From Pseudomonadota bacterium (GTDB lineage: Bacteria; Pseudomonadota; Gammaproteobacteria; Steroidobacterales; Steroidobacteraceae): a stretch of 64,000 nucleotides of DNA. Numbering within the stretch: position 1 is the stretch's first letter; each line of letters starts with the position of its first letter. The DNA is taken from positions 124,001 through 188,000 of the forward strand of contig JAFEDS010000009.1 of the NCBI GenBank assembly GCA_018241505.1, in the 5' to 3' direction. The notes beneath the pieces are model-generated. The model was not told the DNA's origin and did no database searches. It saw only the letters and a list, made by a program, of their open reading frames with translations. Positions 1-64,000 of the stretch are shown here, piece by piece. Made by a program: the position numbers and the translations under genes.

Positions 1-1218
1 GCGATGCTCGGACCGCCACACTTCGACCGCTATGAGTTCCTGCTCGCCATCAGCGATCACTTCGGTGACATCGGCCTCGAGCATCATCGCTCCAGTGAGA
101 ATCGCCGGCCGCCCAACTACTTTCTCGAGGCGGACCGGGGCGGCGCGGGGCGCGACCTGCTGCCGCACGAGTTCAGTCACTCCTGGAACGGCAAGTTCCG
201 CCGGCCCGCGGGGCTCGCCACGCCCGATTTCAACGTGCCCATGCACAACTCGCTGTTGTGGGTATACGAAGGTCTGACCAACTACCTCGGTGCGGTATTG
301 GCGGCGCGATCGGGGCTGTGGAGCGAGGACTATGCGCGCCAGTCATGGGCGAGTCTCGCTGCCAACATGGACCGCAACAGGGCGGGGCGCACGTGGCGTG
401 CGCTCGAGGATACAACCGAGCAGCCGCTCATCACGGCCCGGCGGCCGCTGTCGTGGCTGTCGTGGCAGCGAACTGAGGATTACTACACGGAAGGCGAGCT
501 GTTGTGGCTCGACATCGATACTCGAATTCGGGAAATCACGCGCGACAGGAAGTCGGTGGATGATTTCGCCAAAGCGTTTTTCCAGCCGAGCGAGGCCGCG
601 GGCGGCTCGCGCGGCGGCCTGCCCGGGACGGCGGGCATCGCAGGCGCTGTGGCCTCGGTCACCACCGTCAACGGCGTGTTCCTCGGTCCCGTAACCTACA
701 CGCTGGCCGACGTGATTCAGGCGTTGAAGGCGGTCGCGCCGTTTGATTGGGAGAAATATCTCAATGAGCGTCTCTACGGCCATGGCCCCGGGGCGCCCAT
801 AGATGGCCTGGCACGGGGCGGTTGGAAGTTGGTGTTCATGGAGGTGCCGTCCGAATACGTGCGCAGTCTGGAGGAGCAGCGCAAGGCGGTTGATTTCACT
901 TTCTCGCTGGGCTTTTCGGTTTCGGCGGCCGTGGGCACCTTGACCGAGGTGCGCTGGGGTGGCCCGGCCTATGAGGCGGGACTGACCTTGGGTACCGTGT
1001 TGATTGCCGTCAACGGCCGTGAGTACCGGTCCGATCGCTTGCGGACGGCCATTCAGCTCGCCAAATTGAACAAACAGCCGATTGAATTGTTGGTGAAGAA
1101 TTTCGATCGCTATCGGACGGTCAAAATCCCTTACTACGAGGGTCTCGAGTACCCGGTGTTGCAGCGGTTGGACAAGACCGAAGATCGGCTGGCGGGGATC
1201 CTGAAGCCGCGGACCTGA
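1..1218 (+). CDS. M61 family metallopeptidase with PDZ domain (5' truncated by window edge)
   Basis: This is the C-terminal part of an M61 (glycyl aminopeptidase-like) zinc peptidase. The reading frame is open from base 1, so the true start lies upstream. The zinc motif HEFSH is at bases 166-180, followed by the family sequence HSWNGKFRRP and by VYEGLTNY, whose Glu is the likely third zinc ligand about 35 residues later. The last ~110 residues form a PDZ-like domain (roughly bases 880-1170, with GGPAYEAGLTLG as the carboxylate-binding-loop region). Members of this family are usually periplasmic or exported; the signal peptide would be outside the window. A hairpin lies at the stop codon, and the next gene is convergent. 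Confidence 0.9.
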   Translation, partial: AMLGPPHFDRYEFLLAISDHFGDIGLEHHRSSENRRPPNYFLEADRGGAGRDLLPHEFSHSWNGKFRRPAGLATPDFNVPMHNSLLWVYEGLTNYLGAVLAARSGLWSEDYARQSWASLAANMDRNRAGRTWRALEDTTEQPLITARRPLSWLSWQRTEDYYTEGELLWLDIDTRIREITRDRKSVDDFAKAFFQPSEAAGGSRGGLPGTAGIAGAVASVTTVNGVFLGPVTYTLADVIQALKAVAPFDWEKYLNERLYGHGPGAPIDGLARGGWKLVFMEVPSEYVRSLEEQRKAVDFTFSLGFSVSAAVGTLTEVRWGGPAYEAGLTLGTVLIAVNGREYRSDRLRTAIQLAKLNKQPIELLVKNFDRYRTVKIPYYEGLEYPVLQRLDKTEDRLAGILKPRT

Positions 1219-1253
1219 TGCGGGCCTCTGCGGCGCGTCCGCACCGCCGCATC
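1217..1253. terminator. GC-rich hairpin between convergent genes
   Basis: Perfect 7-bp arms GATGCGG (1217-1223) and CCGCATC (1247-1253) begin inside the peptidase stop codon. An alternative inner stem is GCGGCG (1230-1235) with CGCCGC (1245-1250). There is no T-run, so this is at best a weak or bidirectional terminator between the peptidase and the convergent Lrp-type gene. Confidence 0.35.
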
Positions 1254-1268
1254 CGGCGCCAACCGTGC

Positions 1269-1757
1269 TTACTCCGGCACGACAATGGTGTGCGTTGATT
1301 TCACCTCTTCCATCACGAAGTAGGTGTGAGTCGTCTGCACGCCGCGAACCGCGGCAATGCGATCACCCAGGAAGCGCCGGTAGCTCTCCATATCGATTAC
1401 GCGAACCTTCAACAGATAATCGAAGCCACCCGCCACCATGTGGCACTCCATGACCTCGTCGTGGGCCAGCATCACCTGCTTGAAGCGGTCAAACGCATCC
1501 GGTGTGGTCCGGTCGAGCGAGACCTCCACGTAGGCCAGCAGCCCCAACCCCAGTTTTGAGGGGTTCAGGCGGGCGAAGTAGCCCTCGATATAGCCCGCTG
1601 CCTCCAGCCGCCGCACCCGCTCCATCGTCGGCGTGACAGTTAAATTCACTTCCCTGGCCAACCTCGAGATTGGGGTGCGGCCGTCCTGTTGTAATCGAAT
1701 CAATAACTTATGATCGATCCGATCGAGGCTGCGGTCAGCGGGAACTGCGTCACTCAT
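1269..1757 (-). CDS. putR: Lrp/AsnC family regulator, probable proline-responsive PutR
   Basis: A 162-residue Lrp/AsnC protein, essentially the family's standard length. Residues ~10-65 form the winged helix-turn-helix (LDRIDHKLLIRLQQDGR, then ISRLAREV and VRRLEAAGYI). The rest is the RAM/AsnC ligand-binding domain (VMECHMVAGGFDYLLKVRV). I chose ATG at 1757; an in-frame GTG at 1799 would add 14 residues lying outside the conserved domain. It is divergent from putA, the arrangement known for PutR-type activators that sense proline. A role in controlling putA is inferred from this context. A perfect TGATA-N4-TATCA palindrome lies in the shared intergenic region. Confidence 0.9.
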   Translation of the reverse strand: MSDAVPADRSLDRIDHKLLIRLQQDGRTPISRLAREVNLTVTPTMERVRRLEAAGYIEGYFARLNPSKLGLGLLAYVEVSLDRTTPDAFDRFKQVMLAHDEVMECHMVAGGFDYLLKVRVIDMESYRRFLGDRIAAVRGVQTTHTYFVMEEVKSTHTIVVPE

Positions 1758-1804
1758 AGTTGATTCGACTTTTATGGTTGCCAAAACCAGATAAATCACT
1801 CTGT

Positions 1805-1818
1805 TGATACAAATATCA
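1805..1818. promoter_or_regulatory. Palindrome in the putR-putA intergenic region, candidate Lrp-type operator
   Basis: A perfect inverted repeat, TGATA-CAAA-TATCA, lies in a markedly AT-rich 100-bp stretch between the divergent regulator and putA. Lrp-family proteins bind AT-rich imperfect palindromes, so this is the best operator candidate. No binding evidence can be read from the sequence alone. Confidence 0.4.
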
Positions 1819-1862
1819 TAAGCACAATTAACTCCCCATGCTTTTCAATCAAGGCGACCGAC

Positions 1863-4800
1863 ATGGCTGGTAGCAGTGCTGCCGAACGGATCACTACACC
1901 CCCCGACGAGGGACTCCTGCGCGCGATTCGAGAGGCCATCAGCGAAGCGACGCTGCGTGCTGAGGCGGACGCGATCAGCGAGCTGCTGGCGGCCCTCGGT
2001 CCCCTAGAGCGCAAGCTCGCGCTGGCGAAGATCCGGGCGACTCATTGGGTGGAAGTCGCTCGGGCAGATAAGCGTGCCCGGCCCTTTGCCGAGTCGATGA
2101 TGGAGCAGTTTCCTCTCGACAGCGCTCAGGGGCGGGCGCTCATGAGCCTGGCGGAAGCGCTTCTGCGGACGCCGGATGTGGCGCGGGCCGATCAGTTGAT
2201 AGCGGAGCGGCTGGCGGAGGTGCGGGGCGGCGGACGCAACCCGATATCGCAGGAGGTGGCTGGCGCTGGCCGCGGCGGCGATGCGGCTAGCTCGGGCGGC
2301 GATGCGGCTGGGGGCGGGGCGGCGGCCTCACACGGTGCGGGGGCGGATCGCTCCAGCGACAACTGGCTTTTGCGCACCGGCTTCACCTTGTTGGGCGGCA
2401 TTAGCCGGCTCCTGCCAAATGTAGGCGCGGAACTGGCAGGTCAATTCACTGCGGCCTCCATCACCAAACCGGTGCTGGCCCCGGTGGTTCGCGCAACCTT
2501 GCGCCGCGCAATGCGCATGTTGGGTGAAGCGTTCATTGTGGGCGAGACCATCGACAGCGCGCTCGCTCGCGGTAGGTCAAACCCCGCTCTCGCGTTGTGC
2601 TCCTTCGACGTACTTGGAGAGGGCGCGCGGACCGAGGCTGACGCACAGCGTTACTTTGATTCATATGCCAACGCCATCGATGCGCTGGGTCATCAACCGC
2701 CGGGTACTGTGCACGCCCGGTCCAGCATCTCTGTCAAACTTTCAGCGCTCGAGCCGCGCTATACGCTTTTGCAGAGTGGCCGCGTAGCGCGCGTTCTCAT
2801 CCCGCGCATGCTGGAACTCGCGCGGAAAGCAGCGGCGGTCGGCATCGGCATGACTATCGACGCCGAAGAAGCCGACCGGCTCGAACTTTCGCTCGACATC
2901 ATCGAAGCGCTGGCGCGTGATGAGAAGACTGTCGGTTGGGACGGGCTCGGACTCGCGGTGCAGGCGTACGGTCGACGCGCTCCGTTCGTCATTGACTGGG
3001 TAGCGCAGCTTGCACGAGTCACCGGACGACGCATGACGACGCGCCTGGTCAAAGGCGCTTACTGGGACAGTGAGATCAAACGCGCCCAAGAGCGTGGTCT
3101 CTCGAGCTTCCCGGTGTACACATCCAAGTCGGCGACGGATGCCAGCTATCTGGTATGCGCGCAACGGCTGTTCGCCAATAACGACGTCATCTATCCCCAG
3201 TTCGCCACTCATAACGCGTTCACGGTGGCGGCCGTGTTGGAAATGGCCCCTCCAAATGCCCAATACGAGTTCCAGCGTTTGCATGGGATGGGCGAGCTGG
3301 TTTTCGAGGCGGTGCGCGCTGACGTCCCGACGTTGCGTCCAGTGCGCGCATACGCGCCGGTAGGTACGCACGAAGATCTTCTTCCGTATCTGGTCCGGCG
3401 CCTGCTCGAGAATGGCGCCAATACCTCGTTTGTTCATCAGTTTCTCAATCCTCAGGTCCCGGTGGAGCAGGTTGTGCGCGATCCCGTTTCAGCACTCAAT
3501 GAGTCCCAACCCAACGAGTCCAATCCCAAAATTCGCGAGCCGCAGGCACTGTATGGGCCGGAGCGCCGCAACTCCGACGGCCCGGACTGGGGTGACCCGG
3601 CGGAGTTGAAGGTACTGAAGAACGAGCTCGAGAAGCGTGCCCGGCAGCTTTACGCCGGTGGCCCTCTCATCGGTGGTAACACGGCTAAAGATTCCGACGT
3701 TCCGGTGCACTCTCCGTCTAACTTACAGGAGATCGTCGGCACCTCGCGCGACGCAACCGCCGAAGAAATCAGCAACGCAATGGACGCCGCCGCAAAAGCG
3801 CAGCCGTCCTGGGACGCGCTTCCGGCTGCTGAGCGAGCAGACTGCCTCGACCGCGCTGCCTATCTGCTGGAGGAGCGCCGCGTGCAGTTCCTCAGCCTGT
3901 TGGTACGCGAGGCCGGCAAAACCATTCCCGACGCGGTCGCCGAACTGCGCGAAGCTGTCGACTTCTGCCGCTACTACGCGGCCCGTGGACGCGAGCTGTT
4001 TGGCAGTGCGCAGAAACTCAACGGTCCAACCGGCGAACGCAATCTGCTATCGCTCCATGGGCGCGGGGTGTTTGTTTGCATCAGCCCGTGGAATTTCCCG
4101 CTCGCGATCTTCGCTGGGCAGATCACAGCCGCATTGATGGCAGGCAACAGCGTCATCGCCAAACCCGCTCCGGCGACACCATTGGTTGCCCATGCAATGA
4201 CTGCATTGCTACACGAGGCGGGTGTGCCGGGGGACGTACTGCATATGACTCCTGCGGATGGCCCCGCATTCAGTGATGTCGCAATGAAGCACACGGCGCT
4301 GGCCGGTGTGGCCTTCACTGGCTCAACGGCTACCGCCGCGACGATCAACCGCGCTCTGGCAAATCGTGACGGAGCGATTCTCCCGCTGATAGCCGAGACG
4401 GGCGGCGTGAATGCCATGATCGTTGATGCTACTGCGCTGCCTGAGCAGGTGGTAGACGACGCTGTCATGTCCGCGTTCACGAGTGCGGGTCAGCGCTGCT
4501 CCGCACTTCGGGTTCTGTATCTGCAGGAAGAGATTGCAGACAAGGTCATCGGCATGCTGACGGGAGCCATGAAGTGTCTTGCCATCGGCGACCCCGGCGA
4601 TCTGTCGACAGATGTCGGTCCGGTGATTTCGCAACCCGCGTTGGCGAGACTGCGCAATCATGCTTCCCGTATGCGCCAGGAGGCCCAGCTTCTGTACGCG
4701 TGCCCGCTGGATGAAAAACATGAGTCGGGCTACTTTTTCGCGCCCCACCTGATTGAGCTGCGCGCGTTGGATCAGCTCCGCAGCGAGGAGTTTGGACCGA

Positions 4801-5126
4801 TCCTGCACGTGGTGCGCTACAAGGCGGATCAATTGCCACAGGTGATTGCGGCCATCCGCAAAACCGGCTTCGGTCTGACATTGGGTGTGCACAGCCGGCT
4901 GGAAAGCGTGGCCGACCATGTTTTCCGCTCAGTGCCGGTGGGCAATACCTATGTAAACCGAAACATGATCGGCGCCGTGGTGGGTGTGCAGCCCTTTGGT
5001 GGACAAGGGTTGTCCGGTACGGGGCCGAAGGCGGGCGGGCCGCACTATCTGCTGCGCTTCGCCAACGAACGCACGTTGACTATCAATACAGTCGCGGTGG
5101 GTGGAAACGTGGAGTTGTTGTCGTAA
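1863..5126 (+). CDS. putA: Bifunctional proline dehydrogenase / L-glutamate-gamma-semialdehyde dehydrogenase PutA
   Basis: Oxidises proline to glutamate: FAD-dependent proline dehydrogenase followed by NAD-dependent P5C dehydrogenase with substrate channelling. An N-terminal helical arm (~1-115) is followed by a Gly/Ala-rich low-complexity insert (~120-160), the PRODH barrel (~200-530, YEFQRLHGMGE near 470) and the aldehyde dehydrogenase module (~600-1080). That module has the catalytic Glu in AETGGVNAM (~845) and Cys in GQRCSALR (~877). At 1087 residues it lacks the N-terminal ribbon-helix-helix of trifunctional PutA. This fits regulation by the divergent Lrp-type gene instead. The ATG is preceded by AAGG at ~8 nt. 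Confidence 0.97.
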   Translation: MAGSSAAERITTPPDEGLLRAIREAISEATLRAEADAISELLAALGPLERKLALAKIRATHWVEVARADKRARPFAESMMEQFPLDSAQGRALMSLAEALLRTPDVARADQLIAERLAEVRGGGRNPISQEVAGAGRGGDAASSGGDAAGGGAAASHGAGADRSSDNWLLRTGFTLLGGISRLLPNVGAELAGQFTAASITKPVLAPVVRATLRRAMRMLGEAFIVGETIDSALARGRSNPALALCSFDVLGEGARTEADAQRYFDSYANAIDALGHQPPGTVHARSSISVKLSALEPRYTLLQSGRVARVLIPRMLELARKAAAVGIGMTIDAEEADRLELSLDIIEALARDEKTVGWDGLGLAVQAYGRRAPFVIDWVAQLARVTGRRMTTRLVKGAYWDSEIKRAQERGLSSFPVYTSKSATDASYLVCAQRLFANNDVIYPQFATHNAFTVAAVLEMAPPNAQYEFQRLHGMGELVFEAVRADVPTLRPVRAYAPVGTHEDLLPYLVRRLLENGANTSFVHQFLNPQVPVEQVVRDPVSALNESQPNESNPKIREPQALYGPERRNSDGPDWGDPAELKVLKNELEKRARQLYAGGPLIGGNTAKDSDVPVHSPSNLQEIVGTSRDATAEEISNAMDAAAKAQPSWDALPAAERADCLDRAAYLLEERRVQFLSLLVREAGKTIPDAVAELREAVDFCRYYAARGRELFGSAQKLNGPTGERNLLSLHGRGVFVCISPWNFPLAIFAGQITAALMAGNSVIAKPAPATPLVAHAMTALLHEAGVPGDVLHMTPADGPAFSDVAMKHTALAGVAFTGSTATAATINRALANRDGAILPLIAETGGVNAMIVDATALPEQVVDDAVMSAFTSAGQRCSALRVLYLQEEIADKVIGMLTGAMKCLAIGDPGDLSTDVGPVISQPALARLRNHASRMRQEAQLLYACPLDEKHESGYFFAPHLIELRALDQLRSEEFGPILHVVRYKADQLPQVIAAIRKTGFGLTLGVHSRLESVADHVFRSVPVGNTYVNRNMIGAVVGVQPFGGQGLSGTGPKAGGPHYLLRFANERTLTINTVAVGGNVELLS

Positions 5127-5140
5127 GTAGCTCCAAATCG

Positions 5141-6274
5141 GTGCCGGAGATCCTGCACCGGCTCGACGAGCTTGCGGCGATGTTTCGGGACAGCGCCGCT
5201 GAAGGGGACCGCCGCGCGCGGCTACCGAAGGCCGTAGTCCGCGCGCTCGTCCAACATGGCCTGTTTCGCCTGTGGATTCCCAGGCGTTGTGGTGGGTTTG
5301 AGCTCGGGCTGCCCGAGGCTCTGCGGATCTACGAAGCGGCCGCGCGGTTGGATGGCTCCATCGGTTGGGCTGTGATGATCGGGTCCGGCGGCGGATTATT
5401 TGCCGCGTATCTCGATCCGGCCACCGCGATCTCCATCTATGCGCGACCCGAGTCGGTGATCGCCGGTTCAGGCGCGCCAGACGGACGGGCCTTGCGCGAG
5501 AAGGGCGGCTATCGCGTCAACGGTTGCTGGCGCTACGCGAGCGGCGCTCACTACGCCACCACGTTTACTGCGAACTGCCTCGTCATGGACGGGGGAACGT
5601 TGGTCACTGGCTCCGACGGCAAACCCCTGATTCGCGCCATGGCTTTCGAGCCGTCCCAGGTGACGATTCTCCAGGTATGGGGTCCCACGGGAATGCGGGG
5701 AACCGGCAGTGAAGATTTCGAAGTGCGCGATGCGTTTGTTCCGGAGAGCCGCAGCTTCTCGCTGTCGGATGCTCCGCGTGAGACGGGACCTCTGTATCTA
5801 CTCCCCTTTAACGTGTTGACGGTGTTGCCCGTCACCGCAGTTGCGGTTGGTATTGCGCGTCACGCCCTCGACCTGTTTTCGTCGCTGGCTCATGTGAAGA
5901 AGGTGCACGGGACGGGCGACCTCCTTATGACAGATCCTGTAGTTCAGGCAACGTTTGGGGCTGCTCATGCAATCTGGCAACAGGGAAAATCAACGTTGGA
6001 TACGTTGGCGCACAAGGCATGGGACTCGGCGCGCGCTGATCGCCCGCTCGCCCCCACGGATCTTGCGGAAATCACCAGTGGCTGCGTTTTCTCCGTGGCG
6101 AAGATCCGCCAGGCAATTGCTGAACTGATGGCACTGACCGGCATGACAGCAATTCAGCCGGGATCGGAGTTGGCACGCGCATGGCGAGACTATCAGGCGC
6201 TTGCCGCGCATGGTTCGGTGTCGCCGCGGCACTTAGGCGCTGCCGGCGCGCAGTTGTTAGACGCCGGCGCGTAG
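5141..6274 (+). CDS. Acyl-CoA dehydrogenase-like flavoprotein (possible flavin-dependent monooxygenase component)
   Basis: A 377-residue protein with an acyl-CoA dehydrogenase fold: N-terminal helices ([20 protein letters not shown], ~27-46), a beta-domain ([20 protein letters not shown], ~124-143; [16 protein letters not shown]) and a C-terminal helical bundle. The WRYASG...A and MRGTGS motifs resemble class D flavin monooxygenases (HsaA/HpaB type) as well as true acyl-CoA dehydrogenases. No clear general-base Glu is visible, so the chemistry is unresolved. The start is GTG, 14 nt after the putA stop, so cotranscription with putA is likely. The end overlaps the convergent DUF255 gene by 18 nt. 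Confidence 0.75.
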
Positions 6275-8320
6275 CTTGTTGATCAGGCCGCTCAGGGAAT
6301 CAATCGGAGCGGAGCACGTACTGCCCTTGCAGACGTAGGCGACGGCACTGCCGCGAGGGGATTTCTCAGCGAGCGCGGGCGGTAGATTCTCAGCATCGTC
6401 TGGGATTGCGAGCACAATTCGGCGGGGCGCATAGAGTTTGTGCAGCTCTCTAGCCCAGGTTGTTATTTCAGCTCGGGGTCCGCGCAGGATGAGAGTCTCG
6501 GGTGGATTCAGTAGCTCATCGAGAGCGGTGAGCAAAGTTGTGTGCGCATGAGGATATTTCTCGATGCTGAGCCACGCCGCGCGTAGCGTATGTTCCGCCA
6601 CCTGGAGATAGCGTGGTTCGGCCATCAGGTGACCCATCCGTTGGAATACGAACGCAGCGATGCCATTGCCGGCCGGAGTCGCGTCATCCGCGAAGGACTT
6701 GGAGCGATGGATGAGGGACTCGTGGTCGTCGGAAGTGAAGTAGAACCCGCCGAGCTCAGTGTCCCTGAAATGGTCGAGCACGACCCGAATGAGCTCACCT
6801 GCGAATTCGAGCTCTGCGCTGTCGAACCGCACCTGTTGAAGCTCGAGGATGGCATCGACGAGGAATACGTAGTCGTCGAGGTACGCGTTAAGGTGTGCAT
6901 GCCCGTCCTTGTAGGTCGCTAGTAGCCTGCCATTGCTCCACAACCTGTTGCGAATGAAGCACAGCGCTGTTGTGGCCGACTGTGCCAGGTCGTCACGCCC
7001 CAGGGCACGCGACGCGATGGCCAACCCCCGGATCAGAAGCGCATTCCACGAGGTCAGGATTTTGTCATCGCGCCCGGGCCAGACACGCCGACTACGAATA
7101 GCCAGCAGCTTCTGCCGCGCTGACTCCAGCAGTTTTTCGTCCGTCACCGGCTGGAAGGCGTGCAGGTGCCAGCAGCCCTCGAAGTTGGCTTCCCTATCCA
7201 GACCGAAGCGCGGCGCAAACACCGCATACTCCGCCTCATTGAGCGCCCCGCGCACCTCATCGCGATCCCAAACGTAGAACTTGCCTTCGTGTCCCTCTGA
7301 GTCGGCGTCATAGCTGGAATAGAATCCACCTTCCGGCGACTGCATTTCCTTGATGGCCCAGTCAGCCGTGCGTGCAGCAATGTCCGCGTAGAACGAATCG
7401 CCAGAGGCGACCGCTGCATCCGCATACACTGCGAGCAGGGCACCGTTGTCGTACAACATTTTCTCGAAGTGGGGAATCATCCAGTAGTCATCTACGGAGT
7501 ACCGACTAAACCCGCCGCCAAGCTGGTCGTTGATGCCGCCTTCGCCCATACGACGCAACGTCAGAGTCGCCATGTACAACGCCTGCAGATCCGGCTGGGG
7601 TTGGCCGGACGTGCCGTGCCAATCCCGCAGCAGCCGCTCGATTGTTTTCGCACTGGGGAATTTCGGCGCGCGCCCGAAGCCGCCGAATTGACCATCGAAG
7701 GTGCGACCCAACAGCTCACGCGATGCTTTGAGGGGCGCGTCCGTCAGTTGCGTGTCTCCCGGCGTTGGGGGCGGATTCAGCTCATTGAAGGCTGACATCA
7801 GCGCATCGTTCTGCTGACGCAGCTCGCTTTGGTGCGTTCGGTAGTATTCGCTGACCCTGTGCAAAAGGTCGGTAAATGCAGGTAATCCGTGTCGCGCTTC
7901 CTTTGGAAAATACGTGCCGCCAAAAAACGGCTGATGACTGTCGTGCGTCAAAAACATCGTCAGCGGCCATCCGCCGGACCGCTGCGTCAGCATTTGCTGG
8001 GCGATTTGATAGATGCGATCGACGTCGGGTCGCTCTTCGCGATCGACTTTGATGTTGATGAAGCGTTCGTTGAGCACCCGGGCCACGCTCTCGTCTTCGA
8101 ACGATTCGTGACCCATGCGGTGGCACCAATGGCACGCAGCGTATCCCACGCTTAGGTGGATCGGCTTCTTCTCCAGGCGTGCACGCTCAAACGCCTCTTC
8201 ACCCCACGGATACCAGTCAACGGGATTATGAGCGTGTTGTTGCAGATACGGGCTGCTTTCCGAAATCAGGTGATTCGTGTACTTCGGTGACCCGTCGCCA
8301 TTGCGCAATTTGGGATTCAT
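6257..8320 (-). CDS. Thioredoxin-domain protein of the DUF255/YyaL (SPATA20-like) family
   Basis: A 687-residue protein with an N-terminal thioredoxin-like DUF255 domain ([14 protein letters not shown], then the CxxC motif in [14 protein letters not shown] near residue 60) followed by a long alpha/alpha six-hairpin barrel resembling N-acylglucosamine 2-epimerases. The biochemical function of this widespread family is not established. I chose ATG at 8320 because GGAGAG lies 7 nt upstream and the family N-terminus ([20 protein letters not shown]) begins soon after; the in-frame ATG at 8392 has no ribosome site. That ribosome site lies inside the coding sequence of the overlapping GIY-YIG gene. 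Confidence 0.92.
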
Positions 8321-9182
8321 TGTGATCTCTCCAGGTCCAGCCTTTGTGGCTGGGCCGCTTTCCGCTTTTGACTTCGTGCATGTGCGCAACACACAAGCCG
8401 CATACCCGGCAGAATGCCGCCAGATTGGTAAAGATAGTGAACGCTCCTCCTGGCGCTACAAAGCCGGTGTACTCCCGGGCGGGCTGCCGCCGTTTCCCGC
8501 GCATGTGCGTCCATCCACGGTGGCTGACAATCCGACCCTTTGCCATCGCCACCATGTGAGTGTTGTCGAGTCCATTGGCGCGGCAGAATTCGGCGAGATT
8601 CGTAATTGTGGGCGCGGGATTCCCCTGTGCGTCTACGAAGCCATCGTAGCTTTTGACATAGTCGCGCTTACGCACGCTGTTCTGGTGCGTCCACCCTTTG
8701 TAGGATTTCAGTTTGCTCACACCTCGTGCAAGCCGGTGCATTGAGGGGAAATCGAGGTTGTGGCTGCGGCAGAATTGCGTGAGGTTGACAATCGGAACGG
8801 CGTTGCCGTTCGGGTCCCGAAATCCGCGCCAGGTCAGCGGCGTCTTCTTTCCCTGTGAGCTAGCTAAAGCGCAGATGTTATATCCGACCTTGCGATGCGT
8901 GCAGTCGGTCCGATCAATCCACTTCTGTTCGGTATCCAGCAGTCGGTCTTCCGGGACGAACTCCAGAACCTCGAGCTCAAAGCTCAGTTCGCCATGTATA
9001 GACCAGGCGCTTTGCAGATGAGCGTTATGGTGCGTTCCTTTGCGGAGCGCGCGGCGATGTTTATCCCAGCGCTCACACAAATCCACCGCACTGCCAACAT
9101 AAATTTTACCGTCGCGTAGGCAGCGGATCTGGTAGATACCTGAAGTATCCGGAACAACCGAAGTTCGCTTTTCCGTGGCCAT
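8226..9182 (-). CDS. GIY-YIG homing endonuclease with three tandem DNA-binding modules
   Basis: A 318-residue free-standing homing-endonuclease-type protein. The GIY-YIG nuclease domain (~10-104) has GIY at 15-17, YVG at 28-30, the catalytic Arg at 38 (DLCERW) and Glu at 85 (DTEQKW). Three modules of about 50 residues follow (117-166, 178-226, 238-284). Each reads GF..P.G....I.NL..FCR..GL...HM....G....HKGWTH, a nuclease-associated repeat seen in phage homing enzymes. The last ~30 residues read through the start of the DUF255 gene in another frame. ATG 9182 is uncertain: no ribosome site is evident, and a GTG at 9227 would extend it. By eye the GC content is lower than in neighbouring genes, consistent with transfer. 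Confidence 0.88.
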
Positions 9183-9249
9183 AACCGAGAGGAGGATACC
9201 GTTATCTACACCTCCGCAGAACTTCACGTAGCAGCGGCGCCATTTGCCG

Positions 9250-9255
9250 TATAAT
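9250..9255 (+). promoter_or_regulatory. Candidate -10 element for rlmI
   Basis: A perfect TATAAT lies 38 bases upstream of the rlmI GTG start. No convincing -35 box lies 16-18 bases further upstream. The element sits between the endonuclease gene and rlmI, and may be the original promoter of rlmI. Confidence 0.4.
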
Positions 9256-9287
9256 CACGGCTGTCGTGGCTGCCCTCGCAGTTTCAA

Positions 9288-10511
9288 GTGATCCCTTCCT
9301 CCGCGCAAATTCTTTCCGAGCCGTCCAACCTGCCGGTGCTGCGTCTTAAGCGCGGCGAGGACCGGCGTATTGTGGCCGGCCACATGTGGGTGTTCAGTAA
9401 TGAGGTCGATACCGCCAGTACGCCTCTGACTGCGTTCACAACTGGTGCACTGGTGCAGATGCAATCGCATCGCGGCCAGTTTCTCGGTTACGCCTACGTG
9501 AACCCGCACGCGCTGATTTGTGCGCGCATTGTTGGACGTGACATCGCTCATCCCGTGGATCGCGCACTGATTTCTCAGCGACTCGAGGTGGCAATCGCTC
9601 TACGCAAACGATTGACAAGGGATCCTTATTATCGCCTCGTGTTCGGTGAGTCCGACGGATTGCCCGGTCTGGTGCTGGATCGCTATGGAGACGTCGTCGT
9701 TGGCCAGATTGCCACTGCAGGCATGGAGGTACTCAAAGCGGACGTGGAGGCGGCCGTACGTGATGTGCTGAATCCGCGCACATTAGTTTGGAAGAACGAT
9801 TCCGGCGCGCGGGATCTCGAGCATCTGCCGCAGGCTGTCGAAGCAGCATTCGGTGATGTTCCGGATGAGATCGAGGTCTACGAATCGGGTCTGCGCTTCA
9901 TGGCGCCGCTGCGCTCGGGTCAGAAGACCGGTTGGTTCTACGACCAGACGGCCAATCGCCAGCGCCTGGTGCGTTACATGTGGCCCGGCATGCGTGTTTT
10001 GGATATCTGCAGCTACGTAGGCGCGTGGGCGGTCACCGCTCTCAAGAACGGCGCGGCCTCGGTGCGCTGCGTCGACTCATCGCAGGCAGCGTTGCAGGCG
10101 GCCACCCGCAATGCCCAGGCCAATGGTGTGTCCATTGAGACGACTCATGACGACGCGTTCGATGCGCTGAAGGCTATGCAGGAGCGCGAGCGCTTTGATG
10201 TGGTGATTGTCGACCCGCCGGCTTTCATCAAGCGCAAAAAGGATGTTCCGCAAGGACAGGCGGCCTACCGCAAGCTGAATCAGCTCGCGCTGGGGCTCAT
10301 GGAGGGGGACGGACTGCTGGTCTCGTGCTCGTGCTCGTACCACATGTCCGCCGACGACCTAGTGGGAGCCATTCAGTCCGCCGCGCGCCACAGCGGCCGG
10401 TTTGTGCAGATTCTCGAGGCTGGCGGCCAGTCGCCCGACCACCCGGTCCATCCCGCCGTCCCCGAAACCCGCTACCTGAAGGCGTTCTTCTGCCGCGTCA
10501 CGCGTGAATAG
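9288..10511 (+). CDS. rlmI: 23S rRNA (cytosine1962-C5)-methyltransferase RlmI
   Basis: Class I SAM-dependent rRNA methyltransferase. The N-terminal PUA domain (~15-90, LPVLRLKRGEDRRIVAGHMW) is followed by an EEHEE-type domain and the Rossmann methyltransferase domain. Visible motifs are FYDQTANRQRL, MRVLDICSYVGAWAVTA (SAM binding), VIVDPPAFIKRK and the C-terminal CSCSYHMS with the catalytic Cys. Its 407 residues are close to E. coli RlmI (396). The start is GTG; the first ~15 residues are not conserved, so the exact start is uncertain. An intrinsic-terminator-like hairpin follows immediately. Confidence 0.92.
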   Translation: MIPSSAQILSEPSNLPVLRLKRGEDRRIVAGHMWVFSNEVDTASTPLTAFTTGALVQMQSHRGQFLGYAYVNPHALICARIVGRDIAHPVDRALISQRLEVAIALRKRLTRDPYYRLVFGESDGLPGLVLDRYGDVVVGQIATAGMEVLKADVEAAVRDVLNPRTLVWKNDSGARDLEHLPQAVEAAFGDVPDEIEVYESGLRFMAPLRSGQKTGWFYDQTANRQRLVRYMWPGMRVLDICSYVGAWAVTALKNGAASVRCVDSSQAALQAATRNAQANGVSIETTHDDAFDALKAMQERERFDVVIVDPPAFIKRKKDVPQGQAAYRKLNQLALGLMEGDGLLVSCSCSYHMSADDLVGAIQSAARHSGRFVQILEAGGQSPDHPVHPAVPETRYLKAFFCRVTRE

Positions 10512-10513
10512 CC

Positions 10514-10540
10514 GGAAAAATGGCCCCAGGCCGTTTTTCC
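10514..10540 (+). terminator. Intrinsic terminator after rlmI
   Basis: Arms GGAAAAATGGCC (10514-10525) and GGCCGTTTTTCC (10529-10540) pair with a single T/G wobble and a 3-nt loop, starting 3 nt after the rlmI stop. The A-run, GC stem and T-run make it usable in both orientations. It separates rlmI from lgt. Confidence 0.6.
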
Positions 10541-10563
10541 AGATGCACTAGAATCCGCGGCTT

Positions 10564-11364
10564 ATGATCCAGTACCCCGGCTTCAATCCCATTGCCTTCT
10601 CGGTCGGCCCGGTCAAGGTCCATTGGTACGGCATCATGTACCTGCTGGGCTTCGGCGCCGGCTGGAGCCTGGCGCGCCTGCGGGCCGCCAAACCCGGTTC
10701 CACCTGGAAGGCGCAGGACGTCGATGACTTCATTTTCTTTGCCATGCTGGGTGTCATCCTGGGCGGCCGGATCGGCTATGTGCTGTTCTATGGCCTGAAG
10801 TTCTGGGCCAAGGATGCGCTGTATCCTTTCAAGATCTGGGACGGCGGCATGTCCTTCCACGGCGGCATGATCGGCGTGATTGTCGCGGTCTCGTTGTTTG
10901 CCTGGCGCCGCCGCCGCAATGTGGCCGACGTGCTGGATTTCACCGCGCCCCTGCCGGGCCTGGGGCTGTTTTTCGGGCGCATCGGCAACTTCATCAATGG
11001 TGAGCTGTGGGGCAAGGTGACCACGGTCCCCTGGGGCTTCAAGGTCGACGGCCAGGTCCGTCATGCTTCACAGCTTTATGAGGCGGTCTTTGAAGGACTG
11101 GTGTTGTTCGCCATCTTATGGGTATTTACCTCCCGTCCGCGGCCACGTCTCGCGCCCTCAGGCCTGTTCCTGATCATCTACGGCGTGGTGCGCTTTGCGA
11201 TCGAGTTTGTGCGGGTGCCGGATGAGCACATCGGTTACCTGGCCGGAGGCTGGCTCACGGAAGGCCAGGTACTGTCATTCCCGATGGTGATTGTCGGCAT
11301 CGTGCTCATGGCCTACGCATACCGCACGCGCTCCCCGTCCGGAAATTTCGCCACCGCGCAATGA
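10564..11364 (+). CDS. lgt: Prolipoprotein diacylglyceryl transferase Lgt
   Basis: Transfers diacylglycerol from phosphatidylglycerol to the lipobox Cys of prolipoproteins in the inner membrane. The 266-residue protein has about seven hydrophobic segments and the Lgt signature [13 protein letters not shown] (~139-151), as well as [11 protein letters not shown] and SFHGGMIG (~97-104). The ATG follows the terminator. The stop overlaps thyA by 4 nt (ATGA), so lgt and thyA are coupled. Confidence 0.97.
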
Positions 11365-12155
11365 AGGCCTACCTCGATCTCATGCGCCGGATCCGCGAGA
11401 CCGGCGCCCGGAAAGATGACCGTACCGGCACCGGCACGCTCTCGGTGTTTGGTCATCAGATGCGCTTCGACTTGGGCGAGGGATTTCCGCTCGTGACCAC
11501 GAAGCGCCTGCATGTGCGCTCGATTGTCTACGAGCTGTTGTGGTTTCTGCGCGGCGAAACCAACGTCGCCTGGCTGCGGGAACACGGCGTCAGCATCTGG
11601 GATGAGTGGGCCAATGAGCGGGGCGAGCTCGGGCCCGTCTACGGTAAGCAGTGGCGCGCCTGGTTGGCTCCCGACGGCCGCACGGTCGATCAGATCACTC
11701 AGGCCGTGGACCAGCTACGCCGCAACCCGGACTCGCGCCGCATCATTGTCAGCGCCTGGAATGTGGGCGAGCTGGAGCAGATGGCGCTGATGCCCTGCCA
11801 TGCGTTCTTCCAGTTCTACGTTGCCAACAAGCGCCTGTCCTGCCAGTTGTATCAACGCAGCGCGGACGTCTTCCTGGGCGTGCCGTTCAACATCGCCAGC
11901 TATGCGCTGCTGGTGCACATGATGGCGCAACAGTGCGACCTCGAGCCCGGCGAGATGGTTTGGACCGGCGGCGACTGTCATCTGTACCTGAACCACCTGG
12001 AACAGGCGCAATTGCAGCTCGGGCGGGAGCCGTTGCCACTGGCGCAATTGCGCCTGAAGCGGCGCCCGCCGAGTATTTTCGACTACGAGTATGAGGATTT
12101 TGAATTCGTGAACTACCAACATCATGCGGCGATCAAGGCGCCGGTGGCGGTCTGA
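11361..12155 (+). CDS. thyA: Thymidylate synthase ThyA
   Basis: Converts dUMP and methylene-THF to dTMP and dihydrofolate. Its 264 residues match E. coli ThyA exactly in length. The catalytic Cys lies in [14 protein letters not shown] (~146), with [29 protein letters not shown] and the GDCHLYLNH dUMP-binding motif all present. It overlaps lgt by 4 nt and lies 2 nt before the SET-domain gene. folA, which recycles its dihydrofolate, lies two genes downstream. Confidence 0.98.
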
Positions 12156-12157
12156 TC

Positions 12158-12901
12158 ATGGCGGCCGTAGCCCCTGTTGAGTCCGATCTGGTCACGTCCG
12201 AACTGATCGAAGTGCGCCGCTCCGGCGTACACGGTCTCGGCGTGTTCGCGGCCAAGGCCATCCGGAAAGGAACCCGGATCATCGAGTACGTGGGTGAGCG
12301 CGTCTCGCACGACGAAGCGGACCGCCGCTACGAGGAAAAGGACGCGAATGACAGCCACACGTTCCTGTTCATCGTGGACAACAAGACGGTCATCGACGCA
12401 GGCACGGACGGAAACGATGCCCGCTTCTTCAATCACTCGTGCGACCCCAACTGCGAGTCGACGGTGGAGAAGAGGCGGGTGTACATCGAGGCCATCCGCG
12501 ATATCGAGCCGGGCGCCGAGCTGACTTACGACTACCAGATCTATCGCGAGGCAGGCGATCCGGAGAACATTGACGAGGTGTTTGCCTGCCGCTGCGGTTT
12601 CGCGAATTGCCGTGGCACGATGTTGTGGCCGCAGGAAGAGCCCAAGAAGAAGCGCAAGGCGAAGAAGAAGACCGTGGCGAAGACGAAGGGCGGTGGCCAG
12701 TCGAAGGCGAAGACTGGCGCCAGCGCGCGAACGGGCGGCGCGAAGTCGAAGGGCAAGTCAGGCGCGGGCGCGAAGGGCAAAGGCAAGGCGGGCGCGAAGT
12801 CCAAAGGAAAGGGCGGGGGCAGGGCTAACGCCCGCGGCAAGTTCAAGGGCAAGTCCGCCGCCGGGCGCGGCGCAAAGAAAAAGGGCGGCCGGCGCGGCTG
12901 A
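12158..12901 (+). CDS. SET-domain protein-lysine methyltransferase with lysine-rich histone-H1-like tail
   Basis: A 247-residue protein. Residues ~14-128 are a SET domain: GVHGLGVFAAKAIRKGTRI, the SAM-binding NHSC at 92-95, and the active-site YDY at 124-126. A post-SET zinc site follows (CRC at 144-146, CRGT from 151). Residues ~161-247 are a Lys/Gly/Ala/Ser tail of AKSKGKGG-type repeats resembling bacterial histone-H1-like proteins. The tail starts with PKKKRK, identical to the core of the classical SV40 nuclear localisation signal. This could be coincidence in a Lys-rich tract. SET enzymes methylate lysine; the substrate here is unknown, and self, ribosomal or nucleoid proteins are possible. 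It sits 2 nt after thyA. Confidence 0.9.
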   Translation: MAAVAPVESDLVTSELIEVRRSGVHGLGVFAAKAIRKGTRIIEYVGERVSHDEADRRYEEKDANDSHTFLFIVDNKTVIDAGTDGNDARFFNHSCDPNCESTVEKRRVYIEAIRDIEPGAELTYDYQIYREAGDPENIDEVFACRCGFANCRGTMLWPQEEPKKKRKAKKKTVAKTKGGGQSKAKTGASARTGGAKSKGKSGAGAKGKGKAGAKSKGKGGGRANARGKFKGKSAAGRGAKKKGGRRG

Positions 12902-12915
12902 TGCGCTGACCTGAC

Positions 12916-14775
12916 ATGCACGACACGCGTCGCTGGAGTCTGCCGGCGGTCATCGGGGCCATCGGGATCGTCTACGGGGACATCGGGACGAGCCCCCTGT
13001 ACGCCTTCGAGACGGCGCTGAACGCGACGGGCTCCTTCGACCGTCTCACCGTGTTGGGTTGTCTGTCGCTCATCTTCTGGAGCCTGATGATGTCGGTCAC
13101 GTTCAAATACGTGAGCGTCATGATGCGGGCCGACAACCAGGGCGAGGGCGGAATCCTCGCCTTGTTTGCCCTCGCGCAGCGCGCACCGGAGGCGAGCCGT
13201 CACTGGTTCAAGTGGCTCATCGGGCTCGCTCTGGCCGGCACGGCGTTCTTCTTCTGCGACGCGCTGATTACACCCGCCATTTCGGTGTTGAGTGCGGTCG
13301 AAGGCCTGGAGATGCTGGACCCCGACTTTGAAAAGGCGGTGATTCCGGTCACGCTGGCGGTGTTGGCCCTGTTGTTCCTGATTCAGAAGCGCGGCACCGC
13401 GCGCGTCGGCCGGTTGTTCGGGCCGGTCATGATCCTGTGGTTCGTGGTGATCGCTGTGTTCGGCGTCATGGCCATTCTGCGCTACCCGTCGGTGTTGGTT
13501 GCGATCAATCCCGCCTACGGCTTCGAGCTCCTGGTGAGCCACTCGGTCACCGCGCTTGCCATTCTCGGCGGAGTGTTCCTCGCCCTGACCGGTGGCGAGG
13601 CCCTGTATGCCGACATGGGACACTTCGGCAAGACGCCCGTGCGGATCGCCTGGTTCGCGTTGGTGTGGCCGGCGCTGTTGCTCAACTACTTCGGCCAGGG
13701 CGCGCTGTTGTTGGAGCACGGGGCGATGATCGAGCATCCATTGTATGCGCTCGTGCCGGCGCAGGTCCTGCCCTGGATGTTGATTCTGGCGACGGCGGCA
13801 ACTGTCATTGCGTCGCAGGCGGTCATTTCCGGCGCGTTCTCGGTGGCGCGGCAGGCCGTGCAGCTCGACCTGTTGCCGCGTATCCGCATTCTGCAGACCT
13901 CCGCGCTGGAGCAGGGCCAGATCTACGTTCCCATTGTCAACACGCTGCAGTTCCTCGCGGTTGCCGCGTTCGTGTTGGGATTCAAGTCATCCGAGGCCCT
14001 GTCGGGTGCGTACGGTGCCGCGGTGGTCGGGACGATGTTCATTACCAACATCCTGGGCGGCTTCGTAGCGGCCACCCAGTGGCGCTGGCCGCGTTGGGGC
14101 GTAACCGCGGTGTTTCTGCCGTTGTTGGCCATGGACTCGATTTTCCTCGCCGGCAATCTGACCAAGCTCGAAACCGGCGGCTGGATTCCACTCACATTGG
14201 GTGCGCTCCTGTACTTCGTTTTCTGGACCTGGCGTAGCGGCCGTCTCGAGCTGCGCACCGCATTGGCGAAGCTCGCCGTGCCGCGCAAGGACCTGGCGAA
14301 AGTGATCGATGGCTCGATCCGCGTGCCGGGCACCGGCGTCTTCCTGGCGAGCGATCGCGAGTTGCTGCCGTCCGCGCTGGTCCGCAACATCGAGCACAAC
14401 AAGGTGGTGCACGAGCGGGTCATCATTCTCAATATCGAAATCACCGGCATACCGCGCCAGGATCCGGTGCGGCGCGTGGAAATCGAGGAGATCCTGCCCG
14501 GCGTGTACGAAATCACCGCCCGCTTCGGCTTCATGGAAACACCCGATGTGTCGCAGGCCATGAAGTCCTGCCGGACTCGCGGCATGCGGGTGTTCGCCGA
14601 AGACAGCTCTTTCTTTGTGGGACGGCACCTGGTGCGGGCGCGCCCGATACCGGGTTGGAAAGGCCTGCAGCGCCGTTTCTTTGCCGCCATGCAGCGGCAC
14701 AGTACCCAGGCCGCGGAGTTCTTTCGTATGCCCTACAAAGGTGTGATCGTTCTCAACACCGCGGTTGAAATCTGA
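12916..14775 (+). CDS. kup: Low-affinity potassium transporter Kup
   Basis: A 619-residue K+/H+ symporter of the KUP/HAK/KT family with about 12 membrane segments in the first ~430 residues and a cytoplasmic C-terminal domain. The N-terminal signature GIVYGDIGTSPLYAF is at ~17-31, followed by MRADNQGEGGILALFAL and the selectivity-region sequence LTGGEALYADMGHFG. Length matches E. coli Kup (622). The stop overlaps the folA start by one base (TGATG), suggesting translational coupling within the lgt-to-folA operon. Confidence 0.97.
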   Translation: MHDTRRWSLPAVIGAIGIVYGDIGTSPLYAFETALNATGSFDRLTVLGCLSLIFWSLMMSVTFKYVSVMMRADNQGEGGILALFALAQRAPEASRHWFKWLIGLALAGTAFFFCDALITPAISVLSAVEGLEMLDPDFEKAVIPVTLAVLALLFLIQKRGTARVGRLFGPVMILWFVVIAVFGVMAILRYPSVLVAINPAYGFELLVSHSVTALAILGGVFLALTGGEALYADMGHFGKTPVRIAWFALVWPALLLNYFGQGALLLEHGAMIEHPLYALVPAQVLPWMLILATAATVIASQAVISGAFSVARQAVQLDLLPRIRILQTSALEQGQIYVPIVNTLQFLAVAAFVLGFKSSEALSGAYGAAVVGTMFITNILGGFVAATQWRWPRWGVTAVFLPLLAMDSIFLAGNLTKLETGGWIPLTLGALLYFVFWTWRSGRLELRTALAKLAVPRKDLAKVIDGSIRVPGTGVFLASDRELLPSALVRNIEHNKVVHERVIILNIEITGIPRQDPVRRVEIEEILPGVYEITARFGFMETPDVSQAMKSCRTRGMRVFAEDSSFFVGRHLVRARPIPGWKGLQRRFFAAMQRHSTQAAEFFRMPYKGVIVLNTAVEI

Positions 14776-15269
14776 TGACGGCCGTGGCGCTCGTCGTGGC
14801 CATGGCACACAACAATGTCATCGGCCGCGACAATGGCTTGCCGTGGGGGCGTCTCCCCGAAGACCTGAAGCATTTCAAAGCCGTCACCCTCGGCAAGCCT
14901 GTGTTGATGGGGCGCAAGACCTACGAGTCCATCGGCCGGCCGCTGCCGGGGCGCACCAACTTCGTGTTGACCCGCGATCGCGGTTGGCGAGCGGCGGGTG
15001 TCATTGCCGTGCACTCGCTCAATGAAGCCCTGACGGGCGAGGCCTTGTCAGGTATCGGTGGCGCGGAAATCTATCGGCTGCTGCTGCCGGTGGCCAACCG
15101 AATTTATCTCACGCGAATCGCTGCGGACGTCGCCGGAGACACCGTTTTTCCGGCGCTAGATTATTCGCAATGGGTTGAGACGGAACGCCGTGCCTTTGCC
15201 GCCGACGAGCGCAACCCCTATGACATGACGTTCGTTACGCTCGACCGAGCGCCGGCAGCCGCTCGTTGA
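14775..15269 (+). CDS. folA: Dihydrofolate reductase FolA
   Basis: Reduces dihydrofolate to tetrahydrofolate with NADPH. The 164-residue sequence has the family motifs VAMAHNNVIGRDNGLPW, the active-site acid in LPEDLKHFK, GRKTYESIGRPLPGRTN and the C-terminal GGAEIYRLLLP. Start ATG overlaps the kup stop. The 3' end overlaps the convergent kmo gene by 35 nt, so there is no room for a separate terminator between the two operons. Confidence 0.97.
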   Translation: MTAVALVVAMAHNNVIGRDNGLPWGRLPEDLKHFKAVTLGKPVLMGRKTYESIGRPLPGRTNFVLTRDRGWRAAGVIAVHSLNEALTGEALSGIGGAEIYRLLLPVANRIYLTRIAADVAGDTVFPALDYSQWVETERRAFAADERNPYDMTFVTLDRAPAAAR

Positions 15270-16608
15270 TCAGCCTGGCGGCCAGCGCGAAATCCGTTTT
15301 GCCGTCCTCGCGATCCAGCTCCGACAGGATCTGCGCCTGAATCGTGCCGCGCTCGAGGGCCCGGGCATAGGCGATCTCGGGGTGGAACATCACCATCGCG
15401 TAGCGGGGAATGAAGCGGTCCGGGAAGCGCCGTTCCAACTCCAGTGACAGCGCCTTTTTCCGCACAAAGCCCGGGTCCAGCACCGTGTCGCGCATTTCCG
15501 TGTAATTTTCCAGGGCCATCTGCGCGATAGCTTCGGTGTTGGGGCGGCGAGCGCGCTCGAACTCCGCGAACAGCGACGGCCAGTCCTCGGCCTCATCGAG
15601 CAACGCATCCAACTCGACGCAGTCCTCGAATGCCGCGTTCATCCCCTGGCCGTGGAAGGGGACGATGGCATGGGCCGCATCCCCCAGCAGCATGACCTGT
15701 CCGCCCACCTGCCAGGGCGCGGCATGAACCGTTGCCAATTGGCCGGATGGGTGCGCCTGGAACTCGGTTGTCAGGTTGGGAATCAGCGGCACGGTGTCCG
15801 GAAATTCTTCGCAGAAGAAATCCAGCACGGCCTGGGAGTCCGGCAGGGCATCGAAGCTGCGGGGGCCGTGGCGCGCGAGAAACAACGTTGCCGTAAAGCT
15901 CAGATCGACGTTGGGAAGCGCAATCAGCATGAAGCCGCCGCGCGGCCAGATATGCAGGGCATTCAGATCGAGCGCGGGCCGGCCGTCCACGGGCGGGATG
16001 GTCAGTTCCTTGTAGTCGTGATCCAGCCAGTCTTCGCGAACACTCAGATGCTTTGCGGCGAGCAGGCTGTTGCGCAGCGCCGACCCAGCACCATCCGTTC
16101 CGATGGTGGGCGTGAGCTCGACGTTGTACTCGGCACCGGACACCTCGTTCCGAAATCTCAGGGCGTTCTGACCGGGGTCGGCACCGAGGCAGGTCTGATT
16201 GAAGCGGATTGTGACGTCCTGATGCCGGGCGGCCTCTTCAATGAGCACCCTGTTGAGCTCGCCGCGGCCGATCGAGTAGATGACCTCGTGTTCACGCTGG
16301 CCATAGGGCTGCAAAGTTGCCGAGCCGGAACGATCGTGGATCATGCGGCCGCGCATCGGGATCAGCAGCGGCCGGACCTTCTCCATCACACCGGCATGCT
16401 CGAGCGCACGAATTCCCCGCGCGGCGAGCGCCAAGTTGATTGAGCGGCCGCGTTCCATGCGGGTGCGCCGGGGATCGGGGCGCCGGTCCCACAAGCGGAT
16501 GGCGCCGCATCCATGGCGCATGAAGGTGACCCCGAGCAGCGCGCCCGCGAGCCCCGCACCGACTATGTTGATTGGCTGGTCTGAGTCAGCCCGCAACCGG
16601 CCTCCCAC
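15235..16608 (-). CDS. kmo: Kynurenine 3-monooxygenase
   Basis: An FAD- and NADPH-dependent hydroxylase that converts L-kynurenine to 3-hydroxykynurenine. The Rossmann motif INIVGAGLAGALLG (~13-26), GIRALEHAGVMEKV and the second FAD motif LLGDAAHAIVPFHGQGMNAA (~300) are clear. Its 457 residues fit the family. The start is GTG, immediately abutting the kynU stop (TGAGTG), so it is the last gene of the kynurenine operon. The C-terminus overlaps folA on the other strand. Confidence 0.95.
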   Translation of the reverse strand: MGGRLRADSDQPINIVGAGLAGALLGVTFMRHGCGAIRLWDRRPDPRRTRMERGRSINLALAARGIRALEHAGVMEKVRPLLIPMRGRMIHDRSGSATLQPYGQREHEVIYSIGRGELNRVLIEEAARHQDVTIRFNQTCLGADPGQNALRFRNEVSGAEYNVELTPTIGTDGAGSALRNSLLAAKHLSVREDWLDHDYKELTIPPVDGRPALDLNALHIWPRGGFMLIALPNVDLSFTATLFLARHGPRSFDALPDSQAVLDFFCEEFPDTVPLIPNLTTEFQAHPSGQLATVHAAPWQVGGQVMLLGDAAHAIVPFHGQGMNAAFEDCVELDALLDEAEDWPSLFAEFERARRPNTEAIAQMALENYTEMRDTVLDPGFVRKKALSLELERRFPDRFIPRYAMVMFHPEIAYARALERGTIQAQILSELDREDGKTDFALAARLINERLPALGRA

Positions 16609-17883
16609 TCAGGATATTTCCTGTAACACCTGCGTGAGGTGCGCGGCGAACCGGAACACCTCTTCGAAGCGATTATACAGTGGGACCGGCGCGACACGAA
16701 TCACATCCGGTTCGCGCCAGTCGCAGATGACATCCAACTCGGTGAGCCGGTCGAGTACCCGTTTGCCGCGCGAGCCGCCGCCGAGTATGCGGATGGACAA
16801 CTGACAGCCACGCGACTCAACGGCGCGCGGAGTAATGAGCTGTACTGAAGATTGCAACGGCTGCAGAAGCTGCTCGAGGAACCCCGTCAAGGCAATGGAC
16901 TTCGCCCGCAAGCGCTCGGCACGAGCCGCCTGGAACAACTCCAATGAGGCGATGAGGGGCGCTGCCGCCAGAATGGGCGGATTGCTGATCTGCCAGGCGG
17001 CGGCACCGGACTCAGCCTCGAATCGCGGCTCCATGCGAAAGCGCGTCGCCGCCTCGTGCCCCCACCAGCCGTGCAGGCGCGAGGCCGGGGCGGCACCGAT
17101 GTTGCGTTCATGTACGAAGCAGCCGCCGATGGCGCCGGGGCCTGCGTTCAGATATTTGTAGCTGCACCAGACAGCAAAGTCCGCATCGTGCTCATGCAGG
17201 GCAAGCGGCATGTTTCCGATGGAGTGCGCCAGATCGACGCCGGCAATGCAGCCGGCGCGGCGCGCTGCCCGAATGATCCGCTGCAGATCGAACGCCTGGC
17301 CGGTTCTGAACTGCACGCCGGGCCACAGGACCAACGCAACTTCCGCGCCGTGCCGCTCGAGATACGCTTCGACCTGGGCCTCGGCGATGCTCTCGGCGCC
17401 GGGCTCGGGTGTCAGCTCAACGAGCGCGGTGTCGAGGTTCTGCCGGTGCCAGGCGAGCTGCGACGCGACGGCATGCCGGTCGGAGGAAAACGCGCCGGCC
17501 TCCATGAGGATCTTGACTCGCCGGCCCTGAGGCCGGTAGAAGCTCGCCAACATCAGGTGCAGGTTGACGGTCAACGAGTTCATGGCCACCACTTCATCCG
17601 GCTGCGCACCCGTCAGGTAGGCCAGCCCCTTGGCCAGATTCTGGTGGTACGGAATCCAGGGACGGGTGGCCGACTCGTGGCCCAACACTGCGAAGCGCGC
17701 CCAGTCATCGAGCTCCTGGTCCACGAGCCGCCGCGCAGCGCGGGGCATCAGTCCCAGCGAGTGACCGCACAGGTACAACTGCTGTTGCCCCGCTGCGTTG
17801 GTGGGTACCGCGAACTCGTCGCGGAAGGAGCGCAGCTCATCGGCTTCATCACAGGCACGGGCGTATTCGAGTGTTGGTTTCAT
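16609..17883 (-). CDS. kynU: Kynureninase KynU
   Basis: A PLP enzyme that cleaves kynurenine or 3-hydroxykynurenine to (3-hydroxy)anthranilate and alanine. The PLP lysine lies in WCSYKYLNAGPGAIGGCFVH, with GVDLAHSIGNMPLALH ahead of it and LYLCGHSLGLMP near the N-terminus. At 424 residues it matches the family. It overlaps the upstream formamidase-like gene by 4 nt (ATGA). With kmo and HAAO in the same operon, the expected flux is towards 3-hydroxyanthranilate. Confidence 0.96.
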   Translation of the reverse strand: MKPTLEYARACDEADELRSFRDEFAVPTNAAGQQQLYLCGHSLGLMPRAARRLVDQELDDWARFAVLGHESATRPWIPYHQNLAKGLAYLTGAQPDEVVAMNSLTVNLHLMLASFYRPQGRRVKILMEAGAFSSDRHAVASQLAWHRQNLDTALVELTPEPGAESIAEAQVEAYLERHGAEVALVLWPGVQFRTGQAFDLQRIIRAARRAGCIAGVDLAHSIGNMPLALHEHDADFAVWCSYKYLNAGPGAIGGCFVHERNIGAAPASRLHGWWGHEAATRFRMEPRFEAESGAAAWQISNPPILAAAPLIASLELFQAARAERLRAKSIALTGFLEQLLQPLQSSVQLITPRAVESRGCQLSIRILGGGSRGKRVLDRLTELDVICDWREPDVIRVAPVPLYNRFEEVFRFAAHLTQVLQEIS

Positions 17884-18677
17884 ATTGGATATAAAAGAGG
17901 TCTGCTGGGTACCGCATCGCCACTGATGGCCGGGACCTGGATCTCCAGGAGGTAGGGTCCGTCAGGTACGTTGGCAGGAATGTAGGCGAATTCAGTGACA
18001 GTTGCGTGCGCTCGCATGGCGACGGTGCTGGTGGTGGCGTCACGAGGCAATCCGAAGAAAACCCGGTGTGCTGTCAGTCGACCTTCATCCTGGGCTCGGT
18101 CGATCGAGGGTAAATCCACCACGAGATGTTCGATGCCGCGAGCTACGAGAAACTCCGCCGCTTCACGGGAAAGATACGGTCCCGCTCCTGCGCCGGTGCG
18201 GATGACAACGGCCCGGGGTTGAAGATCCCGGGGCCAGTGGCGCTCGAGCGCCGTACGGGTGATCAGTTTGTCGCCGGGCTGGGGAGCAGGCTCGGTGCTT
18301 TCGCCGGTTGCGTCGGTTGGTTCGATACTGATCAGCACCGCAGGAATCAAGCCCTTCGGTGCCAGACGGAAGGCATCGACCGGTTCCGTCGTCAGGTGTC
18401 CAACACACTCGGTGTGGGTTCCGTTGCAATGGGGAATGAGTGTGATGACATTGCAGTTGCAACTGGCGCCTCGCGCCACCGCGCCAGGAAATCCCGGTAC
18501 GGCGAAGGCCTGCGTGGTGGCCGCCGGCGCGCCGAAGTGGCGGGGTTGGGTTGCATCGAAGTTGAGAGGGAGGGCGATCTCAATGGGCCGCGACAGATCC
18601 ACTTCGACGTCGCGGCCGTCGAGCCGGACTCGGGCTTTCACCGTGAGCGTTCCATCACGGTGCCGCAATTCGAGCAC
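17880..18677 (-). CDS. Cyclase-family hydrolase, probable kynurenine formamidase
   Basis: A 265-residue member of the cyclase/KynB metal-dependent hydrolase family. The metal motif reads [12 protein letters not shown] rather than the HxGTHxDxPxH of classical KynB, so the usual Asp is Glu and the Pro is missing. The position inside the kynurenine operon makes N-formylkynurenine hydrolysis the most likely job, but a different amide or ester substrate is possible. The GTG start lies 40 nt inside the end of the HAAO gene. The stop overlaps kynU by 4 nt. Confidence 0.75.
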
Positions 18678-19153
18678 GTGCGCCGGCCGAGACTCGAATA
18701 GAAGCGCTCAAACAGGGTGGGAAACTGAGTCTCGATATCGGTGAGCTCGAAGAATTCCTCGTACAGCTTGTGATGACACTTCTCGCAATACCACTGGAAG
18801 CCATCGAGCTCGCCGGGCCGGCGCTGCCGTTCGATGACGAGCCCGACGGTGTCCGCGCGACGCTGTGGGGAGTGGGGCACGAGCGGGGGCAACAACAGTA
18901 TTTCGCCCTCACGGATTGGAACATCGACTGGCTGGCCGTCCTGCACGGTCTTCAGGACCATGTCGCCTTCCAGTTGATAGAAAAACTCCTCGCCCGGATC
19001 GACGTGGTAGTCCTTGCGCGCATTGGGGCCGCCGACCACCATGATCACAAAATCGCCGTCGCGAAACACGCGCTTGTTCCCAACCGGGGGGCGTAGCGCG
19101 GCTCGATTTTCGTCGATCCAATGCCGGAAGTTGCAGGCTCTAAGCGGTACCAT
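18638..19153 (-). CDS. nbaC: 3-Hydroxyanthranilate 3,4-dioxygenase
   Basis: A cupin Fe(II) dioxygenase that opens 3-hydroxyanthranilate to the precursor of quinolinate. The iron ligands are His and Glu in [14 protein letters not shown] and a later His in [11 protein letters not shown]. The C-terminal rubredoxin-like site (CEKCH and CSNCG) is the bacterial/fungal type. At 171 residues it matches Cupriavidus HAO. First gene of the kynurenine operon; the product can feed NAD synthesis via NadC or be degraded. No tryptophan dioxygenase is present in this window. Confidence 0.96.
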
Positions 19154-19175
19154 GCGGTGTTCCTGAACGCGATTT

Positions 19176-19199
19176 GCGTATTTTACGCGCTCTCGAGAG
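19176..19199. promoter_or_regulatory. Two palindromes between the kynurenine operon and the divergent lipoprotein gene
   Basis: GCGTA-TTT-TACGC (19176-19188) is a perfect 5-3-5 inverted repeat. It is followed by the perfect 10-bp palindrome CTCTCGAGAG (19190-19199). On the minus strand the first contains TAAAAT, a usable -10 for the HAAO gene. The only intergenic space upstream of the operon is 54 bp, so any operator must lie here. The regulator is unknown. Confidence 0.3.
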
Positions 19200-19207
19200 A
19201 GTCGTTT

Positions 19208-19684
19208 ATGACCACTGAACGTCTGGGTCGAACCAAAGCGCTGCTGCTGAGCGGTTTGTTAACAGTAGCAGCCGGCTGCAGCCACCTGCCTCGCCCCCAT
19301 TTGCCATGGCACCACGGACCGGAACCGGCTCCGGAGGTGGTCCACGAGCTCGTAATCACCAATTCGGCCGGCGCCGATGCGGCGTATCCCCAGTATTGGA
19401 AGGGCAATACGCTCGTCGTCGATCTTCGGTTGGGTGGCGCGCAGGGCAGTGCCGTTCTCAAGCCCCGCGAACATACGGTCTGGCCTGTGCGGATTGCATT
19501 TCGCGTGCTGCCCGGACAGTTCGGTGTGCTCGAAGCGCGCGCCGCTCAGCGAACCGTGCTGCCCGTGACGGCCAGCGGGGGCACCAAGCCCGTGGACCTG
19601 GAGCTTGCACCCGGCGTCTTCATCATGAAGTCCCCCCAGATGGCGGTGTCCTGGGGACCTGCCGATCAATCGTCGGGAACTTGA
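19208..19684 (+). CDS. Small putative lipoprotein, function unknown
   Basis: A 158-residue protein beginning with a lipoprotein-type signal, [15 protein letters not shown], with the lipidated Cys at ~24 (Ala rather than Leu at -3). I chose ATG 19208 because GAGAG lies ~8 nt upstream and the signal follows directly. The mature part has no motif I recognise. It contains a probable beta-rich region ([40 protein letters not shown]). It is divergent from the kynurenine operon and overlaps convergent apaH by 19 nt. Confidence 0.75.
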
Positions 19685-20502
19685 TAGCCACCGCAGGGCA
19701 CTGAAAAACGGGGCCGTTCGCTGTCGAGGTCGATTGCCGTCAGCGAGCCGCCCCAGACACAACCTGAATCCAGGCCCACCACGCGGTTTCGTTCCACGAA
19801 TCCCAGCGCAGACCAGTGTCCGAAAATGATGCGCGCGTCGCCCGTCGCGCGTTCCGGCACCTCGAACCAGGGTTTCCAGGGCGAGCTCGCGGCGGGCGGT
19901 TTGCCTTTCCACTTCAAGTCAACACGGCCGTCGGCCGTGCAGACCCGAAGCCGGGTGAGCACGTTGATGGTGAACCGCAGGCGATCTTTCCGCGACAGAT
20001 CATCCGCCCATTGCTCGGGCTCATCGCCATACATGTGGTCGAAAAGGTCCCTGGGATCGGCGCGCAGCGCGGATTCAACTTCTCGCGCGAGCGTCACTAC
20101 GGTGTCGACGGTCCACTGAGGTACGACGCCCGCGTGGACCATCAGCTCGGTTCGCCCGCTGTTGTCAGTGTGGACATGCGCCATTGGGCGCGTGATCAGC
20201 CATTCGAGCAGCGCCTCGCGGTCCGGTGCCGCGAGGATAGCTTCCAAGGTATCTGTCTTCTTGCTGCGGCGTGCGCCGTGCGCCACCGCCAATAGATGCA
20301 GGTCGTGATTGCCCAACACGACGACGGCGTTGTCGCCGAGAGAGCGAACAAAACGCAACACCTGCAGCGAGGCGGGACCCCGGTTGACCAGGTCACCGAC
20401 AAAATAAATCTCGTCGCGCTCCCAGGAGAAATTCAGCAGGCCGAGGAGCTCCTTCAGTTCCTCGTGACAGCCCTGGACATCCCCGACGGCGTAGCGCGTC
20501 AC
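19666..20502 (-). CDS. apaH: Symmetrical bis(5'-nucleosyl)-tetraphosphatase ApaH
   Basis: Hydrolyses Ap4A to two ADP. Metallophosphoesterase motifs GDVQGC (~7-12), GDLVNRGP (~36-43) and [13 protein letters not shown] (~64-76) are intact. Length (278) matches E. coli ApaH (280). It overlaps apaG by 4 nt and is the last gene of the lptD-surA-pdxA-rsmA-usp-apaG-apaH series, the classical gammaproteobacterial order apart from the inserted usp. Confidence 0.97.
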
Positions 20503-20879
20503 TGCAGGATGCCCGGCATCGCGAGCCGGAACGCGGCGATGGGCGCGTCAAACCGCATTCCTTCGTCCGTGACCATCTGGTAACTGCCCTGCATGGCGCC
20601 GACGGGTGTTTCGAGAACGGCGCCACTCGAGTAGCGAAAACCCTGACCCGGTTTCAGATGCGGCTGCTCGCCCACGACTCCGTCGCCGCGGACTTCCTGA
20701 ACCTTGCCGTTGGCGTCCGTGATGACCCAATGTCGGGTCAGCAGCTTGGCGGAAACCGAGCCTTCGTTGCGTATGGTGATGGTGTAGGAAAAAACATACC
20801 GGCGCTCTTTCGGATCGGACTGCTCATCGAGGTAGGCGGTCTCGACTTCGATTCGAATCGTATGCGGATCGACATCCAT
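20499..20879 (-). CDS. apaG: ApaG domain protein
   Basis: A 126-residue single-domain ApaG (DUF525) protein with the fibronectin-like fold: [45 protein letters not shown] and [12 protein letters not shown] are the family signatures. Its biochemical role remains poorly defined. The start directly follows the stop of the usp gene, and the end overlaps apaH (ATGA), so the three are likely cotranscribed and coupled. Confidence 0.95.
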
Positions 20880-21317
20880 TTACGAACGCCCGACACGCAC
20901 TGCAAGGACATCGCACGGCGCGGCGTGCAGCACAGTGTCTTCAGTGAAGTTGACCAGAATGGACAGGCCGTGGCGTTCGCGGCTGCCGAGGACGATGAGG
21001 TCTGAATGCAGCTCACGGGCAATCCGGACAATTTCGGATTTCACGTTACCGGCTTCCACGCGGCACGAGGTGGCAGGCACACCGAGTTGCTCTCCCAGTG
21101 CGGCCAGACGTTGTTTGGCCCTATCCAGCAATTCATCCTCAATCTGAACGGCGGGCATCAAAGTTTCTCCCATTGGCTCGACCGGTACGTACTCGACCAC
21201 GTGCAACAGGTCGACCTCGGCGCCCAAAGCAGTGGCCAGCGCGCGAGCCCGGCGGCCGATGAGAAGGCTGTCGTCGGTCAGGTCCACGACCAGGAGGATG
21301 CGGCGGTAGTCCGTCAT
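20880..21317 (-). CDS. Universal stress protein UspA family
   Basis: A 145-residue single-domain Usp: ILLVVDLTDDSLLIGRRARAL at the N-terminus, ADLLHVVEYVP-like second strand (DLLHVVEYVPVEP), and the C-terminal LHSDLIVLGSRERHGLS...DTVLHAAPCDVLAVRV. The nucleotide-binding GxxG loop of ATP-binding members is degenerate (LGSRERHG), so nucleotide binding is uncertain. It sits between rsmA and apaG, a place usually empty in this conserved cluster. Inference: stress-linked expression with the Ap4A hydrolase. Confidence 0.92.
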   Translation of the reverse strand: MTDYRRILLVVDLTDDSLLIGRRARALATALGAEVDLLHVVEYVPVEPMGETLMPAVQIEDELLDRAKQRLAALGEQLGVPATSCRVEAGNVKSEIVRIARELHSDLIVLGSRERHGLSILVNFTEDTVLHAAPCDVLAVRVGRS

Positions 21318-21344
21318 AACGATTTTCCTGCTTGCGCGGCTCGG

Positions 21345-22136
21345 TCAGACGCTTGGAGCGGATCTTACAATTTTCTGTGCGAGCAAATTGAAGGCCTCGG
21401 GCGGAATTGTTTCCGGCCGGGCGCCCGGATCGAGCCCGGTGGCCTCGATCTGTTCCAGGCTGAGCAGATCCCGCAATGCGTTACGGATGGTTTTGCGCCG
21501 GTGAGCAAAGGCTGCGGCTACGACTTCGCCAAAGTGCGCGCTGACCTGAAATGCGGGTTCCGGGCGGATGGTCAGCCGGGCGACGGCCGACCAGACACGG
21601 GGTGGAGGTGTGAAAGCGCCGGGGCCGACATCGAACAGGTGCTCGATGCTGACCCAGGGTGCCAGCATGACAGTCAGGCGGCCGTAGTCCGGGTCGCCGG
21701 CGTTCGCCGCCATCCGGGCAATGACTTCCCGCTGCAGCATGATGTGGAGGTCGCGAATCGCTGCCCGATGATCGAGTAGGTGGAACAGCAGCGGTGTGGA
21801 GATGTTGTACGGCAGGTTGCCGATGACTCTCAGCTTGCCGCCCCGCACTCGTGCGAGCTCCGTGAAGTTGAAGTCGAGCGCATCCGCCGGGTGCAATGAG
21901 AACTGGGGGTGCCCGGCAAACTGCCGGGTGAGCAGCTCCACCAGGTCGCGATCGATTTCAATGGCATCCAGAGTGTTGTTGTTCAACAAGCGCCGAGTGA
22001 GCGCGCCGCGTCCCGGTCCTATTTCGACCACGTGCTCGCCAGGCTGGGGGCTGATCGCAGCAGCGATGCGGTCGATGATCGTCGGGTCATGCAGGAAGTG
22101 CTGACCGAAACGTTTCCGTCGTGGAGGGTGCTTCAC
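21345..22136 (-). CDS. rsmA: 16S rRNA (adenine1518/1519-N6)-dimethyltransferase RsmA/KsgA
   Basis: Dimethylates two adenines in the 3' hairpin of 16S rRNA late in 30S assembly. KRFGQHFLHD at the N-terminus, VVEIGPGRGALTRRLL (SAM motif I) and the catalytic NLPYNISTPLLFHLL are present. The 263 residues fit the family. The ATG overlaps the pdxA stop by 4 nt, the conserved pdxA-rsmA coupling. Confidence 0.97.
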   Translation of the reverse strand: MKHPPRRKRFGQHFLHDPTIIDRIAAAISPQPGEHVVEIGPGRGALTRRLLNNNTLDAIEIDRDLVELLTRQFAGHPQFSLHPADALDFNFTELARVRGGKLRVIGNLPYNISTPLLFHLLDHRAAIRDLHIMLQREVIARMAANAGDPDYGRLTVMLAPWVSIEHLFDVGPGAFTPPPRVWSAVARLTIRPEPAFQVSAHFGEVVAAAFAHRRKTIRNALRDLLSLEQIEATGLDPGARPETIPPEAFNLLAQKIVRSAPSV

Positions 22137-23119
22137 GTCGTGCGGGTGCTGATCTGGCCTGCCAGCTCGATGGCAGCCATCAGGCTGCGCGGGTCGGCAC
22201 GGCCGGTGCCCGCCAGGTCCAGCGCGGTGCCGTGATCAACGGATGTCCGCAGGATGGGGATGCCCAGGGTGATATTGACCGCCCGTTCAAAACCGGCGTG
22301 CTTGATCACCGGTAAGCCCTGGTCGTGATACATCGCCAGGACGGCATCGCACTGATCCAACATTTGCGGCACGAAGGCCGTGTCCGCCGGCAGCGGCCCG
22401 TTCGCCTGGATGCCATGCTCGCGCATCAGTTTGATGGCAGGGGAGATCACGTCGAGCTCTTCACGGCCGAGGTAGCCGCCTTCGCCCGCATGCGGATTCA
22501 AACCGCAAACGGCGATGCGCGGCGCGGAGATTCCCCACCACTTCTTCAAATCGGTGTCCATGATGGTCGCCGTCTGCAACAGCGAGTCAATAGTGATGGC
22601 GCCACTGACGTCTTTCAGCGGTAGATGAGTTGTGGCCAACGCCACTCGCATCCCTGGCGCGGCGAGCATCATCACGGGCGTTGCCCCGCCGGTGTGCTCC
22701 GCCAGATATTCGGTGTGACCGGTGAAGGGGACGCCAGCGTCATTGATCACACCCTTGTGGACTGGCGCGGTCACTATGGCCGCGAATTCACCGCTCACGG
22801 TGCCTTTGATGGCACGGTCCAGCAGATCCAGCACGTAACGGCCGTTGCGCTTGTCCAGTTGACCGGGCTTGCTGGGAGCGGCCAGGGAATGATGCAGAAC
22901 CGTCAGGGTGTTGGGTTCGTGTTGTTGGCGCGCGTTGGGGTTGTAGTCGCGCAGGCGGATCGGCCAGCCGAGTTGGGACGCCCGCTCGGCGAGCAGGCCG
23001 CGGTCAGCCAGGCATACGAGCTCAACGGGGAGGGATGAGCGCGCTGCGGCGAGGCATAGCTCGGGGCCTATGCCTGCGGGTTCGCCGGAGGTGAGAGCTA
23101 TACGGGGTGGGGGCGGCAC
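22133..23119 (-). CDS. pdxA: 4-Hydroxythreonine-4-phosphate dehydrogenase PdxA
   Basis: NAD-dependent oxidation of 4-phosphohydroxy-L-threonine in pyridoxal phosphate synthesis (DXP-dependent route). Signature GEPAGIGPELCL at the N-terminus, the metal histidine in FTGHTEYLAE, GLNPHAGEGG and the C-terminal AMYHDQGLPVIKH. The length of 328 matches E. coli PdxA (329). Start is 1 nt after the surA stop. Confidence 0.97.
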   Translation of the reverse strand: MPPPPRIALTSGEPAGIGPELCLAAARSSLPVELVCLADRGLLAERASQLGWPIRLRDYNPNARQQHEPNTLTVLHHSLAAPSKPGQLDKRNGRYVLDLLDRAIKGTVSGEFAAIVTAPVHKGVINDAGVPFTGHTEYLAEHTGGATPVMMLAAPGMRVALATTHLPLKDVSGAITIDSLLQTATIMDTDLKKWWGISAPRIAVCGLNPHAGEGGYLGREELDVISPAIKLMREHGIQANGPLPADTAFVPQMLDQCDAVLAMYHDQGLPVIKHAGFERAVNITLGIPILRTSVDHGTALDLAGTGRADPRSLMAAIELAGQISTRTT

Positions 23120-23120
23120 C

Positions 23121-24476
23121 TTACATCTTCGTTTCGACGTACGCTTCGTCGCGCAACCGCCGCAACCACAACTCCGTCTCTTCGTCGGCCTTGCTGGCGC
23201 GAATCGCGTCCATGGCCTGGCGGCGCTTCAACTCGTCGGTGTTGTCAAACTGGCGACGACCCAACAACTGGGCGATGTGCCAGCCGAACTGAGTATGGAA
23301 GGGCTCGCTGATTTCGTTGTCCTTCAACTTCGCCACGGCCGCATCAAACTCCGGTACAAAGCTGCCCGGACCGGCCCAGCCCAGATCCCCACCCTGGGAC
23401 GCGGAGCCCGGATCTTCCGAGGTGATCGATGCAATACCCGCGAAGTCCTCACCCTTCAACACACGTTCGCGAATTTGCTCGAGCTTCTGACGGACCGTGG
23501 CATCGTCGGCTAACTCGTTGGTCTTCATCAGGATGTGGCGAACGTGGACCTGGTCCACGATCGCCTTCTGATCGGAACCCTTCACTTCATTCAGCTTGAC
23601 GATGTGATAGCCGGTCGGTGTGCGCAGCGGCTCACTGACTTCGCCGGGCTTCAGTTTGGTGACCACCTCGGTGAGAAAGGTGGGCAGCTCATTGCCTTTC
23701 CGCCAGCCCAGAGCGCCCCCTTCGAGCGCCGTCTGCGCATTTGAGTAGGCGACTGCGAGCTTGGCGAAGTCTTCGCCACCGCGGGCCCGCTGCGAAACTT
23801 CAGCAGCGCGCTTCGCCGCCTGTTCGAGCTGCTCCGGTGTCGCGGTCTGGCCGACGGCGATCAGAATGTGAGACACGTTGTATTGGTTGTTTTCGGATGG
23901 CGTGTTGGCTTGCTTCGCCAGGAATTGATCCACCTCGCGAGGCGTGATGCTGATCCTTTGCAACACATCGCGTTGACGCAGCATTCCAAGCGTCAACTCC
24001 TTGCGCATCTCTTCACGGTAAGTGGCGTAGTCGATTCCCTGCTGCGAGAGCGCTTCCGGAAGCTGAGACAGTGGGATGTTGTTGCGCTGTGCGACCTCGG
24101 TCAGGGCGCTGTTCAGGGCTTCATCGGGTACCTTCAGGCCGGCGCGATTGGCACGTTGGGCCTGGATCTCCTGCAGGATCAGACGTTCCAGAACCTGCTG
24201 GCGCAAAACGTTCGCCGGCGGGAGCTCGAGCTTCTGCTGGCGCAGGCGCTCACTGATGGTGGCCACCTGGTCATCCAGCTCACTGTTCAGCACCACGCCG
24301 TCGTTCACGACGGCGGCGACCCGGTCGAGCATGACGCCCTTGGTAGCGAGCTCGCGCGTCTGTGCGTACGCAACTCCTTGTCCCTGAAGGGAAAGGATCT
24401 GGACAGCCATTGTGGCAACGAGCGCCAGCACCGGGGCAGGCGCGCTGAAAATCCGCCGCATGAGGTCTTCCTTCAT
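23121..24476 (-). CDS. surA: Periplasmic chaperone and peptidyl-prolyl isomerase SurA
   Basis: Chaperone for outer-membrane proteins including LptD. The N-terminal signal peptide (APAPVLALVATMAVQILSLQ...AYA) is followed by the SurA N-domain (LDRVAAVVNDGVVLNSELDD), then two parvulin domains (~190-290 and ~305-400; VSHILIAVGQ and VRHILMKTNE mark their starts) and the C-terminal helix. Length 451 is slightly longer than E. coli (428). It overlaps lptD by 4 nt; the start could be the second Met (MRRIFSAP). Confidence 0.96.
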   Translation of the reverse strand: MKEDLMRRIFSAPAPVLALVATMAVQILSLQGQGVAYAQTRELATKGVMLDRVAAVVNDGVVLNSELDDQVATISERLRQQKLELPPANVLRQQVLERLILQEIQAQRANRAGLKVPDEALNSALTEVAQRNNIPLSQLPEALSQQGIDYATYREEMRKELTLGMLRQRDVLQRISITPREVDQFLAKQANTPSENNQYNVSHILIAVGQTATPEQLEQAAKRAAEVSQRARGGEDFAKLAVAYSNAQTALEGGALGWRKGNELPTFLTEVVTKLKPGEVSEPLRTPTGYHIVKLNEVKGSDQKAIVDQVHVRHILMKTNELADDATVRQKLEQIRERVLKGEDFAGIASITSEDPGSASQGGDLGWAGPGSFVPEFDAAVAKLKDNEISEPFHTQFGWHIAQLLGRRQFDNTDELKRRQAMDAIRASKADEETELWLRRLRDEAYVETKM

Positions 24477-26836
24477 CTCAGCCCGGGTGGGGGCTGGGGT
24501 TGTCGAATGGGGTTTTCCGCGGGTACATAGCCCCGGATCGCTGTAGTCAAGAAAGAATCCGATTCGGATCCGACACTTGCAAGGCCCGTGAGTTCCAATT
24601 GCAGGTACACCCCGGTATCCGAGGAGCCCGTCCGGTTACTCACGAAGCTGCGGCCCCCCAGCCGCACCTTCCAGCAGCACGCACGGTACTCGAAGCCGGC
24701 AAAGCGCTCCAGTGACTTGTGATCCTGCAGGGAGTAGATGCCCCGCACGAAGATATTCCAGGCGTCGCTGACCGGCCAGGAGCTGGACAGCTCGGCCTGC
24801 GAAAGCACATCCCGCTGGTAGCGGTAGCCGACATTGACCACCGACTGGCCGCCGGTCTTGTACTGCACATTGACCTCGGCGCGCTCGGTCTGGGAGGTCT
24901 GGGGATTCCATTGCACTCCAATATCGCCGCTCCAGTCCTGGAAAGCGGTCAATGCGACCTGGGCGACGAAGTCGGAGCGATTATCGGTGCGCGGAGTCTC
25001 GGTCGGGACCGGCCTGCCGTCGATCCATTGGTCGGGAAGCACCACGCGGGGGTTCGTAAAGTAGAAGATCTGGCCCACCGTGGCAGTGAGGAACTGGCGA
25101 CCGTCGCCGGAGTCCAGCAGCCGGCTCGTGACCCCGACACTGATCTGGTTGGCATCGCCGATCCGATCCGCGCCGACATAGCGGTTGTTTCTGAACAGCT
25201 CGACCGGGTCGAGATCGGGCAGGCCGGTGTCGAACATCGGCAGGTTGTCCTGGTTGCGATACGGCACGTACAGGTACAACAGCCGCGGCTCCAGAGTGAC
25301 GCGGCGCTGGTTATGCGAACCCGCCTCGCGTTCAAACACCATGCCGGTGTCGAAACTGGCAATGGGCAGGGTGCGCGACGGCGCGGTCTCCTGGCCGGGC
25401 TGCGTGTTGTCGAGCTCATACTGAGTGGCGCGCCAGGCGAAGCCGGGGCGGACGAAGTAACCCGGCTGACTGAAGTCCAGCGATACCTGCGGCATGGCAT
25501 CGAAACGCCAGCCGTTGATGCAGGGGTTCGGCACCCGGAAGCACACGTTTTGCAGACTTCCGTCGGAGAGCAGCTCGACCGGCGAGACCGAGCGATGGAA
25601 GTTCACGACCTCGGATTGAAACCCGTAACGCAACTGTTCGGCCGAGCCCAATCCGAAGTCCGCAGTGACGCCCAGGCTCGGCAAACGCGAATACGGTCTG
25701 TCAGCTTCGGCCAGAGTGTAGTCCGTAGTGCGATAGTGCTGAATTTCGCCGTCGATATTCCAGTGCTCGTCGCGATACGTGACCTTCGCCTGTTGCTGCA
25801 GAAACGCGGTACTGGTGCCTTCCGGACCCTGTGCGAAGTCCTCGAAATAGTGCGTATCGCTGACGTTCTCGGCATCAACCGTGAAGCGGAAGTTGCCCGG
25901 TAGCTCCATGGCGTTGCTGACCTTGAGGTGGCTCCGGCCGGCATCGAACACGCTGTCGTACGGCAGGAAGTTCCAGTGAATGGAGCCGCGATCGAACGAA
26001 TTCATGTAACGCGCTTCACCGCCGAGGTCGATGTTGCGGCGTGAATACTCGATCGGCTCGAAAGTCAGATCGGCGTTCGGGGCAATGTTCCAGTAGTAGG
26101 GGACGGAAACTGAAAAGCCGCTGCGCGAGTTGTTGCCGATAGTGGGATAGAGAAAGCCGCTTTTGCGCTCACTGCTCAAAGGGAACGATACCCACGGCAG
26201 ATACAGAATGGGTACACCCTCAAAATCAACCGTTGCCGAACGCGCTTCGCCGACGCGAGCAGCCGTATCGAGCGTAACGCTCTTCGCCTTGATCTGCCAT
26301 GACTCTTCCGCTTTCGGGCATGTGGTGAATCGAACGCCTTTCAGGTCGATCACGCCCTGCGGTGTCAGCTTCATGGCGTCCGCCGTGCCGCGCGCGGGTC
26401 GCTGCTGCAGGTCAAAGGTCGCCGAACGGAAGTCGGCGCCCAGAGCTGGGGAGTAGTCGCCGCCATTGCCCGTGATCTTCACGACGGGATCTTCGTACTC
26501 GAGCGAGCTATCGGTCTTGAAGGCGTTGGTTTTTGAGTTGTACTGGATCTCGTCGGCGTGGATTTCCCGGTCACCCTGCCGGACGACCACGTTCCCCTTC
26601 AGGTCGGCATCCCCGTTCACGGCCACCTTTGCGTGGTCACTGTGGATGTCGATGGCACCATCGTCTATGCCCGGTTTCTTCTCCTTAGCCGCCTTGCTGG
26701 ACGCTGGCGGGGGCTCGAGGGACTTGGCGATGGGCTGGAGCGTCTGAGACGGGCAAAGCGACGGTTCCGCTGCCCACACGGACGGAGTGACGCCCAGTAA
26801 GATTATTGTGATGTGAAGTGGGCGCCATCTCAGCAT
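24473..26836 (-). CDS. lptD: LPS-assembly outer-membrane protein LptD
   Basis: Inserts LPS in the outer leaflet with LptE. Signal peptide (LHITIILLGVTPSVWA), N-terminal LptA-like jellyroll (IDIHSDHAKVAVNGDADLKG) and C-terminal 26-strand barrel. Cysteines match the E. coli disulfide set: one just after the signal (SLCPSQ), one at FTTCPKAEESW and the pair in YRACCWKVRLGG. An additional pair lies in NVCFRVPNPCINGW. The start is uncertain. I prefer ATG 26836 because the signal peptide begins there; in-frame ATG 26848 and GTG 26860 overlap a likely -10 element. About 787 residues. Confidence 0.95.
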   Translation of the reverse strand: MLRWRPLHITIILLGVTPSVWAAEPSLCPSQTLQPIAKSLEPPPASSKAAKEKKPGIDDGAIDIHSDHAKVAVNGDADLKGNVVVRQGDREIHADEIQYNSKTNAFKTDSSLEYEDPVVKITGNGGDYSPALGADFRSATFDLQQRPARGTADAMKLTPQGVIDLKGVRFTTCPKAEESWQIKAKSVTLDTAARVGEARSATVDFEGVPILYLPWVSFPLSSERKSGFLYPTIGNNSRSGFSVSVPYYWNIAPNADLTFEPIEYSRRNIDLGGEARYMNSFDRGSIHWNFLPYDSVFDAGRSHLKVSNAMELPGNFRFTVDAENVSDTHYFEDFAQGPEGTSTAFLQQQAKVTYRDEHWNIDGEIQHYRTTDYTLAEADRPYSRLPSLGVTADFGLGSAEQLRYGFQSEVVNFHRSVSPVELLSDGSLQNVCFRVPNPCINGWRFDAMPQVSLDFSQPGYFVRPGFAWRATQYELDNTQPGQETAPSRTLPIASFDTGMVFEREAGSHNQRRVTLEPRLLYLYVPYRNQDNLPMFDTGLPDLDPVELFRNNRYVGADRIGDANQISVGVTSRLLDSGDGRQFLTATVGQIFYFTNPRVVLPDQWIDGRPVPTETPRTDNRSDFVAQVALTAFQDWSGDIGVQWNPQTSQTERAEVNVQYKTGGQSVVNVGYRYQRDVLSQAELSSSWPVSDAWNIFVRGIYSLQDHKSLERFAGFEYRACCWKVRLGGRSFVSNRTGSSDTGVYLQLELTGLASVGSESDSFLTTAIRGYVPAENPIRQPQPPPGLR

Positions 26837-26846
26837 GAGGGGCGGC

Positions 26847-26854
26847 ATTATAAT
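26847..26854. promoter_or_regulatory. Shared palindromic -10 element between lptD and amgK
   Basis: ATTATAAT is its own reverse complement, so a TATAAT hexamer is present on both strands within a 60-bp divergent gap. On the plus strand it lies 43 bases upstream of the amgK ATG. On the minus strand it lies about 10 bases upstream of the preferred lptD start. No strong -35 box is visible for either. Confidence 0.4.
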
Positions 26855-26896
26855 TGGCACGACCCCGCCTCGCGGGCCGAAATACCATACCTACAC

Positions 26897-28003
26897 ATGC
26901 CAGAGAACGACGCTCGCCTCGCGCTTGTCCACAACTGGTTGTCGAAAGACCTAGGGATTCGCCCTGAGCGAGTCGAACCAGCCTCCAGCGATGCCAGCTT
27001 TCGGCGCTACTACCGCGCTTTTCGCAACGCTGAGACCTTCGTCATCATGGACGCGCCTCCCGATAAAGAGGATGTGCGGCCTTATATGAAGGTGACGGGG
27101 CTCCTCGAGTCCCTCGGCGTACACGTCCCTCACATCCTGGAAGCGGACGTCGCCAATGGTTTACTGCTGCTCGAGGACCTTGGCGTTACTCAGTATTTGC
27201 AGCGCCTCAATGCCGGAGACGATGCGGATCGCCTCTACGGCGACGCGCTTTACACCCTTGCCGAGATACAAACGCGAGGTACTGATGCGGCTCGCGAGCT
27301 TGCGCCCTACGATCGCGAGCTGCTCGCACGCGAGCTGTCGCTGATGCCGGAGTGGTTCACCAAGCGTCACCTCGGGCAGTCGCTCACCGACGCTGAAAAC
27401 CAGATCGTCGCTGATACATTTGAGTTTTTGATCGGCGAAGCGCTGATGCAGCCGACGGTGTTCGTGCATCGCGATTTCCATTCGCGCAACCTGATGGTTA
27501 CCAGCGAGCGCAATCCTGGCGTGATTGACTTTCAGGACGCCGTCAGTGGACCGATTGGATATGACCTCGTGTCTGTCCTTAAGGATTGCTACATCGGTTG
27601 GCCGCGTGAGCGGGTCGAACAATGGGTAAGCGGTTATCGTAACCTCGTGCGATCACGTGGTGGCCCTGGTGGTCGGGACAACGCTGAGTTCCTTCGTTGG
27701 TTCGACCTCATTGGTATGCAGCGTCATATCAAGGTGCTCGGGATATTCGCTCGGTTGTGGTACCGCGACGGGAAGTCCGGGTATTTGCGCGATTTGCCGT
27801 TGACATTGGAATACGTGCGGGATACCGCGCATCGCTATCCGGAGCTCAAGGCTTTTGCCGAGCTGGTGGAGCGGCGGTTTGTCATGGAGTTGCCAGAGGC
27901 GAACGCGCGGGTGTTGGGTGCGTCGGCGTTTGCACTTGCGAATGTGCAGGGCGCAGCCGGTGGGGCACCACTGCCGCCACCGCGCGCTGCCGCCGCCAAA
28001 TGA
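26897..28003 (+). CDS. amgK: N-acetylmuramate/N-acetylglucosamine kinase AmgK
   Basis: An aminoglycoside-phosphotransferase-fold sugar kinase that phosphorylates MurNAc at the anomeric carbon in the Pseudomonas-type cell-wall recycling shunt. Visible are SSDASFRRYYR (~33), the catalytic loop FVHRDFHSRNLMV (~190) and the metal-binding DFQDAVSGPIGYDLVS (~212). ATG 26897 (MPENDARLALVHNWL) is the natural family start; an upstream in-frame ATG at 26813 would lie within lptD. MurU is downstream, confirming the role. The stop overlaps a 25-codon ORF that leads to murU. Confidence 0.93.
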   Translation: MPENDARLALVHNWLSKDLGIRPERVEPASSDASFRRYYRAFRNAETFVIMDAPPDKEDVRPYMKVTGLLESLGVHVPHILEADVANGLLLLEDLGVTQYLQRLNAGDDADRLYGDALYTLAEIQTRGTDAARELAPYDRELLARELSLMPEWFTKRHLGQSLTDAENQIVADTFEFLIGEALMQPTVFVHRDFHSRNLMVTSERNPGVIDFQDAVSGPIGYDLVSVLKDCYIGWPRERVEQWVSGYRNLVRSRGGPGGRDNAEFLRWFDLIGMQRHIKVLGIFARLWYRDGKSGYLRDLPLTLEYVRDTAHRYPELKAFAELVERRFVMELPEANARVLGASAFALANVQGAAGGAPLPPPRAAAAK

Positions 28004-28077
28004 CGGCGTCGATGTCGGCCCAGGGCGCGTTGGTGGCCGGTGGCGCGGTCGGCCTGGCGGCTCACGCAGCAACATGA
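28000..28077 (+). CDS. 25-codon bridging ORF between amgK and murU
   Basis: An uninterrupted 25-codon frame starts on ATG 28000, which overlaps the amgK stop (ATGA). It ends on TGA 28075-28077, which overlaps the murU start (ATGA). The peptide is small and Ala/Gly-rich. murU has no clear ribosome site of its own, so this ORF may carry terminating ribosomes to murU rather than encode a functional peptide. It might equally be chance. Confidence 0.35.
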   Translation: MTASMSAQGALVAGGAVGLAAHAAT

Positions 28078-28763
28078 AGGCCATTGTTCTGGCCGCGGGG
28101 CGCGGGGAGCGGCTCCGGCCTATCACTGACTCCATTCCCAAGCCGCTGGTGCCGGTGGCCGGCAAGCCGCTGATTGTCTATCACCTCGAAAAGCTGGCGC
28201 GCGCGGGTATCCGCGATGTTGTCGTCAACCTCTCGTGGCTGCCTGACAAGCTGCGCGCTGCCCTGCGCGATGGGAGCGACTACGGTGTACGCATTACCTA
28301 CTCGGATGAGGGTCCCGTAGCCCTCGAAACGGGTGGTGGCATATTCAATGCCATTCAACATCTTGGGCCCGGGCCCTTCCTGGTGGTGAATGGCGATACG
28401 TTCACGGACATCGACTTCGCGGCACTCGCGGCCGGCGCAGACGCTGACGCTCGTGCCGGTGCCCTTGCGCGCCTCGTGTTGGTCCCCAATCCAACACAAC
28501 ATCCGCGTGGGGATTTCGGTCTCGACGGGGACCGGGTCGTCGAGCGCGAGTCCGAGCGCTTCACTTATTCCGGTATCGGCCTGTACTGGCCGGAGCTTTT
28601 CGAGGGCTCGAAGCCGGGAAAATTCCCCCTTTTGCCGTTGTTCAAGCGAGCGATGGCGGCGGGTCGTTTGCGCGGTCAGCTCTTTACCGGCGAATGGAAC
28701 GATGTAGGTACGCCACAGCGTCTCGCCGAGCTGGACGAGCGGGTAGGGGCTTCGCGGCGCTAG
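28074..28763 (+). CDS. murU: N-acetylmuramate alpha-1-phosphate uridylyltransferase MurU
   Basis: A nucleotidyltransferase that forms UDP-MurNAc from MurNAc-1-phosphate, bypassing the fosfomycin-sensitive MurA step. The sugar-nucleotidyltransferase signature begins at residue 1: [18 protein letters not shown], then [26 protein letters not shown] carries the metal Asp. The 229-residue length matches MurU. Start ATG 28074 is set by this signature. It pairs with amgK, while the MurNAc-6-phosphate phosphatase MupP is not in the window. Confidence 0.93.
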
Positions 28764-28780
28764 ACGAGTACAATGTGCGG

Positions 28781-29818
28781 ATGTCGAACCTCAAGGACAT
28801 CCCCGTGGTAGCGGAGCCTTCCCGGCCCCGCAGTGGCGAAAAATACGTTACCCCTCAAGGCTTTACCGCTATTCGCGATGGCGTGAAGATGGGTGGCGGT
28901 AATGTGGTACAGGCCGCGGACGTGCTGCGAAAGCCCTCCTGGCTGCGGGCGAAGGCCCCCACAGGCGCGGGATTTCAAGGCGTAAAGGCCCTCGTCAAGG
29001 AACACCGTCTTTCTACGGTGTGTGAGGAAGCCAAGTGTCCCAATATTGGCGAGTGCTGGAACGCGGGCACTGCCACCATCATGCTGATGGGTGCCGTCTG
29101 CACCCGTGCGTGCCGATTCTGCTCAGTCGACACTGGGAATCCGCATGGCTGGTTGGACGCTGAAGAGCCGGAGAACGCAGCTCGAACCGTTGAGCTGATG
29201 AAGCTGAAGTACGTCGTGCTCACTTCAGTAAATCGCGATGACCTCTCCGACGGTGGCGCCGGCCACTACGCTGCCTGCATTCGCGCGATCAAAGCGCGCA
29301 ATCCGTCTACCGCTGTCGAGGCGTTAACCCCTGACTTCGAGGGCGTGCTCGCCGATGTCGAGACGGTGGTTGACTCGGGCTTGGAAGTGTTTGCTCAGAA
29401 CATTGAGACCGTGCGGCGACTGACGCACCCGGTGCGCGATCCTCGTGCGGGCTATGACCAAACGATGCGTGTGCTGGAGCATGCCAAGCGGCACAACCCG
29501 AAGGTTTTGACCAAGAGCAGCTTGATGCTGGGCCTGGGGGAAACGGACGAAGAGGTTGTGCAGACGCTGGATGATTTGCGTGCAGTGGGTGTTGATATTG
29601 TTACGCTCGGCCAGTATCTGCGCCCGACGACGAATCACCTACCCATTCAGCGGTTTGTGACGCCTGCCGAGTTTGATCAGTACCGTGAGTGGGCGCTGGC
29701 GCGCGGGTTCTTGGAGTGCGTGTCGGGGCCGTTGGTGCGGTCGAGCTATCGGGCCGAGCAGGCGCTCAATCGGAATAATGCGGGGTTGGATAATCGCGCA
29801 TTGGGCGTTGGTAAGTGA
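28781..29818 (+). CDS. lipA: Lipoyl synthase LipA
   Basis: A radical SAM enzyme inserting two sulfurs into protein-bound octanoyl groups. It has the auxiliary cluster motif [12 protein letters not shown] and the radical SAM motif CTRACRFC, and ends with the RSSYRAE motif whose Ser binds the auxiliary cluster. 345 residues from ATG 28781. An N-terminal extension of ~50 residues precedes the catalytic part. The stop overlaps lipB (GTGA). The order lipA-lipB is the reverse of the usual enterobacterial lipB...lipA. Confidence 0.96.
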
Positions 29819-30501
29819 ACGCGAGCGTGGCGGAGGCAGTGGCAGCGCGTGTGGAGTCGGTGACAGCGGGCGCCGTTGGCACTGCCGAACCGCGTCCGAT
29901 TATTCGGCGCCTCGGCTGCGTTGAGTACGAACCCACATGGCGCGCCATGCAGCAGTTCACCGCTGAGCGCGACGCCTCCACCCCTGACGAAATTTGGTTT
30001 CTCGAACACCCGCCTGTGTTCACACTTGGCATGAACGCCAGTGCCGATCACGTCCTGGCTCCAGGCGATATTCCGGTGGTACAGATCGACCGCGGTGGCC
30101 AGGTAACCTTCCACGGTCCAGGGCAATTGGTCGTGTATCCGCTCATTGACCTTCGCCGTGCGAAGTTAGGTGTCCGAGATATGGTGACTGCACTGGAAAA
30201 GTGCGTAATTGAATTCGTAGCCGAATTCGGCGTCAGCGCCGAAGCCCGCAAGGAAGCGCCGGGTATCTACGTGGCGGGCAAGAAGCTGGGCAGCGTCGGT
30301 CTGCGTATTCGGCGGCACTCCAGCTATCACGGTTTGGCCGTCAACGTGAATCTCGACCTCGAGCCCTTCCGCCGGATCAATCCCTGCGGTTACCAGAACC
30401 TCGAGATGACGCAGCTCGCCGAGCTCGGCGGCCCCAGCACCGTGGACAGCGCTGCGGATGCCCTCGAGCCGCATTTGCTGCGTTCGCTCGGCTTTTTATA
30501 A
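29815..30501 (+). CDS. lipB: Octanoyltransferase LipB
   Basis: Transfers octanoate from ACP to lipoyl domains. The family motifs are [39 protein letters not shown], the catalytic Lys in [13 protein letters not shown] and the catalytic Cys in [13 protein letters not shown]. Start GTG overlaps the lipA stop. The first ~25 residues are Ala-rich and not conserved, so an internal start is possible. Its product is the substrate for the LipA encoded directly upstream. Confidence 0.95.
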
Positions 30502-30523
30502 CCGTCCTGTAACCGCGCCCCGA

Positions 30524-30553
30524 CTGACAAACTCACCAGCCTGGCTTTAGGAT
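30524..30553 (+). promoter_or_regulatory. Candidate sigma-70 promoter for the sulfate-binding protein gene
   Basis: CTGACA (30524-30529) and TAGGAT (30548-30553) are separated by 18 bases, in the 82-bp gap after lipB. The predicted start point lies ~25 bases before the sbp ATG. Confidence 0.4.
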
Positions 30554-30583
30554 TTGGTCGCAAGAACCATCCGGAGAAGGCTG

Positions 30584-31609
30584 ATGAAGTCCAAGCATTG
30601 GCTGCCGCGTCTGGCAGTCATATCCGCGTTCGCTCTCATGACGGCGGTAATCTTCGGCGCGCCTCGCGCCCACGCCGCGGAAGTGACGCTGTTGAACGTT
30701 TCCTACGATCCGACGCGCGAGCTCTACGTCGATTACAACGCGGCCTTCGCGAAATATTGGAAAGGCAAGACCGGACAGGACGTCAAGATCAATCAATCGC
30801 ACGGCGGCTCGGGCAAGCAGGCACGCTCGGTCATCGACGGCCTTCAGGCGGATGTGGTGACGCTGGCTCTTGCGGCTGACATCGATGCGGTTGCCACGCA
30901 GGGCAGGCTGCTGCCAATCAATTGGGCGAGCCGGCTGTCTGACAACAGCTCGCCCTACACATCGACGATTGTCTTTCTGGTGCGCAAGGGCAACCCGAAG
31001 GGCATCAAGGACTGGAGCGATCTCATCAAGCCCGGGATCCAGGTGATTACCCCCAATCCCAAGACTTCGGGTGGGGCGCGCTGGAACTATCTCGCGGCCT
31101 GGGGGTGGGCGCTGAAACAGCCCGGTGGCAACGATGCCACGGCCAAGGAGTTTGTGCGCAAGCTGTACAAGAATGTGCCGGTGTTGGATACGGGCGCGCG
31201 GGGTGCGACCACTACGTTTGTGCAGCGTGGCCTCGGCGACGTGTTGATTGCGTGGGAGAACGAGGCGCTGCTGGCGATCAAGGAGTTGGGATCAGACAAA
31301 TTGCAGTTAGTCGTCCCAACCGTCAGTGTGCTCGCCGAGCCGCCTGTGGCGGTTGTCGATAGAGTGGTGCTACGTCGCGGCACTCGCGAGGTCGCGCAGG
31401 CCTATCTGCAGTATTTGTACAGTAAGGAAGGGCAGGAAATTGTGGCGAAAAACTACTATCGCCCACGCGATCAGGACGTTGCAGCGAAATACGCTGCGCA
31501 ATATCCGAAGTTGAATCTGGTATCCATTGCCGATTTCGGGGGGTGGCCGAAGGTGCAGTCCACTCATTTTGCGGAGGGCGGGGTGTTCGACCAGATCTAC
31601 TCACCTTGA
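30584..31609 (+). CDS. sbp: Periplasmic sulfate-binding protein Sbp/CysP
   Basis: The solute-binding component of the sulfate/thiosulfate ABC transporter. Signal peptide ([20 protein letters not shown]...AHA) then the typical [19 protein letters not shown], the sulfate-loop [21 protein letters not shown] and [18 protein letters not shown]. 341 residues from ATG 30584, which has GGAGAAG just upstream; an earlier ATG (30554) precedes the Arg-rich stretch and overlaps the promoter. It is on the opposite strand from the cysTWA genes 4 kb away. Confidence 0.96.
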
Positions 31610-31629
31610 GCCCTTGATGTCCCCGGCGT

Positions 31630-33051
31630 TTACGCGCTGGCCACCGCGCGCATTCTTCCTATAGGCGCGGACAAGTAACCAGCCAGTCGTTCCGCGTAGC
31701 CGCGCAGTTCTTGCGCGGCTGTTGTTTCCCAGTGATCCGCACGCAGCATCGGACCAACGTAGAAAAGGTTGGATGCTTCATGACCTTGGGCGTTAATCAG
31801 GGCGCCATAGGGCCCTGTTCTCATGCCAAGGCTGAGTGCATCGGGGGAGGCGAGTCCTTGCTCCACCAGCGAGCGGATCAAGGGATCACGCGAGCGGCGG
31901 ATGCTGTAGTCGGGACCGGTGCAGTTGATCACGCGGTCGACCAACAGGGTCCGCAGCGCGTCGCCGCCGCGGGGGCGCCAAGTGACGCGGACCTTAGTGC
32001 GCGTAGCCTCTGCTGCAGGCACTACTTCGAACTTCAGCAGGCGCCCCGCATGCACATTCAACTTCTGATGCCGACGCAGGTGGTTCATCCGTGCCAGTGT
32101 CTGGCTGGGCAGGCGGTGACGGTGTACGTCCCAGTAGGGTCGTACGTGTCGCAGGAAACGGCGCTTTTCGCGTGCGGGCAGGCGCTGCCATAGTTGCGGG
32201 GCGACGTTTCGGATGAAGGTGATCGTCTCGCGCCAATCGCCGCCGCGACGTTCGGTTTCATCGGCCAGTTCACGAACACTGCGGAGCAACGTCAGGGCGG
32301 AGAACGAAGCTGCACGGAACATCGACGCCGTGTCGGCTTTGCAGGTGTTTTGTGAAAACTGCGTCTGCGAGGGTGGTATCAATCCGTGACGCGACAGTGC
32401 GTGGATGACGACCTCATCGTTCGTTTCAGCCGCCGCGGCCATTGTCGCATCGGCCATCGTCAGGCCAGTGCCGACGAGCAGTACGGTTTCGCCGGGAGTG
32501 AAAGTCAATGAGCCGGACCATGGGTCGGATATGTACTGATCCCCCAGGTCTTCGGTGCCGGGGAGGCCGGTGGGGCCTGGGTTTCCCAGAGCCAACACTA
32601 CATCGTCGGCATCAATCTGACTTCCGTCGGAGAGCTGACATCGGTAGCCGGCGTCTTTCCTTGGCTCGATCCTGCATATGTCACCTTTCACGCGTTGAAA
32701 TCCCACGTGCGGCGCCGCGGCTACTTCGGCGTCTAACAGTGCGGCCTCCAGATACTCGCCGTATAACTCGCGCGGGAGGAAGTCTTCCGCGGTAGCATCC
32801 GGAATCCGGTGTTGGGCGAAGTTGAGGAAATCGAGCGGCGAATTGGAGTCGGCTGACATACGCCCGGCAGGCACGTTGAGCAGGTAGGGATGATTGCACT
32901 CTGCGTAAGCCTTACCGCGCGCAATTTTTGCGGCGCGCTCCACCAGGATGATGTGGGTCGCGGCCCAGTGTTGCGATTTCAAGAGGTTGGCCGCCACAAG
33001 CGTGCCACTGAAGCCGGCACCGACGATAACGATGGTCCGTGGGGATGACAT
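31630..33051 (-). CDS. FAD/NAD(P)-binding oxidoreductase, YdhS-like
   Basis: A 473-residue flavoprotein with an N-terminal dinucleotide motif IVIVGAGFSGTLVAANLL (~7-24) and the NAD_binding_9 family sequence NVPAGRMSADSNSPLDFLNF. A second binding motif, VLLVGTGLTMADATMAAA, lies near residue 170. It resembles E. coli YdhS, whose reaction is not established. I chose ATG 33051 because the Rossmann motif begins right after it. It lies 98 bp downstream of the sulfate-operon response regulator on the same strand. A regulatory or metabolic link with sulfate is only inferred. Confidence 0.85.
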   Translation of the reverse strand: MSSPRTIVIVGAGFSGTLVAANLLKSQHWAATHIILVERAAKIARGKAYAECNHPYLLNVPAGRMSADSNSPLDFLNFAQHRIPDATAEDFLPRELYGEYLEAALLDAEVAAAPHVGFQRVKGDICRIEPRKDAGYRCQLSDGSQIDADDVVLALGNPGPTGLPGTEDLGDQYISDPWSGSLTFTPGETVLLVGTGLTMADATMAAAAETNDEVVIHALSRHGLIPPSQTQFSQNTCKADTASMFRAASFSALTLLRSVRELADETERRGGDWRETITFIRNVAPQLWQRLPAREKRRFLRHVRPYWDVHRHRLPSQTLARMNHLRRHQKLNVHAGRLLKFEVVPAAEATRTKVRVTWRPRGGDALRTLLVDRVINCTGPDYSIRRSRDPLIRSLVEQGLASPDALSLGMRTGPYGALINAQGHEASNLFYVGPMLRADHWETTAAQELRGYAERLAGYLSAPIGRMRAVASA

Positions 33052-33085
33052 AGGGCGGGGCCCTCGTAATAACCGGCCATCAGAG

Positions 33086-33101
33086 TATCCGAGTCCGGAT
33101 A
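33086..33101. other. Small hairpin between the response regulator and the YdhS-like gene
   Basis: TATCCG-AGTC-CGGATA is a perfect 6-bp stem with a 4-nt loop in the 98-bp gap. There is no T-run, so it is not a convincing terminator; it could be an operator half-site pair or chance. Confidence 0.25.
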
Positions 33102-33149
33102 TCAAGCCAGTAGCCCCGCGGTAACAAATGGGGGTTAAAAAGTTACCCC

Positions 33150-33824
33150 TCAATCCACGACCAACTTGTACCCCGCGCCCGAAGCGGTTTGGAGAAGCTG
33201 GGGCGTGGCGGGATCGACCTCGATTTTCTGCCGCAGCCTGTGCACCAACTGCTTCAGAAGCTGACGGTCGGCCGAGTTGCGGTGCCCCCAAACCTGGACC
33301 AGAAGCCTGTCGGTGCTGACGGTATGGCCTGCGTTGGCGAGGAGCATCTGGAGCAATCTCAGCTCGAGCTTCGTCAGGCGAATGGGCTGCGCAGACCCGA
33401 TTTGCACGGTGTGTTCGTCGATGTCCAGCGCGACCCGGCCGGCCGCCAACGGAGCGGAATTCTCCATGCCGGCGCGACGCAGCAGGGCCTTGATACGGGC
33501 CAGCAAAGTACGCGGGCTGAAGGGTTTGGTGAGGTAGTCATCCGCGCCCAGCTCGAGCGCCCGCACCAGGTCCTCTTCCTCACCGCGTACAGTCAACATG
33601 ATTACCGGCACGCGGGAGCGCTTGCGAATGGCCTCGCAGACCTGGAAGCCGCTGGCGCCCGGCATGTTGATATCGAGCACGACGAGGTCCGGTGTTTCCG
33701 CCTCAAACATGCGCATTGCGGCAGGGCCATCGGCCGCCTTCACCACCAGATAGCCGGCCTGCGTCAGCGTGAAGCCGATCAGCTCGCGCAGGTCGCGATC
33801 ATCGTCCGCGACGAGCATTTTCAT
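33150..33824 (-). CDS. OmpR-family response regulator of the sulfate-transport operon
   Basis: A 224-residue two-domain regulator. The receiver domain (1-120) has the acidic pair ADDDRD, phosphoacceptor Asp in VVLDINMPG (~51), MLT and the conserved Lys in LTKPFSP. The winged-helix DNA-binding domain (~128-224) has LTKLELRLLQMLLANAGHTV and ASGAGYKL at the end. It overlaps the sensor kinase gene by 4 nt (ATGA) and closes the cysA-cysT-cysW-kinase-regulator operon, so sulfur availability is its probable signal. Confidence 0.93.
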   Translation of the reverse strand: MKMLVADDDRDLRELIGFTLTQAGYLVVKAADGPAAMRMFEAETPDLVVLDINMPGASGFQVCEAIRKRSRVPVIMLTVRGEEEDLVRALELGADDYLTKPFSPRTLLARIKALLRRAGMENSAPLAAGRVALDIDEHTVQIGSAQPIRLTKLELRLLQMLLANAGHTVSTDRLLVQVWGHRNSADRQLLKQLVHRLRQKIEVDPATPQLLQTASGAGYKLVVD

Positions 33825-35938
33825 TCAGACAACTCCCGTGGCAAGGAAAGTGTAAACCGGGTCCGGCCTGCCGCGGTCCGCACCAGGGCAATGGTACCGG
33901 TATGGCGGTCGATGATGGATTTTACAATCCACAAGCCGAGCCCCAATCCGCCCGGCTCGGGTTCTTCCTCGGACCCGCGCTGGAAGCGGGCGAAAATGGT
34001 GTCGGTCTCGGATTCAGCGGGCCCGGGGCCTTCGTCCTCGACCCAACATTGCACTTGGGTATCCGTGGATTCGGCCCCGATGCGAACCACGCTGTCCTCG
34101 GGCGCAAACTTGTTCGCGTTGGCCAACAGATTGACGAACACCTGGGTGAGCCGTGGTTTGTCGCCCGAGATGAGCGGCAGGTCTTCGGGCAGTGTCACTT
34201 CCAGCGTCTGTCGGCGCGTCGTCAGAAGTGAGCTGACCAGCGCCTGCGCATCTTCCACGATCTCGCGAAGCTCCACGCTCTGGTTGCGGATACTGAGCTG
34301 ACCGGACTCGATTCGAACACTCTCCAGCAGGTTGTCAATCAACCGGGTCAGCCGCAGAGTCCCGCGCTCCAGCGATCTGACCAACTCTTGCTGCTGCTCG
34401 GGCTGAAGGGTCGTCAGTCCCTCCATCAACAATTCAATCGAGGCCAACTGCGCGGCCAACGGCGTGCGGAATTCGTGGGAGATGTTGGCGAGCACAGAAT
34501 CCCGGGCGCGACGCACAGCTTCCAGCTCCGTCTCGTCGCGAATCACCTGCACCTGCAGGCCATCGACCATGCCGGCGCTCGTGATCACGGTAGTGCGCGC
34601 TTCCGTGTCGGTCACTTGCAGATGCTCAACGGCTTTGGCGCTGCGGTCGACACGCGCCTGCAGGATAGGACAGCGGAAGTCGCAAGGGCGCCGGCCGTCT
34701 TCGAGGCGCGGCTTCAAAACGTCGCCGCAGAACTGGCCCACGACCTGATCGGCTGTGACGTTCAACAGCCGGGCTGCCTGTGGGTTGAGATAGCGGATGA
34801 TGCGGTTTTTGTCGACGGCGTAGACGCCTTCCACCACACCGCCCAGTACTGCCTGGGCCTCTGCCTCACGGCGGCGAAGAGCGCCTGTCAGATCAACGAG
34901 GTTACGCCGCATATCCTCCATGGTTCGCGCCAACACCCCGACTTCGGCCGCTCCGCCCGGCGGAATCGACGTCGAGAAATCGCCCTGTCCCAGGCGCACA
35001 GCAGCTTCGGTCAGGGCTTTTACCGGCCCTGCGACGATCTCTGTCAGGAGCAGTCCACCGAACACGGCCAGCGCGGCAAGAATCAAGGCCGTCAGGAGCA
35101 ACTTATGTGTCAGCCGGCCGGCGTTACTGTCAATTGCCTTCGTGGGCAGATGTGCCTCTATCAGGGCGATGGCTTCGCCCGTAGAGGCAAACACGGGGAC
35201 ACTGGACGCGTAGAGCTCCTTGGAGTTGATTCGCTGTACAGCGGAGCGTCCGTCGGCCAGACTGGCAGAGTACAAGGGGGTAAAGGCGTTGACTGGATCG
35301 TTTGTAAACGCACGGTAGTCGATGATCTTGATTTCGAGACCGACGTGTTGGCTCAACGTGCGCTCGAGCTTTTCGTTGAGCAGGCGTACGCCGAAGACCC
35401 GCGTGCCTTCGGCATCTCCGAGGTTGGCGTAAGCGCCCATCACGGGCGTCCGCACGTTCGCGGGCAACGCGAGGAATGTTGCGCCTTGTTCCGTGCTTGA
35501 CGTGACGATACTGTTCCAATCGATTGTGGGGCCGGTTTGTGCGATTAGTTGCGTGCCGGTGTACAGGGCGCACGCGTCGATGTCCGAGGCCTCACATGAG
35601 CGGCGCAGAAGCGGGGCGATGGCGTCGGTTCGCCCTTCAGTCAGGAGCCGTTGGAGTGTGGGCCGTTCGGCTAACGCACGAGTGGCAGTAAGCGTGTCTT
35701 CGGCGTTTTTCCGGAGATCCTCGCGCGCCATTGCTCCGGCAAGTTGAACTCGAGATTTGCCCTGCTCGTCGGCAAGGTCATGCAACATGTGAATGGCAGA
35801 GTAAGAAATTCCGCCGCCAACCAGCAGGACGATTGCTACGTGTATGGCGACCATCCACCAACCGAGGCTCGTCTTCGCTGGGTCCGGCCGAAGCTTTGCC
35901 CATAGTTCTCGGATGCGTTCAAGCATCGAGTCGATCAT
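33821..35938 (-). CDS. Membrane sensor histidine kinase (HAMP-PAS) in the sulfate-transport operon
   Basis: 705 residues. TM1 (~28-50) and TM2 (~275-300) flank a ~225-residue periplasmic sensor domain. Then come a HAMP domain (GPVKALTEAAVRLGQGDF, ~310-360) and a PAS domain (~370-480) containing FCGDVL and RPCDFRCPIL, a cysteine cluster. The kinase core follows: H-box ANISHEFRTPLAAQ, N-box NLLANANKFAP and G2-box GGLGLGLWIV. The PAS cysteines could bind a metal, Fe-S or redox signal; this is inferred. It overlaps cysW and the regulator gene by 4 nt each. The physical coupling to a sulfate transporter suggests sensing of sulfate or sulfur status. Confidence 0.92.
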   Translation of the reverse strand: MIDSMLERIRELWAKLRPDPAKTSLGWWMVAIHVAIVLLVGGGISYSAIHMLHDLADEQGKSRVQLAGAMAREDLRKNAEDTLTATRALAERPTLQRLLTEGRTDAIAPLLRRSCEASDIDACALYTGTQLIAQTGPTIDWNSIVTSSTEQGATFLALPANVRTPVMGAYANLGDAEGTRVFGVRLLNEKLERTLSQHVGLEIKIIDYRAFTNDPVNAFTPLYSASLADGRSAVQRINSKELYASSVPVFASTGEAIALIEAHLPTKAIDSNAGRLTHKLLLTALILAALAVFGGLLLTEIVAGPVKALTEAAVRLGQGDFSTSIPPGGAAEVGVLARTMEDMRRNLVDLTGALRRREAEAQAVLGGVVEGVYAVDKNRIIRYLNPQAARLLNVTADQVVGQFCGDVLKPRLEDGRRPCDFRCPILQARVDRSAKAVEHLQVTDTEARTTVITSAGMVDGLQVQVIRDETELEAVRRARDSVLANISHEFRTPLAAQLASIELLMEGLTTLQPEQQQELVRSLERGTLRLTRLIDNLLESVRIESGQLSIRNQSVELREIVEDAQALVSSLLTTRRQTLEVTLPEDLPLISGDKPRLTQVFVNLLANANKFAPEDSVVRIGAESTDTQVQCWVEDEGPGPAESETDTIFARFQRGSEEEPEPGGLGLGLWIVKSIIDRHTGTIALVRTAAGRTRFTLSLPRELSE

Positions 35939-36801
35939 CGCCGTCGGTAGCCCGTGCGTTCCACCAGCGATTTCACCACAAGCGTCACAACCGCCAGCAA
36001 AGTAAGTAGTGACGCCACGGCAAATGCGCCGATGAAGTTGTACTCGTTATAGAGAATTTCAATGTGCAGCGGCATGGTATTCGTGAGTCCCCGAATGTGG
36101 CCTGAGACCACCGAAACGGCACCGAATTCGCCCATCGCACGAGCGTTGCAGAGAATGACACCGTACACGAGTCCCCAGCGCACTTTGGGTAACGTGACGC
36201 GAAAGAACGTAATCCAGCCTCCGGCACCGAGAGTCAGTGCCGCTTCTTCCTCGTCATTGCCGAGCTGTTGCATGAGAGGAATCAGCTCACGGGCAACATA
36301 GGGAAACGTCACGAACATTGTGGCCAGGATGATTCCAGGCAGCGCGAAGATGATGCTGATGTCGTGCTCTTGCAGCCAGACGCCGAACCAGCCGTGCAGC
36401 CCGAAGAGCAATACGTACATCATGCCCGAAATGACCGGTGACACGGCCAATGGCATGTCAATCAGCGTAATCAGGAAGCTCTTGCCGCGAAACTCGAATT
36501 TGGCCATCGCCCAGGAGGCGGATAGTCCGAACAATGTGTTGATGGGGACGACGATGAGTGCCGTCGTGAGCGTGAGCCTGATGGCCGCGGCGGTGTCGGG
36601 GTCCGCGAAGCTCGCTATGTACGCGTGGATGCCTTTGTCGAGGGCCGTGACGAAAACGGTTGCGAGCGGTGCGAACAACAAAGCGGCGAGGAACAGGAGA
36701 GACACGCTGATGAACGTCCAGCGCACGATATGGCTGAGGATCGTGTCCCGACCTGGACGCGTTGCAATGTCATCGTGCGACGTGCCTGGAATGCCGGCCA
36801 T
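35935..36801 (-). CDS. cysW: Sulfate ABC transporter permease CysW
   Basis: One of two inner-membrane subunits forming the sulfate channel. 288 residues from ATG 36801, with six membrane segments and the EAA loop EEEAALTLGAGGWITFFRV that contacts CysA. I placed the start at 36801 because its ATG overlaps the cysT stop (TGATG); an upstream in-frame ATG at 36837 would lie within cysT. Its stop overlaps the kinase start (ATGA). Confidence 0.95.
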   Translation of the reverse strand: MAGIPGTSHDDIATRPGRDTILSHIVRWTFISVSLLFLAALLFAPLATVFVTALDKGIHAYIASFADPDTAAAIRLTLTTALIVVPINTLFGLSASWAMAKFEFRGKSFLITLIDMPLAVSPVISGMMYVLLFGLHGWFGVWLQEHDISIIFALPGIILATMFVTFPYVARELIPLMQQLGNDEEEAALTLGAGGWITFFRVTLPKVRWGLVYGVILCNARAMGEFGAVSVVSGHIRGLTNTMPLHIEILYNEYNFIGAFAVASLLTLLAVVTLVVKSLVERTGYRRR

Positions 36802-37640
36802 CAGCGGGCCCCCGCGGTAATGCGGCGCCGCCCCCACGCCTGCAGCAGGTTGATCATCAGCAGGAATGCGAATGAGATGACGAGCATCACGAAACCGAGC
36901 GCGGCGGCCCCTTTGTAGTCGAACTCTTCGAGTCGGATGACAATCAGCAGCGGGGTGATTTCGGTCTTGAGTGGCAGATTTCCGGCAATGAAGATGACGG
37001 AGCCATACTCACCCACCGCGCGAGCGAACGCGAGCGTGAAGCCGGTAAGCAATGCCGGCAGGACCGTAGGCAATATGATGCGTCTGAAAATGTAGAAGCG
37101 ACTGGCGCCCAGCGTTTCCGCGGCGTCTTCAAGGTCGCGTTGCACTTCCAACAGTGCTGGCTGCACCGAGCGTACGGCAAATGGAAGCCCAATGAGGGTG
37201 AGTGCAACGGTGACGCCCACCCAGGTGTAGGCCACCTTGATCCCAAATTGTTGCAGGTATTGGCCGATCCAACCGTTTTCGGCAAACACGGTGGTGAGGG
37301 CTATACCCGACACCGCAGTGGGTAGAGCGAATGGCATGTCTATGAGGGCATCGATGGCCTTGCGCCCTGGGAACTCGTACCGCGTCAGCGTCCAGGCGAT
37401 GACGAATCCAAAGACGAGATTGATTGTGGCAGCCAGAAAGGACGCACCAAACGACAGTTTGTAAGAGCCGATAGCGCGTGCACTGAAGACGACTTTTACA
37501 AAGTCGTGCCAAGTCATCGAAGTCGCCATCAGCACCAGCGCCGCGAGCGGGATGAGCACGATGGCGCTGAGGAAGAAGGTAGTAAACCCGAAAGTGAGGC
37601 CGAAGCCGGGAAGGACGCTGGGTTGTTTGAGGCTAGCCAT
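36801..37640 (-). CDS. cysT: Sulfate ABC transporter permease CysT
   Basis: The partner permease of CysW (also called CysU). 279 residues from ATG 37640 with six membrane segments; EAA loop LEDAAETLGASRFYIFRRI (~170-190) and the conserved PFALPTAVSGIALT. The chosen ATG overlaps the last base of the cysA stop region, consistent with coupling; a further-upstream ATG (37688) would lie inside cysA and encodes a non-family extension. Confidence 0.95.
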   Translation of the reverse strand: MASLKQPSVLPGFGLTFGFTTFFLSAIVLIPLAALVLMATSMTWHDFVKVVFSARAIGSYKLSFGASFLAATINLVFGFVIAWTLTRYEFPGRKAIDALIDMPFALPTAVSGIALTTVFAENGWIGQYLQQFGIKVAYTWVGVTVALTLIGLPFAVRSVQPALLEVQRDLEDAAETLGASRFYIFRRIILPTVLPALLTGFTLAFARAVGEYGSVIFIAGNLPLKTEITPLLIVIRLEEFDYKGAAALGFVMLVISFAFLLMINLLQAWGRRRITAGAR

Positions 37641-39412
37641 TACGAAGCCGGTCCTTCGTGTTCCCGATGCACAATCAGCACCGGCCAATGCGCATCCGCG
37701 AACAACGACCCAAACCGTTCCGCCAGGTCCTTATTCCCGCGAATACCCAAAATGAGCATCTGACCGGGCAACTCAGCCAGTTGGCGCGCCAACTCGTTCG
37801 ACACGTCCCCGAAACGCAATTCGGTGCGCATCTCCAGCCCGTGCACTGCCTGTGCTTCTGACCTGGCATCGAGCAATGCGCGCATGCCATGTGGGCGTTG
37901 TGCGGCGGGAGTCTGCGTCGGAAGGATGCCGATGTAGATGGCTTCCGCGGAAACGTGGCGCAGGACGCTCGCGGACACCGCGAGGGTTGCACGCCGAACT
38001 GACTCATCGGCCCAATGAATCAAAACACGCTGCGGTGGGCTCGCGTTCTGCGGGAGAACGAGGATTTCCTCCGCTCCCCGCTGCAGCAACCACTGCGCAT
38101 GGTAGGCCGCCTCTGAATGCGCGGCGATCACCGTTGTGCCACTGAACACCGACGAGGTCTCGCAAGGCGCGTTCGGCATACCCAACTTGGGCTCGACACG
38201 GATTGAGACCCGGGTCTTCATGCGTGAAGCGAGCTCAGCTAACAGCGGCTGTTGTACGAGCGCTTCTGCGAGGCTATCGCTCGTAGCGCAAGTCGTGAAA
38301 CTCGAAAGAGGCGTCGGAAGAATGTGCACACGCCGCACACCAATCGCGACTTCCTGCCCCGTCTCGATCTCGAATGCGCGTTGCTCGTGTTGAGTACGTG
38401 TGACTTCGAGTAGCGCGCTGCCGCTACCGTTGCTGTTTGTGAGTGGGGGCGCATCAGGGCCATCGTCGATGCGTATGCGCATACGCTCGAGTGCGCCCGT
38501 GAAAATGAGCTCTTCGACAGTACCACGGGTCAGATAACCTGACTCGAGACTTTCTCGCGTTTCTGCGAGCTCAACTTCCTCCGGCCGTACCACCGCGACA
38601 ACTTCGTGTTCGCGTTGGCCGTGAAGCGGGCCAGGTGTGGAGGCACTGACGGGTGTTTTGCCGAAGCGGATGCCGTCCTTCGTCTGTCGCGCGAGGACGA
38701 GGTTGGCGGCGCCCAAGAAGGTTGCGACAAATCGCGTTGCCGGGCTCGCGTATAACTCCTGCGGTTTGCCGACTTCCAGCAACCGTCCCAGGTTCATGAC
38801 ACCGATGCGGTCGGCTAGTGCGAACGCCTCTTCCTGATCGTGTGTAACCAGCACGGTCGAAATTTTCAGCTCGCGTTGAACTTCCCGAATCGTGCGCCGC
38901 AGTTCCTCGCGGATTTTGGCGTCCAATGCGCCGAATGGCTCGTCGAGCAGCAACACCTCTGGTTTGTGGGCAAGCGCACGAGCGACGGCGACGCGCTGCT
39001 GTTGGCCGCCCGAAAGTTGACCGGGCATGCGCTCGTCCATGCCTTCCAGGGCGACCAGGCGGAGCAGCTCCTGCCGGCGCTGGCGACGGTCCGCCGCTTT
39101 CATTCGGCGGACGCGTAGGGCGAATTCGATGTTGTCCGCCACTGTCATGTGGCGGAACAGGGCGTAGTTCTGGAATACGAGTCCGACACCGCGCTCTTTT
39201 GCTGACAGGTGGGTGACGTCACGCCCGTGGAGTGAAATGCGGCCGTGATCGACTCCGGATAGCCCGGCGATGGCCCTCAGGAGCGTGCTTTTGCCGCTGC
39301 CGCTGGGGCCCAGAAGAACGAAGAATTCCCCGTCCCCAATATCCAGGGAGACGTCATTGACGACCGGTGAGCCCTGGTAGCGCTTGGTAACCTGGTCCAG
39401 AGTAATGGACAT
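37640..39412 (-). CDS. cysA: Sulfate ABC transporter ATPase CysA fused to a universal-stress-like domain
   Basis: 590 residues against ~360 for typical CysA. The N-terminal ATPase (1-235) has Walker A GPSGSGKSTLLR, signature LSGGQQQRVAVARAL and Walker B VLLLDEPFGALD, followed by a TOBE-type domain (~240-350). The remaining ~230 residues are unusual. The end (FGDVSNELARQLAELPGQ, ILGIRG, FADAHWPVLIVHRE) follows the second half of the universal-stress (Usp) fold. The reading frame is continuous, so this is a true fusion. It leads the operon after the structured gap at 39480-39618. A regulatory role for the tail is inferred. Confidence 0.93.
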   Translation of the reverse strand: MSITLDQVTKRYQGSPVVNDVSLDIGDGEFFVLLGPSGSGKSTLLRAIAGLSGVDHGRISLHGRDVTHLSAKERGVGLVFQNYALFRHMTVADNIEFALRVRRMKAADRRQRRQELLRLVALEGMDERMPGQLSGGQQQRVAVARALAHKPEVLLLDEPFGALDAKIREELRRTIREVQRELKISTVLVTHDQEEAFALADRIGVMNLGRLLEVGKPQELYASPATRFVATFLGAANLVLARQTKDGIRFGKTPVSASTPGPLHGQREHEVVAVVRPEEVELAETRESLESGYLTRGTVEELIFTGALERMRIRIDDGPDAPPLTNSNGSGSALLEVTRTQHEQRAFEIETGQEVAIGVRRVHILPTPLSSFTTCATSDSLAEALVQQPLLAELASRMKTRVSIRVEPKLGMPNAPCETSSVFSGTTVIAAHSEAAYHAQWLLQRGAEEILVLPQNASPPQRVLIHWADESVRRATLAVSASVLRHVSAEAIYIGILPTQTPAAQRPHGMRALLDARSEAQAVHGLEMRTELRFGDVSNELARQLAELPGQMLILGIRGNKDLAERFGSLFADAHWPVLIVHREHEGPAS

Positions 39413-39492
39413 GTACTTGGAGTTGTCGAACCCAAAAAGGAGCCCATGCTAACAAGATCAGCGGTTATAAATCGGTGACACTGGTTTAAATG

Positions 39493-39530
39493 GCGCGGCA
39501 AAGGCCGCGCGGAGCCCGACTCCGTCGGCC
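39493..39530. other. Two GC-rich hairpins upstream of cysA
   Basis: GCGCGGC (39493-39499) and GCCGCGC (39504-39510) form a perfect 7-bp stem. An overlapping alternative pairs GGCCG (39503-39507) with CGGCC (39526-39530) and GGAG with CTCC inside. They are mutually exclusive, and they adjoin the larger inverted repeat at 39544-39600. Confidence 0.35.
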
Positions 39531-39543
39531 GCCCCCTACGCGG

Positions 39544-39600
39544 GCCGGGCTAGGCGCCCCCGGCAAAAAGCGCGGTTTTTGTGGGGACGCCTAGTCCGGC
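39544..39600. repeat. Large inverted repeat / nested hairpin ending the elongasome operon
   Basis: Arms GCCGGGCTAGGCGCCCCC (39544-39561) and GGGGACGCCTAGTCCGGC (39583-39600) pair at 16 of 18 positions, and one of the two mismatches is a G/T wobble on the plus strand. Inside is a second stem, CAAAAA-GCGCGG-TTTTTG (39564-39581). It lies 19 bp after the DUF493 stop on the minus strand and before cysA, so it may end the ~12-kb mreB-to-DUF493 transcript. Its size and double stem also fit a dispersed REP- or MITE-like element. Copies elsewhere cannot be checked here. Confidence 0.6.
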
Positions 39601-39618
39601 TGCGCCCGGCCGGGGCGC

Positions 39619-39891
39619 TCAAAGAATCGTGAGCACGCCTTCGGTGGCCTTCAGGTCGTTCACCAGGGCAATAATCTGCTCACTGCTCTCGGCCACGAGC
39701 ATGTAAGAAATCGACAGGAAGTTGCCGTTTTCACTGAGCCGCTCGGTGACCCGGTCGGGGTCGAGCTTGGGTGCATGCCTCAGCATGATGGCGTGTACCC
39801 GGGCCCGGAATTCGTCGGACGGCCGGCCGACCACCTTGATGGGATAGTCCGTCGGGTATTGCAGGAGGGGTTTGGTGGTCTCGTCTACCAT
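39619..39891 (-). CDS. DUF493 (YbeD) family protein
   Basis: A 90-residue single-domain protein with an ACT-like fold: LLQYPTDYPIKVVGRP at the start, then VTERLSENGNFLSISYMLVAES. E. coli YbeD normally sits between dacA and lipB. Here it is last in the dacA-dat series while lipAB lie 10 kb away. ATG 39891 overlaps the dat stop; the function is unknown, although association with lipoate or cell-wall loci is common. Confidence 0.93.
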   Translation of the reverse strand: MVDETTKPLLQYPTDYPIKVVGRPSDEFRARVHAIMLRHAPKLDPDRVTERLSENGNFLSISYMLVAESSEQIIALVNDLKATEGVLTIL

Positions 39892-40757
39892 GGCTGGCCC
39901 ACCAGGCTTTGTTTGTAGCTCTGCCACGCCGCGTGAATGCGCCGCCACAGCGGACCCGGCTTGCCACTGCCGACGAGCTTTCCATCGAGCTGGGTCACCG
40001 GTTGTACTTCGCGGGTGGCGGCGGAAATCCAGATCTCCTCCGCGGAGCGCAGTTGCTGCTCACTGACCGGCGCGGACCGGTACGTCAGTCCCGCACCGCT
40101 GGCCACTTCTTCCATTGCGCTGCGCGTGGTACCCGGAAGAATGGCTTGCGATCGCGGGGGACTCAAAATCACGCCGCCAATGACAACATGAACGGCGGAC
40201 GATGAGGCCTCTCGCAACTGGCCGTCTTTCAACAATATGATTTCGGCCGCGCCGGCGTCGACTGCCTGCTGGCGCAGAAGAATATTCGCAAGCAGTGAAA
40301 CGGATTTGAGATCGCAACGCGCCCAGCGCGTGTCTTCCGTCGTGACGCAAGCAACGCCTTTTTCCAAAGTCGCGGCCGCCGTGACCGGAAGGGGAGCGCA
40401 GAAAGCGAACACGGTCCGCGGAACCTTCGGCAGCGGCGCATGGTTACGACCAAACTCCGCGCCGCGGGTCACCTGCCAATAAACATACTGGTTGCCACCA
40501 CCGTTGCGGGAAATCAGTGTTGAGATGATTTCGCGCCACTCGGCGCGCGAGTGCGGATCTTCCATTTGAATTCCGGCGAGGCTGCGCGTCAGGCGCTCAG
40601 CATGGGCTGCAAAGCGGAAAGGCCGCCCGTCATACACGGGCATGACCTCGTAGATGCCGTCGCTATAGAGAAATCCGCGATCGAGCGGGGAGATTCGTGC
40701 CTCGCGCAGAGGCACATATTCGCCATTCAGGTAGCTGAGAGGAAGCGGATCCGCCAT
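39885..40757 (-). CDS. dat: D-amino acid aminotransferase Dat
   Basis: A PLP class IV aminotransferase that makes D-Glu or D-Ala from keto acids. The start SYLNGEYVPLREARISPLDR and GFLYSDGIYEVM are diagnostic, and the PLP lysine is in CDLKSVSLLANILLRQ (~144). EIILLKDGQLREASSSAV follows. 290 residues. It lies between dacA and DUF493, a conserved order in several gammaproteobacteria, and would supply D-amino acids for the peptidoglycan machinery encoded around it. Confidence 0.93.
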   Translation of the reverse strand: MADPLPLSYLNGEYVPLREARISPLDRGFLYSDGIYEVMPVYDGRPFRFAAHAERLTRSLAGIQMEDPHSRAEWREIISTLISRNGGGNQYVYWQVTRGAEFGRNHAPLPKVPRTVFAFCAPLPVTAAATLEKGVACVTTEDTRWARCDLKSVSLLANILLRQQAVDAGAAEIILLKDGQLREASSSAVHVVIGGVILSPPRSQAILPGTTRSAMEEVASGAGLTYRSAPVSEQQLRSAEEIWISAATREVQPVTQLDGKLVGSGKPGPLWRRIHAAWQSYKQSLVGQPW

Positions 40758-40793
40758 ACGAACATCCGTGGCCGCACCGCGCAGCCTATCGCG

Positions 40794-41945
40794 CTAATTG
40801 AACCACAATCGCACGCTGTCCGTGGCACGAGTCCAGAGGCCCGCTTCGGGCACTGCTTTGCCCGGCGTGAGCGGCACGCGGGAAACGACTGCTCCGGCCT
40901 GGTCAGTGATCGTGAGCTCGCCAATGGGCTGATTGGCCGCAAGCGGTGCGACCAGCGGCTCCTTCAGCAAGCGCGGGGTCGACTTCAGGTTGGCAAGCTG
41001 ACCGCGGGCAACCGTCAAGACGATGTTGCTGGGAACAGAGAGTTGCACATAACCATCAGCCGACTTGTACACCCGAGGCTTCAACAGCGGGTCGCCGGCC
41101 TTCTTGACCAACCCCGTCTCATAGAACGTGTAGCCGTAGTTGAGCAGCGCCGAGCTTGCATCTTCGCGCCCCTTGATGCTCGATGAACCCATCACAACAG
41201 AGACCAGCCGCATGTTGTCGCGCTTCGCGGAAGTAACCAGGCAGAAGCCGGCGCTGTCAGTGTGGCCCGTCTTCATGCCATCCACAGTCGGATCGCGCAA
41301 CAGCAGGCCGTTGCGATTCTGCTGCTTGATGTTGTTCCAGGTGAACTCGTGGATGCTGTACCACTGGTAGTACTCGGGGAACTCGCTGATCAAGGCGTTG
41401 GCCAGGATCGCCATGTCGCGGGCCGTGGTGTAGTGATTCGGATCGGGCAGGCCGTCGGCATTGACGAAGTTGCTGGACTTCATGCCGAGCCGCTTGGCGT
41501 ATTCGTTCATGAGCTGTGCGAAGGCGGACTCGGTGCCACCGATCTTCTCGGCCAGAGCAATGGTGGCGTCGTTGCCCGACTGCACGATCATGCCCTTGAT
41601 GAGGACTTCCGCGGGTACGGTGCTGCCCACCTGAACGAACGTGCGCGAGCCCTCCGAGCGCCAGGCGTGCTCGCTGATGGTGACCGGGTCGGTCAGCTTC
41701 AGTCGGTTCTCACGCAACGCCTTGAAGACCGCATAGGAGGTCATCAGCTTGGTGAGGCTCGCCGGTTCCTCGCGGTCATCCGCGTGGTCTTGCGCGAGTA
41801 CGCGACCACTGAAGTGGTCTACCAGAATGTAGGCCCTGGCGTTGACATCGGGCGCCTTCGGAATGGGCACCGCGGCGTAGCCTGCTCTGCTGTAAAGAGA
41901 GGCAACGAGAACAGTAGTCAAGACTGCGAGAAGAGACGAGCGCAC
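40794..41945 (-). CDS. dacA: D-alanyl-D-alanine carboxypeptidase (PBP5/6 type) DacA
   Basis: Removes the terminal D-Ala from peptidoglycan stem peptides in the periplasm. The catalytic SxxK is in ASLTKLMTSYAV, with QSGNDATIALAE (SxN) and MKTGHTDSAGFCLV (KTG). A C-terminal beta domain and amphipathic helix (AGLWTRATDSVRLWFN) follow. I prefer GTG 41945, which has GAGGA 5 nt upstream and begins the signal peptide (RSSLLAVLTTVLVASLY). TTG 41981 would add 12 residues without a good ribosome site. Confidence 0.95.
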   Translation of the reverse strand: MRSSLLAVLTTVLVASLYSRAGYAAVPIPKAPDVNARAYILVDHFSGRVLAQDHADDREEPASLTKLMTSYAVFKALRENRLKLTDPVTISEHAWRSEGSRTFVQVGSTVPAEVLIKGMIVQSGNDATIALAEKIGGTESAFAQLMNEYAKRLGMKSSNFVNADGLPDPNHYTTARDMAILANALISEFPEYYQWYSIHEFTWNNIKQQNRNGLLLRDPTVDGMKTGHTDSAGFCLVTSAKRDNMRLVSVVMGSSSIKGREDASSALLNYGYTFYETGLVKKAGDPLLKPRVYKSADGYVQLSVPSNIVLTVARGQLANLKSTPRLLKEPLVAPLAANQPIGELTITDQAGAVVSRVPLTPGKAVPEAGLWTRATDSVRLWFN

Positions 41946-41983
41946 GGCGGTCCTCGAAAACGTTTGAAGTTGAAACGACAATT

Positions 41984-43867
41984 CTAGCTCGATCGTGCTG
42001 ACAACGCGCGCTCTGCCAGGCTCGCGATGACAGCCACCAGCTCCGCGGGGTCGACAGGCTTGCTGACGTGTTTCTGATATCCCGCCGACAATGCGCGCTT
42101 GCGGTCTTCCGCACGCGCGAGAGCGGTGAGGGCAACAGCCGGTACGCGGCCCGCTTCACCGGGGAGCGCGCGCATCTGCTTTATCAGGTCGTAGCCATCC
42201 TGTTCGGGCATCCCGATGTCACTGACAATGACGCTGGGTGGATTATTGTCGCCGACTGACGCAATTGCTTCCGCGGCGGAACTCACAGTGGTGACAAGTG
42301 CACCGCGCTCTTCGAGCACTCGGCGTGCGAGTGTCCGGGCGTCGTCTTCATCGTCGACAACCAAGATGCGCAAGCCCGCAAGCTCAGGAGTGCCGTGGTT
42401 CTCGGACGCGACCGAGGGGAGGTTCCCGTTTGCCGCTTCGGTACTTTCCAGCAGTCGGATCGGCAGGCAGACGATGAACGTGGCCCCTCGTCCTTCACCC
42501 TCGCTCCAGGCTTCTACAGATCCGCCATGCAACTCAACGAGGCTTTTGACGATGGAGAGGCCCAGTCCGAGTCCACCATGGCGCCGCGTCGTGGAAGCGT
42601 CGGCTTGACGGAAACGATCGAACACAAAAGGCAGGAATTCGGCCCGGATACCCTGGCCTGAATCGGTGACCGACAGCTCGACCTGCCCGGTATTTTCGCG
42701 CAGCGTGATATCCACACGGCCTGCGCGCGGAGTGAACTTGATGGCGTTGGTCAGTAGGTTCCATGCCACTTGTTGGAGGCGAGCGGGATCGGCGCTCACA
42801 ACCCGGCAAGGCTCGATCTTCGTACTCAGCAATACGCCTTTGGCATCGGCTGTCGGTCGCACCGCAGCAACCGCCGCCTCAACCACTTCGGCGACGTCGG
42901 TGCTTTTGGGCTCGAACAGCAACTTCCCGGAGAGGATTCGGCTCATGTCGAGCAGGTCTTCGATCAATTGCGCTTGCAGCTTTGAGTTGCGCTCAATGAC
43001 TTCCACACCTTGCGCGACTGTCTCGGTGCGCCGATCGGCGCGCAGGATGCTCGCCCAGCCGACGATGGCGTTGAGAGGAGTTCGCAGCTCGTGACTGAGC
43101 GTCGCGACGAACTCGTCCTTCAAACGGGTGGCCCGCTCCGCCTCGGCGCGGGCGCTGCGCTCGCTCACGAGCAGGGCTTCGCGGACTTTCTCGGCGCGAC
43201 GCCGTTCGGCTATCTCCTGTTCCAGCAACATCCGCCGGTCATCGAAACGGCGGCTGATCACAGCGGCAGCCCCGACCAGACACAGGCTCAGTACAATCGT
43301 GGTAACCAGCACCGCCTGGCTGAAGAAGCGCGCTTCCTGTTCCTGCTGCCGCCGGTCCTCCAGGATGCGGCGCTGGATGTTTTCGAGCGCCGCGGAATTC
43401 CGGCGGAACGCCTCCATCAGGTATTTACCCTTGCCCTGCACCTCATTGGCCCTGGCCGTGTGCGAGGAGCCCGCCTGGGCATGCTGCAGAGACTCCTGCA
43501 GGTCGGCCAATTTGCCGCCGGCGAGCGTCTCCAAGGCGTCGATGGCGGTTTGGGTTTCAGGCTCGTCGCGGCTCAAGCGCCGCAGCTCGACCATCGCGAG
43601 GCGGATCTGCGCAATCGCCGTGTTGTATTGCGACAGGTAGGCGGGGTTCTGTGTCAGCAGGAATCCGCGCTGGTTGGTTTCCGTATCGGTGAGCGCCGAA
43701 TTGAGGTCGTAGAGAGTCTGCAGCAGGTCATAGGAGCGCTGCACGCGCGCACTGGAGTTGGCGAGCGCTGACAACTCGGCGTTGCTGATCAGCCCGATGG
43801 CGAGAATGGTCGCCAGGGAGGCCAGGAACGCGACCAGGGCCAGCATGCGACGTTTGGATTGCAGCAT
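41984..43867 (-). CDS. CHASE3 hybrid sensor histidine kinase/response regulator
   Basis: 627 residues: TM1 (~8-28), periplasmic CHASE3 domain (LNSALTDTETNQRGFLLTQN, ~52-71), TM2 (~185-208), coiled linker and kinase core with H-box TLSHELRTPLNAIVGW, NLLTNAIKFTP and HGGLGLGLSIV. The C-terminal receiver has VDDEDD, phosphoacceptor in VSDIGMPEQDG and SKPVDP. No HPt or DNA-binding partner is next to it. It lies between rlpA and dacA in the cell-elongation cluster, on the same strand with small gaps, suggesting envelope-linked signalling (inferred). Confidence 0.92.
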   Translation of the reverse strand: MLQSKRRMLALVAFLASLATILAIGLISNAELSALANSSARVQRSYDLLQTLYDLNSALTDTETNQRGFLLTQNPAYLSQYNTAIAQIRLAMVELRRLSRDEPETQTAIDALETLAGGKLADLQESLQHAQAGSSHTARANEVQGKGKYLMEAFRRNSAALENIQRRILEDRRQQEQEARFFSQAVLVTTIVLSLCLVGAAAVISRRFDDRRMLLEQEIAERRRAEKVREALLVSERSARAEAERATRLKDEFVATLSHELRTPLNAIVGWASILRADRRTETVAQGVEVIERNSKLQAQLIEDLLDMSRILSGKLLFEPKSTDVAEVVEAAVAAVRPTADAKGVLLSTKIEPCRVVSADPARLQQVAWNLLTNAIKFTPRAGRVDITLRENTGQVELSVTDSGQGIRAEFLPFVFDRFRQADASTTRRHGGLGLGLSIVKSLVELHGGSVEAWSEGEGRGATFIVCLPIRLLESTEAANGNLPSVASENHGTPELAGLRILVVDDEDDARTLARRVLEERGALVTTVSSAAEAIASVGDNNPPSVIVSDIGMPEQDGYDLIKQMRALPGEAGRVPAVALTALARAEDRKRALSAGYQKHVSKPVDPAELVAVIASLAERALSARSS

Positions 43868-43886
43868 GTTGGTCTCCCGCGGCGCC

Positions 43887-44675
43887 TCAATCCGTGGCCA
43901 GGCGCGCGTCGGGATAGCCGAGCCCCTTCAGTTTCGCGGCCAGGGCATCGAACTCAGGCACTGAGCTGATCGGCCCCAGTCGCACCCGGTACAGGGGCGT
44001 CTGGCCATTGGGCGGCGCGAGTATGAAGGCCCGCGGAACGCCGCCGGTCTTGAGTCGATCCAACACCCGCTGCGCATTGCCCTGATCCGCGAACGCACCC
44101 ACCTGCACATACAGTGCCGGCGGCGGTGTCTCGGCGGAGCGGGTGAGATTGTCCGGCTCCTGCACCGTGAGGGCCTTCACCTCTACGAGGGTCGTGCCTT
44201 CCCTCAGCATATCGAGCTTCAGTGCCGCCGAGTAGGACAAGTCAATCAGCCGGTTGGCCACGAACGGTCCGCGGTCGTTGATCCTGACTACGACACTTTT
44301 GCCGTTCTTGAGATTCGTGACCCGCGCATAGCAAGGCAGCGGCAGCGTCTTATGCGCCGCGGTCATGCCGTACATGTTGTACTTCTCGCCGTTGGAGGTG
44401 CTCTCGCCGTGGAAGGTCGGCCCATACCAGGACGCTACACCGCGTTCCAGATAGCCATCTTCGGTGGCAAGCACCGCATAACGTTTGCCGAGCACCTTGT
44501 AGAAAGGGGGATTGCCACGCGCGCTGCGCGGCTCACGGCGGGGAATGGCGTCGGTCGTATCAACAGTTTGAGGGGGCACCACTTCCGGCGGCGCGATCGC
44601 TTCCGGTTTCCTTGCGACCGAGCAACCGCTCAAGACGAGGGCACCAACACACGCTGCCCCCAGTGCGAGTCTCAA
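43887..44675 (-). CDS. rlpA: RlpA septal/sidewall lytic transglycosylase lipoprotein with SPOR domain
   Basis: 262 residues. The lipobox is ALVLSGC with the lipidated Cys at ~18. A double-psi beta-barrel (GVASWYGPTFHGESTSNGE through INDRGPFVANRLIDLSYSAA, ~78-160) is the RlpA catalytic fold that cleaves naked glycan strands. The C-terminal SPOR domain (ALYVQVGAFADQGNAQRVLD, ~185-260) binds denuded septal glycan. The start overlaps the mltB stop (ATGA). Confidence 0.95.
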   Translation of the reverse strand: MRLALGAACVGALVLSGCSVARKPEAIAPPEVVPPQTVDTTDAIPRREPRSARGNPPFYKVLGKRYAVLATEDGYLERGVASWYGPTFHGESTSNGEKYNMYGMTAAHKTLPLPCYARVTNLKNGKSVVVRINDRGPFVANRLIDLSYSAALKLDMLREGTTLVEVKALTVQEPDNLTRSAETPPPALYVQVGAFADQGNAQRVLDRLKTGGVPRAFILAPPNGQTPLYRVRLGPISSVPEFDALAAKLKGLGYPDARLATD

Positions 44676-45715
44676 GGTCGTGCCGCCGCCGCAACGGCTC
44701 GTTGTGGATTGGCGCGCTCGAGGATGGCTGCGGCCAGGTCGTGCACGGCCATGGCGTAGCGTGCGCTCCGGTTGTAGCGGGTGATGACGTAGAAGTTCTT
44801 GAAACCAACCCGGTAGGCCGGGCCGTCCTGCTGCTCGGCTGAAATCAGGACCGCCGGCGTGGTGCCGGTGGGGCCCCCCAGGACCGCGACGCCCTGGGCG
44901 TTCAGGCTGTCGACCGTCTCGTTCAACTCGAGATTCCGGGTGTCGATCTGGAATTTCGGCTCGGGATCGAGGCGGGTCTCGGCCAGCACCGGGCCACCGC
45001 TCTCCCAGCCGTGCTCAATGAAGTAGTTGGCAATGCTTGCCAGGATGTCATCCCAGTCATTCCACAAATCCCGCTTGTTGTCGCCGTTGCCGTCGACCGC
45101 GAACATTCGATAGCTGGAGGGCATGAACTGCGGAACTCCCATCGCACCGGCGTACGAGCCTGTGACCTTCAGGGGGTCCAAATGTTCCTCTGAATACAAA
45201 AGCAGAAACTGCTCGAGCTCGCCCCGGAAGTAGTCGCTGCGCGGTGGATAGTCGAAAGCGAGGGTCATCAGTGCGTCCAGCACCCGGTACTTGCCCACAA
45301 AGCGCCCGTATTTGGTCTCGACGCCCATGATGGCGATCAGATACTCGGGAGGAATTCCCCGCGCCCCGGCAATCCGCTCGAGCGAGGCCCGATGGTCGTT
45401 GTAGAACTGGGCGCCATCGGCAATGCGCTCTTCGGTCAGGAAGCGGTCGTGATACTCCCACCACGGCGTGACTTTCTCGGCCGGCCGGGTCATGGCCTCG
45501 ATGATTTTCGGCTGCGGCTCGCCCTTGCGCAGCAACGCCACCACCTGCTTCTTCGACAACTGATCGCGAGCGACCACGTCTTTCACAAAGGCGGCGATCT
45601 CGGGGCGCTTCAGGTCGAAGGTGGGATGTTTGGGGACCACCTTGTGACGCGCGCTCAACGGAGCGGAGAGTACCAGCGCCAGGACCAACAGGCAGATGCG
45701 CGTTTGATTGAGCAC
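44672..45715 (-). CDS. mltB: Lytic murein transglycosylase B MltB
   Basis: A lytic transglycosylase forming 1,6-anhydro-MurNAc ends. The catalytic Glu lies in IAIMGVETKYGRFVGKYRV (~150) with GAMGVPQFMPSSY and DGNGDNKRDLWNDWDDILAS later, all MltB signatures. An N-terminal signal (RICLLVLALVLSAPLSA) lacks a lipobox Cys, so it may be soluble or periplasmic rather than a lipoprotein. 347 residues; it shares one base with the rodA stop. Its anhydro products feed the AmgK/MurU recycling genes elsewhere in the window. Confidence 0.95.
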   Translation of the reverse strand: MLNQTRICLLVLALVLSAPLSARHKVVPKHPTFDLKRPEIAAFVKDVVARDQLSKKQVVALLRKGEPQPKIIEAMTRPAEKVTPWWEYHDRFLTEERIADGAQFYNDHRASLERIAGARGIPPEYLIAIMGVETKYGRFVGKYRVLDALMTLAFDYPPRSDYFRGELEQFLLLYSEEHLDPLKVTGSYAGAMGVPQFMPSSYRMFAVDGNGDNKRDLWNDWDDILASIANYFIEHGWESGGPVLAETRLDPEPKFQIDTRNLELNETVDSLNAQGVAVLGGPTGTTPAVLISAEQQDGPAYRVGFKNFYVITRYNRSARYAMAVHDLAAAILERANPQRAVAAAARP

Positions 45716-46854
45716 TACGAGCTCACGAGCTTACGGTGTGAATACAGGGCCATGAGAATACCGAACCCGGCCAGCAGGGTCACGACGGACGTCCCACCAT
45801 AACTGACGAGTGGTAGCGGCACGCCGACGACCGGTAGCAAACCGCTCACCATGCCGGCGTTGATAAACACATACACAAAGAACGTGAGCGCCAGGCTTCC
45901 CGCGACCAGCCGGGCGAAGGTGTCCTGGGTTTGTGTTGACAGGTAGAGGGCGCGGCTGACCACGAACAGGTAGAGCAACAGCAACAGGCCCTGGCCGAGC
46001 AGGCCGAACTCTTCGCCCACCACCGCGAAAATGAAATCGGTGGAGCGTTCAGGCAGAAACTCGAGCTGCGCCTGGCTGCCATTCATCCATCCCTTGCCGA
46101 AGACGCCGCCGGAGCCGATGGCAATCTGGGATTGGATGATGTGATAGCCGGCACCGAGCGGATCGGTCTGCGGGTCGAGGAAGGTCAGCACGCGCTTGCG
46201 TTGGTAGTCGTGCATGAAGCCCCAGCCGGCCCAGGCGCCGGCGATACCAATCACCACCAGGGCTCCCATGATGCGCACCGACAGGCCCGCCATCACAATG
46301 ACGAGCGCGCCCGCGATCGCAATCAGGCAGGCGGTACCGAGATCCGGCTGTACCGCCACGAGACCCACCGGCAGAAGAATCATGCCGGTCAACAACAACA
46401 GGGTGGGGTAACTCGGGGGCAAGGGCCGCTCGTGCAGGAACCAGGCGACGGTCATCGGCACCGCCAGCTTCATGATTTCGGACGGCTGGAAGCGGATGAT
46501 TCCCAAGTCGAGCCAGCGCTGGGCGCCTTTGCCGATGTGACCCACGCCATACACAATGAACAGCAGGAAAACGCCAATCGCGTACAGCCAGGGCGAGGTT
46601 CGCCGCAGGAAGTTGGGATTGACCTGGGCGAGCAACAACATCGCGAAGGTTCCCAGCGCAAGCCGCCCGAGCGTGCGATAGATGACGACCGCGCTCTGTC
46701 CGGAGGCGCTGTACAGAATAATCAGGCCGTACACGGCCACCAGCGCCAGCCCGATGATCAGCGGACCATCCAGCTTCAGGGCGAACAGAACGCGGGCCGC
46801 GCCGGTCAAGGTGCGCCGCGTTCGCGAGCCCGTGGTGACTTCTTCGTAAATCAT
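45715..46854 (-). CDS. rodA: Rod shape-determining peptidoglycan glycosyltransferase RodA
   Basis: A SEDS-family glycosyltransferase that polymerises lipid II in the elongasome with PBP2. 379 residues with ~10 membrane segments. The motifs LLAQVNPNFLRRTSPWLYAI, FQPSEIMKLAVPM, QPDLGTACLIA (catalytic Asp) and the C-terminal PLVSYGGTSVVTLL are intact. It begins 5 bp after mrdA, its obligate partner. Confidence 0.97.
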   Translation of the reverse strand: MIYEEVTTGSRTRRTLTGAARVLFALKLDGPLIIGLALVAVYGLIILYSASGQSAVVIYRTLGRLALGTFAMLLLAQVNPNFLRRTSPWLYAIGVFLLFIVYGVGHIGKGAQRWLDLGIIRFQPSEIMKLAVPMTVAWFLHERPLPPSYPTLLLLTGMILLPVGLVAVQPDLGTACLIAIAGALVIVMAGLSVRIMGALVVIGIAGAWAGWGFMHDYQRKRVLTFLDPQTDPLGAGYHIIQSQIAIGSGGVFGKGWMNGSQAQLEFLPERSTDFIFAVVGEEFGLLGQGLLLLLYLFVVSRALYLSTQTQDTFARLVAGSLALTFFVYVFINAGMVSGLLPVVGVPLPLVSYGGTSVVTLLAGFGILMALYSHRKLVSS

Positions 46855-46859
46855 TCCAG

Positions 46860-48863
46860 TTACCCCGTCTTTCCGGTTGACGGAGCCGGCGCGGTCGCCT
46901 GCTTCTGATCCGGTACATTGGCGTCGGCCGGAACCTGTCGCGGGGGCGGCAACGATTGGTTGGTCGGGTCAGGTGGCTTCAGCTTTCCGTCGTCACCCAG
47001 CAGGTAGGCATCCAACACCTTACGTGCGATGGGGGCAGCGGCGCTGGCACCCCAGCCGCCGTTCTCGACAATGACCGCCAGGGCGATGCGCGGTTGGTCC
47101 GCAGGCGCGAACGCAATGAACCAGGAGTGGTCGCGCAAACGCTCCGCCACGGTTTTCTCGTTGTAGCGCTCGTTCTGGCCGACGCTGAAGACCTGTGCCG
47201 TCCCGGTCTTTCCCGCGATCTGGTAGGCCGCGTTCTTTCCCACGGCCAGGGCCGCGGTACCATGGGTGACCGCACCGATCATCCCCGTGTAGATCCGATC
47301 CCACTGCTCGGGCGTGGCGAGCGTAATGTCAGGTTCGCGAATGGGCGCGAGCGGTTTCAACTCACCGGTCAGCGCATCGCGAAAACCGGTGACCAGTCTG
47401 GGTTTGAACACCTTGCCGCGCGAGGCCAGCACCGAGACGTAGTGGGCCATCTGCAGCGGAGTGACGTTCAGGTAGCCTTGGCCGATACCAAAGTTCACGG
47501 TCTCACCGGGGAACCAGATCTTGTCCCCCGGTCGCGAAAAATGCGCGGCCTTCCACGCGCGGTCCGGCAGCAGGCCGTGCAACTCACCGCTGATGTCGAT
47601 CCCGGTTGAATGGCCAAAGCCGAAGGGCGCCATGAAGGAGGCGATGTGATCGACACCAATCTGATCGGCCAACCCGTAAAAGTACACGTCGCAGGATTTG
47701 GCAATGGCCTCGGTGAGGTTCATCCAGCCGTGGCGGCCGCCCTTACCTTCGCGATACAGGTGTGCGCTGCCCGGTAAGTGAAACTGACCGGCGCAGAAGC
47801 GGGTCTGCTCGGGATCCACCACATGATAGGCGAGTCCGGCGAGCGCGATGACCGGTTTGACTGTCGATCCCGGCGGATAGACGCCCCGCATGGCGCGATC
47901 GAGCAGGGGCGTGTCGATATCGTCTTTCAGAGTCGTGTATTCGGATTTGGTGATACCGCGCCCGAACATGTTGGGATCGAATCCGGGACGGCTCGTCATC
48001 GCAATAACGTCGCCGTTGTTGGGGTCGATGGCGACCAGTGCGCCGCGCCGGCCGTTGAAAGCTTCTTCGGCCGTACGCTGTGTCTTCAGATCCATCGCCA
48101 GGACGATGTCATCGCCCGCCGTAGGTGCGTGGGTGTGCAGGGTAGGAATGAACGCACCCTGCTTCTCGACTGAGCGGCCTTGGGCATTGACGAGAATTTC
48201 ACGGGATCCATTGACGCCGTGGAGTTTGGTCTCGTACGCGCTTTCCACACCCTGCTTGCCAATCAACGCTGTGCCGGAGTAGGCAGCGCGATCGATGCGT
48301 GCGAGGTCAGATTCACTGATGGCACCCACGTAGCCCAGCGCATGCACGCCGAGATCACCGTTGGGATAGGAGCGTGTCTGACGAGTCTTGATATCCAGGC
48401 CCTGGAATTCAAAGCGGCGAACCGCAAATCGCGCAACGTCCTCATCAGACATGCGCAGGCGCACCGGGACGCTGTCAAACGCACGGCGGGAGCGAATCGT
48501 CTTCTTCAGCTCGTCCACGTCTTCCGCCCGAATCAGGTCGAGCGCCACGAGGCCATTCAGAGCGGCCTGCAGGTTGGGGACTTCTTCGGGGACGAGCTCG
48601 AGCTGGTAGGCAGGCTGATTGCCCGCGACGACGTCGCCGTGGCGGTCCAGGATCAAGCCGCGCGCAGCCGGAATCGGCTCAGTACGAACGCGGTTTCCTT
48701 GCGAGAGCTCCGCGTAGTAGTCGTGCCGGATGACTTGCAACAGGAACAACCGGCCCAGCAAACCTAACGTCAACAGTGCGATCAGCGCGCCCGCGACAAT
48801 GGCGCGCTGGTCGAACAAGCGCTGCTCGCTCCAATGGTCTTTGATGTGCACGCCACGAGCCAT
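46860..48863 (-). CDS. mrdA: Penicillin-binding protein 2 (transpeptidase) MrdA
   Basis: Class B PBP of the elongasome, crosslinking peptidoglycan with RodA. 667 residues: a single N-terminal membrane anchor (~20-40), a pedestal domain, and a transpeptidase domain with SxxK in YPPGSTVKPVIALAG, SxD in AKSCDVYFYGLAD and KTG in IAGKTGTAQVF. The C-terminal ~40 residues are Pro/Ala-rich. 18 bp separate it from mreD. Confidence 0.97.
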   Translation of the reverse strand: MARGVHIKDHWSEQRLFDQRAIVAGALIALLTLGLLGRLFLLQVIRHDYYAELSQGNRVRTEPIPAARGLILDRHGDVVAGNQPAYQLELVPEEVPNLQAALNGLVALDLIRAEDVDELKKTIRSRRAFDSVPVRLRMSDEDVARFAVRRFEFQGLDIKTRQTRSYPNGDLGVHALGYVGAISESDLARIDRAAYSGTALIGKQGVESAYETKLHGVNGSREILVNAQGRSVEKQGAFIPTLHTHAPTAGDDIVLAMDLKTQRTAEEAFNGRRGALVAIDPNNGDVIAMTSRPGFDPNMFGRGITKSEYTTLKDDIDTPLLDRAMRGVYPPGSTVKPVIALAGLAYHVVDPEQTRFCAGQFHLPGSAHLYREGKGGRHGWMNLTEAIAKSCDVYFYGLADQIGVDHIASFMAPFGFGHSTGIDISGELHGLLPDRAWKAAHFSRPGDKIWFPGETVNFGIGQGYLNVTPLQMAHYVSVLASRGKVFKPRLVTGFRDALTGELKPLAPIREPDITLATPEQWDRIYTGMIGAVTHGTAALAVGKNAAYQIAGKTGTAQVFSVGQNERYNEKTVAERLRDHSWFIAFAPADQPRIALAVIVENGGWGASAAAPIARKVLDAYLLGDDGKLKPPDPTNQSLPPPRQVPADANVPDQKQATAPAPSTGKTG

Positions 48864-48881
48864 GCTGGAGGTCCCGTTCCG

Positions 48882-49355
48882 TTACCGGCGCCGGTCGTTG
48901 GTCAGGTTGAGAAGCGCGGCGACCGGCGCCCAGAGAATCGCCCCGGTGACGGTGTGCACCCATCGCAGCGGATTGGTGATCGGGTGATGAGTCCACCCGT
49001 CAATGAAGAAGAGTAGGGCTTCATAGGCCAGCAGCACCGCGAACACGATCAAGGATTGTTGAAACGCGGGCTTGGAGCGGATTTTCTGGTGCTCGCGCAC
49101 CGCAACGAAAGTGATGGTGGTCAGTGCAAGGGCGTGCTCGCCCAAGACGGGACTTTGAAATACATCGAGCATCAGGCCGGAGAAGAAACCCAACGCAATG
49201 CCCCCCGCGCGCGGCGAGGCGATTGACCAATACAGCACCGTCAGCACCAGAAACATCGGCCGCACGAGCGCGAGGGTTGTCGGCAGAGGCAGCACGGTGA
49301 GTATCAGCGCCAGAAGCGCTGTGAGCAGCATGGCGCCGCGCGCTTCGCGGTTCAT
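48882..49355 (-). CDS. mreD: Rod shape-determining protein MreD
   Basis: A 157-residue integral membrane protein with five to six hydrophobic segments, which bridges MreC to the MreB cytoskeleton. The family features are PMFLVLTVLYWSIASPRAGGI and FFSGLMLDVFQSPVLGEHAL. Its ATG overlaps the mreC stop by 4 nt. Confidence 0.93.
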   Translation of the reverse strand: MNREARGAMLLTALLALILTVLPLPTTLALVRPMFLVLTVLYWSIASPRAGGIALGFFSGLMLDVFQSPVLGEHALALTTITFVAVREHQKIRSKPAFQQSLIVFAVLLAYEALLFFIDGWTHHPITNPLRWVHTVTGAILWAPVAALLNLTNDRRR

Positions 49356-50488
49356 TGCGGCGGCCTCGGCTGGGTCGTTTTGGGCTCTGGCTTCGGCGGA
49401 ATGTCTTCCTCCGAGGGCGGGCCTTCCTCCACATCTTCCTTAGGCGCGGGCGTCGCGGGCTTGGGCGGCTTTGTCGCTGCTGGCTTCGGCTGTGTCGAAA
49501 GCGTTGCCGCATCGCCAGGCGAAGGCGCTGGCTGTGGCGTTGCTGGAACGGCCGCCGGAGGCGGAGCCTTATGCGGTGGTGCTGCCTGTGGCTGCATCTT
49601 GGAGTTCCCCGTCTTGGCGTCGCCGCCGTTCAGGGAGACAGGCGCCGCCGGGTGTCCCTCGCGGAACCAGACGAGCATGACCTCACGGTCAATGTTCATG
49701 CTCGCAAAGGGCTCAGCCCGCACCTGGGCAAGCGGTTGCACCGCATCACGATGAACCTCAACCACCCGGCCAACGGGGTAGCCGGCCGGGAACACCCCAC
49801 CTAACCCCGACGTCATCAGGACGTCGCCTGCTTTGACATCGGCATTGGCGGGTAAGTAGGGAAGCGCGAGCGACGCAGTGTCGCCGGTACCAACGGCTAT
49901 GGTCCGCAAGCCGGTCCGTTCAATCTGTACCGGAACGGCGTGCTCGGGATCGGTGATCAGAATGACTTCAGCACTGAATGGACCGACATGAGTCGTTTGT
50001 CCCAGCAGCCCCTTGTCGTCCATAACGGCCTGTCCCTTGAACAAGCCGTTGCGCGTACCTCGATTGACGAGCACACGCTGACGCAAGCTATTGAGCTGAA
50101 TGTCCACAATCTCCGCGACGATCCAACGCTCCGCGACGGGTGGCAGGGCCTCCTGCAGACCCCGAAGCTGGTCATTCTCGTGCGCGAGCGCTTCGTAACG
50201 CATGGACCGGAGTTCCAGCTCGCGGTTCCGGGTGATCAGGCGGGCGTTTTCAGCTCGTAAGGCGTCCCGTGTCGCAACGCTCTCCTGGATCCACCGCCAG
50301 GCGGCCGAGGGTGAGCTGACGGCGAGCTCGATGGGATAGGCGGCAATGCTCAGGCCGTAGCGGATCTGTTCGAGATATTCCCCTTTCTGATCGAGGAACA
50401 TGATGACGATCGACAGGATCGCATACAGCGTGAAGCGGAAACCCGGGGAGCCTCCCCGGGCGGAGCTGGCCCCTGTGCCGAAGGCCAT
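49352..50488 (-). CDS. mreC: Rod shape-determining protein MreC with long Pro-rich C-terminal tail
   Basis: Periplasmic scaffold of the elongasome. A single TM (~20-38) is followed by a coiled coil (ENARLITRNRELELRSMRYE, ~77-96) and the beta-domain (VNRGTRNGLFKGQAVMDDKG, VLITDPEHAVPVQIERTG-like sequence). Residues ~278-378 are an Ala/Pro-rich tail ending in an acidic EDVEEGPPSEED stretch. This makes the 378-residue protein longer than many MreC. The start ATG is 23 bp after mreB. Confidence 0.95.
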   Translation of the reverse strand: MAFGTGASSARGGSPGFRFTLYAILSIVIMFLDQKGEYLEQIRYGLSIAAYPIELAVSSPSAAWRWIQESVATRDALRAENARLITRNRELELRSMRYEALAHENDQLRGLQEALPPVAERWIVAEIVDIQLNSLRQRVLVNRGTRNGLFKGQAVMDDKGLLGQTTHVGPFSAEVILITDPEHAVPVQIERTGLRTIAVGTGDTASLALPYLPANADVKAGDVLMTSGLGGVFPAGYPVGRVVEVHRDAVQPLAQVRAEPFASMNIDREVMLVWFREGHPAAPVSLNGGDAKTGNSKMQPQAAPPHKAPPPAAVPATPQPAPSPGDAATLSTQPKPAATKPPKPATPAPKEDVEEGPPSEEDIPPKPEPKTTQPRPPQ

Positions 50489-50511
50489 TCAAAGGCTCCC
50501 TTGAATAAGCG

Positions 50512-51624
<1,113 letters not shown>

Positions 51625-51638
<14 letters not shown>

Positions 51639-51653
51639 GGCAACATGTATGAT
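51625..51653 (+). promoter_or_regulatory. Candidate sigma-70 promoter for gatCAB
   Basis: AGGACA (51625-51630) and TATGAT (51648-51653) with a 17-base spacer, ~50 bases upstream of the gatC ATG in the 145-bp divergent gap. It overlaps the candidate mreB promoter, so the two may compete for polymerase. Confidence 0.35.
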
Positions 51654-51703
51654 TTTGGGCTGCTTTTCGCATTTGTTGTCTCACTACTCGTGAACTCGAT
51701 CCC

Positions 51704-51994
51704 ATGGCACTGACACGCGAACAGATTGAAAACATCGCGCATCTGGCGCGCCTCGAGCTTCAGCCGGCCGAGCTGGCTGTCTATCAGCAGAGCTTGTCAT
51801 CGATTTTTGATTTTGTCGGCGAGCTGGACAAGGCCGATACCGCCAATGTCGCCCCCATGGCCCACCCACTACCCGGACAGTCCCAACGGCTGCGGGCGGA
51901 CGTCGTCACGGAAACCGATCATCACGAGCGCAATCAGAAGAATGCCCCGCAGGTTGCGGCGGCCCTGTACCTGGTACCGAAGGTAATCGAGTGA
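51704..51994 (+). CDS. gatC: Asp/Glu-tRNA amidotransferase subunit GatC
   Basis: A 96-residue subunit that stabilises GatA in the GatCAB complex. [20 protein letters not shown] and [19 protein letters not shown] are the family landmarks. ATG 51704. It overlaps gatA by 4 nt (ATGA-type, here GTGA with a GTG start for gatA). Confidence 0.97.
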
Positions 51995-53451
51995 AGCCTC
52001 ATCTGCTGTCATTGACGCAGCTCGCCAAGGGGCTGCGGGCCAAGGAATATTCGAGCGTGGAGCTCGTGCGCGGCTTTCTGGACCGGCTCGAGGCCCACCA
52101 ACCGATGCTGAACGCGATGGTCACCATCCTGCGTGAACCCGCTCTCGCTGCTGCGCAAACAGCCGACCGGGACCTGGCTGCCGGACGTGGCGGTCCTTTG
52201 ACGGGACTGCCCATTGTGCACAAGGACCTGTTTTGCACCGAGGGTGTGCGCACCACCTGCGGCTCGCACATGCTCGACAACTTTGTGTCGCCCTATGACG
52301 CCACGGTGGTCGCGAAGCTCAAGTCCGCCGGGGCCATCACACTCGCCAAGGCGAACATGGATGAGTTCGCGATGGGCTCGTCCAATGAGACGAGCTACTT
52401 TGGACCCGTTCGCAACCCCTGGAACACCGACCTGGTGCCGGGAGGCTCATCGGGCGGTTCGGCCGCCGCCGTTGGTGCGCGGCTCGTGCCTGCTGCGACC
52501 GCGACTGACACGGGTGGCTCCATCCGTCAGCCCGCCGCTCTGTGCGGTGTGACGGGCATCAAGCCAACCTATGGTCGAGTGTCCCGCTACGGGATGATTG
52601 CGTTTGCTTCCAGTCTCGATCAGGGCGGAGTGATCACGACCTCCGCGGCTGATGCGGCGCTGCTCATGCGCGAGATGTCTGGTTTCGATCCTAACGATTC
52701 CACCAGCGTCGACCGGCCGGTCCCTGACTACGTGGCGGAGCTCGATGCGCCGTTGGCCGGACTGAAGATCGGACTGCTCAAGGAATTCTTTGACAAGGGA
52801 CTGGATGCGGAAAATGAGAAGCGCGTCCGCGCGGCGCTGGCCGTGTACGAGAAGCTCGGCGCGAAATTGAAGGAAGTGAGCCTGCCGAATCTGCCGCTGT
52901 CAGTGCCCGCGTACTACGTGGTCGCTCCTGCGGAGTGCTCATCAAACCTTGCCCGGTTCGACGGCGTGCGCTTTGGGCATCGGGCGAAAGACCCGCGCGA
53001 CCTCATGGATCTCTACAAGCGCTCGCGTGGCGAAGGGTTTGGGGCCGAGGTAAAGCGCCGGATCATGACGGGGACCTATGTGCTCTCGGCCGGTTACTAC
53101 GATGCGTACTACTTGAAGGCTCAGAAGGTTCGGCAATTGATTGCCGCTGACTTCAAGCGTGCGTTCGCCGAGGTGGACGTGTTGATGGGGCCAACGACGC
53201 CGACGCCGGCGTTTTCGATCGGTGCCAAGACATCCGATCCGATCACGATGTACCTGAACGATATCTACACCATTGGTGCGAACCTCGCGGGCTTGCCCGC
53301 CATGTCCATTCCGTGTGGATTGGTCGGGGGGTTGCCGGTTGGATTGCAGATTGTGGGGCCCCATTTCAGTGAAGGTAAGCTGTTGAACGCGGCGCACGCG
53401 TTCCAGAAGGAGACTGACTGGCACTCCAGGGTGCCGGAGCGATTTTCATGA
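51991..53451 (+). CDS. gatA: Asp/Glu-tRNA amidotransferase subunit GatA
   Basis: Glutaminase subunit that releases ammonia for transamidation of misacylated Glu-tRNA(Gln) or Asp-tRNA(Asn). 486 residues. The Ser-cisSer-Lys triad is visible: Lys in [12 protein letters not shown] (~77), then [13 protein letters not shown] and [15 protein letters not shown]. The GTG start overlaps gatC and the stop overlaps gatB (ATGA). Confidence 0.98.
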
Positions 53452-54887
53452 GTGAGTGGGAAACAGTGATCGGGCTGGAGATTCACGCTCAGCTCGCAAC
53501 GAAGTCCAAGATTTTCTCCGGCTCGGCGACGGCGTACGGCGCGCCGCCGAATGCGCAAGCGAACCTCGTGGACCTGGGATATCCGGGCGTGCTGCCGGTG
53601 TTGAATGGCGAAGCGGTGCGCATGGCCGTGAAATTCGGTCTGTCAGTGGGCGCCCAGATCTCGCGTCACTCGGTGTTCGCGCGGAAGAATTACTTTTACC
53701 CCGACCTGCCCAAGGGCTATCAGATCAGCCAGTACGAGCTGCCGATTGTGGCCAAGGGCTCGATTGAGATTGTCCTGGACGATGGCGCGAAGAAAGTCAT
53801 CGGTGTCACCCGTGCGCATCTGGAAGAGGATGCGGGCAAGTCGCTGCATGAAGGTTTGCCAGGGGTGTCCGGCATTGATCTGAATCGTGCGGGCACGCCG
53901 CTGGTTGAGATTGTGTCCGAGCCGGATATGCGCTCAGCCAAGGAAGCTGTCGCGTACATGAAGAAGGTGCACACACTCGTGCGCTACCTCGAAATCTGCG
54001 ACGGCAACATGCAGGAAGGCTCGTTCCGCTGTGATGCCAACGTATCGGTGCGCAAGAAGGGCGCCGAGAAGTACGGCACGCGAGCGGAAATCAAAAACCT
54101 GAATTCGTTCCGCTTTGTTGAGAAGGCCATCAACTACGAGGTGGCGCGCCAGATCGATGTCATTGAGTCGGGCGGCAAGGTCGTGCAGGAAACGCGTCTC
54201 TATGATCCTGACAAGGGTGAGACGCGATCAATGCGTTCCAAGGAAGAAGCCAACGACTACCGTTACTTCCCCGATCCGGATCTGCTGCCGGTCGAGCTCG
54301 ATGATGCGTTTATTGCGAACATCCGCACGACACTGCCCGAGCTGCCGGACCAGAAGGCGGTGCGTTTCAGCAGCCAGTACGGACTGTCGGAGTACGACGC
54401 TGGCGTGTTGACTGCTTCGCGTGAGCTCGCTGATTACTATGAAGCGGTCGCGCGTGAAGTGCCCAAGGAGCCGAAGCTGGCGGCCAACTGGGTGATGGGT
54501 GAGCTCGCGGCGGCGCTCAACAAAGAGGGGCTGGAGGTTGATTCGGGCAAGCTGCCGGCCGCGCGGCTGGCGGGTCTTCTGAAGCGCATCGCGGACCAGA
54601 CCATTTCGGGGAAGATCGCCAAGGAAGTGTTTGAGGCCATGTGGGCGTCCGGCGCCGAAGCGGATGCCATCATTGCGGAAAAGGGACTCAAACAGATCAC
54701 TGACACTTCGGCCATTGAAAAGGCCATTGATGAGGTGATGGCGAAGAATCCGGGCCAGTTGGCGGATTTCCGCGCGGGCAAGGACAAGCTGTTCGGGTTC
54801 TTTGTGGGTCAGGTCATGAAGGCCACCGGCGGCAAAGCCAACCCGGCGCAGTTGAATGAGCTCTTGAAGAAGAAGTTACCTGGTTGA
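53448..54887 (+). CDS. gatB: Asp/Glu-tRNA amidotransferase subunit GatB
   Basis: Kinase/transamidase subunit that phosphorylates and amidates the tRNA-bound Glu or Asp. 479 residues. [20 protein letters not shown] at the start, [20 protein letters not shown], the [12 protein letters not shown] signature and the C-terminal YqeY-like helical tail (ELLKKKLPG) are present. The start overlaps gatA. The next gene, hslO, begins 33 bp after the stop. Confidence 0.98.
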
Positions 54888-54919
54888 GATAGCACTACTG
54901 ATGCCCCATTCTGTGGGTC

Positions 54920-55837
54920 ATGAGTGAATCCAAGCAGCCGGCCGGCGATTTAGTGCGTCGGTTTATTGTTGAGAATCAACCGGTTCGGGGCCACTGGGTG
55001 CGCCTCGACGCGGCCTGGCGCGAGCTGTGCGCCCATTCCGATTACCCGCAGCCCGTTCGGGAGCTGCTGGGGCAGGCGGTGGCCGCCTCGGTTCTCTTTG
55101 CCGCCACACTGAAGTTCAAAGGGACTCTGACGCTGCAGCTACAGGGCGATGGAGCGGTCGGCCTGCTGGTCGCGCAGTGCACGCATGACTACCGTCTGCG
55201 CGCTGTGGCGCGATTCGACGCCGAGCGAGTGGCGGAAATCGATTCGCAGGACGCGTTTCGCAAGCTCGTCGGCACCAAGGGCCGCGTTGCGGTGACTGTG
55301 GAAGCAGATGAGCGCAGTAGCCGGTATCAAGGCATCGTGCCTCTTCACGGCGAGTCGCTCGCCGATTCGCTGGAGGCCTACTTCGCGTCATCCGAGCAGT
55401 TGCCGACGCGCCTGATTCTCGCGGCTGACGATGATCGTGGCGCCGGCTTCCTCGTGCAGAAAGTGCCCGGCGCTGCGAGCGCCGACGAATCCCATATCGA
55501 AACCACCTGGCGCGATGCTCAAAAGGGCATCGAGAAGCTCAGTGCCGCGGATTTGCTCAACCGCCCGGTTGAGGAGTTGCTGGAGCGCGGGTTCGCCGAG
55601 CACGACATGCGGCTGTTCCGGGGTGCGCCGGTGCAGTTCGAATGCCGCTGCAATCAGGCGCGTGTGTCGGGGCTGCTTCGGGGACTCGGCGCCGAAGAGG
55701 TGAAGGGCATTCTGCAGGAGCAGGGCGCCGTAACCGTGACGTGCGAGTTCTGCCATCGGCCTTATCGGTTTGGCCCGGCGGACATTGAAGCGTTGTTTCC
55801 CGATTCGACTGTTCCTGGATCGTCTTCCATTCACTGA
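54920..55837 (+). CDS. hslO: Redox-regulated chaperone Hsp33 (HslO)
   Basis: A holdase chaperone activated by oxidation of a zinc-bound Cys4 centre. 305 residues, a little longer than E. coli (292). The redox centre CRC (in FECRCNQ) and CEFC (in VTCEFCHRPYRF) is intact near 240-275. The linker region EEVKGILQEQGAVTVTCEF lies between them. The N-terminal core contains QLQGDGAVGLLVAQC and other Hsp33 motifs. Confidence 0.96.
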   Translation: MSESKQPAGDLVRRFIVENQPVRGHWVRLDAAWRELCAHSDYPQPVRELLGQAVAASVLFAATLKFKGTLTLQLQGDGAVGLLVAQCTHDYRLRAVARFDAERVAEIDSQDAFRKLVGTKGRVAVTVEADERSSRYQGIVPLHGESLADSLEAYFASSEQLPTRLILAADDDRGAGFLVQKVPGAASADESHIETTWRDAQKGIEKLSAADLLNRPVEELLERGFAEHDMRLFRGAPVQFECRCNQARVSGLLRGLGAEEVKGILQEQGAVTVTCEFCHRPYRFGPADIEALFPDSTVPGSSSIH

Positions 55838-55916
55838 CGGTTTTCCTCTACTGTTTCAATGATGAGTCAATCCCCAGCTCAGGGCGGCGGCTGCGTGTCG
55901 TTCTGATTCAAGGGGG

Positions 55917-55945
55917 TTGTCGGCTGGCCTCATCTGCCGTATTGT
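55917..55945 (+). promoter_or_regulatory. Candidate sigma-70 promoter of the arsR-metF-metH operon
   Basis: TTGTCG (55917-55922) and TATTGT (55940-55945) are 17 bases apart. The expected start point (~55952) falls inside the adjoining palindrome, so a bound repressor would block transcription. Confidence 0.45.
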
Positions 55946-55974
55946 AATTAAAGGTTTGTGCAATCCTTTAATTA
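55945..55974. promoter_or_regulatory. 10-10-10 palindrome overlapping the arsR start codon, probable operator
   Basis: Perfect inverted arms TAATTAAAGG (55945-55954) and CCTTTAATTA (55965-55974) flank a 10-base spacer. The right arm ends on the A of the ATG of the ArsR-type gene. The AT-rich sequence stands out in a GC-rich surround. The symmetry and position suit an ArsR-family dimer acting as autorepressor. Confidence 0.65.
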
Positions 55975-56903
55975 TGGCAACACAGGCACCTGAATTAATT
56001 GCGTGGCTGCGGGCTGCGGGCGAACCCAGCCGCCTCCGCCTGCTCGCTCTGTGTGATCAAGGGGATCTGAGCGTTTCCGACCTGGCCCAAGCGGTTGGCC
56101 AGAGTGAGCCGCGTGTCTGCCGGCACCTGCGCATCCTGAGTGAAGCGGGACTCATTGAAAGGATTCGCAATGGCCAGTGGGTGCACTACCGGCTGACGCC
56201 CAGTCAGGCCGCCGCCAGCTTTGTGAAGGGCCTGTTGGCCCAGCTCGATCGCGGCGATCCCGTCTTTGCCCGCGACATGGATCGCGCACTGGAGGATTCA
56301 GAGGCGGGTCCGGCATCGCGGACCGCGGAGTCGAGGCTGGGGCGCGCGCTTAAAGGCTTCATTGAAGGCAACGCCGCCGCAGGTCAGGTGGATTCCGCCC
56401 TGGTCGTGGGTGTTGAACACCTGGAGCTGCTCGAAAGCGCTGCCGCGGGCGCGGCTCAGTGCACGGCCATTGCTCATTCCAAGCGCGCCGCCCAGAGCGC
56501 CCGCGCGTTTGCCGAGCGGCGTGGCTTCAACTGCCGCGTGTTGGTTGCAAGCGGCGCGGATGGTTTGGATGACCGCGACCTGGCTCGTCTGGGCCAGACT
56601 TTCAATCGTGTCATGGTGGATCGCTTAGCGATTGCCAACAGTGAGCTCACCAGCCTGCTGGCCCAGGCACGGCGCGCACTCGCGCCCAACGGACGCTTGT
56701 GGGTGTTTGAGCGTTACGAGTCCCTGGAAATCTCCCGCGAGAAGTCCGCCGAAAACCCCCTGGCGCGCCTGCGGCGCCTGCTGATTGAACAAGGCCTGAG
56801 CTGCGAGCACCTGAGTCCCATTGAAGAGGCCGACGAGCACGTACTCGCGGCAGTTGCCGCCCCGGTGGCAAACAGGGAAGTAACCCAATTGAGGCGCGCA
56901 TGA
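55974..56903 (+). CDS. ArsR-family regulator fused to a degenerate methyltransferase domain (SahR-like)
   Basis: 309 residues from ATG 55974. The ArsR winged helix (residues ~5-75: AAGEPSRLRLLALCDQGDLS, EPRVCRHLRILSEAGLIERI) is followed by a Rossmann methyltransferase-like domain (~110-290). Its glycine-rich SAM motif I is replaced by ALVVGVEHLELLE, while the late part ARRALAPNGRLWVFERYE is kept. No metal-site cysteines typical of ArsR are visible in the helix. With metF and metH directly downstream, it resembles SahR-type regulators sensing S-adenosylhomocysteine/SAM. The ligand assignment is inferred. Confidence 0.88.
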   Translation: MATQAPELIAWLRAAGEPSRLRLLALCDQGDLSVSDLAQAVGQSEPRVCRHLRILSEAGLIERIRNGQWVHYRLTPSQAAASFVKGLLAQLDRGDPVFARDMDRALEDSEAGPASRTAESRLGRALKGFIEGNAAAGQVDSALVVGVEHLELLESAAAGAAQCTAIAHSKRAAQSARAFAERRGFNCRVLVASGADGLDDRDLARLGQTFNRVMVDRLAIANSELTSLLAQARRALAPNGRLWVFERYESLEISREKSAENPLARLRRLLIEQGLSCEHLSPIEEADEHVLAAVAAPVANREVTQLRRA

Positions 56904-57778
56904 ACAACATGAATTTTCCCATTGAAGTGTCGTTTGAATTCTTTCCTCCGGCGGATGCCGAGATGGAAGCCACACTGTGGAAGTCGGTTGAGCGGCTCGC
57001 ACCGCTTGCTCCGCGCTTCGTATCCGTTACCTACGGAGCGGATGGCTCAACCCGCGAGCGCACACACAATGTTGTGACGCGCATCCAGCGAGACACGCCG
57101 ATCGTTGGCGCACCGCACCTGACTTGTGTTGGCGCGAGCCGCGGCGAAATCCTCGATATCGCGCGCAGATACTGGGACCAGGGCATCCGCCACCTCGTGG
57201 CCCTTCGCGGTGATCTACCGCGGGGAGAGAGTCAGAATGTGCCGCGTTCGGATGGATTTGCCTACGCCTCGGATCTCGTGGCGGGCCTGAAAAGCGTTGC
57301 CGATTTCGATATCTCGGTTGCGGCCTATCCGGAGAAGCATCCCGAAGCACTGTCGGCCAGCGTCGATCTCGATAATCTCAAGCGTAAGATTGATGCGGGC
57401 GCTTCCCGCGCGATCACGCAGTTCTTTTACGACACGGATGTATTTCTGCGCTTCCGTGATTGTGCCGCCGCCGCTGGGATCACGGCACCGATTGTGCCGG
57501 GCATTCTGCCGGTTACACGTTTCCCGCAGGTGTTGAAGTTTGCTTCCAAGTGCGGCGTTGCCATACCCGACTGGCTGAAGGATCGCTTCCATGGCCTGGA
57601 TGACGATCCGGAAACACGGCGTTTGATTGCCGCCAGTGTGGCGATTGAGCAGGTGCAGGAGTTGGCTCGGCAGGGCGTACGCGAGTTTCATTTCTATACG
57701 TTGAATCGTGCTGAGCTGACCTATGCGATCTGTCACGCGCTGGGAGTTCGGCCGGCGAAGCAGCGGGCGGTGGCATGA
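56900..57778 (+). CDS. metF: 5,10-Methylenetetrahydrofolate reductase MetF
   Basis: An FAD enzyme making 5-methyl-THF for methionine synthase. 292 residues (E. coli 296). [14 protein letters not shown] with the catalytic Glu, [29 protein letters not shown] and [15 protein letters not shown] are diagnostic. The start overlaps the ArsR-type gene and the stop overlaps metH (ATGA), so regulator and pathway genes are one operon. Confidence 0.97.
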
Positions 57779-60700
57779 GCGCGTGTGGGCATGAGCATGG
57801 GGCGCGTGCGTTGCACCCGGAGGCGCCCAAGGATGCCGCGGTTCGTGCGGTTGCGGTGCCGTTTGGCGTTACACCCGTGGATGAAACCGAGCGCCAGGAG
57901 CGGATCAAGCGCCTGAAGGGTCTCCTCGATGAGCGCATCGTGTTTCTCGATGGCGCCATGGGGACCATGATCCAACAGCACAAGTTGGACGAAAAGGCTT
58001 TCCGGGGTGAGCGCTTCCGCTCCCATCCCAAGGACCTCCGGGGTAACAACGACATCCTGGTGTTGACGAAGCCGGATGTCATAGCAGGTATTCACCGCGA
58101 GTATCTGGATGCCGGCGCGGACATCATTGAGACCAACACTTTCAGCTCCAACTCGATCTCGCAGTCGGACTACGGGACCGAGGCCCTGGTTCCGGAGATT
58201 AACTATCGCGCGGCGCGGATTGCGCGGGAGACGGCCGATCAGTTTGCGCATACGACGGGTCGACCGGCGTTTGTTGCCGGTGCTCTGGGCCCCACGACTC
58301 GCATGGCGTCGTTGTCACCGGACGTCAATGATCCGGGCTATCGCAGCGTGACATTCGACGATCTCGTGGCGTCCTATTCGGAGGCCGGCCGCGCGCTGTT
58401 GATGGGTGGCGTCGACCTGCTGCTCATTGAAACCATTTTCGATGTTCTAAACTCCAAGGCGGCCATTTTCGCGGTCCGCAGCCTGTTCGAAGAGTTGGGA
58501 GTCGAAGTCCCGATCATCATCTCGGGCACCATCTCGGATGCCTCGGGGCGGTTGCTGTCCGGTCAAACGACGGAAGCTTTCTGGAATTCAGTGCGGCATG
58601 CGAAGCCGCTCGCGGTCGGTCTCAACTGCGCGCTGGGCGCGACCCAACTGCGGCAGTACATCGCCGAGCTGTCCTCCGTCGCTGATACCTATGTGTCGGC
58701 ATACCCCAATGCGGGATTGCCGAACGCATTTGGTGAATACGACGAAACCGCCGAAGAGACGGCGCAAATACTGCGCGACTTCGCCTCATCCGCCTTGCTG
58801 AATATCGTGGGCGGATGCTGTGGCACCACACCGCACCACATTCGCCTGATGCACGAGAGTCTGGGCAACTATCCCCGGCGGCCGGTGCCGGCGTTGCCGC
58901 CGAAATGCCGCCTGTCAGGCCTCGAACCGCTCAACATAGACGAGGACTCCCTGTTCGTCAATGTCGGCGAGCGCACCAACGTCACCGGCTCCGCGAAGTT
59001 CCGCAAGCTGATTGAAGCAGGTGACTACAACTCGGCGCTCGATATCGCACGGCAGCAGGTCGTGAGCGGCGCGCAGATCATTGACATCAACATGGACGAA
59101 GGCATGTTGGATTCGGAGGCCGCGATGGTGCGCTTCCTGAATCTCATCGCGGCGGAACCGGATATCGCCCGCGTCCCCATCATGATCGATTCGTCCAAGT
59201 GGACTGTGATCGAGGCCGGCCTGAAGTGCGTTCAGGGCAAGGCGGTGGTGAACTCCATCAGCCTGAAGGAGGGCGAGGATGCCTTCATTGCGCATGCGAA
59301 GAAGGTACAAAGCTATGGCGCCGCCATGGTCGTCATGGCTTTCGACGAGCAGGGGCAGGCTGATTCCATTGAGCGCAAGATTGCCATCTGCAAACGTTGC
59401 TACCGGATCCTGACCGAGCGCGCCGGCGTGTCGCCCGAGGACATCATTTTCGATCCCAACATCTTCGCGGTGGCTACCGGCATCGAAGAGCACAACGGCT
59501 ATGGAAAAGCGTTCATTGAGGCGACGCGGCTGATCAAGGAGTCACTGCCGCACGCCCTGGTGAGCGGTGGTGTCAGCAACGTGTCTTTCTCGTTCCGCGG
59601 CAACGATCCGGTGCGTGAGGCGATGCACTCGGTATTCCTGTACCACGCCATCGAGGCGGGTATGGATATGGGTATTGTGAACGCCGGCCAGTTGGCGATT
59701 TACGAAGAGATCGAGCCCGAGCTGCGGGAGGTGGCCGAGGACGTCATTCTGAACAGGCGCCCGGATGCGACCGAGCGATTGTTGGAAGTGGCGGGTCGCT
59801 TCAAAGGCGAGGCGGGAGCCAAAAAGCAGGTCGACCTGCAGTGGCGCAATCTGCCCGTGGCCAAGCGGCTCGAACATGCGCTGATCAAGGGGCTCGATGA
59901 CTTCATCATCGAGGACACCGAAGAGGCGCGGCTGTCCTTCGAGCGTCCCTTGCAGGTGATTGAAGGGCCGCTGATGGACGGCATGAATATCGTCGGTGAC
60001 CTGTTTGGCTCCGGCAAGATGTTTCTGCCCCAGGTAGTCAAGAGTGCGCGTGTCATGAAGCGCGCGGTAGCTCACCTGGTGCCGTTCATTGAGCAGGAAC
60101 AAAGTGGCGAGAAGCGCTCAAACGGCCGTGTTGTCGTTGCCACGGTGAAGGGTGACGTCCACGACATCGGCAAGAACATTGTGAGCGTTGTGCTCCAGTG
60201 CAACAACTTCGAGGTGGTCGACCTCGGTGTGATGGTGCCTGCCGAGAAGATCCTCGACACTGCCCGGCGCGAGAACGCCGACTACATCGGCCTGTCGGGC
60301 CTGATTACGCCGTCACTCGATGAGATGGTGAACGTTGCGCGCGAAATGCAGCGTCAGGGTTTCAAGATACCATTGTTGATTGGCGGTGCGACCACCTCAC
60401 CCGCGCATACGTCGGTGAAGATCGCGCCCCAGTACGAGTCGCCCGTCATCTACGTGAAGGATGCCTCGCGCTCCGTGGGTGTTTGCCAAACCCTGACCTC
60501 CGCGACCGCGCGTACTGAGTTTCTGGAGAAAATCGCCGAAGAGCACGCGAAGCGCCGTGAAGCGCACGCCGGCAAGAAGGTCAAGGCGCCCGAGTACACA
60601 ATTGGGCAGGCGCGCGCCAACAAACGCAGGATCGACTGGTCGGGATATGCTCCCGCGCAGCCGCGTGCGCCGGGCATCACCGTGTTCGACAACTATCCAC

Positions 60701-61575
60701 TCAAGGAATTGTTGGGTTATATCGACTGGATGCCGTTTTTCAATGCCTGGGAGTTTACCGGTAAATTTCCGGACGTGCTGTCGGATCCGGTGAAAGGCGA
60801 GGCGGCCAGCAATCTCTACGCCGATGCGCGCAGGATGTTGAAGCAGGTCGTGTCGGAATCGTGGCTGAAGGCGCGCGCGGTCATCGGCTTGTTTCCCGCG
60901 AACTCAGTGGGCGACGATGTTGAGGTGTATGCGGACGAGAGCCGCGGCAAAGTGATTGCAACACTGTCGTTTCTGCGGCAGCAGAAGGGCAAGGCGCCGG
61001 GTCAGCCGCACGAGTGTCTGGCGGATTACATCGCACCCAAATCCAGCGGTGTGAAGGATCACATCGGTGGATTCGCGGTCACCGCGGGAATCGGCATTGA
61101 AGAGCACGTGGCTCGCTTTGAACGGGCTCACGATGACTACTCGAGCATCATGTTGAAGGCGCTGGCCGACAGATTCGCCGAAGCTGCCGCGGAGCACTTC
61201 CACGAGCGTGTGCGCCGTGAGCATTGGGGCTATTCGCCGGATGAGGCGTTGACCAATGCGCAATTGATCAAGGAAGAATACAAGGGTATCCGGCCGGCGC
61301 CGGGGTATCCGGCATGCCCGGATCACACCGAGAAAGCCAAGTTGTTTGCGCTGTTGGATGCGGAAAAGAATGCTGGCGTGAAGCTGACGGAGTCGTTTGC
61401 CATGTACCCGACCGCTGCGGTGAGCGGGTGGTACTTCTCGCATCCGGATGTCCGGTATTTTGGCATCGGGAAAATCGACAAGGACCAGGTGGAGGATTAC
61501 GCGGCGCGCAAGTCGATGGCGCTGGCGGACATGGAGCGGTGGTTGTCGCCTAATTTGGGCTACGAACCTTCCTGA
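57775..61575 (+). CDS. metH: Cobalamin-dependent methionine synthase MetH
   Basis: Transfers methyl from methyl-THF to homocysteine through cob(I)alamin. 1266 residues with the full module order: homocysteine-binding domain ([11 protein letters not shown]; zinc Cys pair in [10 protein letters not shown]), pterin domain ([23 protein letters not shown]), B12 cap and Rossmann domain with the DxHxxG base in [13 protein letters not shown] (~795), and SAM-dependent reactivation domain (~930-1266). An extra ~35-residue His/Ala-rich N-terminal segment precedes it. No B12 riboswitch is evident upstream. Confidence 0.98.
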
Positions 61576-62296
61576 CCGGGGGCGGACGCGACTCAGTTTC
61601 CAGGGCTTGCAGGTAGGACGCGCCGCCCAGAGCACGCATCTGTCCAAGGATCTGCTCGCGGCGTTCTGACACATACGCGGAGGGGCGCTCCGCGTGCATT
61701 TTGATTGGGTTGGGCAGGACGGCTGCCAGCGTCGCTGCCTCACCTGCTGACAGTCGCGACGCGGGCTTGTGGAAGAAGCGCATCGATGCGGCTTGCACAC
61801 CGTACACGCCCCTGCCGAACTCTGCGATGTTGAGATAGACCTCGAGGATGCGTTCCTTCGGCCAGGTCGCTTCCATGACGACCGTGAACCAGGCCTCCAG
61901 TCCTTTGCGCACGAAACTGTAGCCGTTCCACAGAAACAGGTTCTTGGCGACCTGTTGCGAGATCGTGCTCGCACCGCGCAGCTTCTTCTTCCGGCCGGAT
62001 TCGCTCGCCCGCACCGATTCACGGATGGAGTGGAAGTCGAAGCCGGCATGAAAAGGAAACTGTTGGTCTTCGGAGGCGACCACCGCAATCGCCGCCTGGG
62101 GTGAGATTTTCTCGAGATCCACCCACTCGTAGTCGGTTCGATACGTGCGGTCACCTTCCGAAAGCGCACTCAGTCGGGTCTCCAACATGAATGCGCTCGT
62201 CGCCGGGTTGACCCATCTCAGGGTCACCACGGCGAGCACGGAGAGAATCACACAGGTCAGGATCGCGTAGGCGATCCATTTCAGGAGCCGACCCAT
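61550..62296 (-). CDS. mtgA: Monofunctional biosynthetic peptidoglycan glycosyltransferase MtgA
   Basis: A GT51 enzyme polymerising lipid II. 248 residues: N-terminal TM (~5-27), catalytic Glu in [17 protein letters not shown] (~86), then [37 protein letters not shown] and [11 protein letters not shown], all GT51 motifs. Convergent with metH, overlapping its 3' end by 26 nt. Confidence 0.96.
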
Positions 62297-62309
62297 TGGA
62301 GTGGGTTGG

Positions 62310-62801
62310 TTACTTTCCCTCGACCGTGCGGGCGGAAATGATCACGACGTCTTCCATCGGAGCATCCTGATACCCTTTGCGCCGACCGGTCTTCACACCC
62401 GCAATCTTGTCGACAGTATCCATGCCCTCAGTCACCTTCCCGAACACAGCATAGCCATAGTCGCGCGTTCCGTTGTCGAGGAAGGCGTTATCGACCAGGT
62501 TGACGAAGAACTGCGAGGTGGCGCTGTTGATGTCGCTGGTGCGGGCCATCGACAGAGTCCCGCGCTTGTTCTTCAAGCCGTTCTTGGCCTCGTTCTTGAT
62601 CGGCGCACGGGTCTCCTTGCTCGCGAATTCCTTGTCCATGCCACCGCCCTGGATCATGAAGTTCGGGATGATGCGGTGGAAAATGGTGCCGTCGAAGAAT
62701 TTGTCATCCACGTACTTCTGGAAGTTCTCGGCACTGATCGGCGCTTCCTGGGTGAACAGCTCGACCGTGAAGTTGCCGTGGGATGTTTCGAATTTAATCA
62801 T
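62310..62801 (-). CDS. ppiB: Cyclophilin-type peptidyl-prolyl isomerase PpiB
   Basis: A 163-residue cytoplasmic-type cyclophilin without a signal peptide. [20 protein letters not shown] with the catalytic Arg, [20 protein letters not shown] and [12 protein letters not shown] are the conserved blocks. It overlaps prmC by 4 nt and lies 13 bp ahead of mtgA. Confidence 0.95.
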
Positions 62802-63688
62802 TTAAGTGTGTCCTCATGGGGGGCCACCCACTGAGCCTCGGTGAGGCGCCAGTGGCCGGCCAGATCGCGGTGGGAGCGTACGTGACCGAAGCCGCGCGCG
62901 ACAAGCTCATGCGCTACTTCCGTGGCCTGGTCCGAGCCGTGTTCCAGGAGCAACCAGCCGTGACGCTTCAGGTGGTCCGGCGCTGCGCTTACGATTTCGC
63001 GAATGGCGGACAGGCCGTCGGGGCCGGAGGCGAGGGCTATTTGGGGCTCATGCTGCAGCGTTGCGCCTTTGAGGGCTGTATCGGTTTCGGAAACGTAGGG
63101 CGGATTGCTGGCAATGACGTCGAACTGACGGTTTCTCAATGGCACGAACCAGGCGCCCTTGAGGAATTCGACGCGCGTGAGACCCAGTGTGGCCGCGTTC
63201 TCCCGCGCAATGCTGAGGGCGTTTGCAGAGATATCTACGGCGGTCACGGACCACTGAGGACGTTCGCTGGCAAGCGCCAGAGCGATGGCGCCTGAGCCTG
63301 TACCGAGATCAGCCACAGACGCAGGTCCCGCTGGGCCCAGCGCCAACGCGCGCTCGACGAGCAGCTCTGTCTCCGGACGCGGAACCAGGACGGCGGGATT
63401 AACTGCGAGCCTGAGGGTCCAAAAGTCCCGATAACCCACGATGTACGCGACAGGTTCTCCTGCGGCGCGGCGGTCGATGAAGGCCGTGTACCGGCGAGCC
63501 TGTTCCGGCGTGGGCGTTTGCTCGGGGTGGGCTTTTAGATACGTGCGATTTTTGCCCAGAATGTGTGCGAGAAGGAGCTCGGTGTCGAGGGTATGGGTGG
63601 AGACGTCGTCGGCGGTGCGGTTCCCGGCGCCTTGGAGACGGTTGACCCCTTCGGTTAAAAGCGCGTCGATCGTGAGATTGCCAGCCAT
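62798..63688 (-). CDS. prmC: Release factor glutamine methyltransferase PrmC (HemK)
   Basis: Methylates the Gln of the GGQ motif of RF1 and RF2. 296 residues: N-terminal helical domain, SAM motif [19 protein letters not shown] (~122), [17 protein letters not shown] and the active NPPY in [13 protein letters not shown] (~190). ATG 63688 gives the standard family length. No prfA is in view; here it is paired with ppiB rather than prfA. Confidence 0.96.
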
Positions 63689-63706
63689 AGTCCGTAATAT
63701 TCGCGG

Positions 63707-64000
63707 ATGCCATTCGTTTTGTATCCCCCCTCGCGTCCCCAGACCATCGGCGAAGTGCTGGACTCAGCGTTTCGGATTTTCAAAGGCACGCTGCTCAAGT
63801 GCCTCCCGTTCAGTGTGTTGGCCACTGTGGCCGGCCAACTGCAGAACATCTACGTCATGGTTACCGGCCGTACGCTTCGTGCGTTCAGCAATGGCGATCC
63901 TGGGTGGTGGACAGTCTATGTGTTGGGCGCTGTGATCGGTGCCTCATTGATCAACGCGATCATCATCCGGCAGGCAGCTATCGCCTCGGGCTCTCAAACC
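63707..64000 (+). CDS. Membrane protein of unknown function (3' truncated by window edge)
   Basis: ATG 63707 opens a frame of 98 codons that runs off the window. The start resembles the PRQTIGEVLDSAFRIFK-type N-terminus of proteins with a glycerophosphoryl-diester-phosphodiesterase-like membrane domain: TIGEVLDSAFRIFKGTL (~13-29), then hydrophobic segments (LPFSVLATVAGQLQ, VYVLGAVIGASLINAIII). Divergent from prmC with an 18-bp gap. Exact family cannot be fixed from this fragment. Confidence 0.7.
   Translation, partial: MPFVLYPPSRPQTIGEVLDSAFRIFKGTLLKCLPFSVLATVAGQLQNIYVMVTGRTLRAFSNGDPGWWTVYVLGAVIGASLINAIIIRQAAIASGSQT

Follow-up and report, generated by a model that had tools for sequence, protein, structure and literature searches.

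The window (the whole 64-kb stretch of DNA that was analysed) holds, between a gene of the DUF255 (Thioredox_DsbH) family and an rlmI-like methyltransferase gene, a reading frame with the make-up of a GIY-YIG homing endonuclease (Table 1). It is a frame of its own between two open genes and lies inside neither an intron nor an intein. No Rfam family reached the gathering threshold in the window, and therefore no known group I intron is present there; no tRNA was found in it. Elsewhere in the window, an ORF at 12158-12901 (+) resembles, by eye, a SET-domain protein that ends in a long Lys/Ala/Gly-rich, histone-H1-like tail.

Table 1. Coordinates of the nuclease locus within the window
Feature	Position	Strand	Remarks
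GIY-YIG homing-endonuclease-like gene	8226..9182	-	ORF, 318 aa; Pfam, NCBIfam, phrog_2081 and 1mk0 matches
GIY-YIG catalytic domain, I-TevI-like	8871..9143	-	aa 14-104; 1mk0 fold match
Putative DNA-reader module 1	8685..8831	-	aa 118-166
Putative DNA-reader module 2	8502..8648	-	aa 179-227
Putative DNA-reader module 3	8328..8471	-	aa 238-285
DUF255 / Thioredox_DsbH gene (thioredoxin-fold), probable partner and target	6257..8320	-	Pfam PF03190 4.6e-71
Out-of-frame overlap of nuclease 3' end and predicted DUF255 start, 95 nt	8226..8320	-	DUF255 ATG at 8320
Predicted target footprint, codons just past CxxC	8108..8122	-	H-R-M-G-H in window
CNNNG place (I-TevI-type motif)	8119..8123	-	motif absent in window
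TATAC, -10-like element	9249..9253	-	putative promoter function
rlmI-like 23S rRNA methyltransferase gene, other flank	9288..10511	+	

The nuclease gene and its modules

The 318-residue product matches the Pfam GIY-YIG family (6.8e-11), the NCBIfam group I intron endonuclease family TIGR01453 (3e-20) and, by phmmer, the I-TevI catalytic domain 1mk0 (1.2e-13). As an earlier sequence-only reading of the locus had stated, the catalytic residues expected of GIY-YIG homing endonucleases are all present (G15 I16 Y17, Y28 V29 G30, R38 and E85). In an alignment of seven relatives G15, Y17, Y28, G30, R38, E85 and N102 are invariant, and I16 and V29 vary conservatively only.

Three near-identical modules had been described behind this domain. 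Their number is confirmed by phrog_2081, a phage HNH-endonuclease family that matches them in three stretches (5e-24), but at about 48 residues each they share a pairwise identity of 40-48% and are not near-identical. Most of the invariant columns fall in module 1 (seven-row alignment, one row of which lacks modules 2 and 3). An AlphaFold2 model built from the seven aligned sequences (mean pLDDT 78.9, pTM 0.41) consists of the GIY-YIG domain and three similar strand-helix-helix-strand (EE-HH-E) modules. Foldseek aligned its catalytic domain with 1mk0 (E 1.9e-7, rmsd 1.5, TM 0.87 on the target) and returned a weak match to the HNH homing enzyme I-HmuI (E 0.017). The modules form a separate, extended region with putative DNA-binding function. 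PADLOC assigned three homing-endonuclease models to the nuclease and, more weakly, UzuA to its catalytic domain, and a defence role was set aside on this basis.

A base composition poorer in G+C than that of the neighbours, also put forward earlier, was borne out only mildly (0.569 in the nuclease gene, 0.617 in the window and 0.593 in DUF255), and the argument built on it was overstated. Third-position G+C of the nuclease is clearly below that of DUF255 in five carriers (G002, G001, G413, G723 and G415), somewhat below in G414, hardly in G000 and not in G005. With the deficit this uneven among carriers, low G+C is a weak sign of foreign origin here.

Carriers and their position at DUF255

Fourteen carriers were recognised, all in draft assemblies (the contigs with the G414 and G415 copies measure 272 and 163 kb): seven in the window's gammaproteobacterial family, six in Chloroflexota and one in Acidobacteriota. 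Among relatives, 6 of 119 genomes match the nuclease, the window's own included, and a seventh carrier (G050) keeps a relic of the last module only; the gene is thus not found at the locus in all relatives. Among Chloroflexota, 7 of 350 genomes match at 1e-15, with modules in three (G413, G723 and G588), the last two added by whole-genome searches, and a relic in G500 was found later as a further carrier. In Acidobacteriota 1 of 347 genomes matches (G415). Two narrow peptide patterns run against 84,980 species genomes gave nine loci, which is a lower bound; two are Chloroflexi, one is an Acidobacteriota record and one a Litorilinea record, presumably of the Chloroflexota. The carrier count leaves out matches confined to the catalytic domain (G688, G457, G612, G516 and elsewhere in G588), which had no DUF255 in the stretches covered. 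No other remnant upstream of DUF255 stood out in 58 other Chloroflexota and Acidobacteriota loci; a weak hint of one at locus L148 was not borne out.

The copies range from intact to vestigial. A full-length ORF exists in seven carriers (G000, G005, G002, G001, G413, G414 and G723); the remainder comprise a one-module ORF (G415), a frameshifted copy (G062), three relics (G050, G588 and G500), a broken copy with pieces on two contigs (G416) and a copy cut by a contig end (G009). In the shortened copies of G415 (L088) and G500 (L190) the ending of module 1 is joined to the 3' end of the gene, which looks like deletion by recombination between modules. The second piece in G416 (L117, C84:1-360), containing module 1 and part of module 2, sits at a contig end away from DUF255, next to what appears by eye to be the N-terminus of a C5-cytosine methyltransferase. 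It may represent the rest of the broken L116 copy; the two pieces are not joined. The G415 genome also contains a second, distant GIY-YIG catalytic domain (L118, C30).

All 14 carriers have the nuclease gene, or what is left of it, immediately 5' of DUF255 and in the same orientation, and its frame overruns the predicted DUF255 start by 4 to 104 nt, the start codons being inferred and ambiguous in G002 and G009. The overlap measures 4 nt in G001, G062 and G050; 8 nt in G413, G414, G415, G416 and G723; 14-26 nt in G588, G009 and G002; 59 nt in the G500 relic; and 104 nt in G005. In the window it takes up the last 95 nt of the nuclease gene, a feature overlooked in the sequence-only reading. The predicted start falls 7-16 nt past the KGW[T/K] codons of module 3 (or of its relic), and exactly 13 nt past them in 9 of 14 carriers. 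Chance proximity to DUF255 is ruled out, since the arrangement recurs in every carrier of all three phyla.

In the window's family the other flank of the nuclease is rlmI, oriented divergently. Six family copies occupy the same rlmI-DUF255 junction; in G009, the seventh, the contig breaks off on the rlmI side. Comparison of this junction among relatives, proposed earlier as the way to the empty site, found 51 of the 57 family junctions with both genes empty and six occupied (one by a relic, one by the frameshifted copy). Measured from rlmI codon 12, the gap in empties spans 60-160 nt in 35 cases; 5 gaps are shorter and 11 longer, the largest being 402 nt. The sequence TATA[C/G/A] occurs in this gap in 47 of 51 empties; it precedes the nuclease at the usual distance in G000, G005 and G062 and at other distances in G001 and G002, and was not found before the G050 relic. 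The insert therefore seems to lie between the promoter and the DUF255 start codon. Between phyla, upstream DNA gave no match better than E 0.009 (G009, G416 and G723 offer little or none), so DUF255 is the shared landmark. A reservation on its being the sole one comes from G414, where a distant rlmI-family gene (32% identity) lies two genes upstream.

Changes in DUF255 behind the CxxC motif

The DUF255 proteins of carriers and empties were compared by their deviation, column by column, from the commonest residue of each group's empties (13 carriers, 103 empties, 322 columns). The top three columns are contiguous and stand right behind CxWCH, with uncorrected p values of 3.7e-9, 3.8e-6 and 1e-3 (deviant rows in carriers and empties: 13/13 vs 18/103, 7/13 vs 3/103 and 7/13 vs 12/103). 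A ten-column block at this footprint deviates by 0.33 in carriers vs 0.08 in empties, and in neither adjoining block is there an excess (0.10 vs 0.08 and 0.29 vs 0.29). Other blocks with an excess lie in the first 30 columns (0.28 vs 0.18, 0.35 vs 0.20) and further on (0.68 vs 0.52). A four-column span in the CHWCH-VM[E/A] region ranked first of 319 in Chloroflexota and Acidobacteriota (6 carriers, 54 empties) and again in the family (7 carriers, 49 empties); random equal-sized sets of empties reached the observed maximum in 2 of 2000 draws for the other phyla and 0 of 2000 for the family. HVM[E/A] occurs in 54/54 empties and 0/6 carriers of the Chloroflexota and Acidobacteriota set (Fisher 2e-8), and two later-found empties lack it.

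At the nucleotide level, numbered from the G of GYxxCHWCH and with G500 added (111 empties), p was below 1e-4 at -1 and at six positions from +27 to +37 (best 8e-7); a weaker excess was seen at other positions, +17 and +44 among them. Family carriers' DNA lies below the empties' consensus in all segments of the first ~230 nt of DUF255 (p 4e-4 to 4e-3) and hardly deviates beyond them, so the DNA signal in the family is broader than the protein footprint. CNNNG, the motif given for I-TevI in an excerpt of PMC2988022, stands at +23 in 70/109 empties vs 1/14 carriers (Fisher p 4.9e-5, uncorrected, a dozen places being listed). Arginine replaces valine in seven carriers and isoleucine in one, and six keep the valine; in five of these six CNNNG is lost through the preceding cysteine codon, TGT. 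As a target change, the loss of CNNNG in carriers is suggestive only.

The CxxC site itself is conserved: empties from two phyla share as much as 94% identity across 63 nt. Similarity at the site is lower between carriers from different phyla than between empties (0.48 vs 0.62 at +24 to +42), which suits independent changes, and no co-converted DUF255 tract was detected in the cross-phylum comparison of carriers and empties at the site. A reverse search of the same 350 Chloroflexota genomes for CHWCH followed by R or S matched 14 genomes. Four of the matches lie in DUF255 (G588, G500, G434 and G496) and the rest elsewhere; G588 is the known relic and G500 proved to hold a previously undetected one directly before the DUF255 start. 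No relic was found in G434 or G496, which are alike at the site and have arginine there. Carriage in two of four far exceeds the carrier frequency of the sample, though the numbers are small.

The changes in carriers' DUF255 are thus seen by column, span and nucleotide tests, and the shared ancestry of the family carriers weakens these footprint statistics. Rather than escape of a target site, the changes could reflect a lineage effect or relaxed selection, which is unlikely though a serious contender. Family empties near carriers have the same changes (G038, G040, G047, G018, G015 and others), clusters of seven neighbouring family empties reach a maximal excess of 0.45 vs 0.48 observed, and the broad ~230-nt deviation of the family DNA would also suit such an effect. 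An independent-pairs test, of low power, found 4.3 pairs on average changing the same way and 0.2 the other among five supported pairs (median p 0.125), and 2.3 vs 0.0 for the HV change (median p 0.5). Against a lineage effect, the flanking protein blocks show no excess, though some other blocks do; the same four-column span also ranks top in a non-overlapping set of rows from the other two phyla; and the G500 relic was discovered through its changed codons. The case for target-site escape rests mainly on the recurrence of that span in disjoint phyla. The altered family empties are read as former carriers; no relic was found in them.

Movement, proposed mechanism and known systems

Between the two nearest carriers (G000 and G005) the nuclease has a dS of 1.30 and DUF255 one of 1.36, and the nuclease dN/dS of 0.13 indicates purifying selection, which bears harder on the modules than on the catalytic part (dN 0.118 vs 0.265). 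These values would fit domestication, in which the nuclease or its modules have come to work for the host, say by regulation near DUF255 within a translationally coupled operon of two genes, and the overlapping frames in all 14 carriers suit the same idea. Domestication is nonetheless rather improbable: the gene is rare and patchy, it decays to relics, it has moved between phyla and it keeps its catalytic residues, and the altered residues past CxxC are not predicted by domestication itself.

Distances between carriers bear on descent. G000 and G001 are 55% identical in the nuclease and 65% in DUF255, and G000 and G413, from another phylum, 59% and 44%. By maximum likelihood the nuclease/DUF255 distance ratio comes to 1.7-2.3 for the 6 pairs inside the genus, to 0.44-0.73 for the 16 pairs that set the family against the other two phyla, and to 0.50-0.82 when carriers of those other phyla are compared with each other. 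The DUF255 tree (116 rows) has the window's family as one side of a branch and the carriers of the other phyla among Chloroflexota and Acidobacteriota rows (neither phylum being one clade), and at least 11 changes of carrier state are needed; the Chloroflexota and Acidobacteriota carriers are isolated among empties, except for the pair G723-G588. Because the ratio is about 2 within the genus and about half between phyla, and given the placements in the tree, the nuclease apparently crossed phyla without DUF255. An ancestral gene inherited vertically, lost many times and never mobile would account for the six family copies at one junction and for the agreement of dS in G000 and G005, yet it is contradicted between phyla, where nuclease divergence is about half that of DUF255, although within the genus it is about twice as great, and by the isolated carriers of the other phyla; it is accordingly held to be very unlikely. 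Within the family, old residence with losses is possible. Transfer of the nuclease and DUF255 together as an operon, suggested by their adjacency in every carrier, is ruled out for practical purposes by the distances and the DUF255 tree, in which carriers' DUF255 groups with that of non-carriers from the same phylum or from its tree neighbours and shows full inter-phylum divergence.

The best explanation, with a probability of roughly 0.7, is a free-standing, intronless GIY-YIG homing endonuclease, chromosomal and dedicated to DUF255, whose carriers are protected by changes in the target. The comparative evidence thus favours the earlier proposal of a phage-type homing endonuclease outside intron or prophage, with no Rfam family in the window, that targets a neighbouring gene; that interpretation held in part, its arguments from module identity and G+C having been overstated, and the unvarying location of the insert at DUF255 across phyla and the DUF255 changes go beyond it. 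The comparison of genomes supports the domain make-up, the fixed position at the DUF255 start, the patchiness, the decay, the apparent movement between phyla and the candidate target-side changes. Mechanistically, the modules would bind DUF255 DNA and the GIY-YIG domain would cut DUF255 alleles within or close to the codons that follow CxxC, some 200 bp inside the gene. Repair from the carrier allele would then copy the nuclease gene into the cut allele, and carrier alleles would be spared by their changed post-CxxC codons. Insertion between promoter and start codon, with a frame running over the DUF255 start, would leave DUF255 readable, so the host could tolerate the insert, and the conserved CxxC codons would let one enzyme recognise DUF255 across phyla.

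Several observations speak against this homing reading: the family's DNA deviation over ~230 nt, the relatedness of the family carriers with its neighbour-cluster and independent-pairs results, the six carriers that keep valine, the arginine of G434 and G496 without a relic, the altered family empties, the failure to detect a co-converted tract, the distant rlmI-like gene upstream in G414, the excess in other protein blocks, and the purifying selection and DUF255-like dS that would suit a domesticated gene as well. A further proposition, on which the balance is even, is that the element needs no intron, intein or phage to persist in chromosomes because it has specialised on the CxxC codons, with spread across phyla and with escape changes that outlast the nuclease as scars. 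Under this proposition the nuclease would cross phyla because CxxC DNA is conserved between them, hosts would escape by altering otherwise near-invariant codons, and the scars would reveal past carriage.

In passages of PMC2988022 and PMC6083498, intronless homing is known mainly from phages. Here, a probably selfish nuclease gene sits at the very start of a widespread housekeeping gene and apparently reached the same spot in three phyla, and the DUF255 of carriers bears what look like escape mutations where the enzyme may cut. If a chromosomal nuclease keeps to a single cellular gene across three phyla and changes in that gene point to a candidate target, then how such elements live in bacteria (arrival, spread, escape, decay and loss) could be tested from sequence. 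The case would also supply a nuclease with a predicted natural target, a prediction that can be tested directly. A caution follows for enzymology, as odd residues beside an active site may record past parasitism and not altered enzyme function.

The literature search found no paper on a GIY-YIG homing endonuclease paired with a DUF255 or thioredoxin domain-containing protein gene, and among the matches listed no title or abstract start describes a DUF255-bound GIY-YIG nuclease. No near relatives in phages, viral contigs or plasmids were seen among the matches listed (best 25 of 271 phage rows), which include one phage record at 84% query coverage and 29.5% identity; the other phage, viral and plasmid matches listed are of partial coverage at 30-51% identity. 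On viral contig L092 (1801-2565) a one-module GIY-YIG ORF runs over the 3' end of a gene that by eye resembles a phage terminase, a distant phage relative with the same neighbour-overlapping habit, and on the Methylobacterium plasmid pAMS5a (L185, 3986-4780) a GIY-YIG gene overlaps the end of a PhoH-family gene.

Among known systems, I-TevI, the GIY-YIG endonuclease of the T4 td intron, shares the catalytic domain (phmmer 1.2e-13, rmsd 1.5, TM 0.87). I-TevI is intron-encoded, however, whereas no Rfam intron family was found with the window's nuclease, and its DNA-binding domain (1i3j) matches at E 4.7 only, the C-terminal part here consisting of three EE-HH-E modules. The phage endonucleases of phrog_2081 have a related reader module (three stretches, 5e-24) but are described as HNH enzymes, not GIY-YIG. 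F-CphI of cyanophage S-PM2 is likewise a free-standing nuclease that lies beside a conserved gene and cuts alleles of its neighbour; according to extracts from PMC6083498 it differs in having an Endonuclease VII-type catalytic motif and in shielding its own target by an intron, not by codon changes. The T4 seg and mob genes, as portrayed in sections of PMC2988022, stand alone between conserved genes, often overlap the neighbour's frame and use existing promoters, and their cleavage sites lie away from the insertion point. In their intronless homing the neighbour is cut in genomes without the gene, and the gene is copied in by repair (PMC2988022, in part). The window's nuclease resembles them as a stand-alone gene beside a conserved gene whose frame it overlaps, and its parts would fit intronless homing of the seg/mob kind. 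The same sections present seg and mob as phage genes inherited in mixed infections, whereas the nuclease described here resides in bacterial chromosomes, at the same host gene, in three phyla.
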